NCBI RefSeq assembly: GCF_005405125.1
Contig: NZ_BJDL01000013.1
Location: 1-64,000 of the forward strand
Reading direction: 5' to 3'
DNA from: Lactiplantibacillus songbeiensis
GTDB lineage: Bacteria; Bacillota; Bacilli; Lactobacillales; Lactobacillaceae
DNA length: 64,000 bases
In this document: positions 1 through 64,000 of the stretch, piece by piece
Layout: every line of letters starts with the position of its first letter
Position numbering within the stretch: the stretch's first letter is position 1
Program-made: the position numbers and the translations under genes
Notes under the pieces: generated by a model
What the model was told of the DNA's origin: nothing
What the model saw: only the letters and a program-made list of their open reading frames with translations
The model's database searches: none

Positions 1-643
1 TGAGGATGTGTCCTTTTAGTTTACACAAAAATTGGTGTTGATGGGAAATCCATCAACACCAAATATTGTAGAACCAAGTTATCTGTCATACCCAAAATAT
101 TGTGAGCTATCAAGACCTAACCATGGTCATCATCTTATCATCACGGTAGGGTAATTGATATAGGAGTGCGACTTAAACGTTGCTAAATAAGATTTAAGCA
201 GGTTTTTCAAGGAAGTAAACGACCACTGATTGGGATTGGTTGTAACTCTCTCTCAACTAACAGGGCCGATAGTGAGCAATGTAGCCCCTTACTGACACAC
301 TGCTGTGAGTTGCTAACTGCAATTGAATGAAGCCTGTTTGATCAACAGTGTGCGATCTAAATTAGCGTCGAATGCGGATAGATATTAAAGCTTAGCTGTT
401 AATTTAGTGAGCTAAGTGAAAGGGTGTAAGTGGCATTAAAATCCTTAATATCAGGTAAGCATATCTCAGCAGATAAAAGCGGTTTACTTAATTCTTAGCA
501 GCGTGGTACGGGGAAGAACTTTGGTTCAATCAGTAATTTAGACTTAGCGTTTGAGGGACTATAATAGTCACTCATAATTGATAACAAAGCTTTGATAGTG
601 ATTTACCATGATAATAATTATTTAAATTAGTGATAAAATTCTA
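1..643. other. Long gene-free stretch upstream of the serS leader
   Basis: No open reading frame of useful length with a ribosome binding site is seen on either strand. Near the left edge, 31-61 forms a strong hairpin (TTGGTGTTGATGG with its exact complement and a GAAA-like loop) without a clear T-run. It may end a transcript that enters from outside the window. A second small hairpin lies around 391-417 (CTTAGCT / AGCTAAG). I recognise nothing else. The stretch could hold a decayed gene or an untranslated RNA, but nothing supports a specific call. Confidence 0.4.
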
Positions 644-672
644 TTGACTTTAATAACTAGTTACGTTAAATT
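644..672 (+). promoter_or_regulatory. Candidate promoter of the serS T-box transcript
   Basis: TTGACT at 644-649 (5 of 6 to the -35 consensus), a 17 bp spacer and TAAATT at 667-672 (4 of 6 to the -10 consensus). It lies just upstream of the first conserved T-box leader element, which is the expected position. Confidence 0.5.
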
Positions 673-679
673 AAGAGAG

Positions 680-910
680 TAATGAAAGCGCAATCATAAT
701 GGCCAGTAAGCAACGGACTTATTTAGAGAGCTAACGGTTAGTGGGAGTTAGTTAAGTTGAGGTTGGTGAATCCACCATTTAGCGCATGGTTTCGAGATAA
801 GAAGCCACGGTGAGACGTTATACTCGTGAGCGCATGTGTATGCATTAAATTGGGTGGTACCACGTTGATTAAGCAACGTCCCATAGTCTAAACAAGACTA
901 TGGGACGTTT
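680..910 (+). promoter_or_regulatory. T-box riboswitch, serine specific, controlling serS
   Basis: The T-box core GGGTGGTACCACG is at 852-864. It is followed by an intrinsic terminator whose arms (AACGTCCCATAGTC and its complement, about 875-909) run into a T-rich tail. Upstream, an AGTAA motif near 702 is the 5' side of the specifier loop, and AGAGAG with an apical-loop-like GTTAGTGGGA follows at 725-746. The matching 3' side of the specifier loop reads GAATCCACC, which puts a serine TCC specifier at 771-773. By the known T-box mechanism, uncharged tRNA-Ser would stabilise the antiterminator and allow serS transcription. The specifier call rests on hand pairing of CAAC..GTTG around the loop. 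Confidence 0.9.
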
Positions 911-933
911 TATTTATGAGGAGGAGTTATATT

Positions 934-2211
934 ATGTTAAATGCTAAATTTGTTCGTCAAAATCCAGCCTTAGTTAAGGCTAAGTTGCAAACACGGAAGG
1001 TTGATCCGGCTGAAGTCGATACTTATCTTGCCCTCGACCAACAAAATCGCGAGGCGATTACTAAAATAGAAGGTCTGAAGCGCCAGAAAAATCAATTGAC
1101 ACAGCAAGTTAGCCAAAATGATCCTAAGACCGCTGCTGGGCAGGCGTTAATTGCTGAAGTTAAAACGATGAATACTGAGATTAAACAAGCAGAAGTTGCC
1201 CAAAGCGAGCTGAATGAACGGCTTAACTATCTAGCCGTTCGTTTTCCTAATCTGCCGGCTGATGATCTGCCAGTGGGGCCAGATGAAGCTAGCAACGTCG
1301 AGATGCGCACCTATGGGACAATTCCAACATTTGATTTTAAACCGAAAGCACATTGGGAACTTGGTGAAGATTTAGGTATCTTGGACTTTGATCGGGCAGC
1401 AAAAGTCGCGGGGGCTAGATTTGTCTATTATAAGGACGCTGGGGCTTTGCTAGAACGAGCAGTCTATAACTTTATGTTAGATTTGCATACTCAAAAGCAG
1501 GGCTACCATGAAGTGATTCCGCCATACTTGGTGAACGCCCAAACGATGTATGGGACTGGTCAATTTCCTAAGTTTAAAGAAGATGTTTACACGGTGGAAT
1601 CATCTGGTATGACATTGATTCCGACGGCAGAAGTGCCGTTGACTAATTATTATGCGAATGAAATTTTAACAGAAGCCCAATTACCAACATACTTTACCGC
1701 GCTAACCCCATGTTACCGTTCTGAAGCGGGAAGTGCCGGTCGCGATACCCGTGGCTTGATTCGAATGCATCAGTTCCATAAAGTTGAAATGGTGAAATAT
1801 TGCAAACCTGAAGATTCCGCAGCCGAACTCGAAAAATTAACGGATAATGCGGAAGAAGTCTTACGGGAATTAGGCTTGGCCTACCATGTTATTAAATTAT
1901 CAACTGGCGATACCGGTTTTTCAGCGGCTAAGACTTATGACATCGAAGTTTGGATGCCAGAGCAAGGGGTGTACCGGGAAATTAGTTCTTGTTCTAATTG
2001 TTTGGACTTCCAGGCGCGCCGGGCGATGATCCGCTACCGTAAAGCAGATGGAAGTGTTGAATATGTGCATACCTTGAATGGTTCAGGACTAGCGGTTGGC
2101 CGGACGGTGGCGGCTATTTTAGAAAACTATCAACAAGCAGATGGCTCGGTCAAGATTCCTAAGGTGCTGCAACGCTATACAAACGGTTTAACTGAAATAA
2201 ATTTATTATGA
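934..2211 (+). CDS. serS: Seryl-tRNA synthetase
   Basis: Class II aminoacyl-tRNA synthetase of 425 residues that charges tRNA-Ser with serine in the cytoplasm. The N-terminal part (about residues 25-110) is the helical coiled-coil arm that contacts the long variable arm of tRNA-Ser ([15 protein letters not shown]...). The catalytic domain has the class II motif 2 region ([24 protein letters not shown], in two parts) and motif 3 ([18 protein letters not shown]). The ATG at 934 is chosen because GAGGAGG lies 8-15 bases upstream and the N-terminus [11 protein letters not shown] fits the family; an upstream in-frame extension would read into the terminator tail. It is controlled by the serine T-box just upstream and ends at its own terminator. 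Confidence 0.97.
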
Positions 2212-2261
2212 GAATAAATTATTATCTTAGTAACTTAATTAAACAACAAATCCTTTAATAT

Positions 2262-2309
2262 CAACGAAGTGGGCGATTGTATTAATCAATTGCTCACTTT
2301 GTTTTCATT
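2262..2309 (+). terminator. Intrinsic terminator after serS
   Basis: Imperfect 17 bp stem (AACGAAGTGGGCGATTG against CAATTGCTCACTTTGTT) with a 7-base loop, followed by a T-rich tail. It separates serS from the next gene. Confidence 0.7.
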
Positions 2310-2331
2310 TAGGGGCTTAGTTAATGAGCAA

Positions 2332-2358
2332 TTGACATAAACTTCACATGCATAAAAT
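2332..2358 (+). promoter_or_regulatory. Possible promoter of the EIIC-like/serine dehydratase operon
   Basis: Perfect TTGACA at 2332-2337 and TAAAAT at 2353-2358. The spacer is only 15 bp, so the -10 assignment is tentative. It sits about 120 bases before the next start codon and after the serS terminator. Confidence 0.4.
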
Positions 2359-2477
2359 CTATATTGATGATAATCTTTTATCATAAATGAAAGGGCTTCC
2401 ATCAACGACAATACAAATTATTAAAGCTTTAGCAATTTTTCAACGTTAATGGGATTCATAAATGAGGAGGATTTATC

Positions 2478-3536
2478 ATGCAAATAATTTTAGGCGTCTT
2501 AGTATTACTCAGTGTGATCGCGGTGATGACGTTATTTACATTTAAAGCACCCCAAGGTCAAAAGGCAGTCAGTGCACTTTCGGGGGCAGCTTGTGCCACG
2601 TTCTTACCGCAAGCGTTTCTCAGCTACGCCATTGGTGGGGTGTTCCATCTGGATTTTGTCAAACAAATTGGTGATACGATGGGGTCGTTAGGCGGCTTAG
2701 CGGCTGGAGCGTTAGTGCCATTAGCTTTTGGGATTAATCCAGTTTTTGCCATCCTACTCGGGGTTTCCTTATTGAAAGTTAAATTATTACCTGCTTTTAT
2801 TGCCGCTTATTTGGTTTCTTTCTTAATTAAAGAAATTCAAAAGCGCGTGACAGACGGTTTAGACCTGATTATCATCGTGTTGGTTGGGCCAATCTTAGTA
2901 AATTTCGTTGCGGGGCTAATTTCACCGGTAGTTTTAATGATTTTGAACACGATTGGTGGGACAATTATAACAGCTACAAAAGGTAACCCTTATGTCATGG
3001 GGGCCGTTTTAGGGGCAATCATTCCATTAGTCGGGATGACGCCGCTATCTTCGATGGTCTTAACCAGTTTGATTGGCTTGACCGGGGTACCGATGGCGAT
3101 TGGGGCACTAGGGTGTACGGGGAATTCTTTCTTAAACCTTAGCTTCTTTCGGAAGATGAAGTTTGGTGACAAATCAACGACTTTGGCCGTTACGATTGAA
3201 CCGTTAACGCAGATTGATGTGATTGCGGCGAATCCGGTGCCAATCTTTGTAACCAACGCACTGGCGGGAGCGGTTAATGGGATTATCGTGACCGCGTTAG
3301 GCTTGGTCATCAATGTGACCGGGATGGCAACCCCGTGGGCTGGACTGATTGTCGCCTTTGGGATGAATTCCGTCGTGAAAGTCTTAATTGCCGTTAGTTT
3401 GATCTTTATTAACAGTACGATCTGGGCCTACATTGGCGCTTGGATCTTTAAAAACTTTAAAATTCATACCGTCGCTGAAGTCCGTGCTACTGATCAAGTC
3501 GAGGCACCAGCAGCGGCAGCACCAGCAAAAGCTTAA
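2478..3536 (+). CDS. PfoR/EIIC-like integral membrane transporter
   Basis: A 352-residue, very hydrophobic protein with about nine or ten predicted membrane segments and an Ala/Pro-rich C-terminal tail (EAPAAAAPAKA). The pattern matches the PTS EIIC-like family often annotated PfoR or 'PTS sugar transporter subunit IIC'. No IIA or IIB domain is fused and none is encoded nearby. It is followed within 40 bases by both serine dehydratase subunits, so it is more likely linked to serine or a related substrate than to a sugar; that is inference from context. The ATG at 2478 has GAGGAGG about 8 bases upstream. The family is fairly clear but the substrate is not known from sequence. Confidence 0.8.
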   Translation: MQIILGVLVLLSVIAVMTLFTFKAPQGQKAVSALSGAACATFLPQAFLSYAIGGVFHLDFVKQIGDTMGSLGGLAAGALVPLAFGINPVFAILLGVSLLKVKLLPAFIAAYLVSFLIKEIQKRVTDGLDLIIIVLVGPILVNFVAGLISPVVLMILNTIGGTIITATKGNPYVMGAVLGAIIPLVGMTPLSSMVLTSLIGLTGVPMAIGALGCTGNSFLNLSFFRKMKFGDKSTTLAVTIEPLTQIDVIAANPVPIFVTNALAGAVNGIIVTALGLVINVTGMATPWAGLIVAFGMNSVVKVLIAVSLIFINSTIWAYIGAWIFKNFKIHTVAEVRATDQVEAPAAAAPAKA

Positions 3537-3572
3537 TAGACCAAGGCATGATTTAAATGGAGGTTGACAACA

Positions 3573-4226
3573 ATGACAGTTAATTATAAAAGTGTTTTTG
3601 ATATTATTGGGCCAATTATGATTGGACCCTCAAGTTCGCATACTGCCGGGGCCTGTGCCATTGGCCGCGCTGCCAACAGTATTTTTAAAGATAAACCGAC
3701 CGAAATCGTCATTCATTATTATGAATCATTTGCCCAGACGCACAAAGGGCATGGTACCGATTATGCGATTATCAGTGGCGTATTAGGCTTTGATCCGGAT
3801 GACAGTCGCGTGCCTTACGCGATTGGGCTAGCCCGGGATCAAGGAATTACCATTACGTTTATTGAAGAAGCCGGCGATAGTCCAATCAAGCATCCGAATA
3901 CCGCGATTGTTGATCTGGAAAATGATAGTAAGAAAGTGACAGTCGCGGGTTGTTCAATCGGTGGTGGGACAATCGAAATTCGTGAGATTAAGATGGACGG
4001 TTTTGATATTAAGCCGAAAGGGCCACTCCCAATCTTATTAGTCCAGGGCGGTGAAAATGATCATCAAAATGTGACGAAACAGTTGGCAGATTTGACCAAA
4101 GTGAATGATCAACAACGTTATCAGACTGCCCGTGGCAATATGTATGAATACGACTTGGATCGGCGCTTAAAACACGAAGAAATTACTAAGCTGGCCGAAA
4201 ATCACACGACGATGGTTTACTTATAG
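3573..4226 (+). CDS. sdaAB: L-serine dehydratase, iron-sulfur type, beta subunit
   Basis: Beta subunit (217 residues) of the two-subunit Gram-positive L-serine dehydratase, which deaminates L-serine to pyruvate and ammonia. The N-terminus carries the family signature IGPSSSHTAGA near residues 15-25 and the downstream AGCSIGGGTIEI block. The C-terminal half looks like an ACT-type regulatory fold (ILLVQGGENDHQNV). ATG 3573 follows GGAGG at 3559-3563 with a 9-base gap; an in-frame TTG at 3564 overlaps that site and is less likely. The alpha-subunit start follows the stop by 11 bases, so the two are made together. Confidence 0.93.
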   Translation: MTVNYKSVFDIIGPIMIGPSSSHTAGACAIGRAANSIFKDKPTEIVIHYYESFAQTHKGHGTDYAIISGVLGFDPDDSRVPYAIGLARDQGITITFIEEAGDSPIKHPNTAIVDLENDSKKVTVAGCSIGGGTIEIREIKMDGFDIKPKGPLPILLVQGGENDHQNVTKQLADLTKVNDQQRYQTARGNMYEYDLDRRLKHEEITKLAENHTTMVYL

Positions 4227-4237
4227 GGGTGACGAAC

Positions 4238-5128
4238 ATGTATATGAGTATCGCTGAACTAGTATCAGCATCAATGACCCAGCACCAACCGGTCTATGAA
4301 TTAATGATTGCACAAGAAATGGCGACTTCGAACTGTACACGAGAAGAAGTCTGGCATACGATGGGGCGTAACTTAGACGTCATGGAAGCCGCTGTTAAAA
4401 AAGGCGCTGCGGGTGACGGGGTTTATTCGACGACCGGTTTAACGGGTGGCGAAGCGGTATTACTAAAGAAATATCGGCAAACCGGGCACACCTTATCTGG
4501 TGACGTGATGATGCAAGCCGTTCAAAACGCGATTTCAACGAATGAAGTCAATGCGGCGATGGGGGTGGTTTGTGCAACGCCAACTGCTGGCTCAACTGGG
4601 ACATTACCTGGCGTGGTCTTTGCTTTGCAAGATCGCTTGGACTTGACCCGTGATCAGATGATTCAGTTCTTATTTACGGCGGGGGCCTATGGTATGGTGA
4701 TTGCTAATAACGCTAGTATTGCTGGTGCCACGGGTGGCTGCCAAGCGGAAGTCGGTAGTGCTTCAGCGATGGGGGCCGCGGCCGCGGTTGAAATTGCTGG
4801 CGGGACCGCTGAACAGAGTGCCGAAGCTTTGGCGATGGCCATCAGTAATTTATTAGGGCTAGTTTGTGATCCAGTCGCTGGCTTAGTTGAATTACCGTGC
4901 GTAAAACGGAATGCTATCGGGGTTAGCAATGCGTTAATTGCCGCTGATATGGCATTGGCGGGCTGTACCAATAAGATTCCAGCCGATGAAGTGATTATGG
5001 CGATGGATAAAGTTGGTAAGGGCTTGCCTAGAGCTTTACGGGAAACCGGCCTGGGGGGCTTAGCAGCAACGCCAACTGCCATTCGTATGGAAGAAAAGAT
5101 TTTTGGTAAAGCCCAAGCTAAAGCTTAA
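4238..5128 (+). CDS. sdaAA: L-serine dehydratase, iron-sulfur type, alpha subunit
   Basis: Catalytic subunit of 296 residues. In this family conserved cysteines hold a 4Fe-4S cluster that binds the serine hydroxyl. Candidate cysteines are visible in SNCTREEVW, VCATPTAGSTG, GGCQAEVG and CDPVAGLVELPC. Glycine-rich segments (GATGGCQAEVGSASAMGAAAA) are typical. ATG 4238 is preferred because AGGGG lies 8 bases upstream and overlaps the stop of sdaAB; a GTG at 4229 would sit inside that site. It is the last gene of the operon, and a weak stem with a TTTTTT tail lies near 5146-5172. Its role here is serine catabolism to pyruvate. Confidence 0.94.
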   Translation: MYMSIAELVSASMTQHQPVYELMIAQEMATSNCTREEVWHTMGRNLDVMEAAVKKGAAGDGVYSTTGLTGGEAVLLKKYRQTGHTLSGDVMMQAVQNAISTNEVNAAMGVVCATPTAGSTGTLPGVVFALQDRLDLTRDQMIQFLFTAGAYGMVIANNASIAGATGGCQAEVGSASAMGAAAAVEIAGGTAEQSAEALAMAISNLLGLVCDPVAGLVELPCVKRNAIGVSNALIAADMALAGCTNKIPADEVIMAMDKVGKGLPRALRETGLGGLAATPTAIRMEEKIFGKAQAKA

Positions 5129-5208
5129 TCCAAGTGGAAAGACGGTGGCTATCTAGTGGTCATGGTCTTTTTTGTTAGTTATCGTTGTATACGCTAACAT
5201 TATTATTG

Positions 5209-5217
5209 TGATAAAAT
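5209..5217 (+). promoter_or_regulatory. Extended -10 promoter of the YheO-like regulator
   Basis: TGATAAAAT is an extended -10 element (TG, one base, TAAAAT at 5212-5217). It lies about 65 bases before the regulator start. No good -35 at 17 bp is present, as is common for extended -10 promoters. Confidence 0.45.
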
Positions 5218-5284
5218 AGTATCATATGATTGACAGTCATGGTTGAGTTATCAGGTGGGGGCTATCTTTAGTGAGGTGAGTGAC

Positions 5285-6031
5285 ATGAAAAAAACGTTAT
5301 CAGCGAAACAAGCTTATATTCGAGAATTTATTCCATTCGTGGACTTTTTAGCCGATATTTTGGGGCCTAATAGTGAGGTCGTGTTGAATGACTTATTAGA
5401 TCTGGATCATTCGGTCGTCGCTATTCGCAATTCACATATTTCACACCGGCAAGTTGGCGATCCGGCGACTGATTTGGCTTTACGCACGATGAAAGCTGGC
5501 CGGGCCGAGAAACGCGACTACTTAGCGAATTATAAAGGTGTGACTCATGGCAAATATCCAATGCGGTCATCGACGTATTTCTTGCGGCTAGATGGTGAAA
5601 TTGTTGGGATGATTTGTATTAATACGGATGAAAGTGACTTAGATGAGCTACAGCAACAAGTGACTAAAATTATGCAAGATTATAAACATCTAAATGTTGC
5701 CCATCGCAACACCCCGAAAGCAGAAGCCCATGCAGATGAACCACATGAGTCTCCCGTGGCGCCAGAACATCTGACGACCTCAATCACTGACTTGGCTCGC
5801 GAAGTGACGCAGGCGGTCTGTGCCGAATATGGGGTTTCGGTGGAATATTTAAAGCAAAATGAAAAGCTTGAAATTGTCCGAAATTTGTATCACCAAGGTT
5901 ATTTTCTTTTAAAAGATTCTGTTAGTGAAGTGGCTAAAATTATTAAAGTGTCCGATCCGAGTGTTTATCGTTACTTACAAACGGTTAAATATGAAGATGC
6001 CGACAACCAGCAAGAATCGACGACGGACTAA
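5285..6031 (+). CDS. YheO-like PAS domain and helix-turn-helix transcriptional regulator
   Basis: 248 residues. The N-terminal part (about 10-125: FVDFLADILGPNSEVVLNDL, then DHSVVAIRNSHISHRQVGDP) is the YheO-type PAS-like sensor domain. The C-terminal part (about 165-240: AEYGVSVEYLKQNEKLEIVR then LKDSVSEVAKIIKVSDPSVY) is the HTH_22-type DNA-binding region of the DauR/YheO family. ATG 5285 follows GTGAGGTGAG. Related regulators often control amino-acid catabolism genes, so its position after the serine dehydratase genes suggests control of that operon, but this is inference. It has its own promoter candidate and a strong terminator. Confidence 0.85.
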   Translation: MKKTLSAKQAYIREFIPFVDFLADILGPNSEVVLNDLLDLDHSVVAIRNSHISHRQVGDPATDLALRTMKAGRAEKRDYLANYKGVTHGKYPMRSSTYFLRLDGEIVGMICINTDESDLDELQQQVTKIMQDYKHLNVAHRNTPKAEAHADEPHESPVAPEHLTTSITDLAREVTQAVCAEYGVSVEYLKQNEKLEIVRNLYHQGYFLLKDSVSEVAKIIKVSDPSVYRYLQTVKYEDADNQQESTTD

Positions 6032-6050
6032 GTCGTGATGAGCCTAAATA

Positions 6051-6099
6051 AGCGCCTTCGGATCAACTGATTAACCAGCTGATTCGAAGGCGCTATTTT
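6051..6099 (+). terminator. Intrinsic terminator after the YheO-like regulator
   Basis: A 19 bp stem (AGCGCCTTCGGATCAACTG against CAGCTGATTCGAAGGCGCT, with two wobble pairs) and a TATTTTT tail. It also lies just past the 3' end of the convergent minus-strand gene. Confidence 0.85.
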
Positions 6100-6103
6100 T
6101 GAG

Positions 6104-6412
6104 TTATTTTTGTTTCTTAAGCATCAGCGTTAAGGCTGTTGGCCGGGCTTGTTGGGGATGCTTAGTACCCCATTCGTAGAGCCAGTATAACCAGTAAGCC
6201 ACGAGCCATTGACTGATGATGAATAAGAGACTGTTGGCATTAAAGCCAGCGACGATACCAGTCATGATTAGCATGAAGCTGGCATAGCCAATCGGTAAGA
6301 GGGCTGCGCTGCGGACTGAAGCTTTCGTCACTCCTAGGGCGTACTGCAGATAGACGATTAGACTAATGACGACAATCAAGCAAAAAATCACGATATATTG
6401 ACTTATTGGCAA
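6104..6412 (-). CDS. Small three-segment membrane protein, unknown
   Basis: About 102 residues with three predicted membrane segments: YIVIFCLIVVISLIVYLQYAL near the N-terminus, then LLPIGYASFMLIMTGIVAGF and LLFIISQWLVAYWLYWLY. A short basic tail ends in KKQK. I do not recognise a family. The start is uncertain: TTG at 6412 sits 8 bases after GGAGG and is preferred, while GTG at 6421 overlaps that site. The gene stands alone, convergent with the YheO-like regulator. Composition is like its neighbours. Confidence 0.6.
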   Translation of the reverse strand: MPISQYIVIFCLIVVISLIVYLQYALGVTKASVRSAALLPIGYASFMLIMTGIVAGFNANSLLFIISQWLVAYWLYWLYEWGTKHPQQARPTALTLMLKKQK

Positions 6413-6786
6413 CCTTCCCACCTCCGATAATTAAGTTAGTTGCAGTATAGCACAGATTTTGATGGGGAACAGGTGAGAAAATTAGCCAACTTTTATGAAA
6501 AGGTGATGAGGACAGGCCTGCGTGCAGGTAGCCGAAAAAACATTATAATCGTTATTAAATATTATTATGACTGGTTTCTGGTGGGAAATTTATTAAAACG
6601 ATTTAATAAATTATCAGAATAATAATTCTCATGCAATTTTAACTAACTAAAACCAGCTTCAAAGTGCGAACCAACGGGATTGAACGCACCAAAAGAAACA
6701 AGTCACCAATTATCAAAGGGTGGTGACCGACTTTTGTCAGCAACCTTGTATGTTATGATAGGGAGTAAGTAATGGAGGTGAGTGTG

Positions 6787-6978
6787 ATGCTAACTGCTGA
6801 TGAAGTACGACACCGATTGCGACAGGACCTCGTAACGATTGCCGATGATTACCAAGTTAATATTGAAAATCGACTTTATACAGAAACCGAGTATGTTGAG
6901 TTAATGCAAACCTTACTGCGGTTGCGCGAATTAAATATGCCGGCTGATTGTTTAGCGCAAATGCTAGCGATTAATTAG
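6787..6978 (+). CDS. Small cytoplasmic protein of 63 residues, unknown
   Basis: MLTADEVRHRLRQDL followed by a predicted mostly helical chain that contains a charged segment (ENRLYTETEYVELMQTLLRL). The ATG at 6787 follows GGAGGTG at 6774-6780 with a good gap, and a TATGAT -10-like box lies at 6754-6759. No membrane segment, metal motif or family is recognised. A 15-codon open frame with its own ribosome binding site and then a terminator lie just downstream. Confidence 0.6.
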   Translation: MLTADEVRHRLRQDLVTIADDYQVNIENRLYTETEYVELMQTLLRLRELNMPADCLAQMLAIN

Positions 6979-7007
6979 GCAAACAAGTAAATAAGGAAGT
7001 GAAAATC

Positions 7008-7055
7008 ATGACCACAGATAGTCCGTCAGATTCTATTCAGTCCAGTGAGTGCTAA
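7008..7055 (+). CDS. Possible 15-residue micro-ORF MTTDSPSDSIQSSEC
   Basis: ATG at 7008 lies 8 bases after AAGGAAG (6993-6999). The frame runs 15 codons to TAA, and its last codons lie in the 5' arm of the following terminator. The peptide is Ser/Asp rich and ends in a single cysteine. It could be a short secreted or regulatory peptide, the tail of a lost gene, or chance. Nothing links it to a known family. Confidence 0.3.
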   Translation: MTTDSPSDSIQSSEC

Positions 7056-7093
7056 TGCCAATGAAAGAAATTCATTGCGCATTAGCACTTTTT
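7049..7093 (+). terminator. Strong intrinsic terminator
   Basis: GTGCTAATGC and its exact complement GCATTAGCAC (7079-7088), extended inward by AATGAA/TTCATT, then TTTTT. It ends the transcript of the 63-residue gene and the micro-ORF. Confidence 0.9.
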
Positions 7094-7163
7094 GGTTGAT
7101 CGTCATCAGCTGATCGTTAATCATTCAAATCAATTGAAGCTGCAGTTGAGCTCGCATACATAT

Positions 7164-7276
7164 GCTTGGTACTAGTTAAAATTGCCGCTTGCCGGTTGGC
7201 TAAAAGATAACTATCTGGTAATTAACGCCGATTCTGGTCCAACCAGAGTGGCAACTTAAGCTGACTAGCACCAAGC
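7164..7276 (-). repeat. Copy A of the intergenic structured repeat (deletion form)
   Basis: Only the two ends of the repeat remain. The left end, GCTTGGTACTAGTT with TTGCCGCTTGCCGGTTGG, matches the left end of copy B. The right end, GATTCTGGTCCAACCAGAG with CTAGCACCAAGC, matches its right end. The central folded units are missing. The element is non-coding and about 113 bp. Confidence 0.8.
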
Positions 7277-7287
7277 TTCGTCTACAT

Positions 7288-7322
7288 AAAAAAAACTACC
7301 TTGAAAGTTAATTTCAAGATAG
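7288..7322 (-). terminator. Terminator of the HmoB/TRAP-like gene
   Basis: Read on the minus strand: CTATCTTGAAA, a 5-base loop, TTTCAAGGTAG, then eight T (7295 down to 7288). It lies about 28 bases past the stop of the minus-strand gene. Confidence 0.85.
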
Positions 7323-7350
7323 CTTTAGACAACCTTGCATTAAGTCAAGG

Positions 7351-7851
7351 CTATGATTTTAAGGACCGAACGAAGGCGTAACGGCTTTCGTGGTAGTCAA
7401 AGTCAGCAGTGGTGTACTTCGCGAATGGCTTAAATGAAGCGCTCCGTAACCAGACGGCATATTCAGAATCGCTATGCCAATTAGTGACGATGACAAAGGC
7501 GGCGTCATTTTTGGCTTCCCGTAAGATCATGAAATGTTTTAACCCATTAGGCTTTTCATATTCGGTTCGGAAAGCGCTGAACTTAGAATTAAAGACTTTT
7601 TGTTCTTCAATTGGTAAGTCCATAAAAATAAAACTGGTTATGCCATGCCAATCGGCAGTACCTTTGTTCAATAAAACATCATAAGAAACTGGACTTGAAA
7701 AGACGGACTTTTCACCGCTCAAGTCGAGTAACATGTAACGATCTTCAGTGGCATTGGCTTGCATTAATAATAAATCACGGTCCGCATGCTTTTGTTGGAT
7801 CATGGTTAAAATTTTACGCGTCCCAAAAGTTGCTGAAATCTTTCCACTCAT
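7351..7851 (-). CDS. HmoB/TRAP-like antibiotic-biosynthesis-monooxygenase-fold protein
   Basis: 166 residues. The C-terminal half (about 95-160: HFMILREAKNDAAFVIVTNW, SDSEYAVWLRSASFKPF) has the ABM-fold pattern of B. subtilis HmoB and staphylococcal TRAP. HmoB is a heme-degrading monooxygenase, whereas TRAP was first reported as a signalling protein, so heme degradation is possible but not proven here. ATG 7851 is preferred over an adjacent TTG because AAGGAG is 9 bases upstream. The promoter has a perfect TATAAT at 7883-7888 (minus strand) overlapped by a PerR-like palindrome. It is divergent from the YhfI-like gene. Confidence 0.8.
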   Translation of the reverse strand: MSGKISATFGTRKILTMIQQKHADRDLLLMQANATEDRYMLLDLSGEKSVFSSPVSYDVLLNKGTADWHGITSFIFMDLPIEEQKVFNSKFSAFRTEYEKPNGLKHFMILREAKNDAAFVIVTNWHSDSEYAVWLRSASFKPFAKYTTADFDYHESRYAFVRSLKS

Positions 7852-7871
7852 CAAATATCACTCCTTAGTTA

Positions 7872-7888
7872 TTACAATTATCATTATA
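7872..7888 (-). promoter_or_regulatory. Promoter -10 with overlapping PerR/Fur-like box
   Basis: TATAAT (minus strand, 7883-7888), with a weak TTTCAA 17 bp upstream. The 15-mer TTACAATTATCATTA at 7872-7886 matches the B. subtilis PerR box TTATAATNATTATAA at 11 of 14 defined positions. The match is by eye and AT-rich DNA gives chance hits. Confidence 0.4.
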
Positions 7889-8015
7889 CGTGTTTTCGAA
7901 AATAATTGAAAACAAGTCGCTGAACGGTTTCAATTATTTTTTAGATTGGGTTAAAATGAAGGTAAGTCGTTGGCAATCCGGTTTTGATTGTTTGCATTCA
8001 AATGGAGGTTTCATG

Positions 8016-8756
8016 ATGAAAGTTACAGTTTTAGGTTATTACGGTGGGTATCCGTATGATGGCGTTGGGACGAGCGCTTATCTTGTTACTGCGGGACGCT
8101 ATCAATTATTGCTCGATTGTGGGTCCGGGGCTTTGAACGCCTTAGAAGAAATTTTAGATCCTTTACAATTAGATGCCGTCTTATTGAGTCACTATCATCA
8201 CGACCATACTGCCGATGTGGGGGTCTTACAATATTATTGGCAATTACGCCAAGGAGATCGTAAAACGCCAATCTTGCCAATTTATGGGCATACTGAGGAT
8301 CCCTTAAACTTTGGGGCCTTAACATGGGCTGGCGCAACGGTTGGCCGTGCTTATGATCCAGCTGCTGTGAATCAGATTGGACCGTTCGATGTGACTTTTC
8401 TCAAGACGAAACATCCGGTCCCCGCATTTGCAGTGAAAATTGTGGAACGGGCAACCGGGCAACAGTTGACGTTCTCAGCTGATACGGCTTATATCCCAGA
8501 ACTGGCCACTTTTGCGGAAGGATCACAGTTATTGATGACCGATACGAACTTTGGCGCCGATAAAACGGGTAAAATCTGGCATATGACCTCCGCTCAATCT
8601 GGTGAAATTGCCAAGGCTGCCCACGTTAAGCAATTGTTGTTAACACACTTGCCACAAGATGTTGATTTTGAACAGTTACGGCATGAGGCCCAAACAACAG
8701 CTGGTACCGGGGTCACGGTTGTGGTGGCACAGAAATATTTACAATTAACATTATAA
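8016..8756 (+). CDS. YhfI-type MBL-fold metallo-hydrolase
   Basis: 246 residues of the metallo-beta-lactamase superfamily. The metal motif HxHxDH is clear in LSHYHHDHTADVG near residues 46-58. Later ligands are likely in KTKHPVPAF, FSADTAY and LLLTHLPQ. The N-terminus KVTVLGYYGGYP with LLLDCGSGALNALEE is typical of the YhfI/RNase-Z-like branch. The substrate is unknown. ATG 8016 is 7 bases after GGAGG (8004-8008); ATG 8013 is too close and a longer N-terminal extension lacks a ribosome site. It is divergent from the HmoB-like gene. Confidence 0.85.
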   Translation: MKVTVLGYYGGYPYDGVGTSAYLVTAGRYQLLLDCGSGALNALEEILDPLQLDAVLLSHYHHDHTADVGVLQYYWQLRQGDRKTPILPIYGHTEDPLNFGALTWAGATVGRAYDPAAVNQIGPFDVTFLKTKHPVPAFAVKIVERATGQQLTFSADTAYIPELATFAEGSQLLMTDTNFGADKTGKIWHMTSAQSGEIAKAAHVKQLLLTHLPQDVDFEQLRHEAQTTAGTGVTVVVAQKYLQLTL

Positions 8757-8765
8757 GGGTGATTA

Positions 8766-8797
8766 AGAGACTAAGTGGACTTAGTCTCTTTTTTTAC
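8766..8797 (+). terminator. Terminator after the YhfI-like gene
   Basis: Perfect AGAGACTAAG / CTTAGTCTCT stem with a TGGA loop, followed by TTTTTTT. Confidence 0.95.
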
Positions 8798-8967
8798 ATT
8801 TTAGGGGACTTACAATTATAAAAATAATAAGCAAAATCTAAATTGCACACTACTTAGTAAGCGACGTAATTTGCTCAAATATAACTATATGTATAGATAA
8901 AGAAACATAAAATAAATAATTGTCTATTAGTGGTTAGAATAAGTCTAAATTAGTTTTTAAAAAAGTG

Positions 8968-8996
8968 TTCACAAACGTTAGTAAATAATATATAAT
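8968..8996 (+). promoter_or_regulatory. Promoter of spx
   Basis: TTCACA at 8968-8973 (5 of 6), a 17 bp spacer and perfect TATAAT at 8991-8996. It lies about 55 bases before the spx start. Confidence 0.8.
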
Positions 8997-9051
8997 AATA
9001 TTTGAAGCAAAGTTGTAATGTTGGCGACGCAATAAGGAGGAAACTAATTTT

Positions 9052-9450
9052 ATGGTTACTTTATATACATCACCAAGCTGCATGTCATGTCGGAAAGCAA
9101 AGATTTGGTTACGGCTGCATGCCATTGACTTTGAAGAACGGAATATTTTTACCACACCACTTTCAATCGATGAAATTAAAGGCATTTTACAAATGACCGA
9201 AGATGGGACTGAAGAAATTATTTCGACACGTTCCAAGGCCTTTCAGCGCCTGAATGTTGATATTGATGATTTATCGTTGACGCAACTCTATGATTTAATC
9301 AGTCGGGAACCGAGCATCCTACGCCGGCCAATCATGCTAGATGATAAACGGCTACAGGTCGGTTATAATGAGGATGAAATCCGCCGCTTTTTACCACGCC
9401 GGGTTCGAACATTGGAATTAGAAAAAGTGTGGCATTTGGCCAGCATCTAA
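9052..9450 (+). CDS. spx: Transcriptional regulator Spx
   Basis: 132 residues of the ArsC/Spx family. Spx binds the C-terminal domain of the RNA polymerase alpha subunit and reprogrammes transcription under thiol stress. The redox CxxC switch is visible as CMSC at residues 10-13, and [14 protein letters not shown]-type and [20 protein letters not shown] segments are conserved. AAGGAGG (9033-9040) precedes the ATG. Its adaptor SpxH and the ClpC adaptor MecA are encoded a few genes downstream, as in bacilli. It has its own promoter and terminator. Confidence 0.95.
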
Positions 9451-9456
9451 GTACTG

Positions 9457-9494
9457 AATTGACTAGTGTGGTGACGAACCTAGTCAATTTTTTA
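9457..9494 (+). terminator. Terminator after spx
   Basis: AATTGACTAG (9457-9466) pairs with CTAGTCAATT (9480-9489), then a T-run. Confidence 0.85.
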
Positions 9495-9587
9495 GTTTTC
9501 AGATAGATTACTTTACAATCCGCTGAAATAAGTTAGAATTGTGATAGTGATTATGGCCCTTGACACTTAGAAAGGGGTGGATCTGTA

Positions 9588-10316
9588 ATGGAGATGGAAC
9601 GAATCAATGAAGATACGATTCGAGTTCTGATCGGCAACGATGATCTCAATGAACGCGGCATTCGCGTGTTGGATTTACTAGGGAATCATAAACAAATTGA
9701 AAGCTTTTTTTATAGCATCTTAGAGGAAGTTGATGTTGATCATCAATTTCAAGATAATGATGCGGTTACATTCCAAGTTTTACCAAATCGGAATGGCTTG
9801 GAACTTTTTATCAGTAAGAATAGTGAAAACTTGCAAGACACGATTGCTAAGGCGACCCAGCCTAATCAATCGTCGGATCAAAGTATGCAAGATGATGTTT
9901 CAGATTATTTGAAACGAAAATTAATGCAGACTGACACCGATAGTAGTGATCAGTCTCAGGGTGTACAACATAATCAGACTAAGGATACGAATGATTTAGA
10001 TCCTTATATCGAAGATCCAGATACACCAACTAAAGAATTTGTGCTACAGTTTGACAGCTTTGAAGATGTGATTTCGTTAGCACAAATGTTCCGGCCCGAT
10101 GGGTTAGCATCCAACTTGTTTAAGTATCGCGATAAATACTACTTAGAACTAGTCTTTTTCGTTGATCAATCCTCAACTGGGGTGATTCAAGATGATGTGG
10201 CTGTTGCTTTGGAATATGCGCATCAAACGAAAGTCACTGCGGATGTGTTATTGGAACATGGTGAAAAAGTCATGTCCAATGCCGCTTTAGAAACCGTACG
10301 CCATTACTTTAAATAA
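9588..10316 (+). CDS. mecA: Adaptor protein MecA
   Basis: 242 residues. MecA targets proteins such as competence and stress regulators to the ClpC-ClpP protease. The conserved N-terminal substrate-binding part (MEMERINEDTIRVLIGNDDL) and the C-terminal ClpC-binding domain (about 150-240: TKEFVLQFDSFEDVISLAQ, YLELVFF) are joined by an acidic, Gln/Asp/Ser-rich linker (about 85-145). AAAGGGGTGG precedes the ATG. It lies between spx and coiA, with its own terminator downstream. Confidence 0.95.
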   Translation: MEMERINEDTIRVLIGNDDLNERGIRVLDLLGNHKQIESFFYSILEEVDVDHQFQDNDAVTFQVLPNRNGLELFISKNSENLQDTIAKATQPNQSSDQSMQDDVSDYLKRKLMQTDTDSSDQSQGVQHNQTKDTNDLDPYIEDPDTPTKEFVLQFDSFEDVISLAQMFRPDGLASNLFKYRDKYYLELVFFVDQSSTGVIQDDVAVALEYAHQTKVTADVLLEHGEKVMSNAALETVRHYFK

Positions 10317-10322
10317 TGGCCT

Positions 10323-10356
10323 AAGTCGTTACCTTAATTGGTAGCGGCTTTTTTAT
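10323..10356 (+). terminator. Terminator after mecA
   Basis: Imperfect stem AAGTCGTTACC / GGTAGCGGCTT with a TTTTTTAT tail. Confidence 0.8.
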
Positions 10357-10421
10357 GCTACTTTTTTAACAGGAGACGGTCAAGTTTACCGTAACTAGTA
10401 GTAAAAGGCGGTGAGGTTCAG

Positions 10422-11510
10422 ATGTTAATGGCTCAAGATCAGCAGGACCACTTAATCTTAGCGGCCGATGCAACGCGGCAGGCTAAGTATCGTTGTCCGG
10501 GTTGCCAAGGAATGGTTCGATTAAAGCGTGGCCGCGTGATGGCTGCCCACTTTGCGCATCAAGCGGCAGCCTGCCAGACTTTTTCTGAAGGGGAGACGGC
10601 TGAACACCTACTCGGGAAGCAACAATTAGCGGCGTGGTTCCAAGCTAGCGGGTATACCGTCCAGATTGAAGCGGCCTTGCCAGCATTGCATCAGCGTCCA
10701 GATGTCCTCGTCCAACAAGGTTCACAACCGCCGTTAGCCTTAGAATTCCAATGCTCACCGCTGAGTGTGACGCGGTTGGCTGAACGGACGCAGGGGTATC
10801 GACAACATGGTTACCGGGTTTTATGGGTATTGGGGTCACCGTATCATGTTAGTGGTCGACTGCGGTCCCATGCCAAAGCCTTAAAGTTTCTGCAATATTC
10901 ACCGCAGTGGGGCTGTTATTTGGTCTTTTGGGATGTGACGGGGCCGCAATTACAATTAGATTTAAACTTATTGAGTTGTGATGGTGATCCGTTGCATTTG
11001 CAACGCCACTACTTTCCAGTCCAACGTACGACGGTGCCGGATTTGCTGCATTATCGGCCACAACTCACAATACCAACAGTTGTGGCCAATCACTATCAGG
11101 CCTATCAGCGCCGCTTAACCCTAGGCAGGTTAGGCCAACAACCGCAAGTCGTAGCTTTACAGCGTTTTTGTTATCAGCATGGTGGGACTGTCGCAACGAT
11201 GCCTGATTGGGTCTATCCAATGATAGCTAAGGTACCAATCTTGGCCGGTCCTTATTTGAGTTGGTATTTACATGTGTTTGTTCGGTTACGATTGGAACCG
11301 TTAATTTTATCAACAGTGAGGCTGCAACAGCTATTGCAAGCAGAATTAACGCCCTTGTTAGCGCCCGTCAGTTGTTTAAATGGGGCCGATGCCTTGCAAC
11401 AGCAGCTTGTGCATGACTTATTAGCAGAATTAGTAACGCGACAAGTGATTACGGCAGTTCCAACTGGTTGGCGATTGAATAGCCAACAATTGCGCTGGAA
11501 ACGGCATTAA
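10422..11510 (+). CDS. coiA: Competence protein CoiA
   Basis: 362 residues. CoiA is a nuclease-like protein that promotes recombination of DNA taken up during competence. The N-terminus has a CPGC motif (about residues 24-27) and HFAHQ, then GETAEHLLGKQQLAAWF. The nuclease core is seen as RPDVLV followed by LALEFQCS (an acidic D then ExQ arrangement) and WVLGSPY. The C-terminal third is poorly conserved. ATG 10422 follows GGCGGTGAGG; a second ATG two codons later is also possible. It is flanked by mecA and pepF as in other bacilli, but the window shows no other competence gene. Confidence 0.9.
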   Translation: MLMAQDQQDHLILAADATRQAKYRCPGCQGMVRLKRGRVMAAHFAHQAAACQTFSEGETAEHLLGKQQLAAWFQASGYTVQIEAALPALHQRPDVLVQQGSQPPLALEFQCSPLSVTRLAERTQGYRQHGYRVLWVLGSPYHVSGRLRSHAKALKFLQYSPQWGCYLVFWDVTGPQLQLDLNLLSCDGDPLHLQRHYFPVQRTTVPDLLHYRPQLTIPTVVANHYQAYQRRLTLGRLGQQPQVVALQRFCYQHGGTVATMPDWVYPMIAKVPILAGPYLSWYLHVFVRLRLEPLILSTVRLQQLLQAELTPLLAPVSCLNGADALQQQLVHDLLAELVTRQVITAVPTGWRLNSQQLRWKRH

Positions 11511-11513
11511 ATG

Positions 11514-11586
11514 CGATGGTCAATCAGCGCGAACGGTCGATAATGTGTTAATCTAAGTAATATGAACCGTGTTTGGTTGACCATCG
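11514..11586 (+). other. Long stem-loop between coiA and pepF
   Basis: CGATGGTCAA at 11514-11523 pairs with TTGACCATCG at 11577-11586, and an inner ACGGT/ACCGT pair lies at 11533-11537 and 11566-11570. No T-run follows, so it is not a typical intrinsic terminator. It may stabilise the coiA mRNA end or be part of the pepF leader. Confidence 0.5.
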
Positions 11587-11662
11587 GGTGGGCAAGTAGC
11601 GATGATGAATGGACCAGACACGTTGTCGGCGGTAACCACCGCTAACTAAAATTGAAAGGAGC

Positions 11663-11737
11663 GCTACCGTGATGCCACCCCCTGATCACCTAGTGGTCAA
11701 GGTCGCTAAGCACGGTAGCCAAGACTAGCATGGTAGC
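11663..11737 (+). promoter_or_regulatory. Possible translational switch ahead of pepF
   Basis: GCTACCGTG (11663-11671) can pair perfectly with CACGGTAGC (11711-11719). It can instead pair, with one G-U, with CATGGTAGC (11729-11737), which contains the pepF start codon. An inner hairpin TGATCAC / GTGGTCA lies at 11683-11699. The shared 5' arm includes the GTG start of a 19-codon leader frame. The pairings are visible directly; a regulatory role is inference. Confidence 0.45.
11669..11728 (+). CDS. 19-codon leader ORF before pepF
   Basis: GTG 11669 lies 7 bases after AAAGGAG (11655-11661). The predicted peptide begins M-M-P-P-P-D, which holds a Pro-Pro-Pro-Asp stretch of the kind known to stall ribosomes and need EF-P. 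It stops with TAG one base before the pepF ATG. pepF itself lacks a visible ribosome binding site, so translation of pepF may be coupled to this frame. It could also be a chance open frame. Confidence 0.4.
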   Translation: MMPPPDHLVVKVAKHGSQD

Positions 11738-13541
11738 AACTAAACATTTACCAACGCGGTCAGCCGTTCCTGAAGCACTGACCTGGGATTTAACGAAGAT
11801 TTATGCGGATCAAGCTGCGTATGAGGCGGATGTCGCCCAAGTTAAGGCGGACTTAGCGACAATGACGGACTTGAAAGCCGATTTTACGACCGATGCCGCC
11901 ACGGTCTTAGCTGGGATCGAAGGCGTTTTGGGGTTATATCGTCGCTTAGAAAAGGTCGCCGTCTATGCAAGTTTAAAGAGTGATCAGGATACTGGTAACA
12001 GTACGAATCAAGCATTAGACGAACAAGCCAGTAGCTTAACGGCTCAAGTGTCAGCCGCCACGGCTTGGTTAGAACCGGCCATCTTGACATTGACCCCCGC
12101 TCAATTGGATACGTATTTGGATGATAACGTTGAGTTACGGGCATATCGACACTTATTGGATACGATTCGACTCCAAAAAGGGCACGTCCTGTCGGAAAAT
12201 GAAGAAGCTTTATTAGCCGGTGCCGGTGACATCTTTGATGCGTCGGCCAAAACGTTTGGGGTTTTAAATAATGCTGATTTTGAGTTTCCGGTGGTGAAGG
12301 ATGAACAAGGTCAGCCAGTTAAGCTGTCACAAGGGGTCTATAGCGTCTTGTTAGAGTCGGCGGAACCAGCCATTCGGCGTGAAGCCTTTACGGCGTTGTA
12401 TTCGGTCTATCACCAATTTCGGCGGACCTTAGCTTCGACCTTAGCGAGTCAAGTGAAGGTGCATAATTTCGTCGCCCAAGCACATCATTATCCCGATGCA
12501 CGGACCGCTGCTTTAGCAGCTAATCAGATTCCGACCACGGTTTATGACTCACTAGTAACTGCTGTGGACCAACATCTAGATTTATTACATCGTTACGTGG
12601 CGCTGCGTAAGTCAATCATGGATGTGGATGTCTTGCATATGTATGATTTGTACACACCGTTGACTGGTAAGCCGGAATTGACTTATACCTATGAACAAGC
12701 CCAAGCAACTGCCTTAAAAGCACTAAAAGTTTTAGGCCCTGATTATATTAAACATGTCAAAACGGCCTTTAACTCACGCTGGATCGATGTGGTCGAAAAC
12801 CAAGGCAAACGCAGTGGCGCGTATTCTTCAGGAATGTATGATACGGCGCCATATATGTTATTAAATTGGCAAGACAATATTGATAACCTGTATACGCTGG
12901 TACATGAAATGGGTCATAGTATGCATTCATACGAAACCACACATCATCAACCGTATCAGTATGGCGACTATTCGATTTTTGTGGCTGAGATTGCCTCAAC
13001 GACGAATGAAAATTTACTGACGAATTATTTATTAGCCACTGAGACGGATCCGAAAGTCCGCGCCTACGTCTTGAATTATTATTTGGATGGCTTCAAAGGA
13101 ACCTTGTTCCGGCAGACCCAATTTGCTGAATTTGAGCAGTGGATTCATGAGGAGGCTGCGGCAGGTCGGCCCTTAACTGCCGATCGCATGTCGACTTATT
13201 ATTTGCAATTGAATCAACGGTATTACGGCACCGCCGTTGTTAGTGATCCCCAGATTGCGGATGAATGGGCGCGGATTCCGCATTTCTATTACAACTACTA
13301 TGTCTATCAATATGCGACTGGCTTTGCCGCTGCGTCGACATTAGCACATGGTATTTCGACGAAACAACCGGGGGCAGTTAAAAAGTATCTGGGCTATTTA
13401 CAAGCCGGCTCATCAGAGTTCCCAATTGAAGTGATGCGTAATGCTGGCGTTGATATGACCAAGACCGATTATTTGGCCGATGCCTTTAAGGTATTTGAAC
13501 AACGGTTAACAGAATTTGAACAGTTAATTAAGACGAATTAA
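11730..13541 (+). CDS. pepF: Oligoendopeptidase F (M3B family)
   Basis: 603 residues. A zinc metallopeptidase of the cytoplasm that cuts oligopeptides of roughly 7-17 residues. The zinc-binding HExxH motif is HEMGH near residues 391-395 (LVHEMGHSMHS), with the downstream glutamate in VAEIASTTNE. The N-terminus LPTRSAVPEALTWDLTKIYA is typical and supports the ATG at 11730. No Shine-Dalgarno sequence is seen before this ATG, which is one base after the stop of a 19-codon leader frame. It is followed by a strong bidirectional terminator. Confidence 0.95.
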   Translation: MVATKHLPTRSAVPEALTWDLTKIYADQAAYEADVAQVKADLATMTDLKADFTTDAATVLAGIEGVLGLYRRLEKVAVYASLKSDQDTGNSTNQALDEQASSLTAQVSAATAWLEPAILTLTPAQLDTYLDDNVELRAYRHLLDTIRLQKGHVLSENEEALLAGAGDIFDASAKTFGVLNNADFEFPVVKDEQGQPVKLSQGVYSVLLESAEPAIRREAFTALYSVYHQFRRTLASTLASQVKVHNFVAQAHHYPDARTAALAANQIPTTVYDSLVTAVDQHLDLLHRYVALRKSIMDVDVLHMYDLYTPLTGKPELTYTYEQAQATALKALKVLGPDYIKHVKTAFNSRWIDVVENQGKRSGAYSSGMYDTAPYMLLNWQDNIDNLYTLVHEMGHSMHSYETTHHQPYQYGDYSIFVAEIASTTNENLLTNYLLATETDPKVRAYVLNYYLDGFKGTLFRQTQFAEFEQWIHEEAAAGRPLTADRMSTYYLQLNQRYYGTAVVSDPQIADEWARIPHFYYNYYVYQYATGFAAASTLAHGISTKQPGAVKKYLGYLQAGSSEFPIEVMRNAGVDMTKTDYLADAFKVFEQRLTEFEQLIKTN

Positions 13542-13556
13542 GGCTGTATCTAGTCA

Positions 13557-13590
13557 AAAAAGGACCCGCTGCTATGAGCGGGTCCTTTTT
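13557..13590 (+). terminator. Bidirectional terminator between pepF and spxH
   Basis: AAAAAGGACCCGCT pairs exactly with AGCGGGTCCTTTTT across a 6-base loop. A-rich and T-rich flanks on both sides let it serve pepF and the convergent spxH. Confidence 0.95.
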
Positions 13591-13635
13591 ATTATGTCAG
13601 AATAATTGCAATAACGGGTCGTACGATAAGGTGAC

Positions 13636-14265
13636 CTATAAGACGTGCAATTGTGTACCATCTAAGTTAGCACAGTTGGTATGCTGAGCTAATTCATCAA
13701 ATGGATCTAATTGACCATTAACGAGGTCAAATAAGGTCGCGTAATTAAAGTGTTCCAGCAAAACGCCATAATCGTAATGATCGCAGTCGAAGACCACTGC
13801 TGATGATGCAGCGGTAATGTTCATCTCAGAAGCCAGCCGTTGATCGGCATGAAAGGCTTGCTTGGCTAAATCACTATTGCGGTCTTCCATAAACATATCT
13901 AAGTCAATTTTACAGCGTTCCGCAACTGCCGTGACCAAATCTTCAGAATAACGTTGGCCGGCTTTTAAAAGGGCATCCTGCATCGCAATCAAGAAATTGC
14001 GGCCGCGTTTTTTGCCTTGAAAAAGGGCAGCTTTATAGTCCAAAATAATACGATACAACTGTTGTGACTGGTGATTTTGCGCTTGCCAGTCAGTTGCTTT
14101 TAATCCTTGGCGTTGCATGGCTTTTTGGATGATATTGATATTCAATAATGGTACGAATTGGAATTGAATTTGCTTATCCGAATCGTTGGCCAGGCGTAAG
14201 ACATTTTGTTCATCACGGACACATTGTTCTCCTAGCGGATTTACAAATAAATACACTTCTAACAC
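13636..14265 (-). CDS. spxH: ClpXP adaptor protein SpxH (YjbH), thioredoxin-fold
   Basis: 209 residues of the DsbA/thioredoxin-like YjbH family, which delivers Spx to ClpXP for degradation. The N-terminus EVYLFVNPLGEQC corresponds to the redox loop, but only one cysteine is present where many homologues have CxxC. The C-terminal part holds SSAVVFDCDHYDYGVLLEHF. The start is GTG at 14265-14263, 9 bases after GGAGG; an out-of-frame ATG lies between them and opens a 3-codon frame. Placement next to pepF and divergent from relQ matches the bacillary order. Confidence 0.88.
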   Translation of the reverse strand: MLEVYLFVNPLGEQCVRDEQNVLRLANDSDKQIQFQFVPLLNINIIQKAMQRQGLKATDWQAQNHQSQQLYRIILDYKAALFQGKKRGRNFLIAMQDALLKAGQRYSEDLVTAVAERCKIDLDMFMEDRNSDLAKQAFHADQRLASEMNITAASSAVVFDCDHYDYGVLLEHFNYATLFDLVNGQLDPFDELAQHTNCANLDGTQLHVL

Positions 14266-14519
14266 GTCATAATTCCTCCACTTTCTCTTTTCGCGTCATA
14301 GTGCAGAATACCAAGGTTACTTAGTATTTGCAAGTTTTTAAATTCATCATTTATCTTAATAATGGCCTGTTAAGCGGTCATTTGAATTAAACCTTCGACT
14401 GTCATCATGCACCGATTTACCCCATTCGTAAAGTAATTTGCTCTTGAAAGCGCTGTTGGTTAAGTTGTTAATGTGAATTGTTAAACCAGGAAGCGATTGC
14501 TTTTTATTCTGGGAAAATA

Positions 14520-14528
14520 TGGTAAAAT
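14520..14528 (+). promoter_or_regulatory. Extended -10 promoter of the relQ operon
   Basis: TGGTAAAAT (TG, one base, TAAAAT at 14523-14528) lies 35 bases before the relQ start. No convincing -35 is seen. The rest of 14266-14562 holds nothing else I recognise. Confidence 0.5.
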
Positions 14529-14562
14529 TTTAAAGGTATGGATTTGAAACGGAGGTGCCCTG

Positions 14563-15225
14563 ATGGAAGACTGGAACCATTTTTTATTACCTTATCAACA
14601 AGCCGTTGATGAATTGAAAGTTAAACTACGGGGAATGCGGAAACAGTTTCGCGATTTGAACCAGCATGAACCGATCGAGTTTGTAACGGGGCGCGTGAAA
14701 CCGGTTGATAGCATTAAAGAAAAGATGCTCCGGCGTAAGGTTCAGGCTGATCGCTTGGAACAAGATATGCAAGATATTGCTGGGTTGCGCATTATGTGTC
14801 AATTCGTCGAGGATATTTATCAAGTGGTCGACTTATTACGGAAGCGGACTGATATGACGATCTTAGAAGAACGTGATTATATCAGTAACGAAAAGCCATC
14901 TGGTTATCGGTCGTATCATATTGTGATTGAATATCCGGTGCAGATGGTCGGTGGTGAAAAGAAGATTTTAGCGGAAATTCAAGTCCGGACATTAGCAATG
15001 AACTTTTGGGCGACGATTGAACATTCGTTAAACTACAAATATCAAGGTGACTTTCCAGAAAACCTTAGCCAGCGGTTACAGCGAGCGGCGGAGGCGGCCT
15101 TTAGTTTAGATAAAGAAATGTCAGAAATTCGTGAAGAAATCCAAGAAGCGCAGAGTTTGTTTTCTTACGGTAAAGGGGCTCAAACCGATGATGATAGCGC
15201 AACGAAAGAAGATCAAGACTCATGA
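14563..15225 (+). CDS. relQ: Small alarmone synthetase RelQ (YjbM), GTP pyrophosphokinase
   Basis: 220 residues. It transfers pyrophosphate from ATP to GDP or GTP to make (p)ppGpp and lacks the hydrolase and TGS/ACT domains of RelA/SpoT. The synthetase core is clear: [46 protein letters not shown] and [20 protein letters not shown]. The C-terminal helix region is acidic and fits the tetramer-forming part of RelQ. GGAGGTG precedes the ATG. Its stop overlaps the nadK start (ATGA), so relQ-nadK-rluD form one transcription unit. Confidence 0.95.
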
Positions 15226-16031
15226 TGAAAGTAACGATTTATGCGAATTCTAACCCAAAGTCCAAAAAAGTCGCCACTGAGCTACATACAAAGTTGACTG
15301 CGGCTGGTTTTGAAATTGACGACTACGCACCAGATCTCGTCTTATCAGTCGGGGGCGATGGCACACTGTTATCAGCGTTCCATCATTATAGTGATATGGT
15401 TGATCAAGTTCGTTTTGTCGGTGTGCATACGGGGCATTTGGGCTTTTATACCGATTGGCGCGACTATGAAATCGATCAACTCATTGCTGGGTTGAAGGAT
15501 GATAATGGCCAGAGTGTGACGTATCCGCTCTTATCCGTTGAGATTACGTACGCGGATACGGGTGAAACGGATCATTATTTAGCGTTAAATGAATCCACGT
15601 TAAAGAAACTTGGTAGTACGATGGTTGCGGATGTGTATATTCAGGATGAATTATTCGAACGTTTCCGTGGCGACGGACTGTGTGTCTCAACGCCCACGGG
15701 GTCAACGGCTTATAATAAATCCGTTGGTGGCGCCGTCATTCATCCGCGCTTAGATGCGTTACAAATGGCTGAAATTGCCTCGATCAATAACCGAGTGTTC
15801 CGAACGTTAGGGTCGCCCGTGATTGTCGCACCGTACGAAACCATTACGATTAAGCCACAGCAGCAGTCGCATTTTATCTTTACGGCCGATCAAATGGATA
15901 CGCAGCCACGTCCGATTCAACAAATTCGCTACTCGATTGCGAATCGCCGGATTGCCTTTGCCCAACATCGGCATAATCGTTTCTGGCAACGGGTTGAGAC
16001 GTCCTTCATTGGTTTGGAAGAAGACCAATGA
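15222..16031 (+). CDS. nadK: NAD kinase
   Basis: 269 residues. It phosphorylates NAD to NADP in the cytoplasm. The family motif GGDGT is at about residues 44-48 ([16 protein letters not shown]), followed by NESTLKK, and the third block reads [20 protein letters not shown]. The start overlaps the relQ stop by 4 bases. A second ATG immediately follows, so the start could be one codon later. Its own stop overlaps the next start by ATGA, so the three genes are translationally coupled. Confidence 0.96.
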
Positions 16032-16909
16032 GATTTACGTGGCAGAATACCGCAACGGCACCGATGAAGGTCAAGACGTTGTTGTCACAACATGGCGTGA
16101 CGCGTAGTTTATTAAAAAAAGTGAAATATCATGGCGGGGCTATCTTGGTCAATGATCAGCCGGTCTTAGCGATTCATGTGTTGACTGGTGGCGAAAAGGT
16201 GACCATGGTGACCCCCGTTGAGATCGGTAACGATTTTTTGGGTGGCTCTGATTTACCGCTGAATATTTTGTATGAAGATCGTGATTACTTGATTGCGAAT
16301 AAACCAGCCGGGGTTGCTTCCGTGCCAGCGCATCATCTGCCAGAAAACACCTTGGCTAATCGGGTCAAGGGGTACTACCAAGCGCGGGCCTATGAAAATC
16401 AAGTCGTCCACATAACGACGCGGCTGGATCGAGATACGAGTGGTATCGTGTTATTTGCCAAACATCACTTTGCCCACTCGATTATCGATGCGCAGCTCAA
16501 GACCCATGCGATGCGTAAGATGTATCTGGCGGTTGTCAGTGGTGTCTTGCCCGCGGATCATGGTTGGTTAGATCAGCCGATTGGTCGTGCGCCGGGGTCA
16601 TTTATCAAGCGAACGATTACGCCAGATGGTCGCCCATCCTTAACGGAATACTGGGTCGTGCGGCGGCTAGCTGATCGAACCGTGGTTAAAGTGCGCTTAC
16701 ACACGGGGCGGACTCATCAGATTCGGGTCCACTTTGCGGCGGCGGGCTATCCGTTGATTGGCGATAGGTTGTATGGGGGTCCCCGTAATCCCTGGATTGA
16801 TCGTCAGGCGCTCCATTGCATGCAATTAAGCTTTTATGATCCATTTTTACAGAAAGACTTAACGACTTTTGCACCGTTACCACAAGATATTGTTGATTTA
16901 ATGCGGTAA
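16028..16909 (+). CDS. RluD-family 23S rRNA or tRNA pseudouridine synthase
   Basis: 293 residues. An N-terminal S4-like RNA-binding stretch (about 15-70: [24 protein letters not shown]) is followed by the RluA/RluD catalytic domain with the catalytic aspartate in [16 protein letters not shown] (near residue 138). The later motifs [13 protein letters not shown] and [11 protein letters not shown] are also present. The exact uridine target cannot be read from sequence; the gene corresponds in position to yjbO of B. subtilis. It overlaps nadK by 4 bases and ends at a strong terminator. Confidence 0.93.
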
Positions 16910-16917
16910 AACAGTCT

Positions 16918-16966
16918 AAAAAGACGCTGAAAACACTCATTTAAGGGTGTTTTCAGCGTCTTTTTT
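16918..16966 (+). terminator. Bidirectional terminator between the RluD-type gene and cutC
   Basis: AAGACGCTGAAAACAC pairs with GTGTTTTCAGCGTCTT, with A-rich and T-rich flanks. It serves both convergent genes. Confidence 0.95.
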
Positions 16967-16988
16967 GATCAATTAAGTCGAAATTAAG

Positions 16989-17627
16989 CTAATAGGCGAT
17001 GATCTTGGTCCCATGTGCTTGAGGTACATTCAGCGCCGTGGTAATACGAGCCACATTATCTGCTGTAATACCGCCGCCAGGTAAGATTTGAATCCGACCG
17101 GCTGCTAACTTGATGGTGGCCTGTAATTGTGGTAAACAATCAGCAATTGGCGTGGTTAATGGTCCACCATGGGTTAAGATGCGTTCAACATCATGGGCAA
17201 CTAACCAATCGATGGCCGCAGCTTGTTGATCAGCAGCTAAGGCATCAAAGGCCATATGGAAAGTGACGCTCATGCCACCAGCCGCACCCACGAGGAGGGC
17301 CATGGCTTCAGTATCAAGTTGACCATCTTTGGTTAAGGCCCCTAATGCCACGCCGTCAACGCCCAACGCTTGGGCTTGCAATAAGTCGGCTTCCATAATT
17401 TTTAACTCAGTATCGTTATAAACGAAGTTACCACCGCGTGGGCGAATCATCGTAACCAAAGTAACGCCGTGTTCTTGGGTATACTTAGCGGCTTCGGCCA
17501 TCACGCCACGGCTAACGGTGGTCCCACCCACGGCTAAATTGTCATTTAACTCGATTCGTTGGGCTCCCGCAGCGATAGCGGCCGGGATATTTGTGTAGTT
17601 TTCTAATGCGACTTCTTTTAAGACCAT
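16989..17627 (-). CDS. cutC: CutC family protein
   Basis: 212 residues with the CutC TIM-barrel pattern: KEVALENYTNIPAAIAAGAQRIELND, TLVTMIRPRGGNFVYND, GVDGVALGALTKDG, SVTFHMAFD, RILTHGGP and ILPGGGI. The family was first linked to copper homeostasis in E. coli, but a direct copper role is disputed. It lies 15 bases after the lactonase-family gene and is probably cotranscribed with it on the minus strand. Confidence 0.93.
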   Translation of the reverse strand: MVLKEVALENYTNIPAAIAAGAQRIELNDNLAVGGTTVSRGVMAEAAKYTQEHGVTLVTMIRPRGGNFVYNDTELKIMEADLLQAQALGVDGVALGALTKDGQLDTEAMALLVGAAGGMSVTFHMAFDALAADQQAAAIDWLVAHDVERILTHGGPLTTPIADCLPQLQATIKLAAGRIQILPGGGITADNVARITTALNVPQAHGTKIIAY

Positions 17628-17642
17628 TTAAATTGTCATCCT

Positions 17643-18671
17643 TTACTTTGAGAATAAGACGCAAACGCCTTCTGGGACGGTAACATCTTTTTGAAGTAAC
17701 GTCAATTGACCAGTTTCAAGGTCACGTGCATATAAAGTGGCGTTATCCGTATTCTGGTTAACCGCAACGATAAACGCTTCGGTTGGGTCTAACGCAAAGT
17801 CGCGAGGAAAGTCGCCTTCAGTACTGATTTGTTGAATGAGGGTCAACTTAAAGTCTGCTTGCACTTGGAAGACGGCTAAGGAGTTGTAGCCCCGATTAGA
17901 CACATAAAGGAACTGCCCATCACGACTCAAACGAACGGCCGCAGCCCCATTATGAGCAGTGTAATCAGCTGGAATGGTGGTGACAACGTCTAATTGCTGG
18001 AAGCTACCGGTCGCTGGGTCATAAGCTAAGGTCGCGACGTTGCTGGATAATTCGCCCACTAAAAAGGCGTGTTGACCATCGGGGGCAAAGACCAGATGCC
18101 GGGGACCAAAACCTGGGGCCATCTTTAACGTTGACTGGGCACTGAGCTTGCCAGTATCGCTAACGTTGTAGACATAGACCGTGTCGCTACCTAAGTCAAT
18201 GGCGACTAACCGGTTATCTGGGGTTAAGTCCGTATAATGGATGTGTGAGCCATCTTGTTCTGGCCGGGGCCCATTGCCAGTATGCGTCACTTGATCGACC
18301 AAAGTGAGTTCACCATTGGTCGCGATGTGCATGACACTGGCAGTGCCTTTATGGTAATTAGCGCTGTAGACCAATTGCCGGGCTTCGTCAACGGCAACGT
18401 AAGCAGGTGGCGTCCCGGGGGCAATCACTTCATTTAAGCGAGTAGCAGTTTGATTGGCTAATTGCCAGGCTGCCACGCCACCTTCGTCATCACTAGCTTT
18501 GACAACGCTGTAAAGGCGATTCTTGGCTGATAAGGCGAGGTAAGTTGGGTTGGCTGTTTTGGTGACCAGCCCGGTCATGGTTAACGTTTTTTCAGTTGTA
18601 TCTAAAGTCCCGGCATAGATGCCTTGACTTGTTTTTTTAGTATAGGTTCCAAATAAGAGCGGTTCTTGCAT
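17643..18671 (-). CDS. Lactonase family protein (seven-bladed beta-propeller)
   Basis: 342 residues of the YkgB/6-phosphogluconolactonase-like beta-propeller family (PF10282). Typical stretches are LLFGTYTKKTSQGIY near the start, PAYVAVDEARQLVYSANYHKG, GSHIHYTDLTPDNRLVAIDLG, FGPRHLVFAPDGQHAFLVGE, LYVSNRGYNSLAVF and GDFPRDFALDPTEAFIVAVNQ. Members hydrolyse sugar-phosphate lactones, but the substrate here is unproven. ATG 18671 has AAGGAGG 11 bases upstream; a longer N-terminus lacks a ribosome site and is rejected. cutC follows directly. Confidence 0.88.
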   Translation of the reverse strand: MQEPLLFGTYTKKTSQGIYAGTLDTTEKTLTMTGLVTKTANPTYLALSAKNRLYSVVKASDDEGGVAAWQLANQTATRLNEVIAPGTPPAYVAVDEARQLVYSANYHKGTASVMHIATNGELTLVDQVTHTGNGPRPEQDGSHIHYTDLTPDNRLVAIDLGSDTVYVYNVSDTGKLSAQSTLKMAPGFGPRHLVFAPDGQHAFLVGELSSNVATLAYDPATGSFQQLDVVTTIPADYTAHNGAAAVRLSRDGQFLYVSNRGYNSLAVFQVQADFKLTLIQQISTEGDFPRDFALDPTEAFIVAVNQNTDNATLYARDLETGQLTLLQKDVTVPEGVCVLFSK

Positions 18672-18789
18672 AAGACGCTCAACCTCCTTGAGTGACAGAT
18701 GACTGATGGTTGAATCAGTCCTAAGGTTAATTATAGCATAAACCACCTAACTGAAAACGGTCCCAAAGTGGCGAAAGGGCGGGGCGCTA

Positions 18790-18798
18790 TGCTACAAT
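18790..18798 (+). promoter_or_regulatory. Extended -10 promoter of the IIA-like gene
   Basis: TGCTACAAT: TG, one base, then TACAAT at 18793-18798. It lies 38 bases before the next start codon. Confidence 0.5.
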
Positions 18799-18835
18799 TA
18801 AGCCAACTTAAATTAAAGAATGGAGTTCTGTAAAC

Positions 18836-19195
18836 ATGGCAGTGAGTGCAACCGTACAATCTATTGGGGACCAAGCAATTTCTGAGCACGAACCCATTTT
18901 AATTTTCTTCGACGAAACAGCGACCGCGGCAATTCAAAATATTGCGGTGATTCAAACGTTTGAAGCTACACATGAACCGATGACAGTGGCGATTGGCAGT
19001 ACCATTAAAATTGATGACCAAGCCTATACGGTCGCGTATGCTGGCGAACTTGTTAATGCCAACTTAAATTCAATTGGGCATGCCACGCTGTATTTTACGG
19101 CTGTACCCAAAAAGCCGATGCAAAACGGGATTTATTTAGCACCAGCGACCATGCCACAACTTAAAGTTGGCAGTGTTATCACGTATCAAGCATAG
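18836..19195 (+). CDS. GutA/SrlB-type PTS IIA-like protein, stand-alone
   Basis: 119 residues that follow the glucitol/sorbitol IIA pattern along the whole length: TVQSIGDQAISEHEPILIFF, VAIGSTIKIDDQAYTVAYAGE, NLNSIGHATLYF and LKVGSVITYQ. In E. coli SrlB the phosphate is carried by His43 in FIHCHGEL. The aligned stretch here reads VIQTFEAT, so that histidine seems to be a glutamine. No IIB or IIC gene is nearby. It may be a regulatory or otherwise repurposed protein rather than a working transport component. It is followed 26 bases later by an AI-2E-family permease. Confidence 0.75.
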   Translation: MAVSATVQSIGDQAISEHEPILIFFDETATAAIQNIAVIQTFEATHEPMTVAIGSTIKIDDQAYTVAYAGELVNANLNSIGHATLYFTAVPKKPMQNGIYLAPATMPQLKVGSVITYQA

Positions 19196-19221
19196 GCCGT
19201 TAGTAACCGGGGGTGCATTTT

Positions 19222-20370
19222 TTGAAGACTAAACCAACCGTAGCCCGCTGGACGGGGCAAAAAACGATTCGGGTTTTGATCATTATTTTATTAGTGTTAG
19301 CCTGTGCCTTTTTAGGCAAACAGGTGACTTGGCTGCTAACGCCAGTGCAGCAGTTCTTTAGTATTGTGGGTTTTCCGATTATCTTAGCTGGGGTCTTGTA
19401 TTACTTGATGAACCCGCTGGTAGATTGGTTGGAAAAAAAGTATCATATTCGCCGGACGTGGACGATTATTGGGTTGTTTGTACTGATACTAGGCCTGATT
19501 ATTTGGGGGATTGTTGCCTTGATTCCAGTCATTCGCACGCAGACCTTAGGCATTATTAACGACTGGCCAACTTATTGGCACAATGCCAGTAACGAGCTCA
19601 ATCATTGGATGAATGATCCAAAGCTATCCGTCTTTCGTGATCAATTGGATCAGTGGAATACCGATGCCAGCAAGTTACTAAGTGGTAAGGTTACCAAGTA
19701 TTTAACCGGAACGGTTTCTTCCATCACGAGTGTGGTCAGCACGGTCACGACGGTGGTCATTGGTCTGATTACGATGCCGTTTATTCTGTTTTACTTATTA
19801 AAAGATGGCCATCAATTACCAAAGTATTTGGCCAAGTTTGTGCCAACTAAAGGTCGGGCCGGCTTTTTACAAGTGCTGACGGAGATTAATTCACAAGTCA
19901 GTAACTATATTCGGGGCCAATTAACTGTCGCATTTTTTGTGGCAGTGATGTTTGCCATTGGGTATGGGATTATTGGCTTGAAATTCGCCTTAACTTTAGG
20001 GATTGCAGCTGGTATTTTGAATTTGATTCCATATTTGGGGTCTTTCTTAGCGATGGTGCCGTCAGTGGTGATTGCGTTAGTGATCTCGCCTTGGATGCTA
20101 GTGAAAGTGTTAATTGTTTTTGTGATCGAGCAGACGATTGAAGGGCGCGTTATTTCGCCATTAGTCTTAGGCAGTAGTCTAGCCATTCATCCGGTGACGA
20201 TTTTGATTGTGTTGTTAGTCAGTGGGAAGATCTTTGGCTTAATGGGGGTCATTTTCGGGATTCCAGGCTATGCCATCTTAAAAGTTTTAGTGACCCATTT
20301 ATTTGTTTGGTATCAAGCTCAATCTGGTTTGTATGAAGAAAGTGAGATCGACGATGGCGGAAGAAAGTGA
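19222..20370 (+). CDS. AI-2E family transporter (YdiK/PerM-like)
   Basis: About 382 residues with seven to eight membrane segments. The family signature region is in the C-terminal half (GIIGLKFALTLGIAAGILNLIPYLGS, then EGRVISPLVLGSSLAIHPVTIL). Members export small signals or sodium/protons, or are of unknown function; the family name alone does not prove AI-2 transport. TTG 19222 lies 8 bases after GGGGG and is preferred; GTG 19213 overlaps that site. The next gene starts inside its last codons, so they are cotranscribed. Confidence 0.85.
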   Translation: MKTKPTVARWTGQKTIRVLIIILLVLACAFLGKQVTWLLTPVQQFFSIVGFPIILAGVLYYLMNPLVDWLEKKYHIRRTWTIIGLFVLILGLIIWGIVALIPVIRTQTLGIINDWPTYWHNASNELNHWMNDPKLSVFRDQLDQWNTDASKLLSGKVTKYLTGTVSSITSVVSTVTTVVIGLITMPFILFYLLKDGHQLPKYLAKFVPTKGRAGFLQVLTEINSQVSNYIRGQLTVAFFVAVMFAIGYGIIGLKFALTLGIAAGILNLIPYLGSFLAMVPSVVIALVISPWMLVKVLIVFVIEQTIEGRVISPLVLGSSLAIHPVTILIVLLVSGKIFGLMGVIFGIPGYAILKVLVTHLFVWYQAQSGLYEESEIDDGGRK

Positions 20371-20719
20371 TTTTATTCTGCGACAGATTCATTCTTTGGC
20401 AGAAGGCTTTGGTTATTTGTTGGCCCATGCTAAGGACAGTCCCAATACGGAGATTGTCTTTCCGGGGACGGTTGGACCGGCATTGCCACATCAAGCAGAG
20501 TTGCGGCAATTGATCCATGATCAACAGTATCAACAAGCGGCCACGCGCTTGTTACAGTTGCGCTATGCGATGACTGAGGATCAATTCTTTCAGCTAGCTT
20601 TATGGCTCTATCAGACGCTCAATCATTACGATGACGCGACCTTACAAGCTGGGCATTATTCCAAAGCCAGTATTGTAGCTGGGTTAAAACAACTGGAACA
20701 ATTTAAAAATGAACCTTAA
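20354..20719 (+). CDS. DUF6483-like small helical protein
   Basis: 121 residues, MAEESDFILRQIHSLAEGFG at the N-terminus, then TPR-like helices (LRQLIHDQQYQQAATRLLQL, QFFQLALWLYQTLNHYDD). It resembles the lactobacillus DUF6483 family, of unknown role. ATG 20354 overlaps the end of the permease gene by 17 bases and has GAAAGTGAG upstream, which argues for translational coupling. Longer in-frame starts lie deeper in the permease gene and are unlikely. Confidence 0.7.
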   Translation: MAEESDFILRQIHSLAEGFGYLLAHAKDSPNTEIVFPGTVGPALPHQAELRQLIHDQQYQQAATRLLQLRYAMTEDQFFQLALWLYQTLNHYDDATLQAGHYSKASIVAGLKQLEQFKNEP

Positions 20720-20721
20720 AC

Positions 20722-20762
20722 AAAATGAGCAGTGCCACCAATTGCGGGCACTGCTCATTTTT
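20722..20762 (+). terminator. Bidirectional terminator between the DUF6483-like gene and rpsN
   Basis: AAAATGAGCAGTGCC pairs with GGCACTGCTCATTTT around a 10-base loop; T-rich on both strands. Confidence 0.93.
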
Positions 20763-20780
20763 AATTGACGTTATATTGGG

Positions 20781-21050
20781 TTACCAACTAGCTTTACGCA
20801 CACCGGGAATTTGACCGGCATGGGCTAGGCGGCGGAAGTTTAATCGAGACATCCCGAACTTCCGTAAGTAGGCGTGTGGGCGGCCATCTAAATGGTCACG
20901 CCGATGAATCCGAACGGGTGAGGCATTCCGTGGTAAAGTTGCTAGCCCGGCATAATCACCGGCAGCCTTTAATTCTGCGCGGCGGGCGGCGTACTTGGCA
21001 ACTGTCGCTTCAATCCGTTTTTCTTTCGCGATTTTTGACTTTTTAGCCAT
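20781..21050 (-). CDS. rpsN: 30S ribosomal protein S14, zinc-independent (C-) form
   Basis: 89 residues, starting [20 protein letters not shown] and ending with [20 protein letters not shown]-like sequence. It lacks the CxxC pairs of the zinc-binding 61-residue form and has the longer insertion typical of the zinc-free S14. In bacilli this paralogue is often made under zinc shortage and replaces the zinc form. The gene stands alone, outside any ribosomal operon. ATG 21050 has AAGGAG 8-9 bases upstream. A Zur-like palindrome lies about 100 bases before it. Confidence 0.95.
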
Positions 21051-21152
21051 AATTTTTTGCTCCTTTGCAACTGGTTGAGTTTGCAATTCACGCACAAAAA
21101 ATTTGTCGCAACTTTCAATGTTTTTTAGAACGTTATTTAAGATAGCATAGTA

Positions 21153-21174
21153 AAATCGACATTGCGACTATTTA
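21153..21174 (-). promoter_or_regulatory. Candidate Zur box upstream of rpsN
   Basis: This 22-mer starts AAATCGACATT and ends GCGACTATTTA. It matches the B. subtilis Zur consensus AAATCGTAATNATTACGATTTA, without gaps, at 15 of 21 defined positions. The match is by eye. Control of a zinc-free S14 gene by Zur is well known in related bacteria, which makes the site plausible. Confidence 0.45.
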
Positions 21175-21240
21175 GTTTCAACTTGAGTCAGCGACCTCAG
21201 TCTAATGAATTGTGAACATATGGTATGATGGGAATAATAC

Positions 21241-21639
21241 GCTTGGTGCTGGTTGAAATTACCGCCTGCCGGTTGATTTCTAAAACGCTGGAACACCATG
21301 GACCATTTTGAAGCCAAACCGGTCTTCAAAGCTGGCCTTGGCCTAAATTCGGGAAAAATACTCGCACTAAGGTCAACGACACGGCTAAGCATTTTGGCAA
21401 CCAACGGCTCAGCTAAATGACCGGGTTGAAAATAATCAATCGTTAATTTTTAAATATCCGTTAGTTAACGGCGGGCGGGCCAGAATTGGCTCAGTGGTGT
21501 CGTTTATCTTGGTCGGTGATTTTCTGACTTAGATAAAGCCCGGCTTGCGAGACCGTTCTGTGGCTTGCAAACGTGGCCACCATGTTCCAGCCAATTCTGG
21601 CCCAACCAGAGTGGCAATTTAAGCCAACTAGCACCAAAC
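21241..21639 (-). repeat. Copy B of the intergenic structured repeat (full length)
   Basis: About 400 bp, non-coding. It begins GCTTGGTGCTGGTTGAAATT and ends CAACTAGCACCAAACG, so the ends are inverted repeats. The right half holds hairpins TTTATCTTGGTC..GACTTAGATAAA and TTGCGAG..CTTGCAA. The left half, read on the plus strand, resembles the reverse complement of the right half (CTGGAACACCATGG, then TTTGAAG..CTTCAAA). The whole is therefore an inverted dimer of one folded unit. The right end lies 36 bases before the rlmA start. Confidence 0.9.
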
Positions 21640-21674
21640 GTGGGACTAAGATAAATTTGGAAAGTGTGAAAATA

Positions 21675-22532
21675 GTGAAGAAAATAGATCAAGGCAGTCA
21701 GTTTGTGCAACAGCATTTAAACTTATTTCGCTGCTTAGTTTGTGACGCACCCTACAGTGCCGTCGAAGACCATACCCTCAAGTGTCCCAATGGGCATGAA
21801 TTAGATTTTTCTAAAAAAGGGACCTTATATTTTTTGACGCACCAAGTTCAAAGTGAATATGACGCAGCGATGTTAGCGGCGCGCCGGCGGATTTTACAAG
21901 CCGGGTTCTTTAAACCCATTGTAACGGCAATTAACGCGCAGCTAAATGCGCAGCCACAACGTATTTTAGATATTGGGAGTGGGGAAGGGACGCCATTAGC
22001 GGACTTATTAGATCTGCATGCCAATGCAAAAGATGTCGGGATTGGCTTTGATATTAGTAAAGCTGGCGTTAACTTAGCGACTCAATTAACCACGCCGGCT
22101 TATTATTGTGTGGCTGACTTGGCGCAGTTGCCATTTACGGATGAAGCGTTCACGGCGATTATGGATGTCTTTTCACCATCAGCTTATCGTGAGTTTGAAC
22201 GCGTCTTAGCACCAGGTGGACAGTTGTTAAAAGTGGTCCCGAATAGTGACTACCTGATTGAATTGCGGCACTTGTTGTTTAAGCCGACTGATCGCCAGTA
22301 CCACTATGATAATCAACGGGTGATTGACTTATTCAAGCAACATTATCCGACAGCACAACAACAGGTTATCCATTATGAGTTTGATCTCAGTACGGTTGAC
22401 TTCAATGATTTAATGGTCATGACGCCGCTACATTGGGGGGCTGATGCTGACAGCTTAGCGCAAGCCGTTCAAACTGGTCTACCTAAAATTACGGTGGATG
22501 TCAGCTTGTTAACCATGACTAAGGAAAAGTAA
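21675..22532 (+). CDS. rlmA: 23S rRNA guanine-N1 methyltransferase, RlmA family
   Basis: 285 residues. An N-terminal zinc finger (CLVC, then KCPNGH, about residues 18-45) is followed by KKGTLYFL and a Rossmann methyltransferase domain with the SAM motif ILDIGSGEGTPL near residue 110. This matches the RlmA/RrmA family that methylates G745 or G748 of 23S rRNA; which site cannot be told. Start choice: GTG 21675 is 10 bases after GGAAAG; upstream in-frame ATG codons lie inside repeat copy B and have no ribosome site. Any promoter must lie in or next to the repeat. Confidence 0.9.
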   Translation: MKKIDQGSQFVQQHLNLFRCLVCDAPYSAVEDHTLKCPNGHELDFSKKGTLYFLTHQVQSEYDAAMLAARRRILQAGFFKPIVTAINAQLNAQPQRILDIGSGEGTPLADLLDLHANAKDVGIGFDISKAGVNLATQLTTPAYYCVADLAQLPFTDEAFTAIMDVFSPSAYREFERVLAPGGQLLKVVPNSDYLIELRHLLFKPTDRQYHYDNQRVIDLFKQHYPTAQQQVIHYEFDLSTVDFNDLMVMTPLHWGADADSLAQAVQTGLPKITVDVSLLTMTKEK

Positions 22533-22696
22533 GCTAAGGGCGCTTGCATGATTGGTAAGCCGGTGTTAAGATTGCCATTGAGAAATCGTTTGGTAGCTAA
22601 CATCGATCAACATCGTTGGTGACTACCGAGTTGAACTTCATTAACGTAGCGTTTCGCCGTGCCCACACCGAAATACTGCGTTTTTTTACGGTCTAA

Positions 22697-22747
22697 AAAA
22701 GGTCTCGAGTGTTCTGGCTGATGTCAGGTTGCACTTGAGACCTTTAA
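22697..22747 (-). terminator. Terminator of brnQ
   Basis: On the minus strand, AAGGTCTCAAGTG pairs with CACTCGAGACCTT across a long loop, followed by a T-run. It ends the brnQ transcript. Confidence 0.7.
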
Positions 22748-22781
22748 CTTTGATGAAAATGACCATTAAAGCGTGAAAAAG

Positions 22782-24116
22782 TTAATGCTGGGTGACACGT
22801 TGTCCAATTACCCCTAGAATGAGGCCAATTAACGCCGGTACTGTCCAGCCAAGTCCGAGCTGCGCTAAAGGCAAGGCAGCATTTAACTGCTGGCACAACT
22901 GTAGCCAGCCAGTTTGTTGCCATGACGCTGGTAGGGCATTTAAACCGGCTAAAATAGCTGGAATCACAGTCCAAGCTGTTGTCATGGCATACAGCCAACG
23001 TGAGGTCCCTAACCACGGTGATAAACAAGCTAGGCCAATTAAAACGATGGCGAGTGGATACAATAACATTAGGATTGGCGTTGAATAAGTAATCAATTGA
23101 GTGAGGCCGATGTTAGCGAGCACGGCTGGAATTACACAGGCAAAGATAATCAGCCAACGATAGCTGAACGCTGGAACCATTGCTTGTAAGGTATCACCAA
23201 AGGCCAAGGTCAGGCCGACCGCTGTCTTTAAGCAAGCGATAATCACAATTAGTGCGAGTAGGACGTTACCAAAGGACCCAAAATACGCATTGGCAATCTG
23301 GGCTAACGTAATGCCACCATTTGCAGCCGGGGCGAACCGACCGAGGCTCATCGTGCCCATTAGTGCTAAGACGCCGTATAAGACGCCCATTAGAACGACA
23401 CAAATGATTCCAGCTTTAATGGTATCTTTCGCAATTTGACCAGGTTCACTCACGCCTAGTGCTTTAATGGCATCAATGACGACGATCCCGAAGGCCAAGG
23501 ACGCTAAAGCATCCATTGTGTTGTAACCTTCTGTAAAGCCTGCCAGCAGCGGTTGGCTTTGATAGGCTCCACGTGCGGCTACTTGGAAGTTGCCTAAGGG
23601 CTTGATTAAGGCTACTAACATTAGGCTACCTAGCAAGATCAAAAATAACGGCGTCAGCCATTTGCCAACGTAAGTCATAATTTTGCCTGGATTGCGCGCC
23701 AATAGCCAAGTTAGTCCGAAGAAGGCGGCTGAAAAGGCGAGCAACGCTAAGGGCTGTTGCGAGTGGCTCAAAAACGGAACTAAGCCAATTTGAAAGGCCG
23801 TGGTCGCTAATCGCGGCATTGCAAAGAAGGGTCCTAAGGTCAGGTACAGCACAAATGTGAATAAATAAGCGTAAGGCCGACTGACTTTAGTGGCCAGTTC
23901 GAATACGCCGGCACTGCGCGTTAAGCCGATGCCCATCACCCCTAATAGTGGGAGACCAATCCCGGTAATGAGTAACCCAATGATTGCAGTGCCGACATGT
24001 GCACCAGCTTGTTGACCTAAGTAGATTGGAAAAATCAGATTACCGGCACCAAAGAATAAGCCAAAGAGCATGGCGCCAATAAAGACTGTTTCACGCCCGG
24101 TTAAGCGGGTCTTCAT
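22782..24116 (-). CDS. brnQ: Branched-chain amino acid transporter, LIVCS family
   Basis: 444 residues with about twelve membrane segments. The N-terminal family block ETVFIGAMLFGLFFGAGNLIFP is typical of BrnQ carriers, which import leucine, isoleucine and valine with sodium or protons. Further conserved stretches are FVLYLTLGPFFAMPRLATTAF and GFTEGYNTMDALASLAFGIVV. The ribosome site GAGGGGG is inside the 3' arm of a hairpin that ends seven bases before the ATG. This is a striking arrangement that may limit expression. The gene lies downstream of an oxidoreductase gene on the same strand. Confidence 0.95.
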   Translation of the reverse strand: MKTRLTGRETVFIGAMLFGLFFGAGNLIFPIYLGQQAGAHVGTAIIGLLITGIGLPLLGVMGIGLTRSAGVFELATKVSRPYAYLFTFVLYLTLGPFFAMPRLATTAFQIGLVPFLSHSQQPLALLAFSAAFFGLTWLLARNPGKIMTYVGKWLTPLFLILLGSLMLVALIKPLGNFQVAARGAYQSQPLLAGFTEGYNTMDALASLAFGIVVIDAIKALGVSEPGQIAKDTIKAGIICVVLMGVLYGVLALMGTMSLGRFAPAANGGITLAQIANAYFGSFGNVLLALIVIIACLKTAVGLTLAFGDTLQAMVPAFSYRWLIIFACVIPAVLANIGLTQLITYSTPILMLLYPLAIVLIGLACLSPWLGTSRWLYAMTTAWTVIPAILAGLNALPASWQQTGWLQLCQQLNAALPLAQLGLGWTVPALIGLILGVIGQRVTQH

Positions 24117-24177
24117 AAAAAATCCCCCTCAGTGAACTGTGTTATGCCAGTTAGCATAGCATGTTTTACTGAGGGGG
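24117..24177 (-). terminator. Terminator-like hairpin that contains the brnQ ribosome binding site
   Basis: On the minus strand CCCCCTCAGT (24177-24168) pairs exactly with ACTGAGGGGG (24133-24124), with an inner TATGC/GCATA pair, followed by ATTTTTT and then the brnQ ATG at 24116. It can end the upstream gene's transcript or act as an attenuator that also hides the GAGGGGG ribosome site. Confidence 0.75.
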
Positions 24178-24200
24178 TAATTAAAATTAGCTGAAAATGG

Positions 24201-24848
24201 TTACTGATTAGCAACTGTGAAACGGATCTGATGATGCGCTGGTTGAGTGACTTCATTTAAAACGGCCACGGCCATGGTGCCAGAGTTGGTCGCGGAGATA
24301 CCTTGATCGTTGACGTACAGGTCGTCAGTACCAAGGTGCGCTGGTACGGCGGGACCAGCATGAAAGTCGGCGACTGGTGAGATGCCGACCCAGTTGACAT
24401 CATCAACTGTCCGCAAGAAAGTTAATTCTTTAAGTTGGTTTTGGGGAATGGCAACAAACGCCGCGTTCGCAGGATCAGCAGCGATATCGTCGACTAAGAG
24501 ATGTTGATCGGCACCGGTTTTCAAACTCCCAGCCCCTAAGATAAAGACTAGGCGGGGAGCCGTCGTGTCACGTAACATGGCGACTAACTTAGTTGCTAAG
24601 TCAACGTGCAAGTAAGCCTTAGCGGGTGGCGTTGCCATGGCATCGACGACGACATCGACAGCCGTTAAGTCGGCCTTAGTTAAGGCAAAGGCGTCTTTAG
24701 CAACGGTAGTTAGGTGATCATTTGGTGTTAACTTGGCCAATTTTTCTGTGGAACGGCCAATTGCGGTGACCGTGTGGCCTTGTGTTAATGCTTGGGCGGT
24801 GATGGCCGAACCAGCCATCCCAGTTGCCCCAATAATCATGATTTTCAA
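24201..24848 (-). CDS. NAD(P)-binding Rossmann-fold protein, NmrA/SDR-like
   Basis: 215 residues. The N-terminal nucleotide-binding motif is MIIGATGMAGSAITAQAL, followed by TVTAIGRSTEKLAKL and VVVDAMATPPAKAYLHVDLA. It lacks the YxxxK pair of classical short-chain dehydrogenases and fits the atypical NAD(P)-binding (YwnB/NmrA-like) group. The substrate is unknown. AGGAGGAATTT precedes the ATG. It is divergent from trmL and upstream of brnQ on the same strand. Confidence 0.85.
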   Translation of the reverse strand: MKIMIIGATGMAGSAITAQALTQGHTVTAIGRSTEKLAKLTPNDHLTTVAKDAFALTKADLTAVDVVVDAMATPPAKAYLHVDLATKLVAMLRDTTAPRLVFILGAGSLKTGADQHLLVDDIAADPANAAFVAIPQNQLKELTFLRTVDDVNWVGISPVADFHAGPAVPAHLGTDDLYVNDQGISATNSGTMAVAVLNEVTQPAHHQIRFTVANQ

Positions 24849-24959
24849 GTTAAATTCCTCCTCTAATCTAAGTTACAGCGATCAGTATAAAGTAAGTTTG
24901 TTCAAGATACGAATAATTAGCTTTCTGTTGGGAAGGGCTAGGCTAGATTGGTTGAGTCA

Positions 24960-24968
24960 TGGTATGAT
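24960..24968 (+). promoter_or_regulatory. Extended -10 promoter of trmL
   Basis: TGGTATGAT: TG, one base, TATGAT at 24963-24968, 35 bases before the trmL start. Confidence 0.55.
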
Positions 24969-25002
24969 ATTCAATAATATTACAATTAAAGGAAGACTTA
25001 TT

Positions 25003-25515
25003 TTGACAAATCATATTGCATTATTTGAACCATTAATGCCCGCTAACACGGGGAACATTGCGCGGACTTGTGCCGGAACCGATACCGCTTTACACCTTAT
25101 TGAACCTTTAGGCTTTAAAGTGGATGACAAACATTTAAAGCGCGCCGGCCTAGATTACTGGGATAGTGTGAATATTACATATCACGCGGATTTACAGGAC
25201 TTTTTAGCTAGCGTGCCAGACTTAGACAACTTGTATTTAGTCTCTAAATTTGCCGAGCATGACTATACCGATGTCGATTATAGTGATACCAGTAAGGATC
25301 ATTATTTCTTATTTGGTAAGGAAACGACGGGATTACCGGAACCCTTTATGCGTCGTTATCCAGAAAAGGCGATTCGGATTCCGCAAGATGATTCGCATAT
25401 CCGCGCGTTGAATTTATCCAATTCAGCGGCTATTGTGATCTATGAAGCCTTGCGCCAACAAAACTTTTTAAGTTTGGAACGGTCACATCATTATGAAAAC
25501 GACAAACTAAAATAG
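25003..25515 (+). CDS. trmL: tRNA (cytidine/uridine-34 2'-O)-methyltransferase TrmL
   Basis: 170 residues of the SPOUT superfamily; it methylates the ribose at the wobble position of tRNA-Leu isoacceptors. Motifs: ALFEPLMPANTGNIARTC at the N-terminus, LFGKETTGLPEP in the middle and the knot segment IRALNLSNSAAIVIYEALRQ. The start is TTG 25003, 7 bases after AAAGGAAG; the canonical N-terminus begins with this TNHIALFEP, so longer frames are rejected. The gene is monocistronic, with a promoter and terminator of its own. Confidence 0.93.
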   Translation: MTNHIALFEPLMPANTGNIARTCAGTDTALHLIEPLGFKVDDKHLKRAGLDYWDSVNITYHADLQDFLASVPDLDNLYLVSKFAEHDYTDVDYSDTSKDHYFLFGKETTGLPEPFMRRYPEKAIRIPQDDSHIRALNLSNSAAIVIYEALRQQNFLSLERSHHYENDKLK

Positions 25516-25522
25516 GCAGACG

Positions 25523-25554
25523 ACGCGCGGCTGAGCAGAGTCCGCGCGTTTTTT
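25523..25554 (+). terminator. Terminator after trmL
   Basis: ACGCGCGG / CCGCGCGT stem with an 11-base loop, then TTTTTT. Confidence 0.9.
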
Positions 25555-25611
25555 GACGTTATGAAAAAGTTAGGATTCCGAACGTAGGTTTGGTACAATA
25601 GATGTAATTGT

Positions 25612-25934
25612 GTTTGGTGCTAGTTGGATTAAATTGTCACTCTGGTTGGGCCAGAATCGGCTGGAACGTGGTGGCCACGTTTTCGAGCCACAGTGCGGTC
25701 TCGAAAGCCGGGCTTTATCTAAGTCGGAACATCACCGACTAAGATAAACGACACCACTGAGCCAATCCTGGCCCGCCCGACGTTAACTAACGGGAATTGA
25801 AAAATTAACGATTGATTATTTTCAGTTCAGTCATTTAGCCGAGCCGTTGATTTCTAAAATGCTCAGCCGTGTCGTTGGCGTTCCAGCGTTTTAGGACCCA
25901 ACCGGCAGGCGGCAATTTCAACTGGCACCAAGCG
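25612..25934 (+). repeat. Copy C of the intergenic structured repeat
   Basis: About 323 bp in the orientation opposite to copy B. It begins TTTGGTGCTAGTTGG and ends CAACTGGCACCAAGCG. It contains the complete first folded unit, with hairpins TTTCGAG (25681-25687)/CTCGAAA (25700-25706) and TTTATCTAAGTCGG..CCGACTAAGATAAA. The second unit is mostly deleted, leaving GTGTCGTTGGCGTTCCAGC. It sits between the trmL terminator and ftsK. Confidence 0.9.
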
Positions 25935-25942
25935 TATATAAT

Positions 25943-25975
25943 TATGTTTGGGACAACCAGAGTGACAAGCTGAAG
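25943..25975 (+). repeat. Fragment resembling a repeat end
   Basis: GACAACCAGAGTGACAAGCT resembles the conserved end CCAACCAGAGTGGCAAGCT of copies A, E and F. It lies a few bases past copy C and may be a remnant of a second insertion or of a rearrangement. Confidence 0.35.
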
Positions 25976-26046
25976 TTAATAGGCGATTAATACGACCTAA
26001 GTTCAAATAAACTTGTGATTATTTAAATAGAAAGGACGATTATAAC

Positions 26047-28389
26047 GTGGCGCAAAAGCGACGAACAACTAAAAAGAAGCGGACAACCGGGACTAAACGG
26101 ACCACGAAAGCGGCTGCGCAACATCAAATGACCGGTAATGTGGTGGGCTTGATTGGGGTCTTGATCACCATTTTTGCGTTATTTAATCTGGGCCTTATCG
26201 GGACTTTTTTTGCGGAATGTTTCCGCCTTATTGCTGGTGATGCTTATCAACTCTTAGCCATTTTAACACTCGGAGTACTGGGCTTTGTCATGATTTTTGG
26301 CCGGTTACCCCGGCTGGGTTGGCGTCGCTGGTTTGGTGGCAATTTGATTTTCTTTAGTTATTTACTGCTACTAGAGATTCCAATGTTTAACCGGTTGAAT
26401 CGGCATACTGAATTTTGGGCGATCACTTGGAATCTGATTAAGAATGATTTTGCCAAGGGTGGTGTTTCGATTCACCTTGGTGGGGGGCTAGTCGGCGCGG
26501 CTGGTTATAGTGTGACTTATCCATTGGTCGCAAATTTAGGGACGATTTTAGTCGCTATTATTTTAATCATTACTGGGATTTTTATTGTCTTTAATTTACC
26601 ATTCCATCAGACAGTTTTAGCCATTCGTAACTGGTTAATGGTGGCGAGTGCCCATGTTAAAGATGCTTATCAGACCGTGGCTCACTATGTCCGAGTGCAA
26701 TATGCTCGTTATCGGGTTCACCAGCAAGTCCGGGAAAATAATCAGTCAGCACCAGCACCATCGACTGCCCCAGCGCCAGTAGCTAAGTCACAACCAGCTC
26801 CAGCCCCACAAGCAGCGACTCCGGCCACTCCCGTTTCAGCAGCCCCGGTATCAACAGCGCCTAAAATTGTGGTGGCTAGTGAACAAGAAGCGCCAGCGAA
26901 AGCAGAAACGCCATTAGCTGGGACCGCACCAGTCGATACCTCAGATTATCGCTTACCAACATCTGATTTATTAACGAAGATTCCCAAGACGGATCAAAGC
27001 GCCGAATATGCAACAATTGAGGCCAACTCCGCCAAATTAAAGACGACATTAGATAGTTTTGGTGTAAAAGTCGAAGTGAAGAATGTCAGCTTAGGGCCAT
27101 CGGTAACGAAATATGAATTGCATCCGGCGGTCGGGGTTAAAGTTAGTAAGGTCGTTAATTTGGCCGATGACTTAGCTTTAGCATTAGCGGCTAAAGATCT
27201 GCGGATTGAAGCGCCCATTCCAGGGAAGTCTTTAATTGGGATTGAAGTACCGAATAAGCAAATTTCGACGGTCTCATTCCGTGATATTGTGGAAGCACAG
27301 CCGGCACACCCAAAGAAACCATTGCAAGTCCCATTGGGCCGCGATGTTTCTGGAAACTTAGTCATGGCTGACTTAGCGAAAATGCCGCATTTGTTGATTG
27401 CTGGTTCCACTGGGAGCGGGAAGTCCGTGGCCATTAACGTTATGATTACTGGTCTGTTAATGAATACGAAGCCGGATCAAGTGAAGTTCATGCTGATTGA
27501 TCCTAAGAAAGTAGAACTTGGGGTCTATAATGGGATTCCGCATCTATTGACTCCCGTTGTGACCGAACCGAAAAAGGCCGCGCGCGCGTTGCATAAAGTC
27601 GTGGCTGAAATGGAACGGCGCTATGAACTCTTTGCGGATTCTAAGCAACGTAATATGCAAGGTTACAATGATTATATTCAGAAACAAAATCAAGCCGATG
27701 GTCAAAATCGACCAACTTTACCTTATATTGTCGTGATTGTTGATGAATTAGCCGACTTAATGATGGTGACTTCGAGTGAAGTGGAAGATGCCATCATTCG
27801 ATTAGGTCAAATGGCGCGGGCTGCTGGAATTCATATGATTTTGGCGACGCAACGCCCATCCGTTGACGTCATTACGGGGCTGATCAAGGCCAACGTTCCA
27901 TCACGGATGGCATTTGCCGTTTCGAGTGGGACGGATTCACGAACAATTATTGATAGTAATGGGGCTGAAAAGCTGTTGGGTCGTGGGGATATGCTCTATC
28001 AACCGATGGGGATGAATAAACCATTGCGGGTCCAAGGGGCGTATATCTCAGACCATGATGTTGAAGAAGTTGTGACCTTTATTAAGGATCAGCAGACTGC
28101 CGAATATGATGATAGTATGCTGGTTAAAGATGATGAAGCCAATGAAGACGGTGATGATCCGCGTGATGGTGAGGATGAATATTACGCCGATGCCGTTGAA
28201 TTAGTGACGGAACAGCAGTCAGCTAGTGTGTCGATGTTACAACGACGGTTCCGAATTGGTTATAATCGAGCGGCTCGGATTGTCGATGAGATGGAAGAAC
28301 GTGGGGTTGTGGGCCCGTCAGAAGGAAGCAAGCCGCGGAAAGTTTATCGGCAAGCGAGTGCTGACGATGCTGAACCAGCGTCGGAATAA
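26047..28389 (+). CDS. ftsK: DNA translocase FtsK/SpoIIIE
   Basis: 780 residues. It pumps chromosomal DNA at the division septum and helps resolve chromosome dimers. A basic N-terminus ([18 protein letters not shown]) precedes four or five membrane segments (about 30-185). A Pro/Ala-rich linker (about 230-290) is followed by the alpha/beta motor with Walker A GSTGSGKS near residues 454-461 and Walker [12 protein letters not shown]. The C-terminal winged-helix gamma domain (about 710-770, [25 protein letters not shown]) reads polar DNA signals. The start is GTG with GAAAGGACG upstream. Repeat copy C lies just upstream. Confidence 0.97.
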
Positions 28390-28401
28390 GTAAATCAAGA
28401 T

Positions 28402-28442
28402 AAAACGGTAGGCCAGCGTTGTTTGCTGACCTACCGTTTTTG
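28402..28442 (+). terminator. Bidirectional terminator between ftsK and the DUF4044 gene
   Basis: AAAACGGTAGGCCAGC pairs with GCTGACCTACCGTTTT (one mismatch) over a 7-base loop; T-rich on both strands. Confidence 0.95.
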
Positions 28443-28457
28443 TCTTCAGTAACCTTT

Positions 28458-28580
28458 TTAAAATTCAAGTAAACCTAAGCCGGATAACGCTTGTAAGACT
28501 AACGCGCCGACGGTTGAAATGATCATTAACCAAATAACGACCATCGTGATAATTTGAAAAGTCGATTTCTTCTTCTTCAT
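28458..28580 (-). CDS. DUF4044-type single-span membrane peptide
   Basis: A 40-residue protein: a basic MKKKKSTFQ start, one membrane helix (IITMVVIWLMIISTVGALVLQ) and a short tail LSGLGLLEF. This is the pattern of the DUF4044 family, which is widespread in lactobacilli and of unknown role. The ribosome site is weak (GTGG about 13 bases upstream). It is convergent with ftsK and shares its terminator. A corA gene starts further upstream on the same strand, but the order puts this peptide after corA. Confidence 0.75.
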   Translation of the reverse strand: MKKKKSTFQIITMVVIWLMIISTVGALVLQALSGLGLLEF

Positions 28581-28656
28581 AAGTTTAGTATGCACCACAC
28601 TTTTTTAGTAATTCTTTCATAGTTTAACGTGGAATCCGGTTTTTTTCAATCGTCAA

Positions 28657-29613
28657 TTAGAAATAGTCATGATTTCGTAAGTATTCCAGACTGATCACGC
28701 ATAGTAGAATCGTACCGAGCATGATCCAACTAAAGGCATGCACAAGGCCAGCCCCTGGTAGGTGGACGTTCATGCCATAGATACCGCCAATAATGGTGGG
28801 AATCGTTAAAATAATCGTTAATGACGTCAAGACTTTCATCACATCGTTCAAGTTATTTGAGATGACGGCACTCACCATTTGACTGTATTGTTGCAAGATT
28901 TGGTTAGTGGTTTTCGTCATGTCAGCAGCTTGTTGTGTTTCAATTAAAATGTCAGTAATGAGTTGTTGATGGTCGGCGGCATTAAACCGGGTTGCCGAAG
29001 CTTCCACGGCTTTTAAAATGGGGGCATTTTGCGTGAGCGCCGCATTAAAGCGAATTAAGGACTTTTGATAAGCCATAATGCGAAAGATTTCTTCATTACG
29101 CGTGGCACGGGTCAGGTGTCGTTCTAAGATGTTTGTTTTGGCATTAATGTTGGCCAGAGCCTGCACATAGGCGTGGGCGATGTACCACATGATGGCTAGC
29201 ACAAAATTTTCATGGTCGGCAAGACTCAAGCGCGACGAATCGGGATCCATGACAAAATCTTGAATAAAGCTCGCCGGATAGTTGCTAACGGTCAAGACGA
29301 CATTTTGCGTCAGAATTAAAGCAAATGGGTAGACCTGATATTCCAAGTAGCCTAGGTCGCTAGTGGTTAATTTAGGGAATTGCATGATGATTAAGCCTGG
29401 TTGCGTTTGCTTAGGTTGATCAAGTTGTTCGGTTCGTGAGATTTCGGCGTCATCTAAAACGGCGGTTAAATAGTCACGAGGAAAACTAAATTCCTGAACT
29501 AACTGATTGATTTCAACCGTTGTCGGACGTTCGATGTTGATCCAATAGCGGGTCGCTTGCGCATGACCGGTCGTTAGTAAACCGTCGGCGCCGATGGAAA
29601 AAGTCTGTCGCAT
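28657..29613 (-). CDS. corA: CorA-family magnesium/divalent cation channel
   Basis: 318 residues. A large cytoplasmic N-terminal domain with a long helical stalk ends in two membrane helices. The selectivity motif GMN is present as IYGMNVHLPGAG near residue 280. The first helix is VLTSLTIILTIPTIIGGIYG, the second SWIMLGTILLCVISLEYL. ATG 29613 is preferred because GGAGG lies 7-9 bases upstream; the 12-residue extension upstream has no ribosome site. The family carries Mg2+, Co2+ or Ni2+; specificity is not readable. Confidence 0.93.
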   Translation of the reverse strand: MRQTFSIGADGLLTTGHAQATRYWINIERPTTVEINQLVQEFSFPRDYLTAVLDDAEISRTEQLDQPKQTQPGLIIMQFPKLTTSDLGYLEYQVYPFALILTQNVVLTVSNYPASFIQDFVMDPDSSRLSLADHENFVLAIMWYIAHAYVQALANINAKTNILERHLTRATRNEEIFRIMAYQKSLIRFNAALTQNAPILKAVEASATRFNAADHQQLITDILIETQQAADMTKTTNQILQQYSQMVSAVISNNLNDVMKVLTSLTIILTIPTIIGGIYGMNVHLPGAGLVHAFSWIMLGTILLCVISLEYLRNHDYF

Positions 29614-29726
29614 AGCACTACCTCCGTTAAGTAAAGTGATTGCTCCCATTATAGAACGGGTGACTGACGTTGAAAAGTCGGCCTAGAATCCCTATAATAA
29701 GACCGATACTGATAGGAGGGCGTCGA

Positions 29727-30101
29727 ATGCATGACCTGTTTACAAATTGGCTCGGGCAATTAGGGTTGCTAGTGGTTGTGGCCATCATCTTTTGGGGACT
29801 CAAACGGGTCTTTAAACGTCATTGGCCGAAAACGCTCTTACTAATTGATTTTTGGCCGCCATTATTAATTATCTTTACTCACTATTTGACGTTGCAAGCA
29901 ACGGAAAGTTCGATTGTACCGTATGAAATGTTGTCGTTAATGATTATGGGCATTGGATTGACGTTATTAGAAGTCTTACAACGGGGTGAAATCCTTTACG
30001 GACGCTTCTTTCGGCTTTATTGGCGGGCGACCGATTTAGTAACGATTTTGGTTTATTTGATTGCGTTTGGCTGCTTTGTGCTTGCCAAAGTTGGCCCCTA
30101 A
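29727..30101 (+). CDS. DUF3397 membrane protein
   Basis: 124 residues with four predicted membrane segments (LLVVVAIIFWGLKRVF, IDFWPPLLIIFTHYL, MLSLMIMGIGLTLLEVL and ATDLVTILVYLIAFGCFV). DUF3397 genes usually lie just before mraZ in bacilli, as here. Function is unknown. ATG 29727 follows AGGAGGG at 29714-29720. A strong terminator after it separates it from mraZ. Confidence 0.85.
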   Translation: MHDLFTNWLGQLGLLVVVAIIFWGLKRVFKRHWPKTLLLIDFWPPLLIIFTHYLTLQATESSIVPYEMLSLMIMGIGLTLLEVLQRGEILYGRFFRLYWRATDLVTILVYLIAFGCFVLAKVGP

Positions 30102-30121
30102 ATATAAATAAGTCCCACTAG

Positions 30122-30159
30122 TCCCCACCTAATGAAACGTCGTTAGGTGGGGATTTTTT
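30122..30159 (+). terminator. Terminator between the DUF3397 gene and mraZ
   Basis: TCCCCACCTAA (30122-30132) pairs exactly with TTAGGTGGGGA (30143-30153), followed by TTTTTT. Confidence 0.95.
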
Positions 30160-30199
30160 ATAATATTTCTTAACAATTGCGAAAAGTAACAAATCGGTG

Positions 30200-30224
30200 T
30201 GGTAGGAAGTGGGGGGGTGTGGTA
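30200..30224 (+). promoter_or_regulatory. MraZ operator: three TGGKN repeats with 10 bp period
   Basis: TGGTA (30200), TGGGG (30210) and TGGTA (30220) are each separated by 5 bases. The known MraZ binding site in E. coli and other bacteria is three TGGGN repeats with 5-base spacers upstream of mraZ. The site lies about 40-60 bases before the start and likely overlaps the dcw promoter, so MraZ would repress its own operon. Confidence 0.75.
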
Positions 30225-30260
30225 GACTTAATTATGTTTAATGAAAGGGGTTGATTGACT

Positions 30261-30698
30261 TTGGCAGCGACGATGTTCTTCGGTGAATTTGAACACGCTT
30301 TGGATGCTAAAGGTCGATTAATCATCCCCGCTAAATTTCGGGAGCTATTGGGACCAAGTTTTGTGATCACGCGTGGGATGGATGGCTGTATCTTCGGCTA
30401 TCCCCAAGCGCGTTGGGCCACCTTACAGGCGCAATTAGATGATTTGCCGCTGACGAAGAAGGATGCACGGGCATTTGTCCGCTTCTTCTACGCTGCGGCC
30501 GCCGAATGTGAATTAGACAAGCAGGGCCGTATCATGGTGCCCGCACCTTTGCGTCAATACGCAAAATTAGAGAAGAAATGTGTGATTGTCGGTGTTTCCG
30601 ACCGGTTTGAAATCTGGAGTGCCGAAAAGTGGCAGACTTATGAGACGGAGACGGCCGCTAATTTCGATGACTTAGCTGAGAATTTGATTGATTTTTAA
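30261..30698 (+). CDS. mraZ: Transcriptional regulator MraZ
   Basis: About 145 residues made of two SpoVT/AbrB-like MraZ domains, each with a DxxGR-type core ([17 protein letters not shown] and [19 protein letters not shown]). MraZ binds tandem repeats upstream of its own gene and represses the dcw operon. The start is uncertain. The canonical N-terminus [11 protein letters not shown] begins at ATG 30273 but has no ribosome site nearby. TTG 30261 lies 10 bases after AAAGGGG and is preferred, which adds four residues. It is the first gene of the dcw operon. Confidence 0.93.
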
Positions 30699-30727
30699 AA
30701 AAGAGAGCCAAGAAAGGAGGTCAACTT

Positions 30728-31687
30728 GTGGCAACATTTGAACATACCACTGTTTTATTACACGAAGCCATTGCAGCGCTAGCTATTAAACCTGACGGCA
30801 TTTATGTTGATTGTACGTTGGGCGGTGGGGGTCATTCTCGTGAAATTTTGAAGCAATTAGGGCCAACCGGGCACTTATTCAGCTTTGACCAGGATCAAAC
30901 GGCGATTGATTATAACCAAGATAATCTCGCTGATTACTTGGCTAGTGGTCAGGTCACTTTTATCAAAAGTAACTTCGCTAACTTACGCACTGAGCTGACC
31001 GCCCGTGGGATTGATCAGGTCGATGGAATCGTGTATGACTTGGGTGTTTCATCACCCCAGTTTGATAATGCAGCTCGCGGTTTTTCTTATCAGCATGATG
31101 CACCTTTAGATATGCGAATGGATCAAAGTGCTGATCTGACGGCGCAAACTGTCGTCAATACTTGGCCTTATGCCGATTTGGTGCGAATCTTTTATCGCTA
31201 TGGAGAAGAAAAGTTCTCCAAACAAGTGGCGCGCGCGATTGAACGGCATCGTGAGATTGCTCCGATTGAGACGACTGGCCAATTGGTTGACATTATTAAA
31301 GAAGCGATTCCGGCGCGGGCACGACGGACGGGAGGACATCCGGCCAAGCGGGTCTTTCAAGCGATTCGAATTGCCGTTAATAATGAATTAGGGGTCTTAG
31401 AAACGTCTTTAGAACAAGCGGTTGACTTGATTAATGTCCATGGTCGGGTCAGTGTGATTACTTTCCAATCATTGGAAGATCGGTTAGTGAAGGCGATTTT
31501 TAAGGAACATAGTGATTTACCAGAATTACCACCTGGCTTACCCGTGATCCCAGCAGAGATGCAACCAGATTATCGGTTAGTGAGTCGCAAACCGATTGTA
31601 CCGAGTGCCGAAGAAATCGCCGCTAACCGGCGGGCGCGCAGTGCAAGATTACGTGTGATTGAACGTTTAAACGAAAAACATAATTAG
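30728..31687 (+). CDS. rsmH: 16S rRNA (cytosine-1402-N4)-methyltransferase RsmH (MraW)
   Basis: 319 residues. It methylates N4 of C1402 in 16S rRNA. Motifs: [15 protein letters not shown] at the N-terminus, the SAM site [31 protein letters not shown], the [20 protein letters not shown] block and [13 protein letters not shown]. The start is GTG with AAAGGAGG upstream. It is the second gene of the dcw cluster, 29 bases after mraZ. Confidence 0.97.
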
Positions 31688-31708
31688 CTTTAAAAGGAGT
31701 GAATGACA

Positions 31709-32092
31709 ATGGCCCAAAATGGATTGGCGCGGGAGCTTCCTCGTGAGACCCCCGGTGTTTCGACAACCCCGGTACATAGAACCGTCGTAACGCCGAACCC
31801 CGCTGTTCAGACGCAACGGGTTCCGTTTTCAAAGTTTGAAAAGGTGTTATGTGTCGGTTTCAGTTTAATTATTTTTAGTTTAGCTTTGGCGTTAGTTTCA
31901 GCGAACATTGCGGTCGGGGATGCGCAAAGCCAGTTGAAAGCGGTACAAACGAAAATCACGAAAGTTCAGGCCAGCAACACTTCAGCCTCACAACAAATCA
32001 GTGAACTTTCCAGCCGAACGCGGCTCAACAAAGTGGCTAAAAAGTACGGGTTGACGCTCAACAACGGTAGCATAAGGAATGTTTACAAATGA
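31709..32092 (+). CDS. ftsL: Cell division protein FtsL
   Basis: 127 residues. A short cytoplasmic part precedes one membrane helix (about 50-75, VLCVGFSLIIFSLALALVSA) and an extracellular coiled coil (QSQLKAVQTKITKVQ...). FtsL forms a complex with DivIC/FtsB and DivIB at the septum. The second ATG (31709), 9 bases after AGGAG, is preferred to the ATG at 31703, which is only 3 bases away. Its stop overlaps the pbp2B start (ATGA). Confidence 0.9.
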   Translation: MAQNGLARELPRETPGVSTTPVHRTVVTPNPAVQTQRVPFSKFEKVLCVGFSLIIFSLALALVSANIAVGDAQSQLKAVQTKITKVQASNTSASQQISELSSRTRLNKVAKKYGLTLNNGSIRNVYK

Positions 32093-34230
32093 ATAAGAAC
32101 AAACAACGAATGACTTCGAAACGGTCACCAAAACAAAATCGTCGCATCTTTGGCCAATGGCTATTCTTTGGTGCGATTGCGATTTTTGGTGTTTTGATCA
32201 TTCGTTTTTCGTATATTGCCATCGGGCACCACGTTGCGGGGGTCAACCTGACGGAGGCTACGAAAAAATTATATACCGAAGATCAGACGGTTGCCGCTAA
32301 GCGCGGGACTATCTATAGTGCCAACGGCGAGGCGATTGCTGAAGACACGAGTACCTATACGATTTATGCGATTGTCGCTAAGAATCAAAAAGGTGCGGAT
32401 GGTCAGGCTGAATACGTTAAATATCCGGCTAAAGTGGCTAAAGTCTTGGCTAAGTATTTACCGATTAGTTACAAAAAGGCGTTAAAGACGTTACAGGCCA
32501 AGTCAGGAACTTTCCAAGTTGAATTTGGAACGGCCGGTAAGAATATTTCATTAACGACCAAGGAGAAGATCCAAGCGACGAAAGTTAGTGGGTTACATTT
32601 TATCGAGTCTGAAGCGCGGCTATATCCGAATGGCATGTTTGCCTCACATTTGATTGGTTTAACGACTTCTAAAGCCATTAAAGGGACCGAACAAACTCGG
32701 TTGACAGGCTCAATGGGACTGGAACTGGCTTTTAATAATAAGTTGTCAGGTAAAGATGGTCACAAGACGGTTACAGCAAGTGGCTATCAAGGTAAAACTA
32801 CTGGTGGCACCAAGGTTAAGAATGGTGACAATGTCTATACAACGATTGATAGTAAACTGCAGACGTTGCTCGAGACTAAAATGTCGACGGTCAATAGTCT
32901 CGTGCATCCTAAAGCGATGACGGCGACATTGATTAATGCAAAGACCGGGGCGGTTCTGGCAACGAGTCAGCGGCCAACCTTTAATGCTCAGACGCAATCC
33001 GGGCTATCAAAGATGTGGCGGAATTTACTCGTCGAAGATACTTACGAACCTGGATCAACGATGAAGGTCTTTACGATGGGCGCCGCGATTGATAGCGGCA
33101 ACTATAACCCAAACATCACCGTGCCGACTGGGGAATACCGGATTGGCGGTAAGACGGTTCCTGATTGGAATACCGCTGGTTGGGGGAATATCACCTATGC
33201 GAAGGGGTTTGCGCTTTCAAGTAATGTGGCGATGGCCCATTTGGAACAAACGATGGGTGCCAAGACGTGGCTGAAATATATTAAACGGTTTGGATTACGG
33301 ACCAGTACGAATACCGGGTTAGCGAATGAGCAGACAGGCTCGATTCAATTCACCTATCCGATCGAACAAGCGGATACGTCATTTGGTCAAGGAATTCAAG
33401 TGACGCCGATGCAGATGTTACGTGGGTTCACGGCTATTGCGAATAATGGTAAGATGTTACAGCCATACTTTGTGTCGAAAGTGGTGAACCCAAATACGAA
33501 AAGGACGGTTTATCAGGCAAAAACTAAAGTTGTCAGCCAGCCGGTGACGTCTAAGACCGCGAATGCGGTTTTGAAACACATGCAAGATGTGGTCTATAAG
33601 TCTTACGGGACTGGGACGGCGTTTAAAATTAAAGGGTATCGGATTGCAGCTAAGACCGGGACGGCGCAAGTTAGTAATGGGTCGACTTATGCGGTTGGAA
33701 ACGATTCGTATCTTTATTCGGTCGTCGGGATGGCGCCCGCTAAGCATCCAAAATATATTATGTATATTACAATGAAGCAACCGACACTGGGCGCGACCTC
33801 AGCTTCCGATGACATGGCGGAGATTTTTAAACCAGTCATGCAGCGAGCCTTAGATGAACAAAAGGCCAGTGAGACTAAGACGAAGTCGGTCAAGATGCAA
33901 GATTTGACTGGCAAGTCGACTAAGACGGCTAAAGCTACGGCGAAAAAGATTGGTGTGACCCCGATTATCGTGGGTAAAGGCTCACGGATCGTCAAACAAT
34001 CAGTGTCAGTTGGGACGGTCTTAAGCAATAAACAACGGGTAATTCTGGTCACTAACGGACAGATGTATATGCCAAATGTTGTCGGTTGGTCGGCTAGTGA
34101 AGTGGCTGATTTTGCCTCGTTGACTGGCTTGAAGTTGGCGACGAGTGGGACTGGTTATGTCGATATGCAAAGTATCACGGCTGGCAATCCGATCGACGCT
34201 AAACAAGGATTAAGTGTAAAATTAAAGTAA
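32089..34230 (+). CDS. pbp2B: Class B penicillin-binding protein PBP2B with PASTA domains
   Basis: 713 residues. A septal peptidoglycan transpeptidase anchored by one N-terminal helix (about 22-45). The PBP dimerisation domain is followed by the transpeptidase domain with STMK near residues 323-326 (PGSTMKVF), SSN near 377 and KTGT near 522 (AAKTGTAQ). Two C-terminal PASTA-type repeats (about 595-713, VKMQDLTGKSTKTAKATAKK and MYMPNVVGWSASEVADFA) are typical of lactic acid bacterial PBP2B. It overlaps ftsL by 4 bases. Confidence 0.95.
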   Translation: MNKNKQRMTSKRSPKQNRRIFGQWLFFGAIAIFGVLIIRFSYIAIGHHVAGVNLTEATKKLYTEDQTVAAKRGTIYSANGEAIAEDTSTYTIYAIVAKNQKGADGQAEYVKYPAKVAKVLAKYLPISYKKALKTLQAKSGTFQVEFGTAGKNISLTTKEKIQATKVSGLHFIESEARLYPNGMFASHLIGLTTSKAIKGTEQTRLTGSMGLELAFNNKLSGKDGHKTVTASGYQGKTTGGTKVKNGDNVYTTIDSKLQTLLETKMSTVNSLVHPKAMTATLINAKTGAVLATSQRPTFNAQTQSGLSKMWRNLLVEDTYEPGSTMKVFTMGAAIDSGNYNPNITVPTGEYRIGGKTVPDWNTAGWGNITYAKGFALSSNVAMAHLEQTMGAKTWLKYIKRFGLRTSTNTGLANEQTGSIQFTYPIEQADTSFGQGIQVTPMQMLRGFTAIANNGKMLQPYFVSKVVNPNTKRTVYQAKTKVVSQPVTSKTANAVLKHMQDVVYKSYGTGTAFKIKGYRIAAKTGTAQVSNGSTYAVGNDSYLYSVVGMAPAKHPKYIMYITMKQPTLGATSASDDMAEIFKPVMQRALDEQKASETKTKSVKMQDLTGKSTKTAKATAKKIGVTPIIVGKGSRIVKQSVSVGTVLSNKQRVILVTNGQMYMPNVVGWSASEVADFASLTGLKLATSGTGYVDMQSITAGNPIDAKQGLSVKLK

Positions 34231-34256
34231 ACGACTAAGTTGTAGAATGGAGAATT

Positions 34257-35225
34257 GTGTTGAGTTTAATTGAATGGGTCGCTACGCTCATTAGTAGCTT
34301 TATTATTGTGTTTGCCTTGATGCCGTCATTGATTCGGTATTTCCGGGCACGTAAAGAAGGCCAGATGATCCGTGAAGAGGGTCCTAAATGGCATGAAAAG
34401 AAATCCGGTACACCAACGATGGGGGGCTTGCTCTTCATTGTGTCCATCCTAGTCACGACGATTTGGGTGGGCTGGTGGCAAGGTCAATTACGGCCAACCA
34501 CTTGGATTTTGATGTTTATTCTTGTGTTATACGGGGCTTTAGGTTTCTGGGATGACAGTATCAAGTTATGGCGAAAACAAAACGAAGGCCTAAAAGCTTG
34601 GCAGAAATTATTGGGCCAAATTGTGGGAGCCATTGTTTTCACCTTGGTCTATCAGCATGAAAACTTGCCAATGGGCTTGCATATTCCAGGTTTGGGGGAT
34701 TGGTCTTTAGGTATCTGGTACATTATCTTTGTCATTATCTGGTTAGTTGGATTCTCCAACGCAGTCAACTTAACCGATGGCCTTGATGGGTTAGTCGCAG
34801 GTCAAGCCACGATTGCCTTTGGTGCTTACGGCATTATTGCGTTGCATCAGCACCAACTCGATGTTGCGATGTTCTGTTTAGCAGTCGTCGGGTCATTATT
34901 AGGGTTCTTCGTTTACAACCATAAGCCAGCTAAAATCTTTATGGGTGACATGGGCTCACTAGCTTTAGGGGGCGCTTTGGCTGCTGTTTCTATCTTATTG
35001 CATCACGAATTATCATTACTCTTTATTGGCTTGATCTTCGTGATCGAAACAGCCTCAGTCATGTTACAAGTTGCCTCATTTAAGTTAACTGGGAAGCGGA
35101 TTTTCTTAATGAGTCCGATTCACCATCACTTTGAAATGAAAGGCTGGAGCGAATGGAAGATTGACATCGTTTTCTGGTCAATTGGATTAGTGACGGCCAT
35201 TATTAGTGTTGCCACGATTATTTAG
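34257..35225 (+). CDS. mraY: Phospho-N-acetylmuramoyl-pentapeptide transferase MraY
   Basis: 322 residues with about ten membrane segments. It attaches UDP-MurNAc-pentapeptide to undecaprenyl phosphate to make lipid I. Motifs: [11 protein letters not shown], the aspartate pair in [40 protein letters not shown] and [11 protein letters not shown]. The start is either GTG 34257 or TTG 34260; the TTG has the better gap (6 bases) from GGAGA. Repeat copy D begins 22 bases after the stop and separates it from murD. Confidence 0.96.
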
Positions 35226-35247
35226 TGACACGTTAATAATTGTTACA

Positions 35248-35540
35248 CTTAGTGCTAGTTGGGTTAAATTGCCACTCTGGTTGGGCCAGAATCGGCTGGA
35301 ACGTGGTGGCCACGTTTGGAAGCCAAAGAACGGTCTTCCAAGCCGGGCTTTATCTAAGTCGGAAAATCACCGACTAAGATAAATGACACCATTGAGCCAA
35401 TTCTGGCCCGCCCGGCGTTAACTAACGGATATAAAAGAATCAACGAATGATTATTTTCAGTTCAGTCATTTAGCCGTGTCGTTGGCGGCTAGTATTTTAG
35501 AAACCAACCGGCAGACAGCAATTTCAACTAGCACCAAACG
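35248..35540 (+). repeat. Copy D of the intergenic structured repeat, inside the dcw cluster
   Basis: About 293 bp in the same orientation as copy C. It begins CTTAGTGCTAGTTGGG and ends CAACTAGCACCAAACG. The first folded unit is complete; its hairpin arms are TTGGAAG (35316-35322) and CTTCCAA (35335-35341). The second unit is nearly all deleted. It lies between mraY and murD, which are usually only a few bases apart in this cluster. Confidence 0.9.
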
Positions 35541-35643
35541 TAACTGCTGTATTAAATAAGTGGCTAAATAAGTAAAATTATAGGTGAAACGATAAGCATT
35601 AATAAAAATATTTAACTAAACAAATTTAGGGAGATCTTAGGAC

Positions 35644-37023
35644 ATGGAGTCGGTTGAACAGTATCGTAATCAAAAAGTATTGGTATTAGGTTTAGCGAAA
35701 AGCGGGATGAACGCGGCCCGCTTGTTGCACAAGCTGGGAGCCTTTGTGACCGTTAACGATAAAAAGGACTTTGATAATAATCCAGACGCTCAAGAATTAT
35801 TGAGCGATGGTATCAAAGTGATCACGGGTGGTCACCCCTTATCTTTACTTGACGAAGATTTTAAAGTCGTCGTTAAAAATCCTGGGATTCCATACACGAA
35901 CCCGATTGTGGCCGGTGCCATTGAAAAGGGCATTCCGGTCATTACGGAAGTCGAATTAGCGTCACAGATTTTATCCGGTGAATTAATTGGGGTTACGGGG
36001 ACCAATGGGAAGACCACGACCACGACTTTGATTTCGATGATGTTGAATCAACGCCAAAATGCCGGTAAAGCTTATGTTGCCGGGAATATTGGGGTACCAG
36101 CTTCGGCTGTCGCCCAAAAGGCCCAAGCAACGGACACGATGGTGACGGAGCTGTCGAGCTTTATGTTGTGTGGGATTCAAACCTTACATCCCCATATTGC
36201 GGTCTTAACGAATATTTATTCAACTCACTTGGACTACCATGGTTCTCGGGCGAACTATATCAAAGCTAAGATGCGGATTACGATGAATCAGACGGCGGAT
36301 GACTACTTTGTAGTTAACTGGGATTCAGAAGAATGGCGTGGCTTGAGTGAACAATCTAAGGCGCAAGTCGTCCCATTTTCGCGGCAAGACAAGACGACCA
36401 CGGGCGCTTATGAAAAAGACGGTAACTTGTATTTTAAGGATGAACTCATCATGGCGGCTAAGGATATCAAGATCCCTGGGGACCATAACGTTGAAAACGC
36501 CTTAGCAGCGATCGCCGTGGCCAAGATTGAAGATGTGCCAACTGCTGGCATCGTGCAAGTGTTGAAGACATTTTCTGGTGTCCGGCATCGGACCCAATAT
36601 GTTGAAACTTATGAAGGCCGTCAATTCTATAATGACTCTAAAGCCACCAATATTGTGGCTACTGAGATGGCCTTAAAAGGTTTCGACCAACCAGTCGTGT
36701 TATTAGCGGGTGGTTTGGATCGTGGAAATACCTTTGAAAAGTTAGCGCCAGCGTTAAAGGATCATGTTAAAACGTTGATCGTGTTTGGTGAAACGGCCCA
36801 AAAGATGGCCGATGCTGGTAAGTTAGCCGGAATTAAAGACATTGAATTTAGTAAAAACTGTGAAACCGCGGTTCCAACGGCTTGGAAACTAAGCGCACCT
36901 GGCGACGTTATTATGTTATCACCAGCCTGTGCGAGCTGGGATCAATACCCGAACTTCGAAATTCGTGGCGACCGGTATATTAAAGCGGTTGAAGACTTAA
37001 CTGGAAAGGCGGAAGAAAAGTAA
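35644..37023 (+). CDS. murD: UDP-N-acetylmuramoylalanine--D-glutamate ligase MurD
   Basis: 459 residues. It adds D-glutamate to UDP-MurNAc-L-Ala in peptidoglycan precursor synthesis. The N-terminal Rossmann-like part ([17 protein letters not shown]) is followed by the Mur ligase ATP site [14 protein letters not shown] (about residues 115-128), then [23 protein letters not shown] and the C-terminal [17 protein letters not shown] precedes the ATG. Its stop overlaps the murG start (TAATG). Repeat copy D lies about 100 bases upstream, so it may need a promoter of its own. Confidence 0.97.
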
Positions 37024-38117
37024 TGCGACTGATGATTTCAGGCGGCGGGACGGGTGGACACATTTACCCGGCCCTCGCGTTAATTGACGCGCTCAAAGCG
37101 CATGATCCGCAGGCCGAAGTCTTGTATGTGGGGACACATCGTGGGCTTGAAAGCCGGATTGTTCCTGAACGGGGCATTGATTTTAAAACGATTAAGATTC
37201 AAGGATTCAAACGATCGTTGTCCTTACAGAACTTTAAGACCGTCTGGTTATTTTTAAAGAGTGTTGGGACTGCACGTAAGTATATCAAGGCGTTTAAGCC
37301 GGATGTTGTGGTCGGAACTGGGGGGTATGTCAGTGGGGCAGTCGTCTTTGCGGCTAGCCAAATGCACATTCCCACGGTCATTCATGAACAAAATTCCGTT
37401 GTCGGCGTGACGAACAAGTTCTTAAGTCATTTTGTTGATAAGATTGGGATTTCATTTGAGAGTGCGCGGTCACAATTTCCAGCGAAGAAAGTTGTCATGA
37501 CGGGTAACCCCCGTGCACAACAAGTAGCCAACATCGAAAAAACGGCGGCTTTAAAGGCATTAGGACTACAGGATGATCAACCAACTGCTTTGATTTTTGG
37601 GGGTAGTCGGGGGGCCGCACGGATCAATCAAGCGACCGTTGATGCGATTCCCGAATTAAATCAACGCCCTTATCAGACCTTATTCGTAACTGGTCAAGTC
37701 CACTATGACAAAATTAAGAATGGTCTGGGCCAGACACCGTTGGCACCGAATGTTAAAATCGTACCATACATCAAAAATATGCCGGCTATTTTACCGGAGA
37801 TTGAGACCATTCTCGGGCGGGCCGGCGCTACTAGTATTGCCGAAATTACCGCGTTAGGTATTCCGTCAATTCTAGTGCCTAGTCCGTATGTCACGAACGA
37901 TCATCAAACTAAGAACGCGCAAAGTTTAGTTGATGCGGGCGCCGCGCAACTAGTCAAAGAAGCCGATTTAACGGCGCCAACGTTACTAACGGCTTTAGAC
38001 AGCTTAATGTTGCATGCAGATGCCCGTCAGACGATGGCTAAGCATGCGAAACAACTCGGCATGCCTGATGCTGCCGATCAACTGTTAAACGTGCTAGAAA
38101 CGGCGATTAACCGCTAA
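37023..38117 (+). CDS. murG: Lipid II synthase MurG (UDP-GlcNAc transferase)
   Basis: 364 residues, GT-B glycosyltransferase on the inner face of the membrane. It adds GlcNAc to lipid I to make lipid II. Motifs: [16 protein letters not shown] at the N-terminus, [39 protein letters not shown] and the UDP-binding [23 protein letters not shown]. It overlaps murD by one base and is followed 29 bases later by divIB. Confidence 0.97.
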
Positions 38118-38146
38118 CGTCGATTTAAAGTGAAAGGGTGGGTGTG

Positions 38147-39022
38147 ATGGCCTTTTTTAAACGGCAACCCAAGCAGCAAAAGCCTTTAGACCAGCTAACC
38201 CCCTGGGAACGGTATCAACGTAAGGCTGCCGAAAATCGTCAAGCTGAACAGCAACGGCATTTTAGTTGGACCGGGAAACGGGTTCGGATTGGCGACAAAT
38301 TACCAAAGTTGAAACATCAGCGTCAACGCCTAGTCACTAAACGGGCCGCTATTTTAATTAGCGGCTTTTTAGTGGGGATGGCGATTGCCGGGTATTTCAT
38401 CTCACCATTGAGTCATGTGCAGACGGTGCAGGTAACGGGGATTGAAAAGTTAACGTCCAAACAGGTTCAGCGGGCAACTAAGATTAATCCTGGGACGTCT
38501 ATTTGGGCGATCATTGGCCATGACCACCAAACTAGTCAAGTCGCTCGTCAAACCAATCAGCAAATTGGCAAGGTAACCACGAAGCTGACAGGACTGAATC
38601 ACGTGACGATTAAAGTCAGCGAGATTCGGATTGCGGGCTATTTGAGTATTGGTGATCGGTATCGCCAAGTCTTGGAAAACGGTCGCATTATGACGCCGAC
38701 TTATGCGCAACCAAGTGGGACTTACCCAATCTACGCGAATTTTAAGAGCGGGACGCGCTTGCAGCACATGATTGCCCAATATGCCAAGTTACCTGATGCG
38801 GTTAAACATAATATTTCTGAAATTAAATATGCACCGAATAAGGCGAATGCGGAACGGGTCCATTTATACATGAATGATGGCAATGAAGTGTATGCCACCA
38901 TCGACACGTTTGCTAGCAAAATGAGTTATTATGCTGGTATCGCTACCAAGATGAAACAGCCGGGAATCATCAACCTCGAAGTTGGGGCTTATTCATATTC
39001 GTTTAAAAAGTCGCATAATTGA
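38147..39022 (+). CDS. divIB: Cell division protein DivIB/FtsQ
   Basis: 291 residues. A long basic cytoplasmic part (about 1-70) precedes one membrane helix ([19 protein letters not shown]). The POTRA domain follows ([21 protein letters not shown]) and then the FtsQ/DivIB beta domain. It acts with FtsL and DivIC at the division septum. ATG 38147 follows GAAAGGGTGGG. It lies between murG and ftsA, the usual place. Confidence 0.93.
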
Positions 39023-39063
39023 TTAGAATGCTGGCTCAGACCTTTTTAAAAGGCCTGCGGATA

Positions 39064-39072
39064 TGGTAAACT
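39064..39072 (+). promoter_or_regulatory. Extended -10 promoter before ftsA
   Basis: TGGTAAACT: TG, one base, TAAACT at 39067-39072, in the only sizeable gap (118 bases) before ftsA. It would give ftsA-ftsZ extra transcription independent of the upstream promoter. Confidence 0.45.
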
Positions 39073-39140
39073 AGGGGATAATTGGATATGTTAACAAAAA
39101 TCTTTGGATATTTATGTAATTACTAGGAGGTTCCTCTATT

Positions 39141-40493
39141 ATGGATAATTCAGGAATTTATGTCGGACTTGATATAGGGACCACCTCAATAAAAGTCATT
39201 GTTGCTGAACGTGTAAAGGGACAAATGAACGTTATTGGTGTGGGAAGCGAACGTTCTAATGGTCTGAGTCGCGGAGTCATTGTCGATATTGACAAGGCTG
39301 CTTCCGCAATTAAATCAGCGGTACGCCAAGCTGAAGAAAAAGCAAGTATCGAAATTAAGAAAATTATTGCGGGTGTGCCTGCAAACTTGGTTAAAATCGA
39401 ACGTTGCCGCGGGATGATTGCGGTAGCTGATGAATCAAAAGAAATCAATAATGAGGATGTTCAGAATGTTGCGGCGGCAGCTTTGGTTCAAAGCTTACCA
39501 CCAGAACGTGAAGTTCTCGATGTGATTCCCGATGAATTTGTTGTCGACGGTTTTGACGGCATTAAAGATCCACGTGGGATGGTCGGGGTGCGCCTCGAAA
39601 TGCATGGGACCCTATTTACAGGGCCAAAAACGATTATTCACAATACGCGCAAAGCGATAGAAAAAGCCGGTTTGCAGATTGAACAAATCGTGATTGCCCC
39701 ATTAGCGTTAAGTTCATTAGTCTTAAATGACGGTGAACAAGATTTTGGGTCGATTATCGTGGATATGGGTGGTGGTCAAACAACTGCAGCTGTGATTCAT
39801 GATCATCAACTTAAATATACTTACGTTGATCAAGAAGGGGGCCAATATATCACCAAAGATATTTCGGTCGTCTTGAATACGTCAATTGAGAATGCAGAAA
39901 AGTTAAAGCGTGATTATGGTAATGCTGATGCTGAGCAAACGTCTGATGAAGACGAATTTCCAGTTGAAGTTGTTGGTCAAAGTACCCCCACACAAATTAG
40001 TGAACAGTACTTAGCTGAAATTATTGAAGCGCGGTTAGACCAGATCTTCGATAAGTTGAAGCAGCATTTAGATGATATCCATGCCTTAGATTTACCAGGT
40101 GGCGTCGTCTTAACTGGTGGGGTTGCGGCCTTGCCAGGGATTACTGATTTGGCGAGCCAAATTTTTGGGACGCGCGTTCGGGTCTTCACCCCCAATCAAA
40201 TGGGCTTAAGACATCCGTCATTTGATGAAGCATTAGCAGTCATTAAATATCAAGCGGCCTTAAGTGAAGTGGCCTTGTTGGTTAAGAGTGCTTTAACGGG
40301 TGATACTCGTGCGAGTGTCGCCTTGGACTTCTCAGAACCAGCGCCAAGTCAACCGGCAACTGGCTCGCAACCTGCACCAGTTCAATCAGCGCCGACTAAA
40401 ACAACTAAAAAACAACCTGCTAAACAGCAGCACCCAGATCAGGAAAGTGGTCTTAGTCGCTTTAAAAACTTCTTTAATCACTTTTTCGATTAA
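39141..40493 (+). CDS. ftsA: Cell division protein FtsA
   Basis: 450 residues of the actin/Hsp70 fold that tether FtsZ to the membrane. Motifs: the N-terminal phosphate-1 loop VGLDIGTTSIKVIVAE, the 1C subdomain around NVIGVG, the phosphate-2 block IVDMGGGQTTAAVI and the adenosine site VLTGGVAALPGI. A long Pro/Gln/Ala-rich linker (about 395-435) ends in an amphipathic membrane-targeting helix (LSRFKNFFNHFFD). AGGAGG precedes the ATG. ftsZ starts 27 bases downstream. Confidence 0.97.
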   Translation: MDNSGIYVGLDIGTTSIKVIVAERVKGQMNVIGVGSERSNGLSRGVIVDIDKAASAIKSAVRQAEEKASIEIKKIIAGVPANLVKIERCRGMIAVADESKEINNEDVQNVAAAALVQSLPPEREVLDVIPDEFVVDGFDGIKDPRGMVGVRLEMHGTLFTGPKTIIHNTRKAIEKAGLQIEQIVIAPLALSSLVLNDGEQDFGSIIVDMGGGQTTAAVIHDHQLKYTYVDQEGGQYITKDISVVLNTSIENAEKLKRDYGNADAEQTSDEDEFPVEVVGQSTPTQISEQYLAEIIEARLDQIFDKLKQHLDDIHALDLPGGVVLTGGVAALPGITDLASQIFGTRVRVFTPNQMGLRHPSFDEALAVIKYQAALSEVALLVKSALTGDTRASVALDFSEPAPSQPATGSQPAPVQSAPTKTTKKQPAKQQHPDQESGLSRFKNFFNHFFD

Positions 40494-40520
40494 TAGGATA
40501 GGAATGACGGAGGAAAAATT

Positions 40521-41828
40521 ATGGAATTTTCTTTAGATTCAACCCAGAATTCAGGGGCTAATATTAAAGTCATCGGCGTTGGTGGCGGTGGCGGTAACGC
40601 GGTTAATCGAATGATTGCCGAAGACGTTAACGGCGTCGAATTCATTGTGGCTAACACGGATGTGCAAGCCTTACAAACGTCAAATGCAGAAACTAAAATT
40701 CAATTAGGACCGAAACTAACTCGTGGGTTAGGTGCTGGTTCTAATCCTGATGTCGGTTCAAAAGCGGCTCAGGAAAGTGAAGAAGCTTTAACTGAAGCCC
40801 TACAAGGGGCCGATATGGTCTTTGTCACCGCTGGTATGGGCGGTGGTACTGGTAACGGGGCCGCACCAGTGGTTGCCAAGATTGCCAAAGATTCTGGCGC
40901 ATTAACGGTCGGGGTTGTGACCCGGCCCTTCACCTTTGAAGGGCCTAAGCGGGCACGTAACGCCGCAGAAGGCATTGCCCAGATGAAGGACAATGTTGAT
41001 ACGTTGATCGTTATTGCTAATAATCGCTTATTAGAAATCGTTGATAAGAAGACGCCAATGATGGAAGCCTTCCAAGAAGCTGATAACGTGTTACGTCAAG
41101 GGGTTCAAGGGATTTCTGACTTGATTACCTCACCTGGTTACGTTAACTTGGACTTTGCTGATGTGAAAACTGTTATGCAAAACCAAGGCTCAGCGTTAAT
41201 GGGCATTGGGTCCGCTAGCGGTGAAAACCGGACGGCCGACGCCACCAAGGAAGCCATTTCATCACCATTACTGGAAGTGTCAATCGATGGTGCTGAACAA
41301 GTCTTATTGAACATCACTGGTGGCCCAGACATGTCCTTGTATGAAGCCCAAGCTGCTTCCGACATTGTGTCACAAGCGGCAACGACTGATGTTAACATTA
41401 TCTTTGGGACATCGATCGATGAAAGTCTTGGCGACGAAGTTCGGGTCACCGTCATTGCGACCGGGATTGATCAAAAGCGCGAAGAATTAAAAGAAGCTGG
41501 ACACAGTCGTAGTGAAAAGACACAGCAACGCGGTGGCATGTTCAGTACGCCTGCTGATAATCAACATCAAGCTGGCACTAACCAAAACGCTAATGCGACT
41601 CAAGACCAACCCAATACGGATCATAACGATCCGTTTGGTAACTGGGATATTCGTCGGGATCCAAGTAATACTCGGCCGAAACCTAGTCAAAGTTCGTCTG
41701 AATTTAAAAATGTTGAAAAGACTGATTTTGATGTTTTTAACGACAATAGTCAGGCGGCTGATCAAGCTAATGAGGATCATAATGATCCTTTGGATACGCC
41801 ACCATTCTTTAAGCGGCGTCGTAAGTAG
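40521..41828 (+). CDS. ftsZ: Cell division protein FtsZ
   Basis: 435 residues. The tubulin-like GTPase that polymerises into the Z-ring. The tubulin signature GGGTGNGA is at about residues 106-113, with the N-terminal [17 protein letters not shown] and the T7 loop region [11 protein letters not shown]. After residue 320 comes a long Gln/Asn/Asp-rich linker that ends in the conserved tail [14 protein letters not shown], which binds FtsA, SepF and others. GGAGG precedes the ATG. Unlike many bacilli, sepF follows directly, with no ylmD or ylmE between them. Confidence 0.98.
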
Positions 41829-41853
41829 GACGATTGAAGGGAAGCGATAACTA

Positions 41854-42279
41854 ATGGCCGGACGCTTTTTTAATAATTTTTTCGGGGTCAGTGACGAGGA
41901 CAATCTCGATACTAATCCCAACAGCAATGCTCAACCGACCCGGGACATGCCAACGAACACGGCTAATCCCGCGACTCCCAAAATCGTGCCGATGCAAGGC
42001 GGTAAGTCGGTTAATAGTAAGATTGCCTTGTTTGAACCTAAGATTTATTCTGATGTTAAAGAAATTGCCGCGCAACTCTTGAAAAATCAAGCTGTGATCG
42101 TTAACTTTGATCACGTTGATGATCAAATGGCGCGTCGAATTGTCGACTTTTTAACGGGGACGGTCTACGCCATTAATGGTGAAATCGAACGAATCGGTGA
42201 CGAGATTTTTCTTTGTATTCCTGAAAACTATGAAGTTTCTGGGAGTACCACGAGCCAATTTAACCCCAATAGCCTCTAA
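41854..42279 (+). CDS. sepF: Cell division protein SepF
   Basis: 141 residues. An N-terminal membrane-binding amphipathic helix (MAGRFFNNFFG) precedes an acidic, Pro/Asn-rich linker. The C-terminal SepF domain (about 65-130) reads FEPKIYSDVKEIAAQLLKNQAVIVNFDHVDDQMARR. SepF forms rings that bundle FtsZ filaments. It lies 25 bases after ftsZ and 19 bases before the likely ylmG start. Confidence 0.94.
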   Translation: MAGRFFNNFFGVSDEDNLDTNPNSNAQPTRDMPTNTANPATPKIVPMQGGKSVNSKIALFEPKIYSDVKEIAAQLLKNQAVIVNFDHVDDQMARRIVDFLTGTVYAINGEIERIGDEIFLCIPENYEVSGSTTSQFNPNSL

Positions 42280-42298
42280 GCGTAAGGAGTGATTTCCC

Positions 42299-42559
42299 CT
42301 GACATTTATTTTTAATCTGATTGATCGTTTGTTCCAGTTGTACCAAATTGCGCTGGTCGTGTATATTTTAATGTCCTGGTTCCCTGGGGCTTATAATACA
42401 GCGGTTGGACGTTTCTTAGGGCGCATCTGTGAACCGTTCTTAAGTATTTTCCGACGTTTTATTCCAGCAATTGCGGGAATCGACTTTTCACCGATCATTG
42501 CCTTTTTGGTGTTAGAGTTTGCTGAACGCGGATTATTTTACTTAGTTAGCTTTATTTAA
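42299..42559 (+). CDS. ylmG: YggT/YlmG family membrane protein, probable CTG start
   Basis: About 86 residues with two membrane segments (LYQIALVVYILMSWFPG and FSPIIAFLVLEFAERGLF) and the family core FLGRICEPFLSIFRRFIP. In-frame codons before the only standard start (TTG 42329) continue the family's N-terminus: TFIFNLIDRLFQLYQ. An in-frame stop at 42290-42292 limits the frame. CTG 42299 lies 8 bases after AGGAG (42286-42290), so a CTG start is likely; ATT 42308 or TTG 42329 are alternatives. The role is not well defined; the family affects membrane or division-site organisation. Confidence 0.85.
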   Translation: MTFIFNLIDRLFQLYQIALVVYILMSWFPGAYNTAVGRFLGRICEPFLSIFRRFIPAIAGIDFSPIIAFLVLEFAERGLFYLVSFI

Positions 42560-42584
42560 ATTTTGAAATAACGAGGATAGTATC

Positions 42585-43376
42585 GTGAATGAAGATGAAA
42601 ATTTAAAACAACATTTTCGCGATAGTGAAGCCCCATTTATTGAACAGGTCACTGGTTGGTTGCAACAAGCGGCTGATCAGTATCGACCAATCTTGACCGC
42701 CTTTTTGAATCCGCGGCAAGTTTACATTGCGCAAACCATGGTCAACCAACTTGATGATGTGCGGATGCGAGCCAATGGTGGGTATGAGGGCGCTGAATTA
42801 AAACGGGTGCTCTTTTACCCGACCTACTATGAACCGCAACTGGCTGATTTCCAGCTCACTTTGTTCAATATCGTCTATCCGTTAAAGTTTGCCACGTTAA
42901 AACATGGTCAAATTTTAGGAACGTTGGCGAATGCTGGTGTCGAACGGGATGTGTTTGGCGATATTGTCTCAGATGGGGAAACGTGGCAGTTTTTCTGCGA
43001 AAGTGAATTAGCAGATTATTTTAGTGACCAAGTCGATCGTTTTGGTAAAACCAAAATTCATCTGACACCGGTCGCTTTGGCTGACGTGATTGATCCGCAG
43101 AATGATTGGGAATCAATCACGACTACGGTTAGCTCATTACGAGCTGATAGTGTAATTAAGGCCGCTTTCAACTTATCTCGGCATCATGCCAAAGAGGCAG
43201 TCGAAGCCAAGCATGTCCGGTTAAACTGGGCTGAATTGACGAAGGCCGATTATGAATTGGCTTTGTTGGATATGTTGAGTGTTAAGCACTATGGCCGGGT
43301 ACGCTTGGCTGAAGTTGGTGGGGAGACCAAAAAGGCGCGTTTGCGCATTACTTTAAATATTATTCATAGTAAATAG
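42585..43376 (+). CDS. ylmH: YlmH RNA-binding protein with S4 domain
   Basis: 263 residues. An N-terminal YlmH-specific region (about 20-110, with FLNPRQVYIAQTMVN and ELKRVLFYPTYYEP) is followed by a C-terminal S4 RNA-binding domain (about 180-250: LRADSVIKAAFNLSRHHAKE, VRLNWAELTKADYELALLDM). Recent work links YlmH/RqcP to ribosome-associated quality control. The start is GTG with GAGG upstream. It lies between ylmG and divIVA. Confidence 0.92.
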   Translation: MNEDENLKQHFRDSEAPFIEQVTGWLQQAADQYRPILTAFLNPRQVYIAQTMVNQLDDVRMRANGGYEGAELKRVLFYPTYYEPQLADFQLTLFNIVYPLKFATLKHGQILGTLANAGVERDVFGDIVSDGETWQFFCESELADYFSDQVDRFGKTKIHLTPVALADVIDPQNDWESITTTVSSLRADSVIKAAFNLSRHHAKEAVEAKHVRLNWAELTKADYELALLDMLSVKHYGRVRLAEVGGETKKARLRITLNIIHSK

Positions 43377-43395
43377 ATATTGGAGGAAATTTAGT

Positions 43396-44097
43396 ATGGT
43401 GTTAAGTCCTGATGACATTCATAACAAAGAGTTTTCCACGAAATTACGTGGATACAATATTGACGAGGTAAATGATTTTCTTGAACAAATTATCAAGGAT
43501 TATCAGATTACCTTGAAGCAAAATAAAGACCTCCAGGAACGTTTAGACGCTAGTGAAGGCAAGTTGAAGTACTTCAATGAATTGAAAGATTCTTTGAACC
43601 AATCAATCTTGGTTGCGCAAGAAGCTGCGGATAAAGTGAAGACCAATTCCAAGAAGGAAGCGGATATCATCACCCGTGAAGCTCAAAAGCAAGCTTCCGA
43701 TATTGTCAGTGAAGCGACTGACAAGTCTAACCAAATGATTGATGAAGCTTCGCAAAAGGCTAAGCGTCTATCAGTTGAAACGGATGATTTAAAGAAGCAA
43801 ACCCGGGTCTTCCGTCAACGCCTCCAAGTGATGTTAGAATCACAGTTGGAAGTGGTTAAGAGCAAGGATTGGGATCAACTATTAAGCGAAACCGATACCT
43901 CTAATTATTCGGAAATTCAACATGTTTTAAAGGATGACGACCTTGACAATGGGGCTAACGCGAGTGTAAACTCAGAAGCAACCCCTGAAATTACCGAAGC
44001 AGTTGCTGGTGAAACGCCAGTTGCTGATGGCGGTGATCAAGGGCAACAACAAACTGTTGTGATTTTTCCCGATGATGATGTTGACGGCAACAAGTAA
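43396..44097 (+). CDS. divIVA: Cell division protein DivIVA
   Basis: 233 residues. The N-terminal membrane-curvature-binding domain (MVLSPDDIHNKEFSTKLRGY, then VNDFLEQIIKDY) is followed by long coiled coils (about 35-165). The tail is acidic, Ala/Gly-rich and unstructured. The protein marks poles and septa. TTGGAGGAAA precedes the ATG. It is the last division gene before the ileS T-box. Confidence 0.95.
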   Translation: MVLSPDDIHNKEFSTKLRGYNIDEVNDFLEQIIKDYQITLKQNKDLQERLDASEGKLKYFNELKDSLNQSILVAQEAADKVKTNSKKEADIITREAQKQASDIVSEATDKSNQMIDEASQKAKRLSVETDDLKKQTRVFRQRLQVMLESQLEVVKSKDWDQLLSETDTSNYSEIQHVLKDDDLDNGANASVNSEATPEITEAVAGETPVADGGDQGQQQTVVIFPDDDVDGNK

Positions 44098-44140
44098 GTC
44101 GACTAAAATCAGAGGTATCAATTAAATTTATCTAATATTT

Positions 44141-44362
44141 TGAAGAGAATAGCAAACAACTTTGTGATACGCACAGAGAGCCGCCGATAATGGGAACGCG
44201 GTCGTCCCTCACTTTGTTGCAGATCGTCTCTGAATGTCGGCCTGAATTTGTAGTAAGGTCAACCGGTTCATGACCGTTAACCATGCTAAGAGAGAATCTA
44301 AGCAATTCTAAAATTGGGTGGTACCACGATAACTTCGTCCCTAGCCGGGCGGAGTTTTTTTG
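44141..44362 (+). promoter_or_regulatory. T-box riboswitch, isoleucine specific, controlling ileS
   Basis: The T-box core GGGTGGTACCACG is at 44316-44328. A terminator follows (ACTTCGTCCC / GGGCGGAGT, then seven T, about 44331-44362). The distal part of stem I holds AGAGAGCCG..CGCGG, and the 3' side of the specifier loop reads GCAGATCG, giving an isoleucine ATC specifier at 44223-44225. The region 44098-44409 holds no gene. Confidence 0.92.
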
Positions 44363-44409
44363 TACCCAAAAATGAATTGATTCAGATAAAATTATTAAGG
44401 AGTGATCAA

Positions 44410-47208
44410 ATGCGCGTTAAAGAAACGCTTAACCTCGGTAAAACCAAGTTTAAAATGCGTGGTAATTTACCTGTTAAAGAGGCCGAACGTGAAAACGTTT
44501 GGGCAGAAAACAAAGTCTACGAACATCGTCAAAAGTTAAATGAAGGAAAACCAACTTTCATTTTACATGATGGCCCGCCATACGCGAACGGCGATATCCA
44601 TATGGGACATGCGTTGAATAAGATCACTAAAGATTTTATCGTGCGTTACAAATCAATGAATGGTTTCCGAGCCCCTTACGTGCCTGGTTGGGATACTCAT
44701 GGGTTACCAATTGAACAAAAGTTGCAACAAGCTGGTTATGACCGTAAAAAGATGTCGACGAATGCGTTCCGTGAATTATGTCGCGAGTATGCTTTAAAGC
44801 AAGTTGACCGTCAACGGGATGAATTCAAGCGTTTAGGGGTTGCTGGTGAATGGGATAATCCATACCTGACTTTAAAGCCAGAATTTGAAGCCGCTCAAAT
44901 CCGGGTCTTTGGGGCTTTTGCCAAGCGCCACTTGATCTATCGTGGTCAAAAGCCAGTTTATTGGTCATGGTCATCAGAATCAGCCCTGGCGGAAGCCGAA
45001 GTTGAATATCATGATGTGACGTCACCATCGGCCTTTTTTGGCGAAAAAGTTATTGATGGCAAGGGTGTTTTAGATGACGATACTTATATGGTCGTTTGGA
45101 CGACCACGCCTTGGACGATTCCTGCATCTGAAGGGATTACCATTGATGCCGGCTTCGACTACGCGGTGGTTCAACACAGTGGTGATGACCACAAGTATGT
45201 CTTAGCTGCAGAATTGGTTGAAGAGAATGCGGAACGCTTTGGTTGGGAAGATGTCAAAGTCTTAAAGACCGTTAAAGGCGCTGACTTGGATCGGGTTATT
45301 TGCCAACATCCATTTGATGCTGACCGTAAGATTGTCACTATGCTTGGTGATTTCGTTACCTTAGATGCTGGGACCGGATTAGTGCATACGGCGCCTGGTT
45401 ATGGGGAAGATGACTACCGAGTTGGGTTGAAGTACGATTTGCCAGTCTTCGCACCGGTTAATAACCAAGGGGTCTTGACTGAAGAAGCTGGGCCTGACTT
45501 TGCTGGGGTCTTCTACGATGATGCTAACCAAATTGCCTTAGATAAATTAAAAGACGCTGGCTTGTTACTCAAGTACATGCCATACGAACATAGTTATCCA
45601 TTTGACTGGCGGACTAAGAAGCCAATCATCTTCCGAGCAACGCCACAATGGTTTGCTTCTGTTGGTGATATGCGTGATGAAATCTTGCATGCTATCGATG
45701 ATGTACAATTCTTCCCAGATTGGGGCCAAAAGCGGCTACACAACATGATTCGTGACCGTGGTGACTGGGTCATTTCACGGCAACGGGTCTGGGGTGTGCC
45801 ACTACCAATCTTCTATGCTGAAGATGGTACGGCGATTATGGATCAAGAAACGATCAATCATGTGGCTGATTTAATTGCTAAAGAAGGTTCAAACGTTTGG
45901 TTTGAACGGGATGCCAAAGACTTATTGCCAGAAGGCTACACGAATGAACATTCACCTCATGGCGAGTTCACTAAAGAACAAGACATCATGGATGTTTGGT
46001 TCGATTCTGGTTCCTCACATCAAGGGGTCTTAGCAGAACGTGATTATCTCGATTATCCAGCGGACCTTTACTTGGAAGGCTCTGACCAATATCGTGGTTG
46101 GTTCAACTCAAGTTTGATTACCAGTGTGGCTGTTTCTGGTCATGCGCCTTACAAGCAAGTCTTGTCACAAGGCTTTACCTTGGATAATAAGGGTCGTAAG
46201 ATGAGCAAGTCCTTAGGTAATACGATCGCGCCTGCTGAAGTGATCAAACAAATGGGGGCTGAAATTGTCCGTTTGTGGGTCTCATCAGTCGATACGAGTT
46301 CTGACGTGCGGGTTTCAATGGAAAGCTTCAAACAGGTTGCTGATGGTTACAAGAAGTTCCGGAACACGATGCGCTTCATGTTGGCTAATACGACCGACTT
46401 TGATCCGAAAACGAATCGCGTGGCCTTTGACGACTTGGCAACCGTTGACCAATACATGGCCGTTCGTTTGAACGATTTCGTGAGTGAAGTTAAAGACCAT
46501 TATGATCACTACGACTTCTTGGATATTTACAAGTTATTATTGAACTTCTTGACGGTCGACTTATCAAACTTCTACTTGGATGTGGCCAAAGACATCATGT
46601 ACATTGATGCTGAAGACAGTCATTCACGGCGTTCAATGCAAACCGTCTTTTATGACACGGTTGTGGCGTTGACTAAGTTATTTACGCCAATGTTGCCACA
46701 TACAACTGAAGAAATCTGGCCATTCTTGAAGGAACCAGAAGAATTCGTGCAATTAGCTGAGATGCCAACCGTGCAAACTTACGCTAATGCTGAAACCTTA
46801 AATGCTGGCTGGGGCAAGTTCATGGACTTGCGCAGTGATGTCTTAAAGGCTTTGGAAGAAGCCCGGGATGCGAAGTTGATTGGGAAATCCTTAGAAGCAC
46901 ATCTAGATTTATACGTCGATGCGGATACCCAAGCAATGTTAGATGGCTTGAATACTAATGTGCGGCAAATGTTGATGGTCTCAGCGTTAGACTTACACGT
47001 CTTAGCTGATGCACCTGCTGACGCCGAAACTTTCGGTGATCATGTTGCAATCAAGGTTAGTCATGCTGATGGTGAGGTTTGTTCACGTTGCCGGATGACT
47101 AAGACTGATGTTGGTAGCGACGATGCTTATCCAATGCTTTGTGCGCGCTGTGCGAACATTGTGCGGACGAACTATCCTGAATCAGTTGAAACTGGTTTGG
47201 AAGCTTAA
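44410..47208 (+). CDS. ileS: Isoleucyl-tRNA synthetase
   Basis: 932 residues. Class I synthetase that charges tRNA-Ile. The HIGH motif is HMGH near residues 63-66 ([10 protein letters not shown]) and the KMSKS motif is at about 597-601 (RKMSKSLGN). The editing domain lies between ([23 protein letters not shown]). The C-terminal zinc finger is seen as CSRC and CARC around residues 892-915. ATG 44410 follows AGGAGTG; an upstream in-frame extension would run through the T-box and is rejected. Confidence 0.97.
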
Positions 47209-47231
47209 TTGTTTTAGATAATTGGATTTAA

Positions 47232-47275
47232 TGAGCTGGTGAAATCGATTGTTGGTTTTATCAGCTCTTTTTGTC
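47232..47275 (+). terminator. Terminator after ileS
   Basis: GAGCTGGTGAAA pairs with TTTTATCAGCTC (wobble pairs allowed), with a TTTTTG tail. Confidence 0.8.
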
Positions 47276-47454
47276 TGGTTTGATCGTTGTTTCGCCGTCT
47301 CCGTTGCCCCAACTAGAGTGGGTAATACCAATGAATCTCGAACAATAATGGCTACAGTCAGGTAATTTGGTTCTTGGTAATTGAAATATGTTTAAAAAGT
47401 AAGTATGATAGTGAAGTAGCTTATAACCAGAGATTATAAAAAGATAGGATGCTG

Positions 47455-48453
47455 ATGGTAGTGAAAATGATCAAGGTGCATGGCTCCGGTAATGATTTTT
47501 ATTTATTGGACCAAACGCAATTTCCAGAACCACTGACGGATGCGCAATTGCAACAGCTTGCGATTAATATTTGTAAACGTGAGGGCGCCGGGTTATATGA
47601 AGGTGCCGATGGGGTGTTAGTCGTTGATAAATCTGAACATCCTAGTGCTTTGGGCCGGATGCGGGTCATCAACGCTGATGGGACTGAAGCCAGCATGTGT
47701 GGAAATGGGTTACGGACGGTTGCCCGTTATCTTGGTACCCAAAACAGTCAAGATGCATTCCGTGTTCAGACGATGTATGCCGACTTGAAAGTTCAAGCAG
47801 TTGCTGATTTTGCAGATCACGTGCCAGCTTTCAGTGTTGAAATTTCACCAGTGTCATTTGACGCACAAACGATTGGCATGCATGCTAATCATGATGCGCA
47901 AACGATTATCAATGAAACGATTCCTGAATTATCGACCACGTTGAAGTTCTCAGCAGTATCCGTACCAAATCCGCATTTGATCGCCTTTGTTGACCACGAA
48001 ACGTTGGTTGGTCCTGAATTAGGTCGCATCGGTAAGTGGATGAATGATGGTAAAAATTCAATCTTCCCAGATGGTGTCAATGTCAGCTTTGTCGAAGTTT
48101 TAGGTCAAAATTCAATCTTTGTCCGGACCTTTGAACGCGGTGTGGGGTTTACCAATGCTTGCGGGACGGCGATGTCAGCATCTTCCTTGATGTATGTCTT
48201 ATTACATCAAGAAAGTACCGATTTCAATCAAGAAATTCATGTCACTAATCCTGGTGGGATGGTTAAGACCATCGTTCACCAAGGTGCTGATGAAGAATAT
48301 TGGATGGAATTGATTGGGAATGCCACCTTCGTGAAGATTGTCAGCTTACCATTGGATTCAGCATTAGCTGCAGATTATAGCCAAGCTAGTGTGACGGTCA
48401 CCGGTGAACAAGCCGCTTATGCGAACTTTGTCGGTTCATTAACGACCGCTTAA
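47455..48453 (+). CDS. dapF: Diaminopimelate epimerase
   Basis: About 332 residues. It converts LL- to meso-diaminopimelate for lysine and for peptidoglycan cross-links, which fits a mDAP-type cell wall. The catalytic cysteines are in SMCGNGLRT (near residue 83) and TNACGTAMSASS (near residue 240). The N-terminus is KMIKVHGSGNDFYLLDQ. ATG 47455 is 5 bases after AGGA; GTG 47461 and ATG 47467 are alternatives. It has a terminator of its own. Confidence 0.93.
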   Translation: MVVKMIKVHGSGNDFYLLDQTQFPEPLTDAQLQQLAINICKREGAGLYEGADGVLVVDKSEHPSALGRMRVINADGTEASMCGNGLRTVARYLGTQNSQDAFRVQTMYADLKVQAVADFADHVPAFSVEISPVSFDAQTIGMHANHDAQTIINETIPELSTTLKFSAVSVPNPHLIAFVDHETLVGPELGRIGKWMNDGKNSIFPDGVNVSFVEVLGQNSIFVRTFERGVGFTNACGTAMSASSLMYVLLHQESTDFNQEIHVTNPGGMVKTIVHQGADEEYWMELIGNATFVKIVSLPLDSALAADYSQASVTVTGEQAAYANFVGSLTTA

Positions 48454-48463
48454 AAAGTTTTTA

Positions 48464-48505
48464 TGACGCTGGGTGGTCGGCAACGACTAGCCAGCGTTTT
48501 TTTAA
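48464..48505 (+). terminator. Terminator after dapF
   Basis: ACGCTGGGTGGTCG pairs with CGACTAGCCAGCGT around GCAA, then TTTTTT. Confidence 0.9.
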
Positions 48506-48604
48506 CTTCGGTTAAGATTTGGCTGGTTGTCTGGGTAAAATTGCATTTCCGTAAAAAAATCGGTATCCTTGTTTTAAAGCAAGTGAGTCCGAGGGGGTTA
48601 CGGC

Positions 48605-49159
48605 ATGACATTTGAAGAACAGGTTGATCAGCAGCAGATGGTCTATCAAGGTGAGCTGATTCAAGTTGAACGGCAACAAGTCACCTTGCCAGACGCGACT
48701 AAGGCGGTGCGCGAAATCGTTCACCATCAAGCGGCCGTCGCGGTCTTAGTGGTGACAGCAGACCAGCAACTGGTATTGGTCAAGCAATGGCGGGCACCGG
48801 CGAATGGGGTGACTTTAGAAATCCCAGCTGGTAAAGTTGAAGCCGATGAAACGGCTGATCAAGCCGCTGTGCGTGAATTAAATGAAGAAACGCGGCTGAA
48901 AGCGGCGCATTTAAAACGAGTGGCCGGTTTTTATACGTCACCAGGGTTTACCGATGAGTATATGACGTTGTACGTGGCGACGGGACTGTCACCAGTCCAA
49001 ACAGCGTTACCACAAGATCCTGATGAATTATTGCGCTTAGTTAAGTTAGACTTACCGACCGCAATCGCGCAAGTCGCTGTTGGTAAGTTAGTCGATGCGA
49101 AAACGCTAATGGCCGTTTGGTATTGGCAAAGTCACCCTACGTTAGGAGTTGAAGCTTAA
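48605..49159 (+). CDS. nudF: NUDIX hydrolase, ADP-ribose pyrophosphatase type
   Basis: 184 residues. Nudix box GKVEADETADQAAVRELNEE followed by TRL: the REUxEE core is intact, but the usual glycine after EEx is arginine. The upstream KQWRAPANGVTLEIPAG and downstream YTSPGFTDEYMTLYVATGL match ADP-ribose pyrophosphatases, which split ADP-ribose into AMP and ribose-5-phosphate. CGAGGGGGTTA precedes the ATG. Its stop overlaps the next start (TAATG). It heads an operon with the small membrane protein and mtnN. Confidence 0.9.
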   Translation: MTFEEQVDQQQMVYQGELIQVERQQVTLPDATKAVREIVHHQAAVAVLVVTADQQLVLVKQWRAPANGVTLEIPAGKVEADETADQAAVRELNEETRLKAAHLKRVAGFYTSPGFTDEYMTLYVATGLSPVQTALPQDPDELLRLVKLDLPTAIAQVAVGKLVDAKTLMAVWYWQSHPTLGVEA

Positions 49160-49386
49160 TGGCAGATGACGATCAAATGACACGGCAACGTTACCGGCAA
49201 CAAACCGGTGACGCCGATGACGCTGGTGAGACCAGTAGCGCGTCACGTCGTGAATATGCGGCTGAAAATAATAGGGCCCTCGAAGAAGCCAAGACGAAAC
49301 GCTTAGGGCGTAAGCTCAATTGGGTGATTCTAGGCTTGACGCTGGCAATTATTATTGTATTTTTAATCTTATTTTTTACACCATAA
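49159..49386 (+). CDS. Small single-span membrane protein between nudF and mtnN
   Basis: 75 residues. A long polar, charged N-terminal part (DDDQMTRQRYRQQTGDADDA, then SASRREYAAENNRALEEA) is followed by one C-terminal membrane helix (LNWVILGLTLAIIIVFLILF) and ends FTP. The start overlaps the nudF stop by one base. A gene of this kind is common here in lactobacilli. Function is unknown. Likely topology: N-terminus in the cytoplasm. Confidence 0.8.
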   Translation: MADDDQMTRQRYRQQTGDADDAGETSSASRREYAAENNRALEEAKTKRLGRKLNWVILGLTLAIIIVFLILFFTP

Positions 49387-49407
49387 AATGAAAGCAGGAC
49401 AATTTAA

Positions 49408-50103
49408 ATGAAATTTGGCATTATTTGTGCGATGGCAGAAGAACTCAAGACTTTACGGGAAGCCTTACAGGATGAAACGGTCCAACCAATTAAAGACATC
49501 ACCTTTTACGATGGCAAAATTGATCATCAAGAAGTCGTTTTAGTACAGTCTGGAATTGGTAAAGTTCAAGCTGGGATGACGGCGGCTTTAATGATCACGA
49601 ACTTTGATGTTGATGTCGTGATCAATTCTGGCTCAGCCGGTGGGATTGGCCAAGGTTTAGCGGTTGGTGATGTGGTCGTCGCGACGGCCACTGCCTACCA
49701 CGATGTTGATGCGACGGCGTTTAATTACGAATATGGCCAATTACCACAACAACCGTTGTATTATGAAACGGATGCCAACTGGGTCAAGCAAATTGTAGCG
49801 GCTGCTGAAGCAACTGGCTTACATGCCAAGACTGGTCTAATCGTTTCAGGTGACCAATTCATCGCTGGTAAAGCAGCTACTGATCAAATCTTGAGTCATT
49901 TTCCAAAGGCACTTTCCAGCGAAATGGAAGGGGCAGCGATTGGCCAAGCTTGTCATCAATTCAACACGCCTTACGTGGTCATTCGGGCCATGTCTGATGT
50001 CGGTGATGAAGATGCCGGGGTTAGCTTTGATGAATTTATTTTAGCTGCTGGCAAGCAATCGGCTGCCATGTTATTGGCCTTATTTGCCGCTCAAAATAAA
50101 TAA
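49408..50103 (+). CDS. mtnN: 5'-methylthioadenosine/S-adenosylhomocysteine nucleosidase
   Basis: 231 residues (Pfs). It cleaves MTA and SAH to adenine and thioribose products, feeding methyl-cycle recycling and the AI-2 precursor. Motifs: GIICAMAEELKTLREAL, VLVQSGIGKVQAGMTAA, VINSGSAGGIGQGLAVGDVVVA and SSEMEGAAIGQACHQFNTPYVVIRAMSD (catalytic acid in the last block). AAAGCAGGAC precedes the ATG. Repeat copy E begins 5 bases past the stop. Confidence 0.96.
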   Translation: MKFGIICAMAEELKTLREALQDETVQPIKDITFYDGKIDHQEVVLVQSGIGKVQAGMTAALMITNFDVDVVINSGSAGGIGQGLAVGDVVVATATAYHDVDATAFNYEYGQLPQQPLYYETDANWVKQIVAAAEATGLHAKTGLIVSGDQFIAGKAATDQILSHFPKALSSEMEGAAIGQACHQFNTPYVVIRAMSDVGDEDAGVSFDEFILAAGKQSAAMLLALFAAQNK

Positions 50104-50108
50104 GTTAA

Positions 50109-50470
50109 CGCTTGGTGCTAGTTGAAATTGCTGGTTGCCGGTTAGTTCCTAAAATGCTGGAACGCCATTGGTCATGGCCCGAGAAAACCACTCGCACTAT
50201 GGTCAATGACACGGCTGAGTTTTTTAGAACGCAACTTCTCGGATAAATAACTGAATTGAGAATAATCAATTGTTATTTTTTTATATCTGTTAGTTAACGT
50301 CGGGCGGTCCAGAATTGGCTCAGTGGTGTCGTTTATCTTGGTCGGTGGTTTTCCGACTTAGATAAAGCCCGGCTTTCGAGACCGCTCTGTGGCTCGAAAA
50401 CGTGGCCACCACGTTCCAGCCGATTCTGGACCAACCAGAGTGGCAAGCTAATCCCATTAGCACTAAGCGT
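50109..50470 (-). repeat. Copy E of the intergenic structured repeat
   Basis: About 362 bp, same orientation as copy B. It begins CGCTTGGTGCTAGTTGAAAT and ends CATTAGCACTAAGCG. The right folded unit is complete (TTTATCTTGGTCGG..CCGACTTAGATAAA and TTTCGAG..CTCGAAA). The left unit is shortened by a central deletion. It fills the mtnN to cysteine desulfurase gap. Confidence 0.9.
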
Positions 50471-50522
50471 ATAAGCTAGTGTCTAACTGAATAAAACTAT
50501 TAATGTAGAAAGAAGTATTTTG

Positions 50523-51674
50523 ATGAAGCGAGTGTACCTAGATAACGCCGCGACAACGCCCATGGCTGAGTCAGTGGTCACCAAGATGATGGATGAGATG
50601 CAGCATAATTTCGGTAATGCGTCCAGTACGCATGCGTTTGGCCGGGCTGCCAGAGAAGTCTTAGATGATAGTCGGCACATCATTGCGCAAAGTATTAATG
50701 CTCATGATGACGATATTATCTTTACGAGTGGTGGGACGGAAGGCGACAATACCGCCATTATGCAAACTGCCCATGCCCGTCAAAGCTTAGGCAAACACAT
50801 TATTACCACGGCGGTTGAGCATCAAGCTATTTTGAAACCGTTAGCGGCGTTGGAAAAGCAAGGCTTTGATGTCACTTATCTACCAGTTGATAAAAATGGT
50901 GATATTAGTTTAGCTGATTTTAAAGCTGCCTTACGTCCTGATACGATCTTAGTCTCAATTATGATGGGCAATAATGAGGTCGGCGCACACATGCCGATTC
51001 ACGAAATTGGTGAACTCTTAAAAGACCATCAAGCCTGGTTCCATACCGATGCGGTGCAAGCATATGGCTTACTAGATATTGATGTTGAACGTGATCATAT
51101 CGACATGTTATCGACGTCCGCGCATAAGATCAATGGGCCAAAGTTTATCGGTTTCTTATATCGGCGCAATGGGGTGAACTTCCCAAGTTTAATCAAGGGT
51201 GGCGAGCAAGAAGACAAGCGGCGTGCAGGGACGGAAAATGTGCCTGCTATTGCTGGTTTTGCGCAAGCGGTCAGTGAATTGACGGCGGCTGAAAAGGCCC
51301 ATCGGCAAGCGAAATATCATGACTTTAAACAATATATTGTTGACCAATTACAAGCGAATGACATTGACTTTGAAGTTAACGGTTCATTAGGGACCAATAA
51401 CTTACAACATGTTTTGAATCTCTGGATCAAGGGCATTTCAACTTACACCTTACAGACAAACTTGGATCTCGGCGGTGTGGCCGTTTCAGGCGGATCAGCC
51501 TGTACCGCGGGTAGCTTGGAACCATCACATGTTTTAATTGCGATGTTTGGCGCAGATTCACCACGGGTTGCGGAATCAATTCGTCTGAGCTTTGGGCGTT
51601 ACACGACTAAAGCAGATTTAGATCAATTTGTAACTGTTTTGACCAAGACGGTTAAACGGTTATTGAAAAAATAA
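50523..51674 (+). CDS. Cysteine desulfurase, NifS/IscS family
   Basis: 383 residues, PLP-dependent. It takes sulfur from cysteine as a persulfide for tRNA thiolation or Fe-S assembly. Motifs: YLDNAATTPM at the N-terminus, FTSGGTEGDNTAI, the PLP-lysine block TSAHKINGPKFIG (near residue 203) and the active cysteine in SGGSACTAGSLEPSHV (near residue 326). ATG 50523 follows AAAGAAG. mnmA two genes downstream suggests it supplies sulfur for tRNA 2-thiouridine. It is separated from mtnN by repeat copy E. Confidence 0.95.
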   Translation: MKRVYLDNAATTPMAESVVTKMMDEMQHNFGNASSTHAFGRAAREVLDDSRHIIAQSINAHDDDIIFTSGGTEGDNTAIMQTAHARQSLGKHIITTAVEHQAILKPLAALEKQGFDVTYLPVDKNGDISLADFKAALRPDTILVSIMMGNNEVGAHMPIHEIGELLKDHQAWFHTDAVQAYGLLDIDVERDHIDMLSTSAHKINGPKFIGFLYRRNGVNFPSLIKGGEQEDKRRAGTENVPAIAGFAQAVSELTAAEKAHRQAKYHDFKQYIVDQLQANDIDFEVNGSLGTNNLQHVLNLWIKGISTYTLQTNLDLGGVAVSGGSACTAGSLEPSHVLIAMFGADSPRVAESIRLSFGRYTTKADLDQFVTVLTKTVKRLLKK

Positions 51675-51688
51675 AGGAGGACATCACC

Positions 51689-52030
51689 ATGGCTTATTCG
51701 ACAACGGTGCAAATACCTGGCGACACTAAGACTTATCAATTAAGTCCTGCGGCTAAGAAGTATACGTTAATGGATTTAGGCTTTGTAAAGGGGAAATCTG
51801 GGGCGTTTACGTACGAACGGGCTTTAGACCCAACTTCGCCATATAACGCGGCTTTTAAGTTTAAAATGGGTGTGAATGCAGACCTGACTGGTTTTAAGAT
51901 GGCCACGGTCACCGGGAACGGCATGCAACGGGTGGACATCTTTAAAAAGGATGCTCATGCAGGTGCAGTGGAACAATTACACTATATTATTAAAGAATTT
52001 ATCGACCGTGAATTATTAGTTGAGGTCTAA
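51689..52030 (+). CDS. DUF1831 protein
   Basis: 113 residues with mixed alpha/beta pattern (MAYSTTVQIPGDTKTYQLSP, YTLMDLGFVKGKSGAFTYER, VEQLHYIIKEFIDRELLVEV). It matches the DUF1831 family found in lactobacilli, usually between a cysteine desulfurase and mnmA. Function is unknown, but context suggests a role near sulfur transfer. AAAGGAGG precedes the ATG, 14 bases after the desulfurase stop. Confidence 0.85.
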   Translation: MAYSTTVQIPGDTKTYQLSPAAKKYTLMDLGFVKGKSGAFTYERALDPTSPYNAAFKFKMGVNADLTGFKMATVTGNGMQRVDIFKKDAHAGAVEQLHYIIKEFIDRELLVEV

Positions 52031-52033
52031 TCA

Positions 52034-52066
52034 TGAAACGCCTGGCTTGCAGCCGGCGTTTTCTTT
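52034..52066 (+). terminator. Terminator after the DUF1831 gene
   Basis: AACGCCTGGCT pairs with AGCCGGCGTT around TGC, then TTCTTTG. Confidence 0.75.
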
Positions 52067-52074
52067 GTTATAAT
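52066..52074 (+). promoter_or_regulatory. Extended -10 promoter of mnmA
   Basis: TGTTATAAT: TG, one base, perfect TATAAT at 52069-52074. It directly follows the previous terminator and gives a leader of about 65 bases. Confidence 0.7.
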
Positions 52075-52141
52075 GGAACTTACTGGAATTGTACGACCTT
52101 CAAATCGTGGATTCTCCAGAATCTTTTGGAAATGATGGTGA

Positions 52142-53272
<1,131 letters not shown>

Positions 53273-53286
53273 TTAAAATAACCATG

Positions 53287-53325
53287 AACGTCTGACTGCT
53301 AATAAGCGGTTGGACGCTTTTTTGC
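53287..53325 (+). terminator. Terminator after mnmA
   Basis: AACGTCTGACTGCT pairs imperfectly with AGCGGTTGGACGCT, followed by TTTTTT. Confidence 0.8.
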
Positions 53326-53485
53326 GTTAATGACTCATTTTTAGTTGTTAAACTTAAATAACATTGCCTTAAAAACTGATGGTCACAGGGTCAAACCGGG
53401 TTAACTGAACGTGTCATTGCTAGTCGTCTGAAATCAGGCTTGCTTTTCAAGGTTGAGTTGCTTAAGCTAAGAGGAGTGAGCAATA

Positions 53486-53527
53486 TTGGTGGCGACTGGT
53501 CAGGGGTTTAGGGACCAGTTAGCCTAG
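53486..53527 (+). CDS. 13-codon leader ORF before ktrB
   Basis: TTG 53486 (or GTG 53489) lies about 10 bases after AGAGGAG. The frame V-A-T-G-Q-G-F-R-D-Q-L-A stops at TAG 53525-53527, just before ktrB. The region contains an inverted repeat ACTGGTC / GACCAGT (53495-53501, 53513-53519). It may be a regulatory leader peptide. The surrounding 53326-53539 stretch holds no other feature I can name. Confidence 0.3.
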   Translation: MVATGQGFRDQLA

Positions 53528-53539
53528 GATTGGATGATT

Positions 53540-54892
53540 ATGGAACGGTTAAAGCAGTTTAAATTTTTTGATACCTTATCGAAGAAAATGGTCGCAGGTT
53601 TTGTAATTTTAATTGTCATCGGGACCATTTTGTTAAGTTTACCGATGGCGACGGCGACTGGTAAAGTAACGAGCTTTATTAATATCGTCTTTACGGCCGC
53701 TTCGGCAACGTGTATTACGGGACTAACGGTCGTCAATACGGCGGAACACTGGTCGACATTTGGTCAATTAGTGATTTTGGGATTGTCAGAAGTTGGCGCG
53801 TTAGGGTATATGACCTTTGCGGTGTTGCTGTTTAATATTATGCGGCGCAACATTGGATTGTCCACGCAATTGATGGTCAAGGAATCACTCAACTTAGAAA
53901 ATTTAAGTGATACTAAAAGTGTCATGCGTTATGTGATTGGGTTGTCACTACTCTTTCAAGTCGGTGGTCTCGGCCTGCTGGCGGTTGATTTTGTGCCACG
54001 CTTTGGCTGGTCACGGGGGCTGTATGTGTCGATGTACCATGCGGTCATGTCATTTTGTAACGCTGGCTTTGATGTTTTCGGCAATAGTCTGATGGATTTT
54101 CGCAGTGATTCGTACGTGTTGATTGTGACGATGGTGCTGATTATTGCAGGGGGGCTGGGCTTTTTAGTCTGGCGCGATCTGTTGCTTTTCCATGAACGGC
54201 ATCGGCTCACGTTGAACTCCAAGTTAACCTTAGTGACCACGATTAGTTTATTTGTGGCAGGCTTTATTTTATTACTGATTACTGAAAGAGATTTAGCCAT
54301 TTTACCAGCCGGCACGAGTTGGTTCAATCGGACCGTTAACACGTTATTTTTAAGTGTGACGCCACGGACGGCGGGATTAACGACGATTCCAACCCAAAGC
54401 TTACGGGTCGGTAGTCTGTTCTTACTAATGGTCTTGATGTTTGTCGGTGGGACGCCTGGTTCGACTGCTGGTGGGATTAAAACCACGACGTTTGGGATTT
54501 TAATGCTCCAAAGTATTGCCCAATTGCGTGGTCGGCAAGATGTTGAATTCAGTCATCGACGGTTTAGCCAGTCGAATATTAGTCGGGCGTTGTTATTGAT
54601 TTTCTTGGCGAGTGTCGTCATTTCGGTGGCCACGCTGATCTTAGCGCAGACAGAAACGATTCCTAAAGAATTTGGGCTGGAATACGTGGTCTTTGAAGTG
54701 TTGTCCGCGTTTGGAACGGTGGGGCTCAGCTTGGGATTGACCCCACATTTAACGGTGATTGGTAAGTTGGTTATCATGCTGTTGATGTTTATCGGTCGGG
54801 TCGGCATCTTCACATCCTTATACTCGTTATCCAAACGCCAAGCTAGAGTTAGCTTAATTCGTTATCCGGAAGAAAATATTCTAATTGGTTAG
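53540..54892 (+). CDS. ktrB: Potassium uptake protein, TrkH/KtrB family
   Basis: 450 residues with four M1-P-M2 units. The pore loops show selectivity-filter-like SATCITGLTVV, FCNAGFDVFGNS, TPRTAGLTTIP and SAFGTVGLSLGL. It is the membrane subunit of the Ktr/Trk potassium system; the next gene encodes its RCK regulator. ATG 53540 (MERLKQFKFFD) is preferred to an ATG two codons upstream. A 13-codon leader frame with a hairpin precedes it. Confidence 0.94.
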   Translation: MERLKQFKFFDTLSKKMVAGFVILIVIGTILLSLPMATATGKVTSFINIVFTAASATCITGLTVVNTAEHWSTFGQLVILGLSEVGALGYMTFAVLLFNIMRRNIGLSTQLMVKESLNLENLSDTKSVMRYVIGLSLLFQVGGLGLLAVDFVPRFGWSRGLYVSMYHAVMSFCNAGFDVFGNSLMDFRSDSYVLIVTMVLIIAGGLGFLVWRDLLLFHERHRLTLNSKLTLVTTISLFVAGFILLLITERDLAILPAGTSWFNRTVNTLFLSVTPRTAGLTTIPTQSLRVGSLFLLMVLMFVGGTPGSTAGGIKTTTFGILMLQSIAQLRGRQDVEFSHRRFSQSNISRALLLIFLASVVISVATLILAQTETIPKEFGLEYVVFEVLSAFGTVGLSLGLTPHLTVIGKLVIMLLMFIGRVGIFTSLYSLSKRQARVSLIRYPEENILIG

Positions 54893-54906
54893 AGAGGTCA
54901 TCAACA

Positions 54907-55569
54907 ATGAAGAAAAGTTTTGCCGTCTTCGGCTTGGGACGCTTTGGTGAAAGTGTTGTGCGGACCTTAGTTGCGGCGCATCAGGATGTGTTAGCGGTCG
55001 ACATCAAGGAAGCACCCGTCAATGCTTTAATGGAAGTCGCGACTCAGACGTTAATTGCCGACACGCGTGATGAAGAAGTTTTACGAGACTTAAACGTTGA
55101 TACGTTTGATTACGTGATTATTGGGATTGGCAATAATATGGAAGCCAGTATTTTGACAACCATGCTGAGTAAAGAGCAAGGGGCTAAAAAAGTCATTGCT
55201 AAAGCGGAAACTAGTGATCAAGGTCGGGTGCTCGAACGGGTCGGTGCGGATCAAGTGATTTTTCCAGAACGGGATATGGGTCATAACATTGTCCGTAAAT
55301 TATTGTCGAATCATATTTTAAGCTTTATTGATTTGAGCGATGAATACACGTTAGCGGCCATTGAAATTACTGATCCAACCTTTATTAATCAGAACTTGAT
55401 TGATTTAAATTTACGTCAGCGCTTTGGCTTGACCGTGATTGCCATTAAGCATAACGGTAAGATCAATGTGTCGCCCAAGCCAACTGATATGATGGAACTG
55501 CATGATGTTTTAACCGTTGTGGGTCCGGTCAAAGGGGTCGAGAAACTAGACGATGCTTTGAAAAAATAA
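54907..55569 (+). CDS. ktrA: Potassium channel regulatory subunit KtrA (TrkA-N/TrkA-C)
   Basis: 220 residues. The N-terminal RCK Rossmann domain has FAVFGLGRFGESVVRTL and VLAVDIKEAPVNAL, and the C-terminal TrkA-C domain starts around residue 140. KtrA rings bind ATP/ADP and control the KtrB pore; TrkA-C domains of Firmicutes often bind c-di-AMP. It lies 14 bases after ktrB, with GAGAGGTCAT before the ATG, and ends at a strong terminator. Confidence 0.95.
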   Translation: MKKSFAVFGLGRFGESVVRTLVAAHQDVLAVDIKEAPVNALMEVATQTLIADTRDEEVLRDLNVDTFDYVIIGIGNNMEASILTTMLSKEQGAKKVIAKAETSDQGRVLERVGADQVIFPERDMGHNIVRKLLSNHILSFIDLSDEYTLAAIEITDPTFINQNLIDLNLRQRFGLTVIAIKHNGKINVSPKPTDMMELHDVLTVVGPVKGVEKLDDALKK

Positions 55570-55577
55570 TTAATTGG

Positions 55578-55613
55578 AACGTCCAAGTCAGCAATGGCTT
55601 GGACGTTTTTTTA
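55578..55613 (+). terminator. Terminator after ktrA
   Basis: AACGTCCAAGTCA pairs with TGGCTTGGACGTT around GCAA, then TTTTTTT. Confidence 0.95.
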
Positions 55614-55654
55614 TGGCGTTAAAGTTTGGCCGTACGATCCATATTAGGCAACCG

Positions 55655-56027
55655 GCTTGGTGCTAGTTAAAAATTGGCGCCTGCTGGTTGGTTTCTAAAA
55701 TCGTCATGGGTCATTTTGAAAAGCCATGATCTTCACAACTAGCCCTGGTCTAAGTCTGAACAGACCGCTCACACTAAGGCCAACGACACGGCTTAGCATT
55801 TTAGGAACCAACTTCTCGGCTAAATTTATGGCCGCTAATAAATAATCATTAATTCCCGGTAGTTAACGTCGGGCGGGTCAGAATTGGCTCAGTGGTGTCG
55901 TTTATCTTAGTCGGTGATTTTCCGACTTAGATAAAGCCCGGCTTTCGAGACCGCTCTGTGGCTCGAAAACGCGGCCACCACGTTCCAGCCGATTCTGGCC
56001 CAACCAGAGTGGCAATTTAATCACCAA
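55655..56027 (-). repeat. Copy F of the intergenic structured repeat
   Basis: About 373 bp, same orientation as copies B and E. It begins GCTTGGTGCTAGTTAAAAAT. Both folded units are present, the left one diverged. The right end stops at AATTTAATCACCAATC, so the outer terminus CTAGCACCAAGC is damaged. The remaining gap to the next gene (56028-56239) holds no recognised feature. Confidence 0.88.
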
Positions 56028-56239
56028 TCAATAGTTGGTACGCAAAGCTTCCAAATGAAAATCCAAAGTCGCATTTAATTGTACACAAGTGGTAAACTTC
56101 GGTTGGTGTCAGAGGACAAGAGATGATGTTGTTAACGATAATTTAAACTAGGGTGTGGCTGGTCAGCCGTAAGCGGACTGGTCATAAATGATGGTCCAAA
56201 TGAGTTAGGGTCACAACATGCAGATTGGAGGAGAATATC

Positions 56240-56965
56240 ATGCGTGCAATTAATAAAATGATGAGTGGTATTGGTGGTGGCTTAGCGATCGCCACCTTAG
56301 CCTTAACGCCGTTAGCGGCGATGGCGGCTGGCCCTGGGACGGCTACTAGCAATTTAACAACGGTTTCGACCGGGTATGTTTCTGATAGTACTGGGAGTGC
56401 TGAAGCTCAGTCAAACGCTGAGTTTACGGTCGCGCCAGGTCCATTAACCTTGAATGCAGTGCCTAATATTCAGTTAGGCAGTATTGGTGTTAAAAGTATT
56501 GCCACTGGGAGCTCAAGCTTACCATTAGTGACCGGCTCGACCACTGGTGGGACTGGTTATGATGGCAATGGGACCGATTCGTTAAATATCACTGACTATC
56601 GTGGGAACCATGCTGGTTGGGCATTGACAGTTGGGATGGGGCCCTTTACCACGACTGGCAAGGATACTGTGACGAGTGCGTCCTTGGCGTTAAATGCGAC
56701 GGCTGGAGCAGTGGACAACACGACTACGGCAGCGCCAATTAGCTTGACGTTACCACAGTCGACCACGACTTCTGGTTGGGTAACGAGTCCGGAAACGTTC
56801 TGGTTAGCTGATGCTAATTCTGGTGAAGGTAGTAACAGTGCTACTTTAGCATTGACTAGTGCCTTGACCATTGGTAAGGAACCAACAATTACTGCTGGGG
56901 CCTACACGGCGACGATGTACTGGGCGTTACAGGATGCGCCAGCCGCGACAACGCCAGCGTCATAG
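56240..56965 (+). CDS. WxL-domain cell surface protein
   Basis: 241 residues. A signal peptide (about 1-32: basic start, then GGGLAIATLALTPLAAMAA) is followed by the WxL domain. It has the GGTGYDGN and DYRGNHAGWALTV block (WxL near residue 127) and the C-terminal YWALQDAP (near residue 227). WxL domains bind peptidoglycan non-covalently. Thr/Ser/Ala/Gly-rich composition fits a secreted wall protein. ATG 56240 follows GGAGGAG. It heads a WxL-DUF916-WxL cluster like the csc clusters of lactobacilli. Confidence 0.9.
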   Translation: MRAINKMMSGIGGGLAIATLALTPLAAMAAGPGTATSNLTTVSTGYVSDSTGSAEAQSNAEFTVAPGPLTLNAVPNIQLGSIGVKSIATGSSSLPLVTGSTTGGTGYDGNGTDSLNITDYRGNHAGWALTVGMGPFTTTGKDTVTSASLALNATAGAVDNTTTAAPISLTLPQSTTTSGWVTSPETFWLADANSGEGSNSATLALTSALTIGKEPTITAGAYTATMYWALQDAPAATTPAS

Positions 56966-57016
56966 TTGATTGAGCGGATTAAATTTGATTAATCGTTAGT
57001 GCTGGGGGGGCTCACA

Positions 57017-58051
57017 ATGAAAGATAGACGGTTCAAATGGGGGTTGTTCGGTTTAGTCGTGTTGCTAGGATTGTTTGGTGGCTGGTATGGGACTGCTCAT
57101 GCAACCGCCAGCAAACCAACCAACTTTACTGCCATGCCTTTATTACCTAAAAATCAATTGACCAAGCAAGCGGATTATTATGATTTGCACGTGACACCTG
57201 GGGCGACGCAAGTGTTAAAATTAGCCGTCAGCAATCCGGGGGCAACGTCGCGAACCTTAAAAGTAATCCCGATTAATGCGACGACGGCTGATGCTGGAAA
57301 CGCGGTCTATGTCCCATCAAATCGCACAGATTCGTCCGCTCAGACAACATTTACTAAGATGACAACGCCCGCGGTGACCATCACGTTAGCGCCCCATCAA
57401 GGCAAAACGGTGACTTTTCGGACGAAGATTCCCAGCGGTGGCTTTCGTGGTCAAGTGTTAGGTGGGCTATTCGTGACAGATGTTAAAGCAACCGTGCCGA
57501 AACCGAAAAAGCACTCGCAAAATTTTCGGCTAGATAATCGTTATGCTGAAGTAACCGCCGTTTCATTGTGGTGTCACCCGAAACAAGTTTTGCCGGTTCA
57601 ATTGAAATTAGCTGCGGTCAAGGTCGGCCTGCAAGGCGATCAGCCAATGGTCTTTGCCAAAATTCGTAATCTGACGCCGTTGTTATTTGGTGAACTAAAG
57701 ATTAAGGCCCGCGTGATTCAAGATCAGACTGGTAAGCAAGTGACCACCCAAACGTTAAAAGCCGGTTCGATGGCGCCCAATAGTTGGTTTAATTATGGGG
57801 TCACTTTAGGAAGTAAGACGTTAGCGGCGGGTCGTTATACGTTAAAGTTGCATCTGACAAGCGGTAAGCGCACTTGGAATTTTAATCAGCACTTTCGTTT
57901 ATCAGCGCAGCGCACTCGTGAACACAATACGACCGTTAAAGCGGTTAAACAACCGGTTAATTGGTGGTTGTGGATTATCCTTGCCATCTTAGCGTTGCTG
58001 TTGTTGATTACCGGGGCTTACTGGCTCGGTAAACGGCGCACGCGTTCATAG
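57017..58051 (+). CDS. DUF916/DUF3324 WxL-interacting surface protein
   Basis: 344 residues. Signal peptide (about 1-30, LFGLVVLLGLFGGWYGTAHA), DUF916-type beta domain (about 35-165: YYDLHVTPGATQVLKLAVSN, GGFRGQVLGGLFVTD), DUF3324-type domain (about 175-300) and a C-terminal membrane helix with a basic tail (WLWIILAILALLLLITGAYWLGKRR). These proteins bind WxL partners at the cell surface. ATG 57017 follows a G-run. It lies between the two WxL genes. Confidence 0.92.
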   Translation: MKDRRFKWGLFGLVVLLGLFGGWYGTAHATASKPTNFTAMPLLPKNQLTKQADYYDLHVTPGATQVLKLAVSNPGATSRTLKVIPINATTADAGNAVYVPSNRTDSSAQTTFTKMTTPAVTITLAPHQGKTVTFRTKIPSGGFRGQVLGGLFVTDVKATVPKPKKHSQNFRLDNRYAEVTAVSLWCHPKQVLPVQLKLAAVKVGLQGDQPMVFAKIRNLTPLLFGELKIKARVIQDQTGKQVTTQTLKAGSMAPNSWFNYGVTLGSKTLAAGRYTLKLHLTSGKRTWNFNQHFRLSAQRTREHNTTVKAVKQPVNWWLWIILAILALLLLITGAYWLGKRRTRS

Positions 58052-58067
58052 TGAGGAGGTGCTGGCG

Positions 58068-59540
58068 ATGTGCAGACAACCGAAAATTTGGCGGTTCAAG
58101 TTATTGTTAGCGTTGCTGGTTTTACTAGGCTGGAGTGGCTATGCCATTTGCGGCCAAGCAGCTACTAGTGCGCCACAACCAGCCAGTTCTGCGCCGAGTT
58201 CGGTATTAGGCCTGAACCTGTCCGGTGGCTTTACCCAACAACCGATTGATTCCAACCAAGTTGCTGGTCAAACGGTTACGCTTTCGGCGACCGCAACCCG
58301 GAGCGCACTAGAAGCGGTGACCAATCCGTTTGGTAGTCGGAAGTATGTTTGGTGGGAGTCAACTGACGATGGCCAGACTTATAGCCAAGTGGGATCCAAC
58401 AGTTCAACTTATAGCTTTACGGCGCCAAGTGTGACTAAGCCAACACCGTTATTATTCCAAGTAGAGTATGATTTTACTGGGATTGGGTTATTCTCAAATG
58501 ATTGGTCACGGATTGCCACGGTTACCATCACGCCTGGCCGAATTCCGGCAACTGGGATTAAGGTTAGTGCGGATACGACTTCGTTGAATAATAGTGAGAG
58601 TACGATGGTCTACGCTGACTTATCACCAGCTGAGGCGACTGATCCCGTGACTTGGAAGAGCAGTGATACCTCGCTAGCCACGGTTGATAGCTATGGTGAT
58701 GTGACGGCAACTGCGGCGGCTAGTGATACTAGCGGTACCGCGGATGATCATGGGACGGTCACGATTACTGGGACGGTTAATGGTTATAGTGATAGTGTCA
58801 AGATCACGATTGGGTCGTTGCAAAACGTCACGGTACAAGAAGGCACGGCAGCAACGTTTACGCTGGCTGATGTGCCAAGTGGCATGACTGTCAAAAACTG
58901 GTATCGCGTCAAGGATGGGACTAGTACAGCGCTAAACTCGACGGCAAGTAGTTATACGATCGATAGTCCGACGAATGCGACTGATGATCAGACATCTTAC
59001 TATGCGGCCTTGAACTATACCGTGAATGGGAGTGTTAAAACAGTTACCACGAATGCGGCGTTGCTGACGGTGACGAAAGGTGGCAATTTAACCTTAACGG
59101 CGGTGCCTAACTTTAACTTTGGGTCCGTTGATCTGAAGACCCTCAGTGAGGGCACAACGTTAGCGACAACGGATACGGCCATTGACGGCGGTCCAGCCTA
59201 TGATGGCAATAATGAAGGGACGTTAAGTGTCACCGATGATCGTACCGTGGGCGGCAGTTGGCAATTATCGGCTAGCCTTGCGCCATTTGGGTCGACCAGT
59301 GGCAGTGATAATGGTAAATTAGGCACGGCTCAACTTGAGTTAGATGATCCGAATGCCCGGTTAGATCAGCTGATTACCGCTAATAATACGGAAACACCAA
59401 TTTATACGCAGAGTGGTTACGAAAGTCAGAGTTTTGATGTAACGGCCAGCAAGCTAGAGCTCGCAGCTAGTCCACTGGCAAGTGCGACGAAGTATCAAAG
59501 CACCATAACGTGGACCTTAGCGGTGGTGCCAACGCAATAG
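58068..59540 (+). CDS. Large WxL-domain surface protein with bacterial Ig-like domain
   Basis: 490 residues. A basic N-terminus and signal helix (about 10-37, LLLALLVLLGWSGYAICGQA) precede a Thr/Ser-rich region. A BIG2-type Ig-like domain follows (about 165-245: VSADTTSLNNSESTMVYADL, WKSSDTSLATVDSYGDV). The C-terminal WxL domain has GGSWQLSASLAPFG (near residue 397) and a final TITWTLAVVP (near 482). ATG 58068 is 8 bases after GAGGAGG. No LPxTG anchor is seen, as expected for WxL proteins. It ends at a strong terminator. Confidence 0.9.
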   Translation: MCRQPKIWRFKLLLALLVLLGWSGYAICGQAATSAPQPASSAPSSVLGLNLSGGFTQQPIDSNQVAGQTVTLSATATRSALEAVTNPFGSRKYVWWESTDDGQTYSQVGSNSSTYSFTAPSVTKPTPLLFQVEYDFTGIGLFSNDWSRIATVTITPGRIPATGIKVSADTTSLNNSESTMVYADLSPAEATDPVTWKSSDTSLATVDSYGDVTATAAASDTSGTADDHGTVTITGTVNGYSDSVKITIGSLQNVTVQEGTAATFTLADVPSGMTVKNWYRVKDGTSTALNSTASSYTIDSPTNATDDQTSYYAALNYTVNGSVKTVTTNAALLTVTKGGNLTLTAVPNFNFGSVDLKTLSEGTTLATTDTAIDGGPAYDGNNEGTLSVTDDRTVGGSWQLSASLAPFGSTSGSDNGKLGTAQLELDDPNARLDQLITANNTETPIYTQSGYESQSFDVTASKLELAASPLASATKYQSTITWTLAVVPTQ

Positions 59541-59555
59541 GTCGTGATCACCAAG

Positions 59556-59596
59556 CGACCGCCAGCAAGGTAAGTAATTGCTGGCGGTCGTTTTTT
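59556..59596 (+). terminator. Terminator after the WxL cluster
   Basis: CGACCGCCAGCAA pairs exactly with TTGCTGGCGGTCG across a 9-base loop, then TTTTTT. Confidence 0.97.
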
Positions 59597-59628
59597 GGGT
59601 TTAATTTGTTAGTGATCACAGGCTTGAG

Positions 59629-59778
59629 TCAGTGGCCGTGATAATGTTGCCTAAATAACCAGACTAAGCTGCCCAAAACGAGGACAGTCAAAACGGCCCG
59701 TATACCCCAGATCAGCACCCAGAGTGTTAAAAAATATGAAAACAACTGTGACCAATTCGTCATTAATGTTAGCAGCAT
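59629..59778 (-). CDS. 49-residue single-span membrane peptide
   Basis: MLLTLMTNWSQLFSYFLTLW begins a chain with one or two hydrophobic segments (TLWVLIWGIRAVLTVLVLGSLVW) and ends in the basic, His-rich FRQHYHGH. AGGAGGTG lies 8 bases before the ATG at 59778. It starts two bases after the stop of the MDR gene, so it is cotranscribed with that gene. No family is recognised. It is likely a real small membrane protein because of the strong ribosome site and operon position. Confidence 0.65.
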   Translation of the reverse strand: MLLTLMTNWSQLFSYFLTLWVLIWGIRAVLTVLVLGSLVWLFRQHYHGH

Positions 59779-59780
59779 GG

Positions 59781-60761
59781 TTAACGCACCTCCTGATGAT
59801 AAGTCAGCAAGATACGGCCGGCTGAATGTTGGTCTAACAAGTGATGTTGCGCCGTTTTGACAGCGGTAAACGGGTGTTGTTCTTGAATAACAGCCGTTAA
59901 TTTTTGTTGGGCCAACTGACGGAGTAACCATTGGTAGTCCTTAGGCATGATTGCACCGCTAATAAATGTGAAAACTTGTTGTGGGCGAGGGCGATAATGT
60001 GGTTGTGCTAACGACCAGATGCGGACTGGCCCCAAATATGGGGTGAGTCGATCTAGCAGCGTCGTCGCGCCCGCTAAATCAATGACTTGAGTGACGGTCG
60101 TTAGTGAGTTGGCTTGATCAATCAAGGGTCGATCATAGTCAATGACTTGTTCAGCGCCTAGCCGAGCCAGTAAGTCGTGGCGACTGGTGTGACCGACCGC
60201 AACGGTATGGACGCCAAATAAGTGTGCCAGCTGAATCAAGTAAGTCCCAACGCTGCCACTAGCACCGGTTATCAGTACCGTGTCACCTGGTTGAAGCCGA
60301 CTTTTTTTAAAAGCAAAGTAAGCGGCATCGGCGCCACCGATAAGCGTCGTCGCTGCTGCCAGTGAGACGTCTTGCGGTACTCGAAACAGTAAGGGCGGTA
60401 ACGTTGACAGCAGCTGCTCTTGGTGGCTGCCGGATGGTTGAATCCCGATTACTGGTTGGTTTAGCAATGATGGCTGTCGTAACCGGCCGACTTCTCGAAC
60501 GATGCCACCGAAGCCGTAGCCAAGGACCATGGGTAACTTAACGGGACGAATTTGCTGGAGCTGCCCGGTTTCAGTTAGGATATCATAGGGCATTACGGGG
60601 GTGTAGCGCGTTTCGATACGCACGGCTAATGGGTTGAGCTTAGGCACAGGTCGAGTCGTTAGTTGTAGATCATCGATACCTTGGTAACTCTGTTGCTGAA
60701 TAGCCTGAATTGACCCATGTGGCTTAATGGTGGCTGGTGTTTGAAAACGATTAGCGGACAT
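59781..60761 (-). CDS. MDR-family zinc-free alcohol dehydrogenase/quinone oxidoreductase-like protein
   Basis: 326 residues. A GroES-like N-terminal domain (about 35-130) precedes a Rossmann nucleotide-binding domain with VLITGASGSVGTYLIQLAHLFG (near residue 172). The catalytic zinc ligands of classical alcohol dehydrogenases are not evident. It resembles NADPH-dependent quinone oxidoreductases; the substrate is unknown. AGGAGG precedes the ATG. It lies downstream of an XRE-type regulator on the same strand, separated by overlapping palindromes, which suggests direct control. Confidence 0.87.
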   Translation of the reverse strand: MSANRFQTPATIKPHGSIQAIQQQSYQGIDDLQLTTRPVPKLNPLAVRIETRYTPVMPYDILTETGQLQQIRPVKLPMVLGYGFGGIVREVGRLRQPSLLNQPVIGIQPSGSHQEQLLSTLPPLLFRVPQDVSLAAATTLIGGADAAYFAFKKSRLQPGDTVLITGASGSVGTYLIQLAHLFGVHTVAVGHTSRHDLLARLGAEQVIDYDRPLIDQANSLTTVTQVIDLAGATTLLDRLTPYLGPVRIWSLAQPHYRPRPQQVFTFISGAIMPKDYQWLLRQLAQQKLTAVIQEQHPFTAVKTAQHHLLDQHSAGRILLTYHQEVR

Positions 60762-60808
60762 AAAAAAGACCTCCTAAGATTGGATGGTCTTACTTTAAGC
60801 GATTAACA

Positions 60809-60834
60809 TGATTTTTAAAAATCAGTATACTGAT
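60809..60834 (-). promoter_or_regulatory. Overlapping palindromes between the XRE gene and the MDR gene
   Basis: TGATTTTTAAAAATCA (60809-60824) and ATCAGTATACTGAT (60821-60834) are both perfect palindromes that share ATCA, giving three TGAT/ATCA half-sites. The second contains TATACT on the minus strand, a near-consensus -10. This looks like an operator over the promoter of the MDR gene. Confidence 0.5.
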
Positions 60835-60837
60835 AGT

Positions 60838-61656
60838 TCAAAAAGCCTTGGGTACTTTTTCGTGGAAGAGATCGGTTAAAAACTGTTGTTTGTGAGTGGC
60901 AATAGTGGCCTCATCAGCACGTCCTGCTCGTGTCGCTAGCTCCGCTAATAGTCGATAACTGTTGGCTAACATATAGTGCGAGTTGTGGGCAGTAATAAAA
61001 GTGATGCCTGCTTGGAGCCGGTTAGCAGCAAGTTGGTTGTCAGATAAGAAGTAGGCCGTTAGCGCGGCTAGGTAAAAAATAATATTTAGATTTTCTTCAT
61101 AGGAACTTTGGTCAATGTTGGCTAGCGCTTGATTAATCAACTGCTTGGCACGACGTTGATGATGTTGCTTGGCTGCAAGCGTAGCCAGCGATGCCATTGC
61201 AAGACGTGTCAACAGTGTTAAGTGCCGTGATTCAGTCATTGTCATGGCGAAGGTGAGGTTTTGGGTGGCTGCCGTTAATTGAGAGTCGACATGGAGTTGG
61301 GCGACGCCGAGATAGTAATAATAGGCTTGGGTTTGTTGGGCCGTGGTCACCATGGCTAGTGTTGCGGGATCACCTAGAAATTGTTTCAGGTCTTGATAAC
61401 GGTGTTGATTACAGAGTTGTTGCATCTGGGTGTTTAATGGGTCGCTGTTGCTGATGGCAAAGTCGTCTGCAAGACTAATCGCCTCCAGTGAAATATCGAG
61501 TCGCCGACAAAGTGCGAGGAGTAGCTTGGCATTCGGTGTGTAGTGATCGTTTTCAATAGCTGATAGCATTGATTGCGCACAGAGGCCCGTAGCGATTGCT
61601 TTTTGTGACTGGCCTAGCTGGTGACGAGCGTGTTTGAGGGTAGTCCCGAGTGACAT
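60838..61656 (-). CDS. XRE-family regulator with TPR-like C-terminal domain
   Basis: 272 residues. The helix-turn-helix is N-terminal (about 5-60: LKHARHQLGQSQKAIATGLC, LSAIENDHYTPNAKLLLALC). The rest is a run of TPR-like helices (about 80-265: YYYYLGVAQLHVDSQLTAAT, RRAKQLINQALANIDQSSYE). This layout is that of Rgg/PlcR (RRNPP-type) peptide-sensing regulators, but no signal peptide gene can be assigned. AGGAGG precedes the ATG on the minus strand. Confidence 0.85.
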   Translation of the reverse strand: MSLGTTLKHARHQLGQSQKAIATGLCAQSMLSAIENDHYTPNAKLLLALCRRLDISLEAISLADDFAISNSDPLNTQMQQLCNQHRYQDLKQFLGDPATLAMVTTAQQTQAYYYYLGVAQLHVDSQLTAATQNLTFAMTMTESRHLTLLTRLAMASLATLAAKQHHQRRAKQLINQALANIDQSSYEENLNIIFYLAALTAYFLSDNQLAANRLQAGITFITAHNSHYMLANSYRLLAELATRAGRADEATIATHKQQFLTDLFHEKVPKAF

Positions 61657-61777
61657 GGTTAGTGGCCTCCTTGAAGTGTACTTAAGTTCTAATTTACTTG
61701 GTTTAGTTGGAAAAGACTAGGGTAAATTGCAAAATAGATTATTTTAAATCGCTAGTGTTGACCCACTTGGTGTTCGG

Positions 61778-61885
61778 TCAACTGGCGAACAGGCTGGACC
61801 TTTTGAAGGCACGCTACGTGCTTCGAAACTGAGCTTGATCTAAGCTCGAGAAAGCCATGTGTTCTCAATGTGTGGTTAACATAAT
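61778..61885 (+). repeat. Possible relict of the intergenic structured repeat
   Basis: CTGGACCTTTTGAAGG..TGCTTCGAAACTGAGCTT followed by GATCTAAGCTCGAGAAA has the same order of blocks as the left unit of copy B (CTGGAAC, TTTTGAAG, CTTCAAAGCTGG, CTTGGCCTAA). It folds into a hairpin of its own (TTTTGAAGGCACG against CGTGCTTCGAAA). It is much diverged. The rest of 61657-61991 holds the promoter below and nothing else recognised. Confidence 0.4.
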
Positions 61886-61913
61886 TCTAATTTATCGAAG
61901 CTGATTGTCACTT

Positions 61914-61941
61914 TTGAAAACTGACGTTAAAACGGTATAAT
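61914..61941 (+). promoter_or_regulatory. Promoter of the phosphoglycerate-mutase-family operon
   Basis: TTGAAA at 61914-61919 (5 of 6), a 16 bp spacer and perfect TATAAT at 61936-61941, 50 bases before the TTG start. Confidence 0.7.
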
Positions 61942-61991
61942 AAGAAGTAAACTTTAAGGGCCGTTAGTGGCCGGAATGAGGAAGTAATCTT

Positions 61992-62657
61992 TTGACAAAA
62001 CTGCTGTTTGTACGCCACGGAAAAACTGAATGGAACTTAGAGGGCCGCTATCAGGGCTCACAGGGGGACTCACCGTTATTGCCCGCCAGCTATGATGAAA
62101 TTCATCAATTAGCAGCGGCGTTACGCGATATCCACTTTAGTCATGTGTATGCCAGTCCGTTGAAGCGGGCCCGCGATACGGCTATGACGTTACGGCAAGG
62201 ATTACCCCAGGCTGATTTAGCGGTGACGATTTTAAGTCGGTTACGGGAATTTAACTTGGGTAAAATGGAAGGTATGAAGTTTACCGATGTTGAAGCCCAG
62301 TATCCAACTGAGTTTGCCAACTTTCGGAATTATCCGGACCAATATGATCCGACGGCGATTAACGGGGAGAGCTTCCCACAATTATTAAAACGGATGCTAC
62401 CAGCGATTGATCAAATCGTTGCTGCTAATCCGCGGCGTGAGGATAACGTGATTATTGTGAGCCATGGGGCGGCGTTAAATGCACTAGTGAATACGTTGTT
62501 AGGGGCTTCTTTGGCAAGGTTACGTGATCGTGGCGGCCTATCGAATACGAGTACGACAATTTTAGAGACTCGTGATCGGGGGAAGAGCTACAAGTTATTG
62601 TTGTGGAATGATACGTCATACTTATCACGTCGACCAGATCCAACTGATACGATTTAA
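61992..62657 (+). CDS. Histidine phosphatase family (phosphoglycerate-mutase-like) protein
   Basis: 221 residues. The phosphohistidine motif RHGKTEWN is at about residues 8-15, the second catalytic histidine in VSHGAALNALV near 155-165, and the acid in the LREFNLGKMEG block. It lacks the insertions of true glycolytic dPGM and is more likely a general phosphatase. The start is TTG 61992, 7 bases after GAGGAAG. It is followed by a TPR gene and recD2. Confidence 0.88.
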   Translation: MTKLLFVRHGKTEWNLEGRYQGSQGDSPLLPASYDEIHQLAAALRDIHFSHVYASPLKRARDTAMTLRQGLPQADLAVTILSRLREFNLGKMEGMKFTDVEAQYPTEFANFRNYPDQYDPTAINGESFPQLLKRMLPAIDQIVAANPRREDNVIIVSHGAALNALVNTLLGASLARLRDRGGLSNTSTTILETRDRGKSYKLLLWNDTSYLSRRPDPTDTI

Positions 62658-62669
62658 GGAGGTCATTAG

Positions 62670-63344
62670 ATGAGTCAAAAAACTAGTCAACCGACGAAAG
62701 CCCAACAACAAGCGCTGGTTCATCAACTCGTAACGACGATTGATGCGCATCCAGATGATTATCAAGCGTACTATGATTTGGTCGTCTTGTTAACAGCCGG
62801 TCAAGATTATGAGCAAGCTGAAGCATTAGCCATGAAAGCCTTAGGGCGGTTTGAAACGAATGCACGCGCCTATGATTTACTAGCGTATGCATTAGGCAAT
62901 GTGTATTATCAAGCTGAAGCGTATGATCGGGCTATCAGCTACTATCAAAAAATTAAAGATCCCAAGTTGCAGACGGATGCCTATCTGATGATGGCCCAAA
63001 CTTTAATGGCCAAGAAAGATTATCAACATGCTTTAGTGTGGGCCGTGACGGCGCAAGAGCAACGACCTAACGCGGCTGACGTGAATTTGTTGGTAGCAGA
63101 CATACTACTTGCGTTAGGCAATAACAAACAGGCATACGACTTTTATCAAAAAGTTATTCAACAAGATCCCCAGCAAGGTGCGGCTTATTTTAACGCTGGT
63201 TTGACAGCCATGGTCATTGGCAAACCGTACGCCGATTTATTTGCTAAGGCCAAACAAGTCGATGCCACTTATTATAAGCAGCATCAACAACAATTAAGTG
63301 ATATTGAAGCCATGTTAGCTGATCAAAAAGGTCATCAACAATAA
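62670..63344 (+). CDS. Tetratricopeptide-repeat protein
   Basis: 224 residues of helical repeats with TPR spacing: DYQAYYDLVVLLTAGQDYEQ, AYDLLAYALGNVYYQAEAYD, AYLMMAQTLMAKKDYQHALV, DVNLLVADILLALGNNKQAY and GAAYFNAGLTAMVIGKPY. AAGGAGG precedes the ATG. A TPR gene just before recD2 is common in lactobacilli and bacilli (yrrB-like). The partner is unknown. Confidence 0.85.
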   Translation: MSQKTSQPTKAQQQALVHQLVTTIDAHPDDYQAYYDLVVLLTAGQDYEQAEALAMKALGRFETNARAYDLLAYALGNVYYQAEAYDRAISYYQKIKDPKLQTDAYLMMAQTLMAKKDYQHALVWAVTAQEQRPNAADVNLLVADILLALGNNKQAYDFYQKVIQQDPQQGAAYFNAGLTAMVIGKPYADLFAKAKQVDATYYKQHQQQLSDIEAMLADQKGHQQ

Positions 63345-63361
63345 GGAAAGGAGGCGTCTTG

Positions 63362-64000
63362 ATGGCGGAACCTAATTTATTCCCGCCTGATTTTGAAGGT
63401 CAGACGGTGACCCATTTTGTCGTCGGCAAAGTTGCGGCCGTTTTTTTTAGTAGTGCCGATAGTTTTTATAAAGTATTGCTAGTTAAAGTGACTGAGCAAA
63501 ATATTGATTGGTCCGAAGATGAGATTGTGGTCACTGGGAGCTTTGCCGATATTCAAGAAGAGGCGACATATCGTTTTACGGGGAAGCCGGTCCGACATCC
63601 TAAGTACGGCACCCAATTTCAAGCCGATAATTACCAAAATGAAACACCAACTTCACGTAGTGGGTTGATTGCGTATCTGGCGGGGGATGATTTTCCTGGT
63701 CTTGGGAAACGTACCGCCGAACGGATCGTCGATACCCTGGGGAATGATGCGATTGATAAAATCTTGGCCGATCCGAAAGTTTTGCAACCAATCGGCTTAC
63801 GAGCGAGTGTGCAACAGACTTTACTGGATACGTTGCGGGTGAACAATGGGCTCGAACAAACCATTATCGGTCTAAACGCATATGGGTTTGGGAGTCGATT
63901 AGCAGCGGCTATTTATGCCAAGTATCAGGGTGACACCTTGACTGTGATCCAAGAAAATCCGTATAAGCTAGTTGAGGATATCAAAGGGGTCGGTTTTAAG
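63362..64000 (+). CDS. recD2: ATP-dependent DNA helicase RecD2, 5' part only
   Basis: The frame starts at ATG 63362 after GGAAAGGAGG and is open to the end of the window (213 codons). It has the RecD2 N-terminal OB-like region (VTHFVVGKVAAVFFSSADSF, YRFTGKPVRHPKYGTQFQ) and helix-hairpin-helix stretches (FPGLGKRTAERIVDTLG, KGVGFK). The helicase motifs would lie beyond the window. RecD2 is a 5'-3' helicase found without RecBC, with roles in replication-fork repair. Confidence 0.93.
   Translation, partial: MAEPNLFPPDFEGQTVTHFVVGKVAAVFFSSADSFYKVLLVKVTEQNIDWSEDEIVVTGSFADIQEEATYRFTGKPVRHPKYGTQFQADNYQNETPTSRSGLIAYLAGDDFPGLGKRTAERIVDTLGNDAIDKILADPKVLQPIGLRASVQQTLLDTLRVNNGLEQTIIGLNAYGFGSRLAAAIYAKYQGDTLTVIQENPYKLVEDIKGVGFK

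Follow-up and report, generated by a model that had tools for sequence, protein, structure and literature searches.

A MITE-like intergenic repeat family of Lactiplantibacillus songbeiensis with two facing units and a covariation-supported three-way-junction fold

Introduction

What is the intergenic repeat that recurs along a contig of Lactiplantibacillus songbeiensis, what does it carry, and what could move it? The stretch of DNA analysed here (NZ_BJDL01000013.1, positions 1 to 64,000; hereafter the window) holds six copies of it, A to F. An initial annotation, made from the letters of the window, had described them as non-coding elements with common inverted termini and had proposed that the full element consists of two copies of one folded unit facing each other, that the shorter copies are deletion forms, and that the whole is mobile and MITE-like. 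Bacterial MITEs are usually seen as passive insertion-sequence scraps.

Results

Six copies in the window and their limits

All six copies are real and lie at or within about 1 base of the limits first proposed; the exact limits of copy B are 21240-21640. The inverted termini are common to five of them (A to E), and copy F, to which they had also been ascribed, was found to lack the right terminus. Allowing up to 3 mismatches, the terminal 14-mer occurs 18 times in the window, whereas 100 shuffles gave 5.0 on average and never more than 10. As had been noted, there is no coding in any copy, the longest stop-free runs being 27 to 70 codons. A listed open frame from 21573 reaches into the right end of B only with its most upstream start. 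The features are as follows.

7164..7276, no strand: copy A, both ends, units deleted
21229..21239, no strand: left target-site duplication of B, TGGGAATAATA
21240..21640, no strand: copy B, full-length, both units (sequence comparison, empty site)
21240..21254, plus strand: left terminal inverted repeat of B (terminal 14-mer search)
21269..21407, minus strand (predicted folding strand; model strand plus): left unit of B, 106 bits
21472..21609, plus strand (predicted folding strand; model strand minus): right unit of B, 132.6 bits
21626..21640, minus strand: right terminal inverted repeat of B (terminal 14-mer search, genus end search)
21641..21651, no strand: right target-site duplication of B, TGGGACTAAGA
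25612..25934, no strand: copy C (L. dongliensis has a remnant here that is shorter and different)
25642..25779, minus strand: complete right-type unit of C, 141.5 bits
25844..25905, plus strand: left-unit remnant of C, 37.7 bits
35248..35540, no strand: copy D, between mraY and murD
35277..35414, minus strand: complete right-type unit of D, 144.1 bits
50109..50470, no strand: copy E (L. dongliensis site empty)
50138..50237, minus strand: degraded left unit of E, 41.1 bits
50301..50438, plus strand: complete right-type unit of E, 144.4 bits
55655..56027, no strand: copy F, lacking the right terminus (55617-55994 has no L. dongliensis counterpart)
55684..55814, minus strand: degraded left unit of F, 60.2 bits
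55870..56007, plus strand: complete right-type unit of F, 143 bits
about 61763..61893, minus strand: weak seventh unit remnant (covariance model 18.5 bits, E 0.022; profile E 2.5e-7)

The two halves of B can be aligned over 118 columns at 70% identity; a profile started from the right unit retrieves the left unit with an E value of 1.8e-29, and profiles from either half find both. The covariance model that the initial annotation had suggested building finds both B units, at 132.6 and 106 bits. By these comparisons the left and right halves descend from one unit, and the idea of a facing pair of one folded unit is confirmed by the profiles, the covariance model and the paired mutations described below. 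Copy A keeps both ends, as described, and has no unit, and one complete unit is present in each of C, D and E, to which F has to be added. These complete units score 141.5 to 144.4 bits, and the partner is absent (D) or degraded (37.7 to 60.2 bits). The shorter copies can accordingly be read as deletion forms, which fits A to F, or the solo units could be a form of their own.

The repeats had been left unmatched to a named family, and we found no match to Rfam release 15 in any copy, searching the whole window at gathering scores and copy B alone with E up to 5. The Rfam matches elsewhere in the window were two T-box leaders and a 23S-methyl RNA motif (684-886, 22587-22687, 44131-44345).

Copy number and mobility

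The genome of the window species (3.03 Mb, 50 contigs) has at least 40 places with 81 to 100% identity over most of B among the best 40 of 347 candidates. Using the covariance model, we counted 5 elements with a complete unit (at least 125 bits) in the window and 12 in 160 kb outside it, the latter being eight 20-kb stretches of the same genome picked irrespective of the repeat; two units facing each other 542 bases apart at one locus (L286) were tallied as two elements. Extrapolation gives approximately 230 elements per genome.

The MraY proteins of the window species and of Lactiplantibacillus dongliensis 218-3 are 100% identical, and the two species are close. Comparison with the latter, of the kind that had been suggested for finding target duplications, showed that the site of copy B is empty there. 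The 11-base target is single in L. dongliensis (TGGGACTAAGA) and doubled in the window, as an 11-bp duplication with two differences between its copies. Copy E is also missing from L. dongliensis, which has an element of its own, in opposite orientation, about 27 bases further on. Copy D is present between mraY and murD in both sister species and was not seen, as judged by eye, in eight other mraY-murD loci (seven named Lactiplantibacillus species and one MAG). The gap between these genes in L. plantarum EGD-AQ4 (L025, ~3970-4270) holds a different insert, CTAGTTCC...GGAACTAG. A separate locus of L. dongliensis (L267, ~9187-9509) retains an older, diverged stretch, to the eye derived from a unit, and the window has only a 30-base remnant of it at 47280-47309.

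Target duplications were detected in 14 of 36 full copies, vs. 0.59 on average in 1000 shuffles, none of which gave more than 5; they measure 9 to 11 bases in 12 of the 14, with 11 bases the commonest, and the remaining 22 copies have no duplication above threshold.

Ends and the IS982-type transposase

The inverted ends of B read CGYTTGGTGCTAGTT. Among the 21 genomes of the genus this sequence occurs without mismatch 74 times in the window species, 62 times in G004, 8 in G010, 4 in G002 and once in G012; there were zero occurrences in the other 16, and the reversed control was never found. In the congener G010 two such ends bound a 956-bp element whose one open frame, of 290 codons, scores 219 bits with the IS982-family model NF033520 (cut-off 130) and also matches Pfam DDE_Tnp_1_3; ATCAATTA flanks this element on both sides. 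By eye, the same ends stand at the start of two G004 contigs. In another genome, G019, two IS982-type genes with equal scores lie in opposite orientation about 1 kb apart.

A matching transposase, for which the initial annotation had suggested looking, exists in a congener, and the own assembly has no intact IS982 element with these ends, only a decayed relative with 59% identity. No relative of the G010 transposase was found at E 1e-10 in eight other unit-bearing genomes, including G002, which has the ends. Because of these eight genomes the IS982 transposase is not demonstrable as a general mover, and such a role across all genera is unsupported. As judged by eye, likeness to the insertion sequence is confined to about 18 terminal bases, and the interior is folded unit instead of IS982-derived sequence.

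The repeats have the features by which MITEs are recognized: they are short and non-coding, with terminal inverted repeats, a target-site duplication and ends common to an autonomous transposon. The empty site, the duplications and the transposase-bearing element with the same ends all speak for a mobile, MITE-like element, as had been suspected. We conclude that the repeats are MITE-like elements probably moved in trans by an IS982-type transposase.

Three-way-junction fold of the unit

The unit of approximately 140 nt folds, as its covariation shows, into a three-way junction, with an outer stem P1, an internal loop GGAAC/TG, a stem P2 and hairpins P3 and P4. From 153 units, 42 remained at less than 90% identity and 34 after 8, mostly damaged or odd, had been removed by eye, a step that favours the structure. 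In these 34 units the 51 pairs of the four helices are formed in 93.2% of cells, and 35 of the 51 have changed on both sides; the structure was hand-drawn on this very alignment, which favours it against slides, and sliding the partners by one column left 44.7 to 50.0% paired. Doubly changed cells numbered 296 vs. 93 in shuffles, and none of 500 shuffles scored as high in four measures and one in the number of further pair types. When all 113 and 104 model matches were taken, including damaged units and reversed reads, the paired share of cells was 92.2% and 93.8%. Unguided RNAalifold gave the same junction minus the upper part of P4, and the minimum-energy folds of three single units show the same junction on both strands (z -7.3 to -10.2).

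Results from other species were alike. In 50 units (matches with E up to 1e-10, model-aligned and so leaning towards the model; at least two of the loci, L234 and L235, come from species with seed units, G015 and G008) 93.7% of cells are paired and 45 of the 51 pairs have changed on both sides. Double-changed cells amount to 554 vs. 143 in shuffles; of 500 shuffles none reached the observed value in four measures, and 5 did so in the fifth. When the same units are aligned by MAFFT without guidance, the fold has a like shape, and the unpaired GGAAC bases are kept in 47 of the 50. A chance palindrome is ruled out by the terminal-repeat and covariation shuffles. P3 of copy D differs block-wise from its L. 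dongliensis ortholog, and the rest of the unit hardly differs; since whole hairpins can be swapped between copies in this way, the double changes cannot all be counted as independent compensations.

Strand preference of the fold

Where one strand pairs G with U, the opposite strand has an A.C mismatch, and counts of the two tell the strands apart. On the modelled strand the 50 other-species units have 97 A.C vs. 22 G.U cells, 25 of the A.C cells being from one mostly non-pairing column; without this column the counts are 72 vs. 20 (columns 20 vs. 3, p 0.0005), and with one vote per genome and column (23 genomes) 50 vs. 17. The reverse of the model strand is the more stable in 44 of the 50. An earlier, overlapping set of 27 units gave columns of 16 vs. 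1 and a more stable reverse strand in 23. The G.U/A.C asymmetry shows statistically that folding is favoured on a single strand, which runs from the centre of the pair outward. The G.U/A.C counts and the reverse-strand stability overturned the model strand as the RNA strand.

Compensatory changes and a one-strand wobble preference, the marks of a structured RNA, are therefore both seen across species, but inside the genus the strand preference is only weakly visible. There, columns richer in G.U vs. richer in A.C number 21 vs. 23 in the own genome, 8 vs. 12 in G001 and 15 vs. 16 in G010, G002 and G014 together, yet the reverse strand has the greater stability in 71 of 99, 16 of 22 and 26 of 36 units, respectively. 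In copy D the folding strand is the less stable (-70.9 vs. -71.5).

We also compared right-type and left-type units, as far as a motif filter could type them. Right-type units of the own genome (n=40) have 8 G.U, 20 A.C (p 0.04 for these two) and 32 doubly changed cells, the last figure being inflatable by subfamilies and gene conversion. Left-type units (n=36) have 40 G.U, 36 A.C and 11 doubly changed cells, with 97 single vs. 11 double changes. In congeners G.U and A.C number 8 and 8 in right-type units (n=36) and 3 and 19 in left-type ones (n=16). Right units of the own genome thus seem to be under constraint, and its left units resemble decaying copies.

Retention and diversity of the units

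Each of the 17 elements of the window and the 160 kb has one unit of at least 125 bits. Two of the partners exceed 100 bits, two score 60 to 67 and seven 27 to 41, and six elements yielded no partner at E 0.01; the 12 elements outside the window fall into these classes as 1, 1, 5 and 5. All 12 complete units inspected are of the right type. Two readings fit this: selection retains the right units, or the solo units are a separate form. Among 36 copies, diversity is 0.104 and 0.092 in the units, 0.247 in the centre, and 0.110 and 0.155 at the ends.

Distribution in Lactobacillaceae

Matches to the model (E up to 0.001) are present in 19 of the 21 genomes of the genus, from 16 to at least 150 in each (at least 150 in G000 and G004); G018 and G019, which are placed in the genus, gave no unit match. 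In the family, at least 88 of 301 genomes and at least 14 of 40 genera have a match at the same threshold among the best 10 candidates per genome. A class sample, searched with stricter filters and the best 8 candidates per genome, gave no match at E up to 1e-4 in 397 other genomes, at least two of which are Lactobacillaceae; of all 398 only the own genome matched, and the model is therefore specific.

The convergent pair was found also in G010, G002, G014, G287, G016, G017 and G230, and in G001 with a weak second unit, which is a variant with an extra hairpin; the ends of the G001 element differ. At one locus, L285, two units point in the same direction. In G287 the outer sequence reads, by eye, TACGTTTAGTCAAGG. 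Several elements of that genome (L269-L278) adjoin terminator-like hairpins, e.g., CTGGGACAAAACGCCCAG, on their outer sides; the elements may prefer such targets. Judged by these matches, the fold is spread through the family and recurs as facing pairs in other genera with different ends.

Cargo of plasmids or phages was considered as well: positions 50280-50470 of the window were unmatched in 72,556 plasmid and 50,697 phage records, in a search for DNA similarity to this one unit. Viral contigs gave one 18-base match to it.

A second repeat at the P3 loop

The own genome has a 25-base repeat end, GTTCCAACTTTTGGGGTACRCCTCA, at 15 places, at least 14 of these within about 80 bases of a contig end, and the other 20 genomes of the genus lack it. 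It adjoins the P3 loop in all 12 fetched cases (L305-L316), the unit being left-type in 11, and no transposase was seen at these sites. We take it to resemble the end of an IS3/IS150-type insertion sequence. REP palindromes are known to be targeted by some insertion sequences, e.g., IS1397 and ISKpn1 (PMC1525189).

Gene context

Of 62 right-type units, at loci mostly chosen by similarity and with open frames alone taken as genes, 58 have a gene on both sides. The pairs are tandem in 30, divergent in 17 and convergent in 11, close to the background of 67, 26 and 25. In the 30 tandem pairs the predicted folding strand has the direction of the genes 13 times and the opposite one 17 times, which disfavours a cis-acting RNA aligned with genes, such as a fixed leader or trailer. 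A simple consensus scan of copy B found no promoter and no terminator signal inside it, which leaves an internal promoter without a candidate there.

Discussion

The explanation that we consider probable is a non-autonomous, MITE-like transposon with two facing folded units, likely read as RNA within transcripts that run through it. An IS982-family transposase made elsewhere would cut and join the ends in the window species and its nearest relatives, and insertion would duplicate mostly 9 to 11 bases of an AT-rich target. The unit would act single-stranded, most likely as RNA within read-through transcripts, and because the pair is inverted a transcript from either side would hold one correctly oriented unit. 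The unit would probably render the insertion harmless or useful to the host, which is our conjecture. RNA in read-through transcripts is weakly preferred, with single-stranded DNA close behind.

In DNA, G.T pairs are better tolerated than A.C, and the strand preference would fit a fold that works as single-stranded DNA too. Such a fold might be extruded in replication, transfer or repair and recognized by a DNA-processing enzyme, as in REPINs and integron attC sites, the IS982 ends being a later addition in one species group. The even gene orientation, the missing promoter in copy B and the facing pairs with other ends in several genera are all consistent with it, and the IS-end-like repeat adjoining the P3 loop in 12 of 12 ends suggests that the hairpin is visible as DNA. 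Target duplications and IS982 ends, however, suggest a DDE transposase in this group, and we regard this alternative as rather unlikely. We think it less probable still that the fold is functionless MITE cargo inherited from a source element, with the covariation produced by hairpin-templated repair and by gene conversion perfecting the palindromes. The exchange of a P3 block in copy D between sister species would be expected of it, as would the near balance of G.U and A.C in the genus and the left-type copies of the own genome, which decay by single changes (97 vs. 11 double). Yet templated repair has no evident reason to spare the unpaired GGAAC (47/50) or to favour one strand; the units are also less diverse than the centre, and 13 of the 17 elements keep one complete unit with the partner weak or not found.

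A bidirectional terminator or insulator that shields neighbouring genes from read-through would profit from folds as stable as -68 to -83 kcal/mol (three single units, both strands), and several G287 elements adjoin terminator-like hairpins by eye. However, copy B has no terminator-like site, and a strong stop to transcription at copy D, in the mraY-murD gap, would do harm unless a separate promoter serves murD; we hold such a role to be very improbable.

The partnership of IS982 with a MITE is not new, since an IS982-linked MITE is known from Cardinium (passages of PMC9769881). This MITECca01 is likewise short, without transposase, mostly intergenic (169 copies there) and has IS982-family-like ends. 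According to the same passages it is a shrunken insertion sequence of about 240 bp; in contrast, the interior of the repeats described here is not visibly IS-derived and has a conserved fold, and they occur also in genomes without a found relative of the transposase. REPIN/BIME elements, in the passages of PMC3116915, are also high-copy extragenic inverted doublets with a spacer less conserved than the units, with compensatory changes and predicted folding as ssDNA or mRNA. The facing doublet that defines their extragenic palindromic units is found here, together with many solo units. Unlike their short single hairpin (PMC3116915, same passages), the unit here is branched and about 140 nt long, with target duplications and IS982 ends, and this length also falls outside the 20-40 bp given for a REP unit in a passage of PMC3733652.

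The bcr elements of the Bacillus cereus group (passages of PMC6542083) are similarly 100-400 bp long, mostly chromosomal and group-specific, with up to 130 copies. Their mobility is tied to a TTTAT motif, and an inverted three-way-junction dimer is not described in those passages. MRSC-type motifs, as presented in part of PMC11109978, are also covarying, structured, present in many copies and inconsistently oriented to genes, but MRSC-65-2 is a single long stem, unlike the three-way junction here. Among the open-licence papers listed, PMC2864571 included, titles and the openings of abstracts gave no description of the repeat family. PMC2267715 and PMC1590033 each have a passage that names Lactobacillus johnsonii, and a term search for Lactobacillus found nothing in the main text of PMC8632094, PMC11109978 and PMC6429828.

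The unusual feature is thus the cargo, two convergent three-way-junction units of approximately 140 nt. We see here a MITE with structured cargo, and there is a real chance that the unit merits a class of its own. A wider reading, which we entertain with some doubt, is that of a family-wide new class: a three-way-junction RNA or ssDNA unit in tens to hundreds of copies in many Lactobacillaceae genomes, often as convergent pairs, with the fold under strand-specific selection and the ends exchanged between lineages, the unit being the lasting entity.

A conserved fold in at least 14 of 40 genera, with ends that differ in the few species compared, suggests that it is the fold itself that persists. 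With the covariance model and the empty sites, the RNA and DNA readings are both testable. As single-stranded DNA the unit would work in the manner of a REP or attC hairpin of very large size; should it act as RNA, an unrecognized regulatory or processing element would lie at many intergenic sites of food and gut bacteria.
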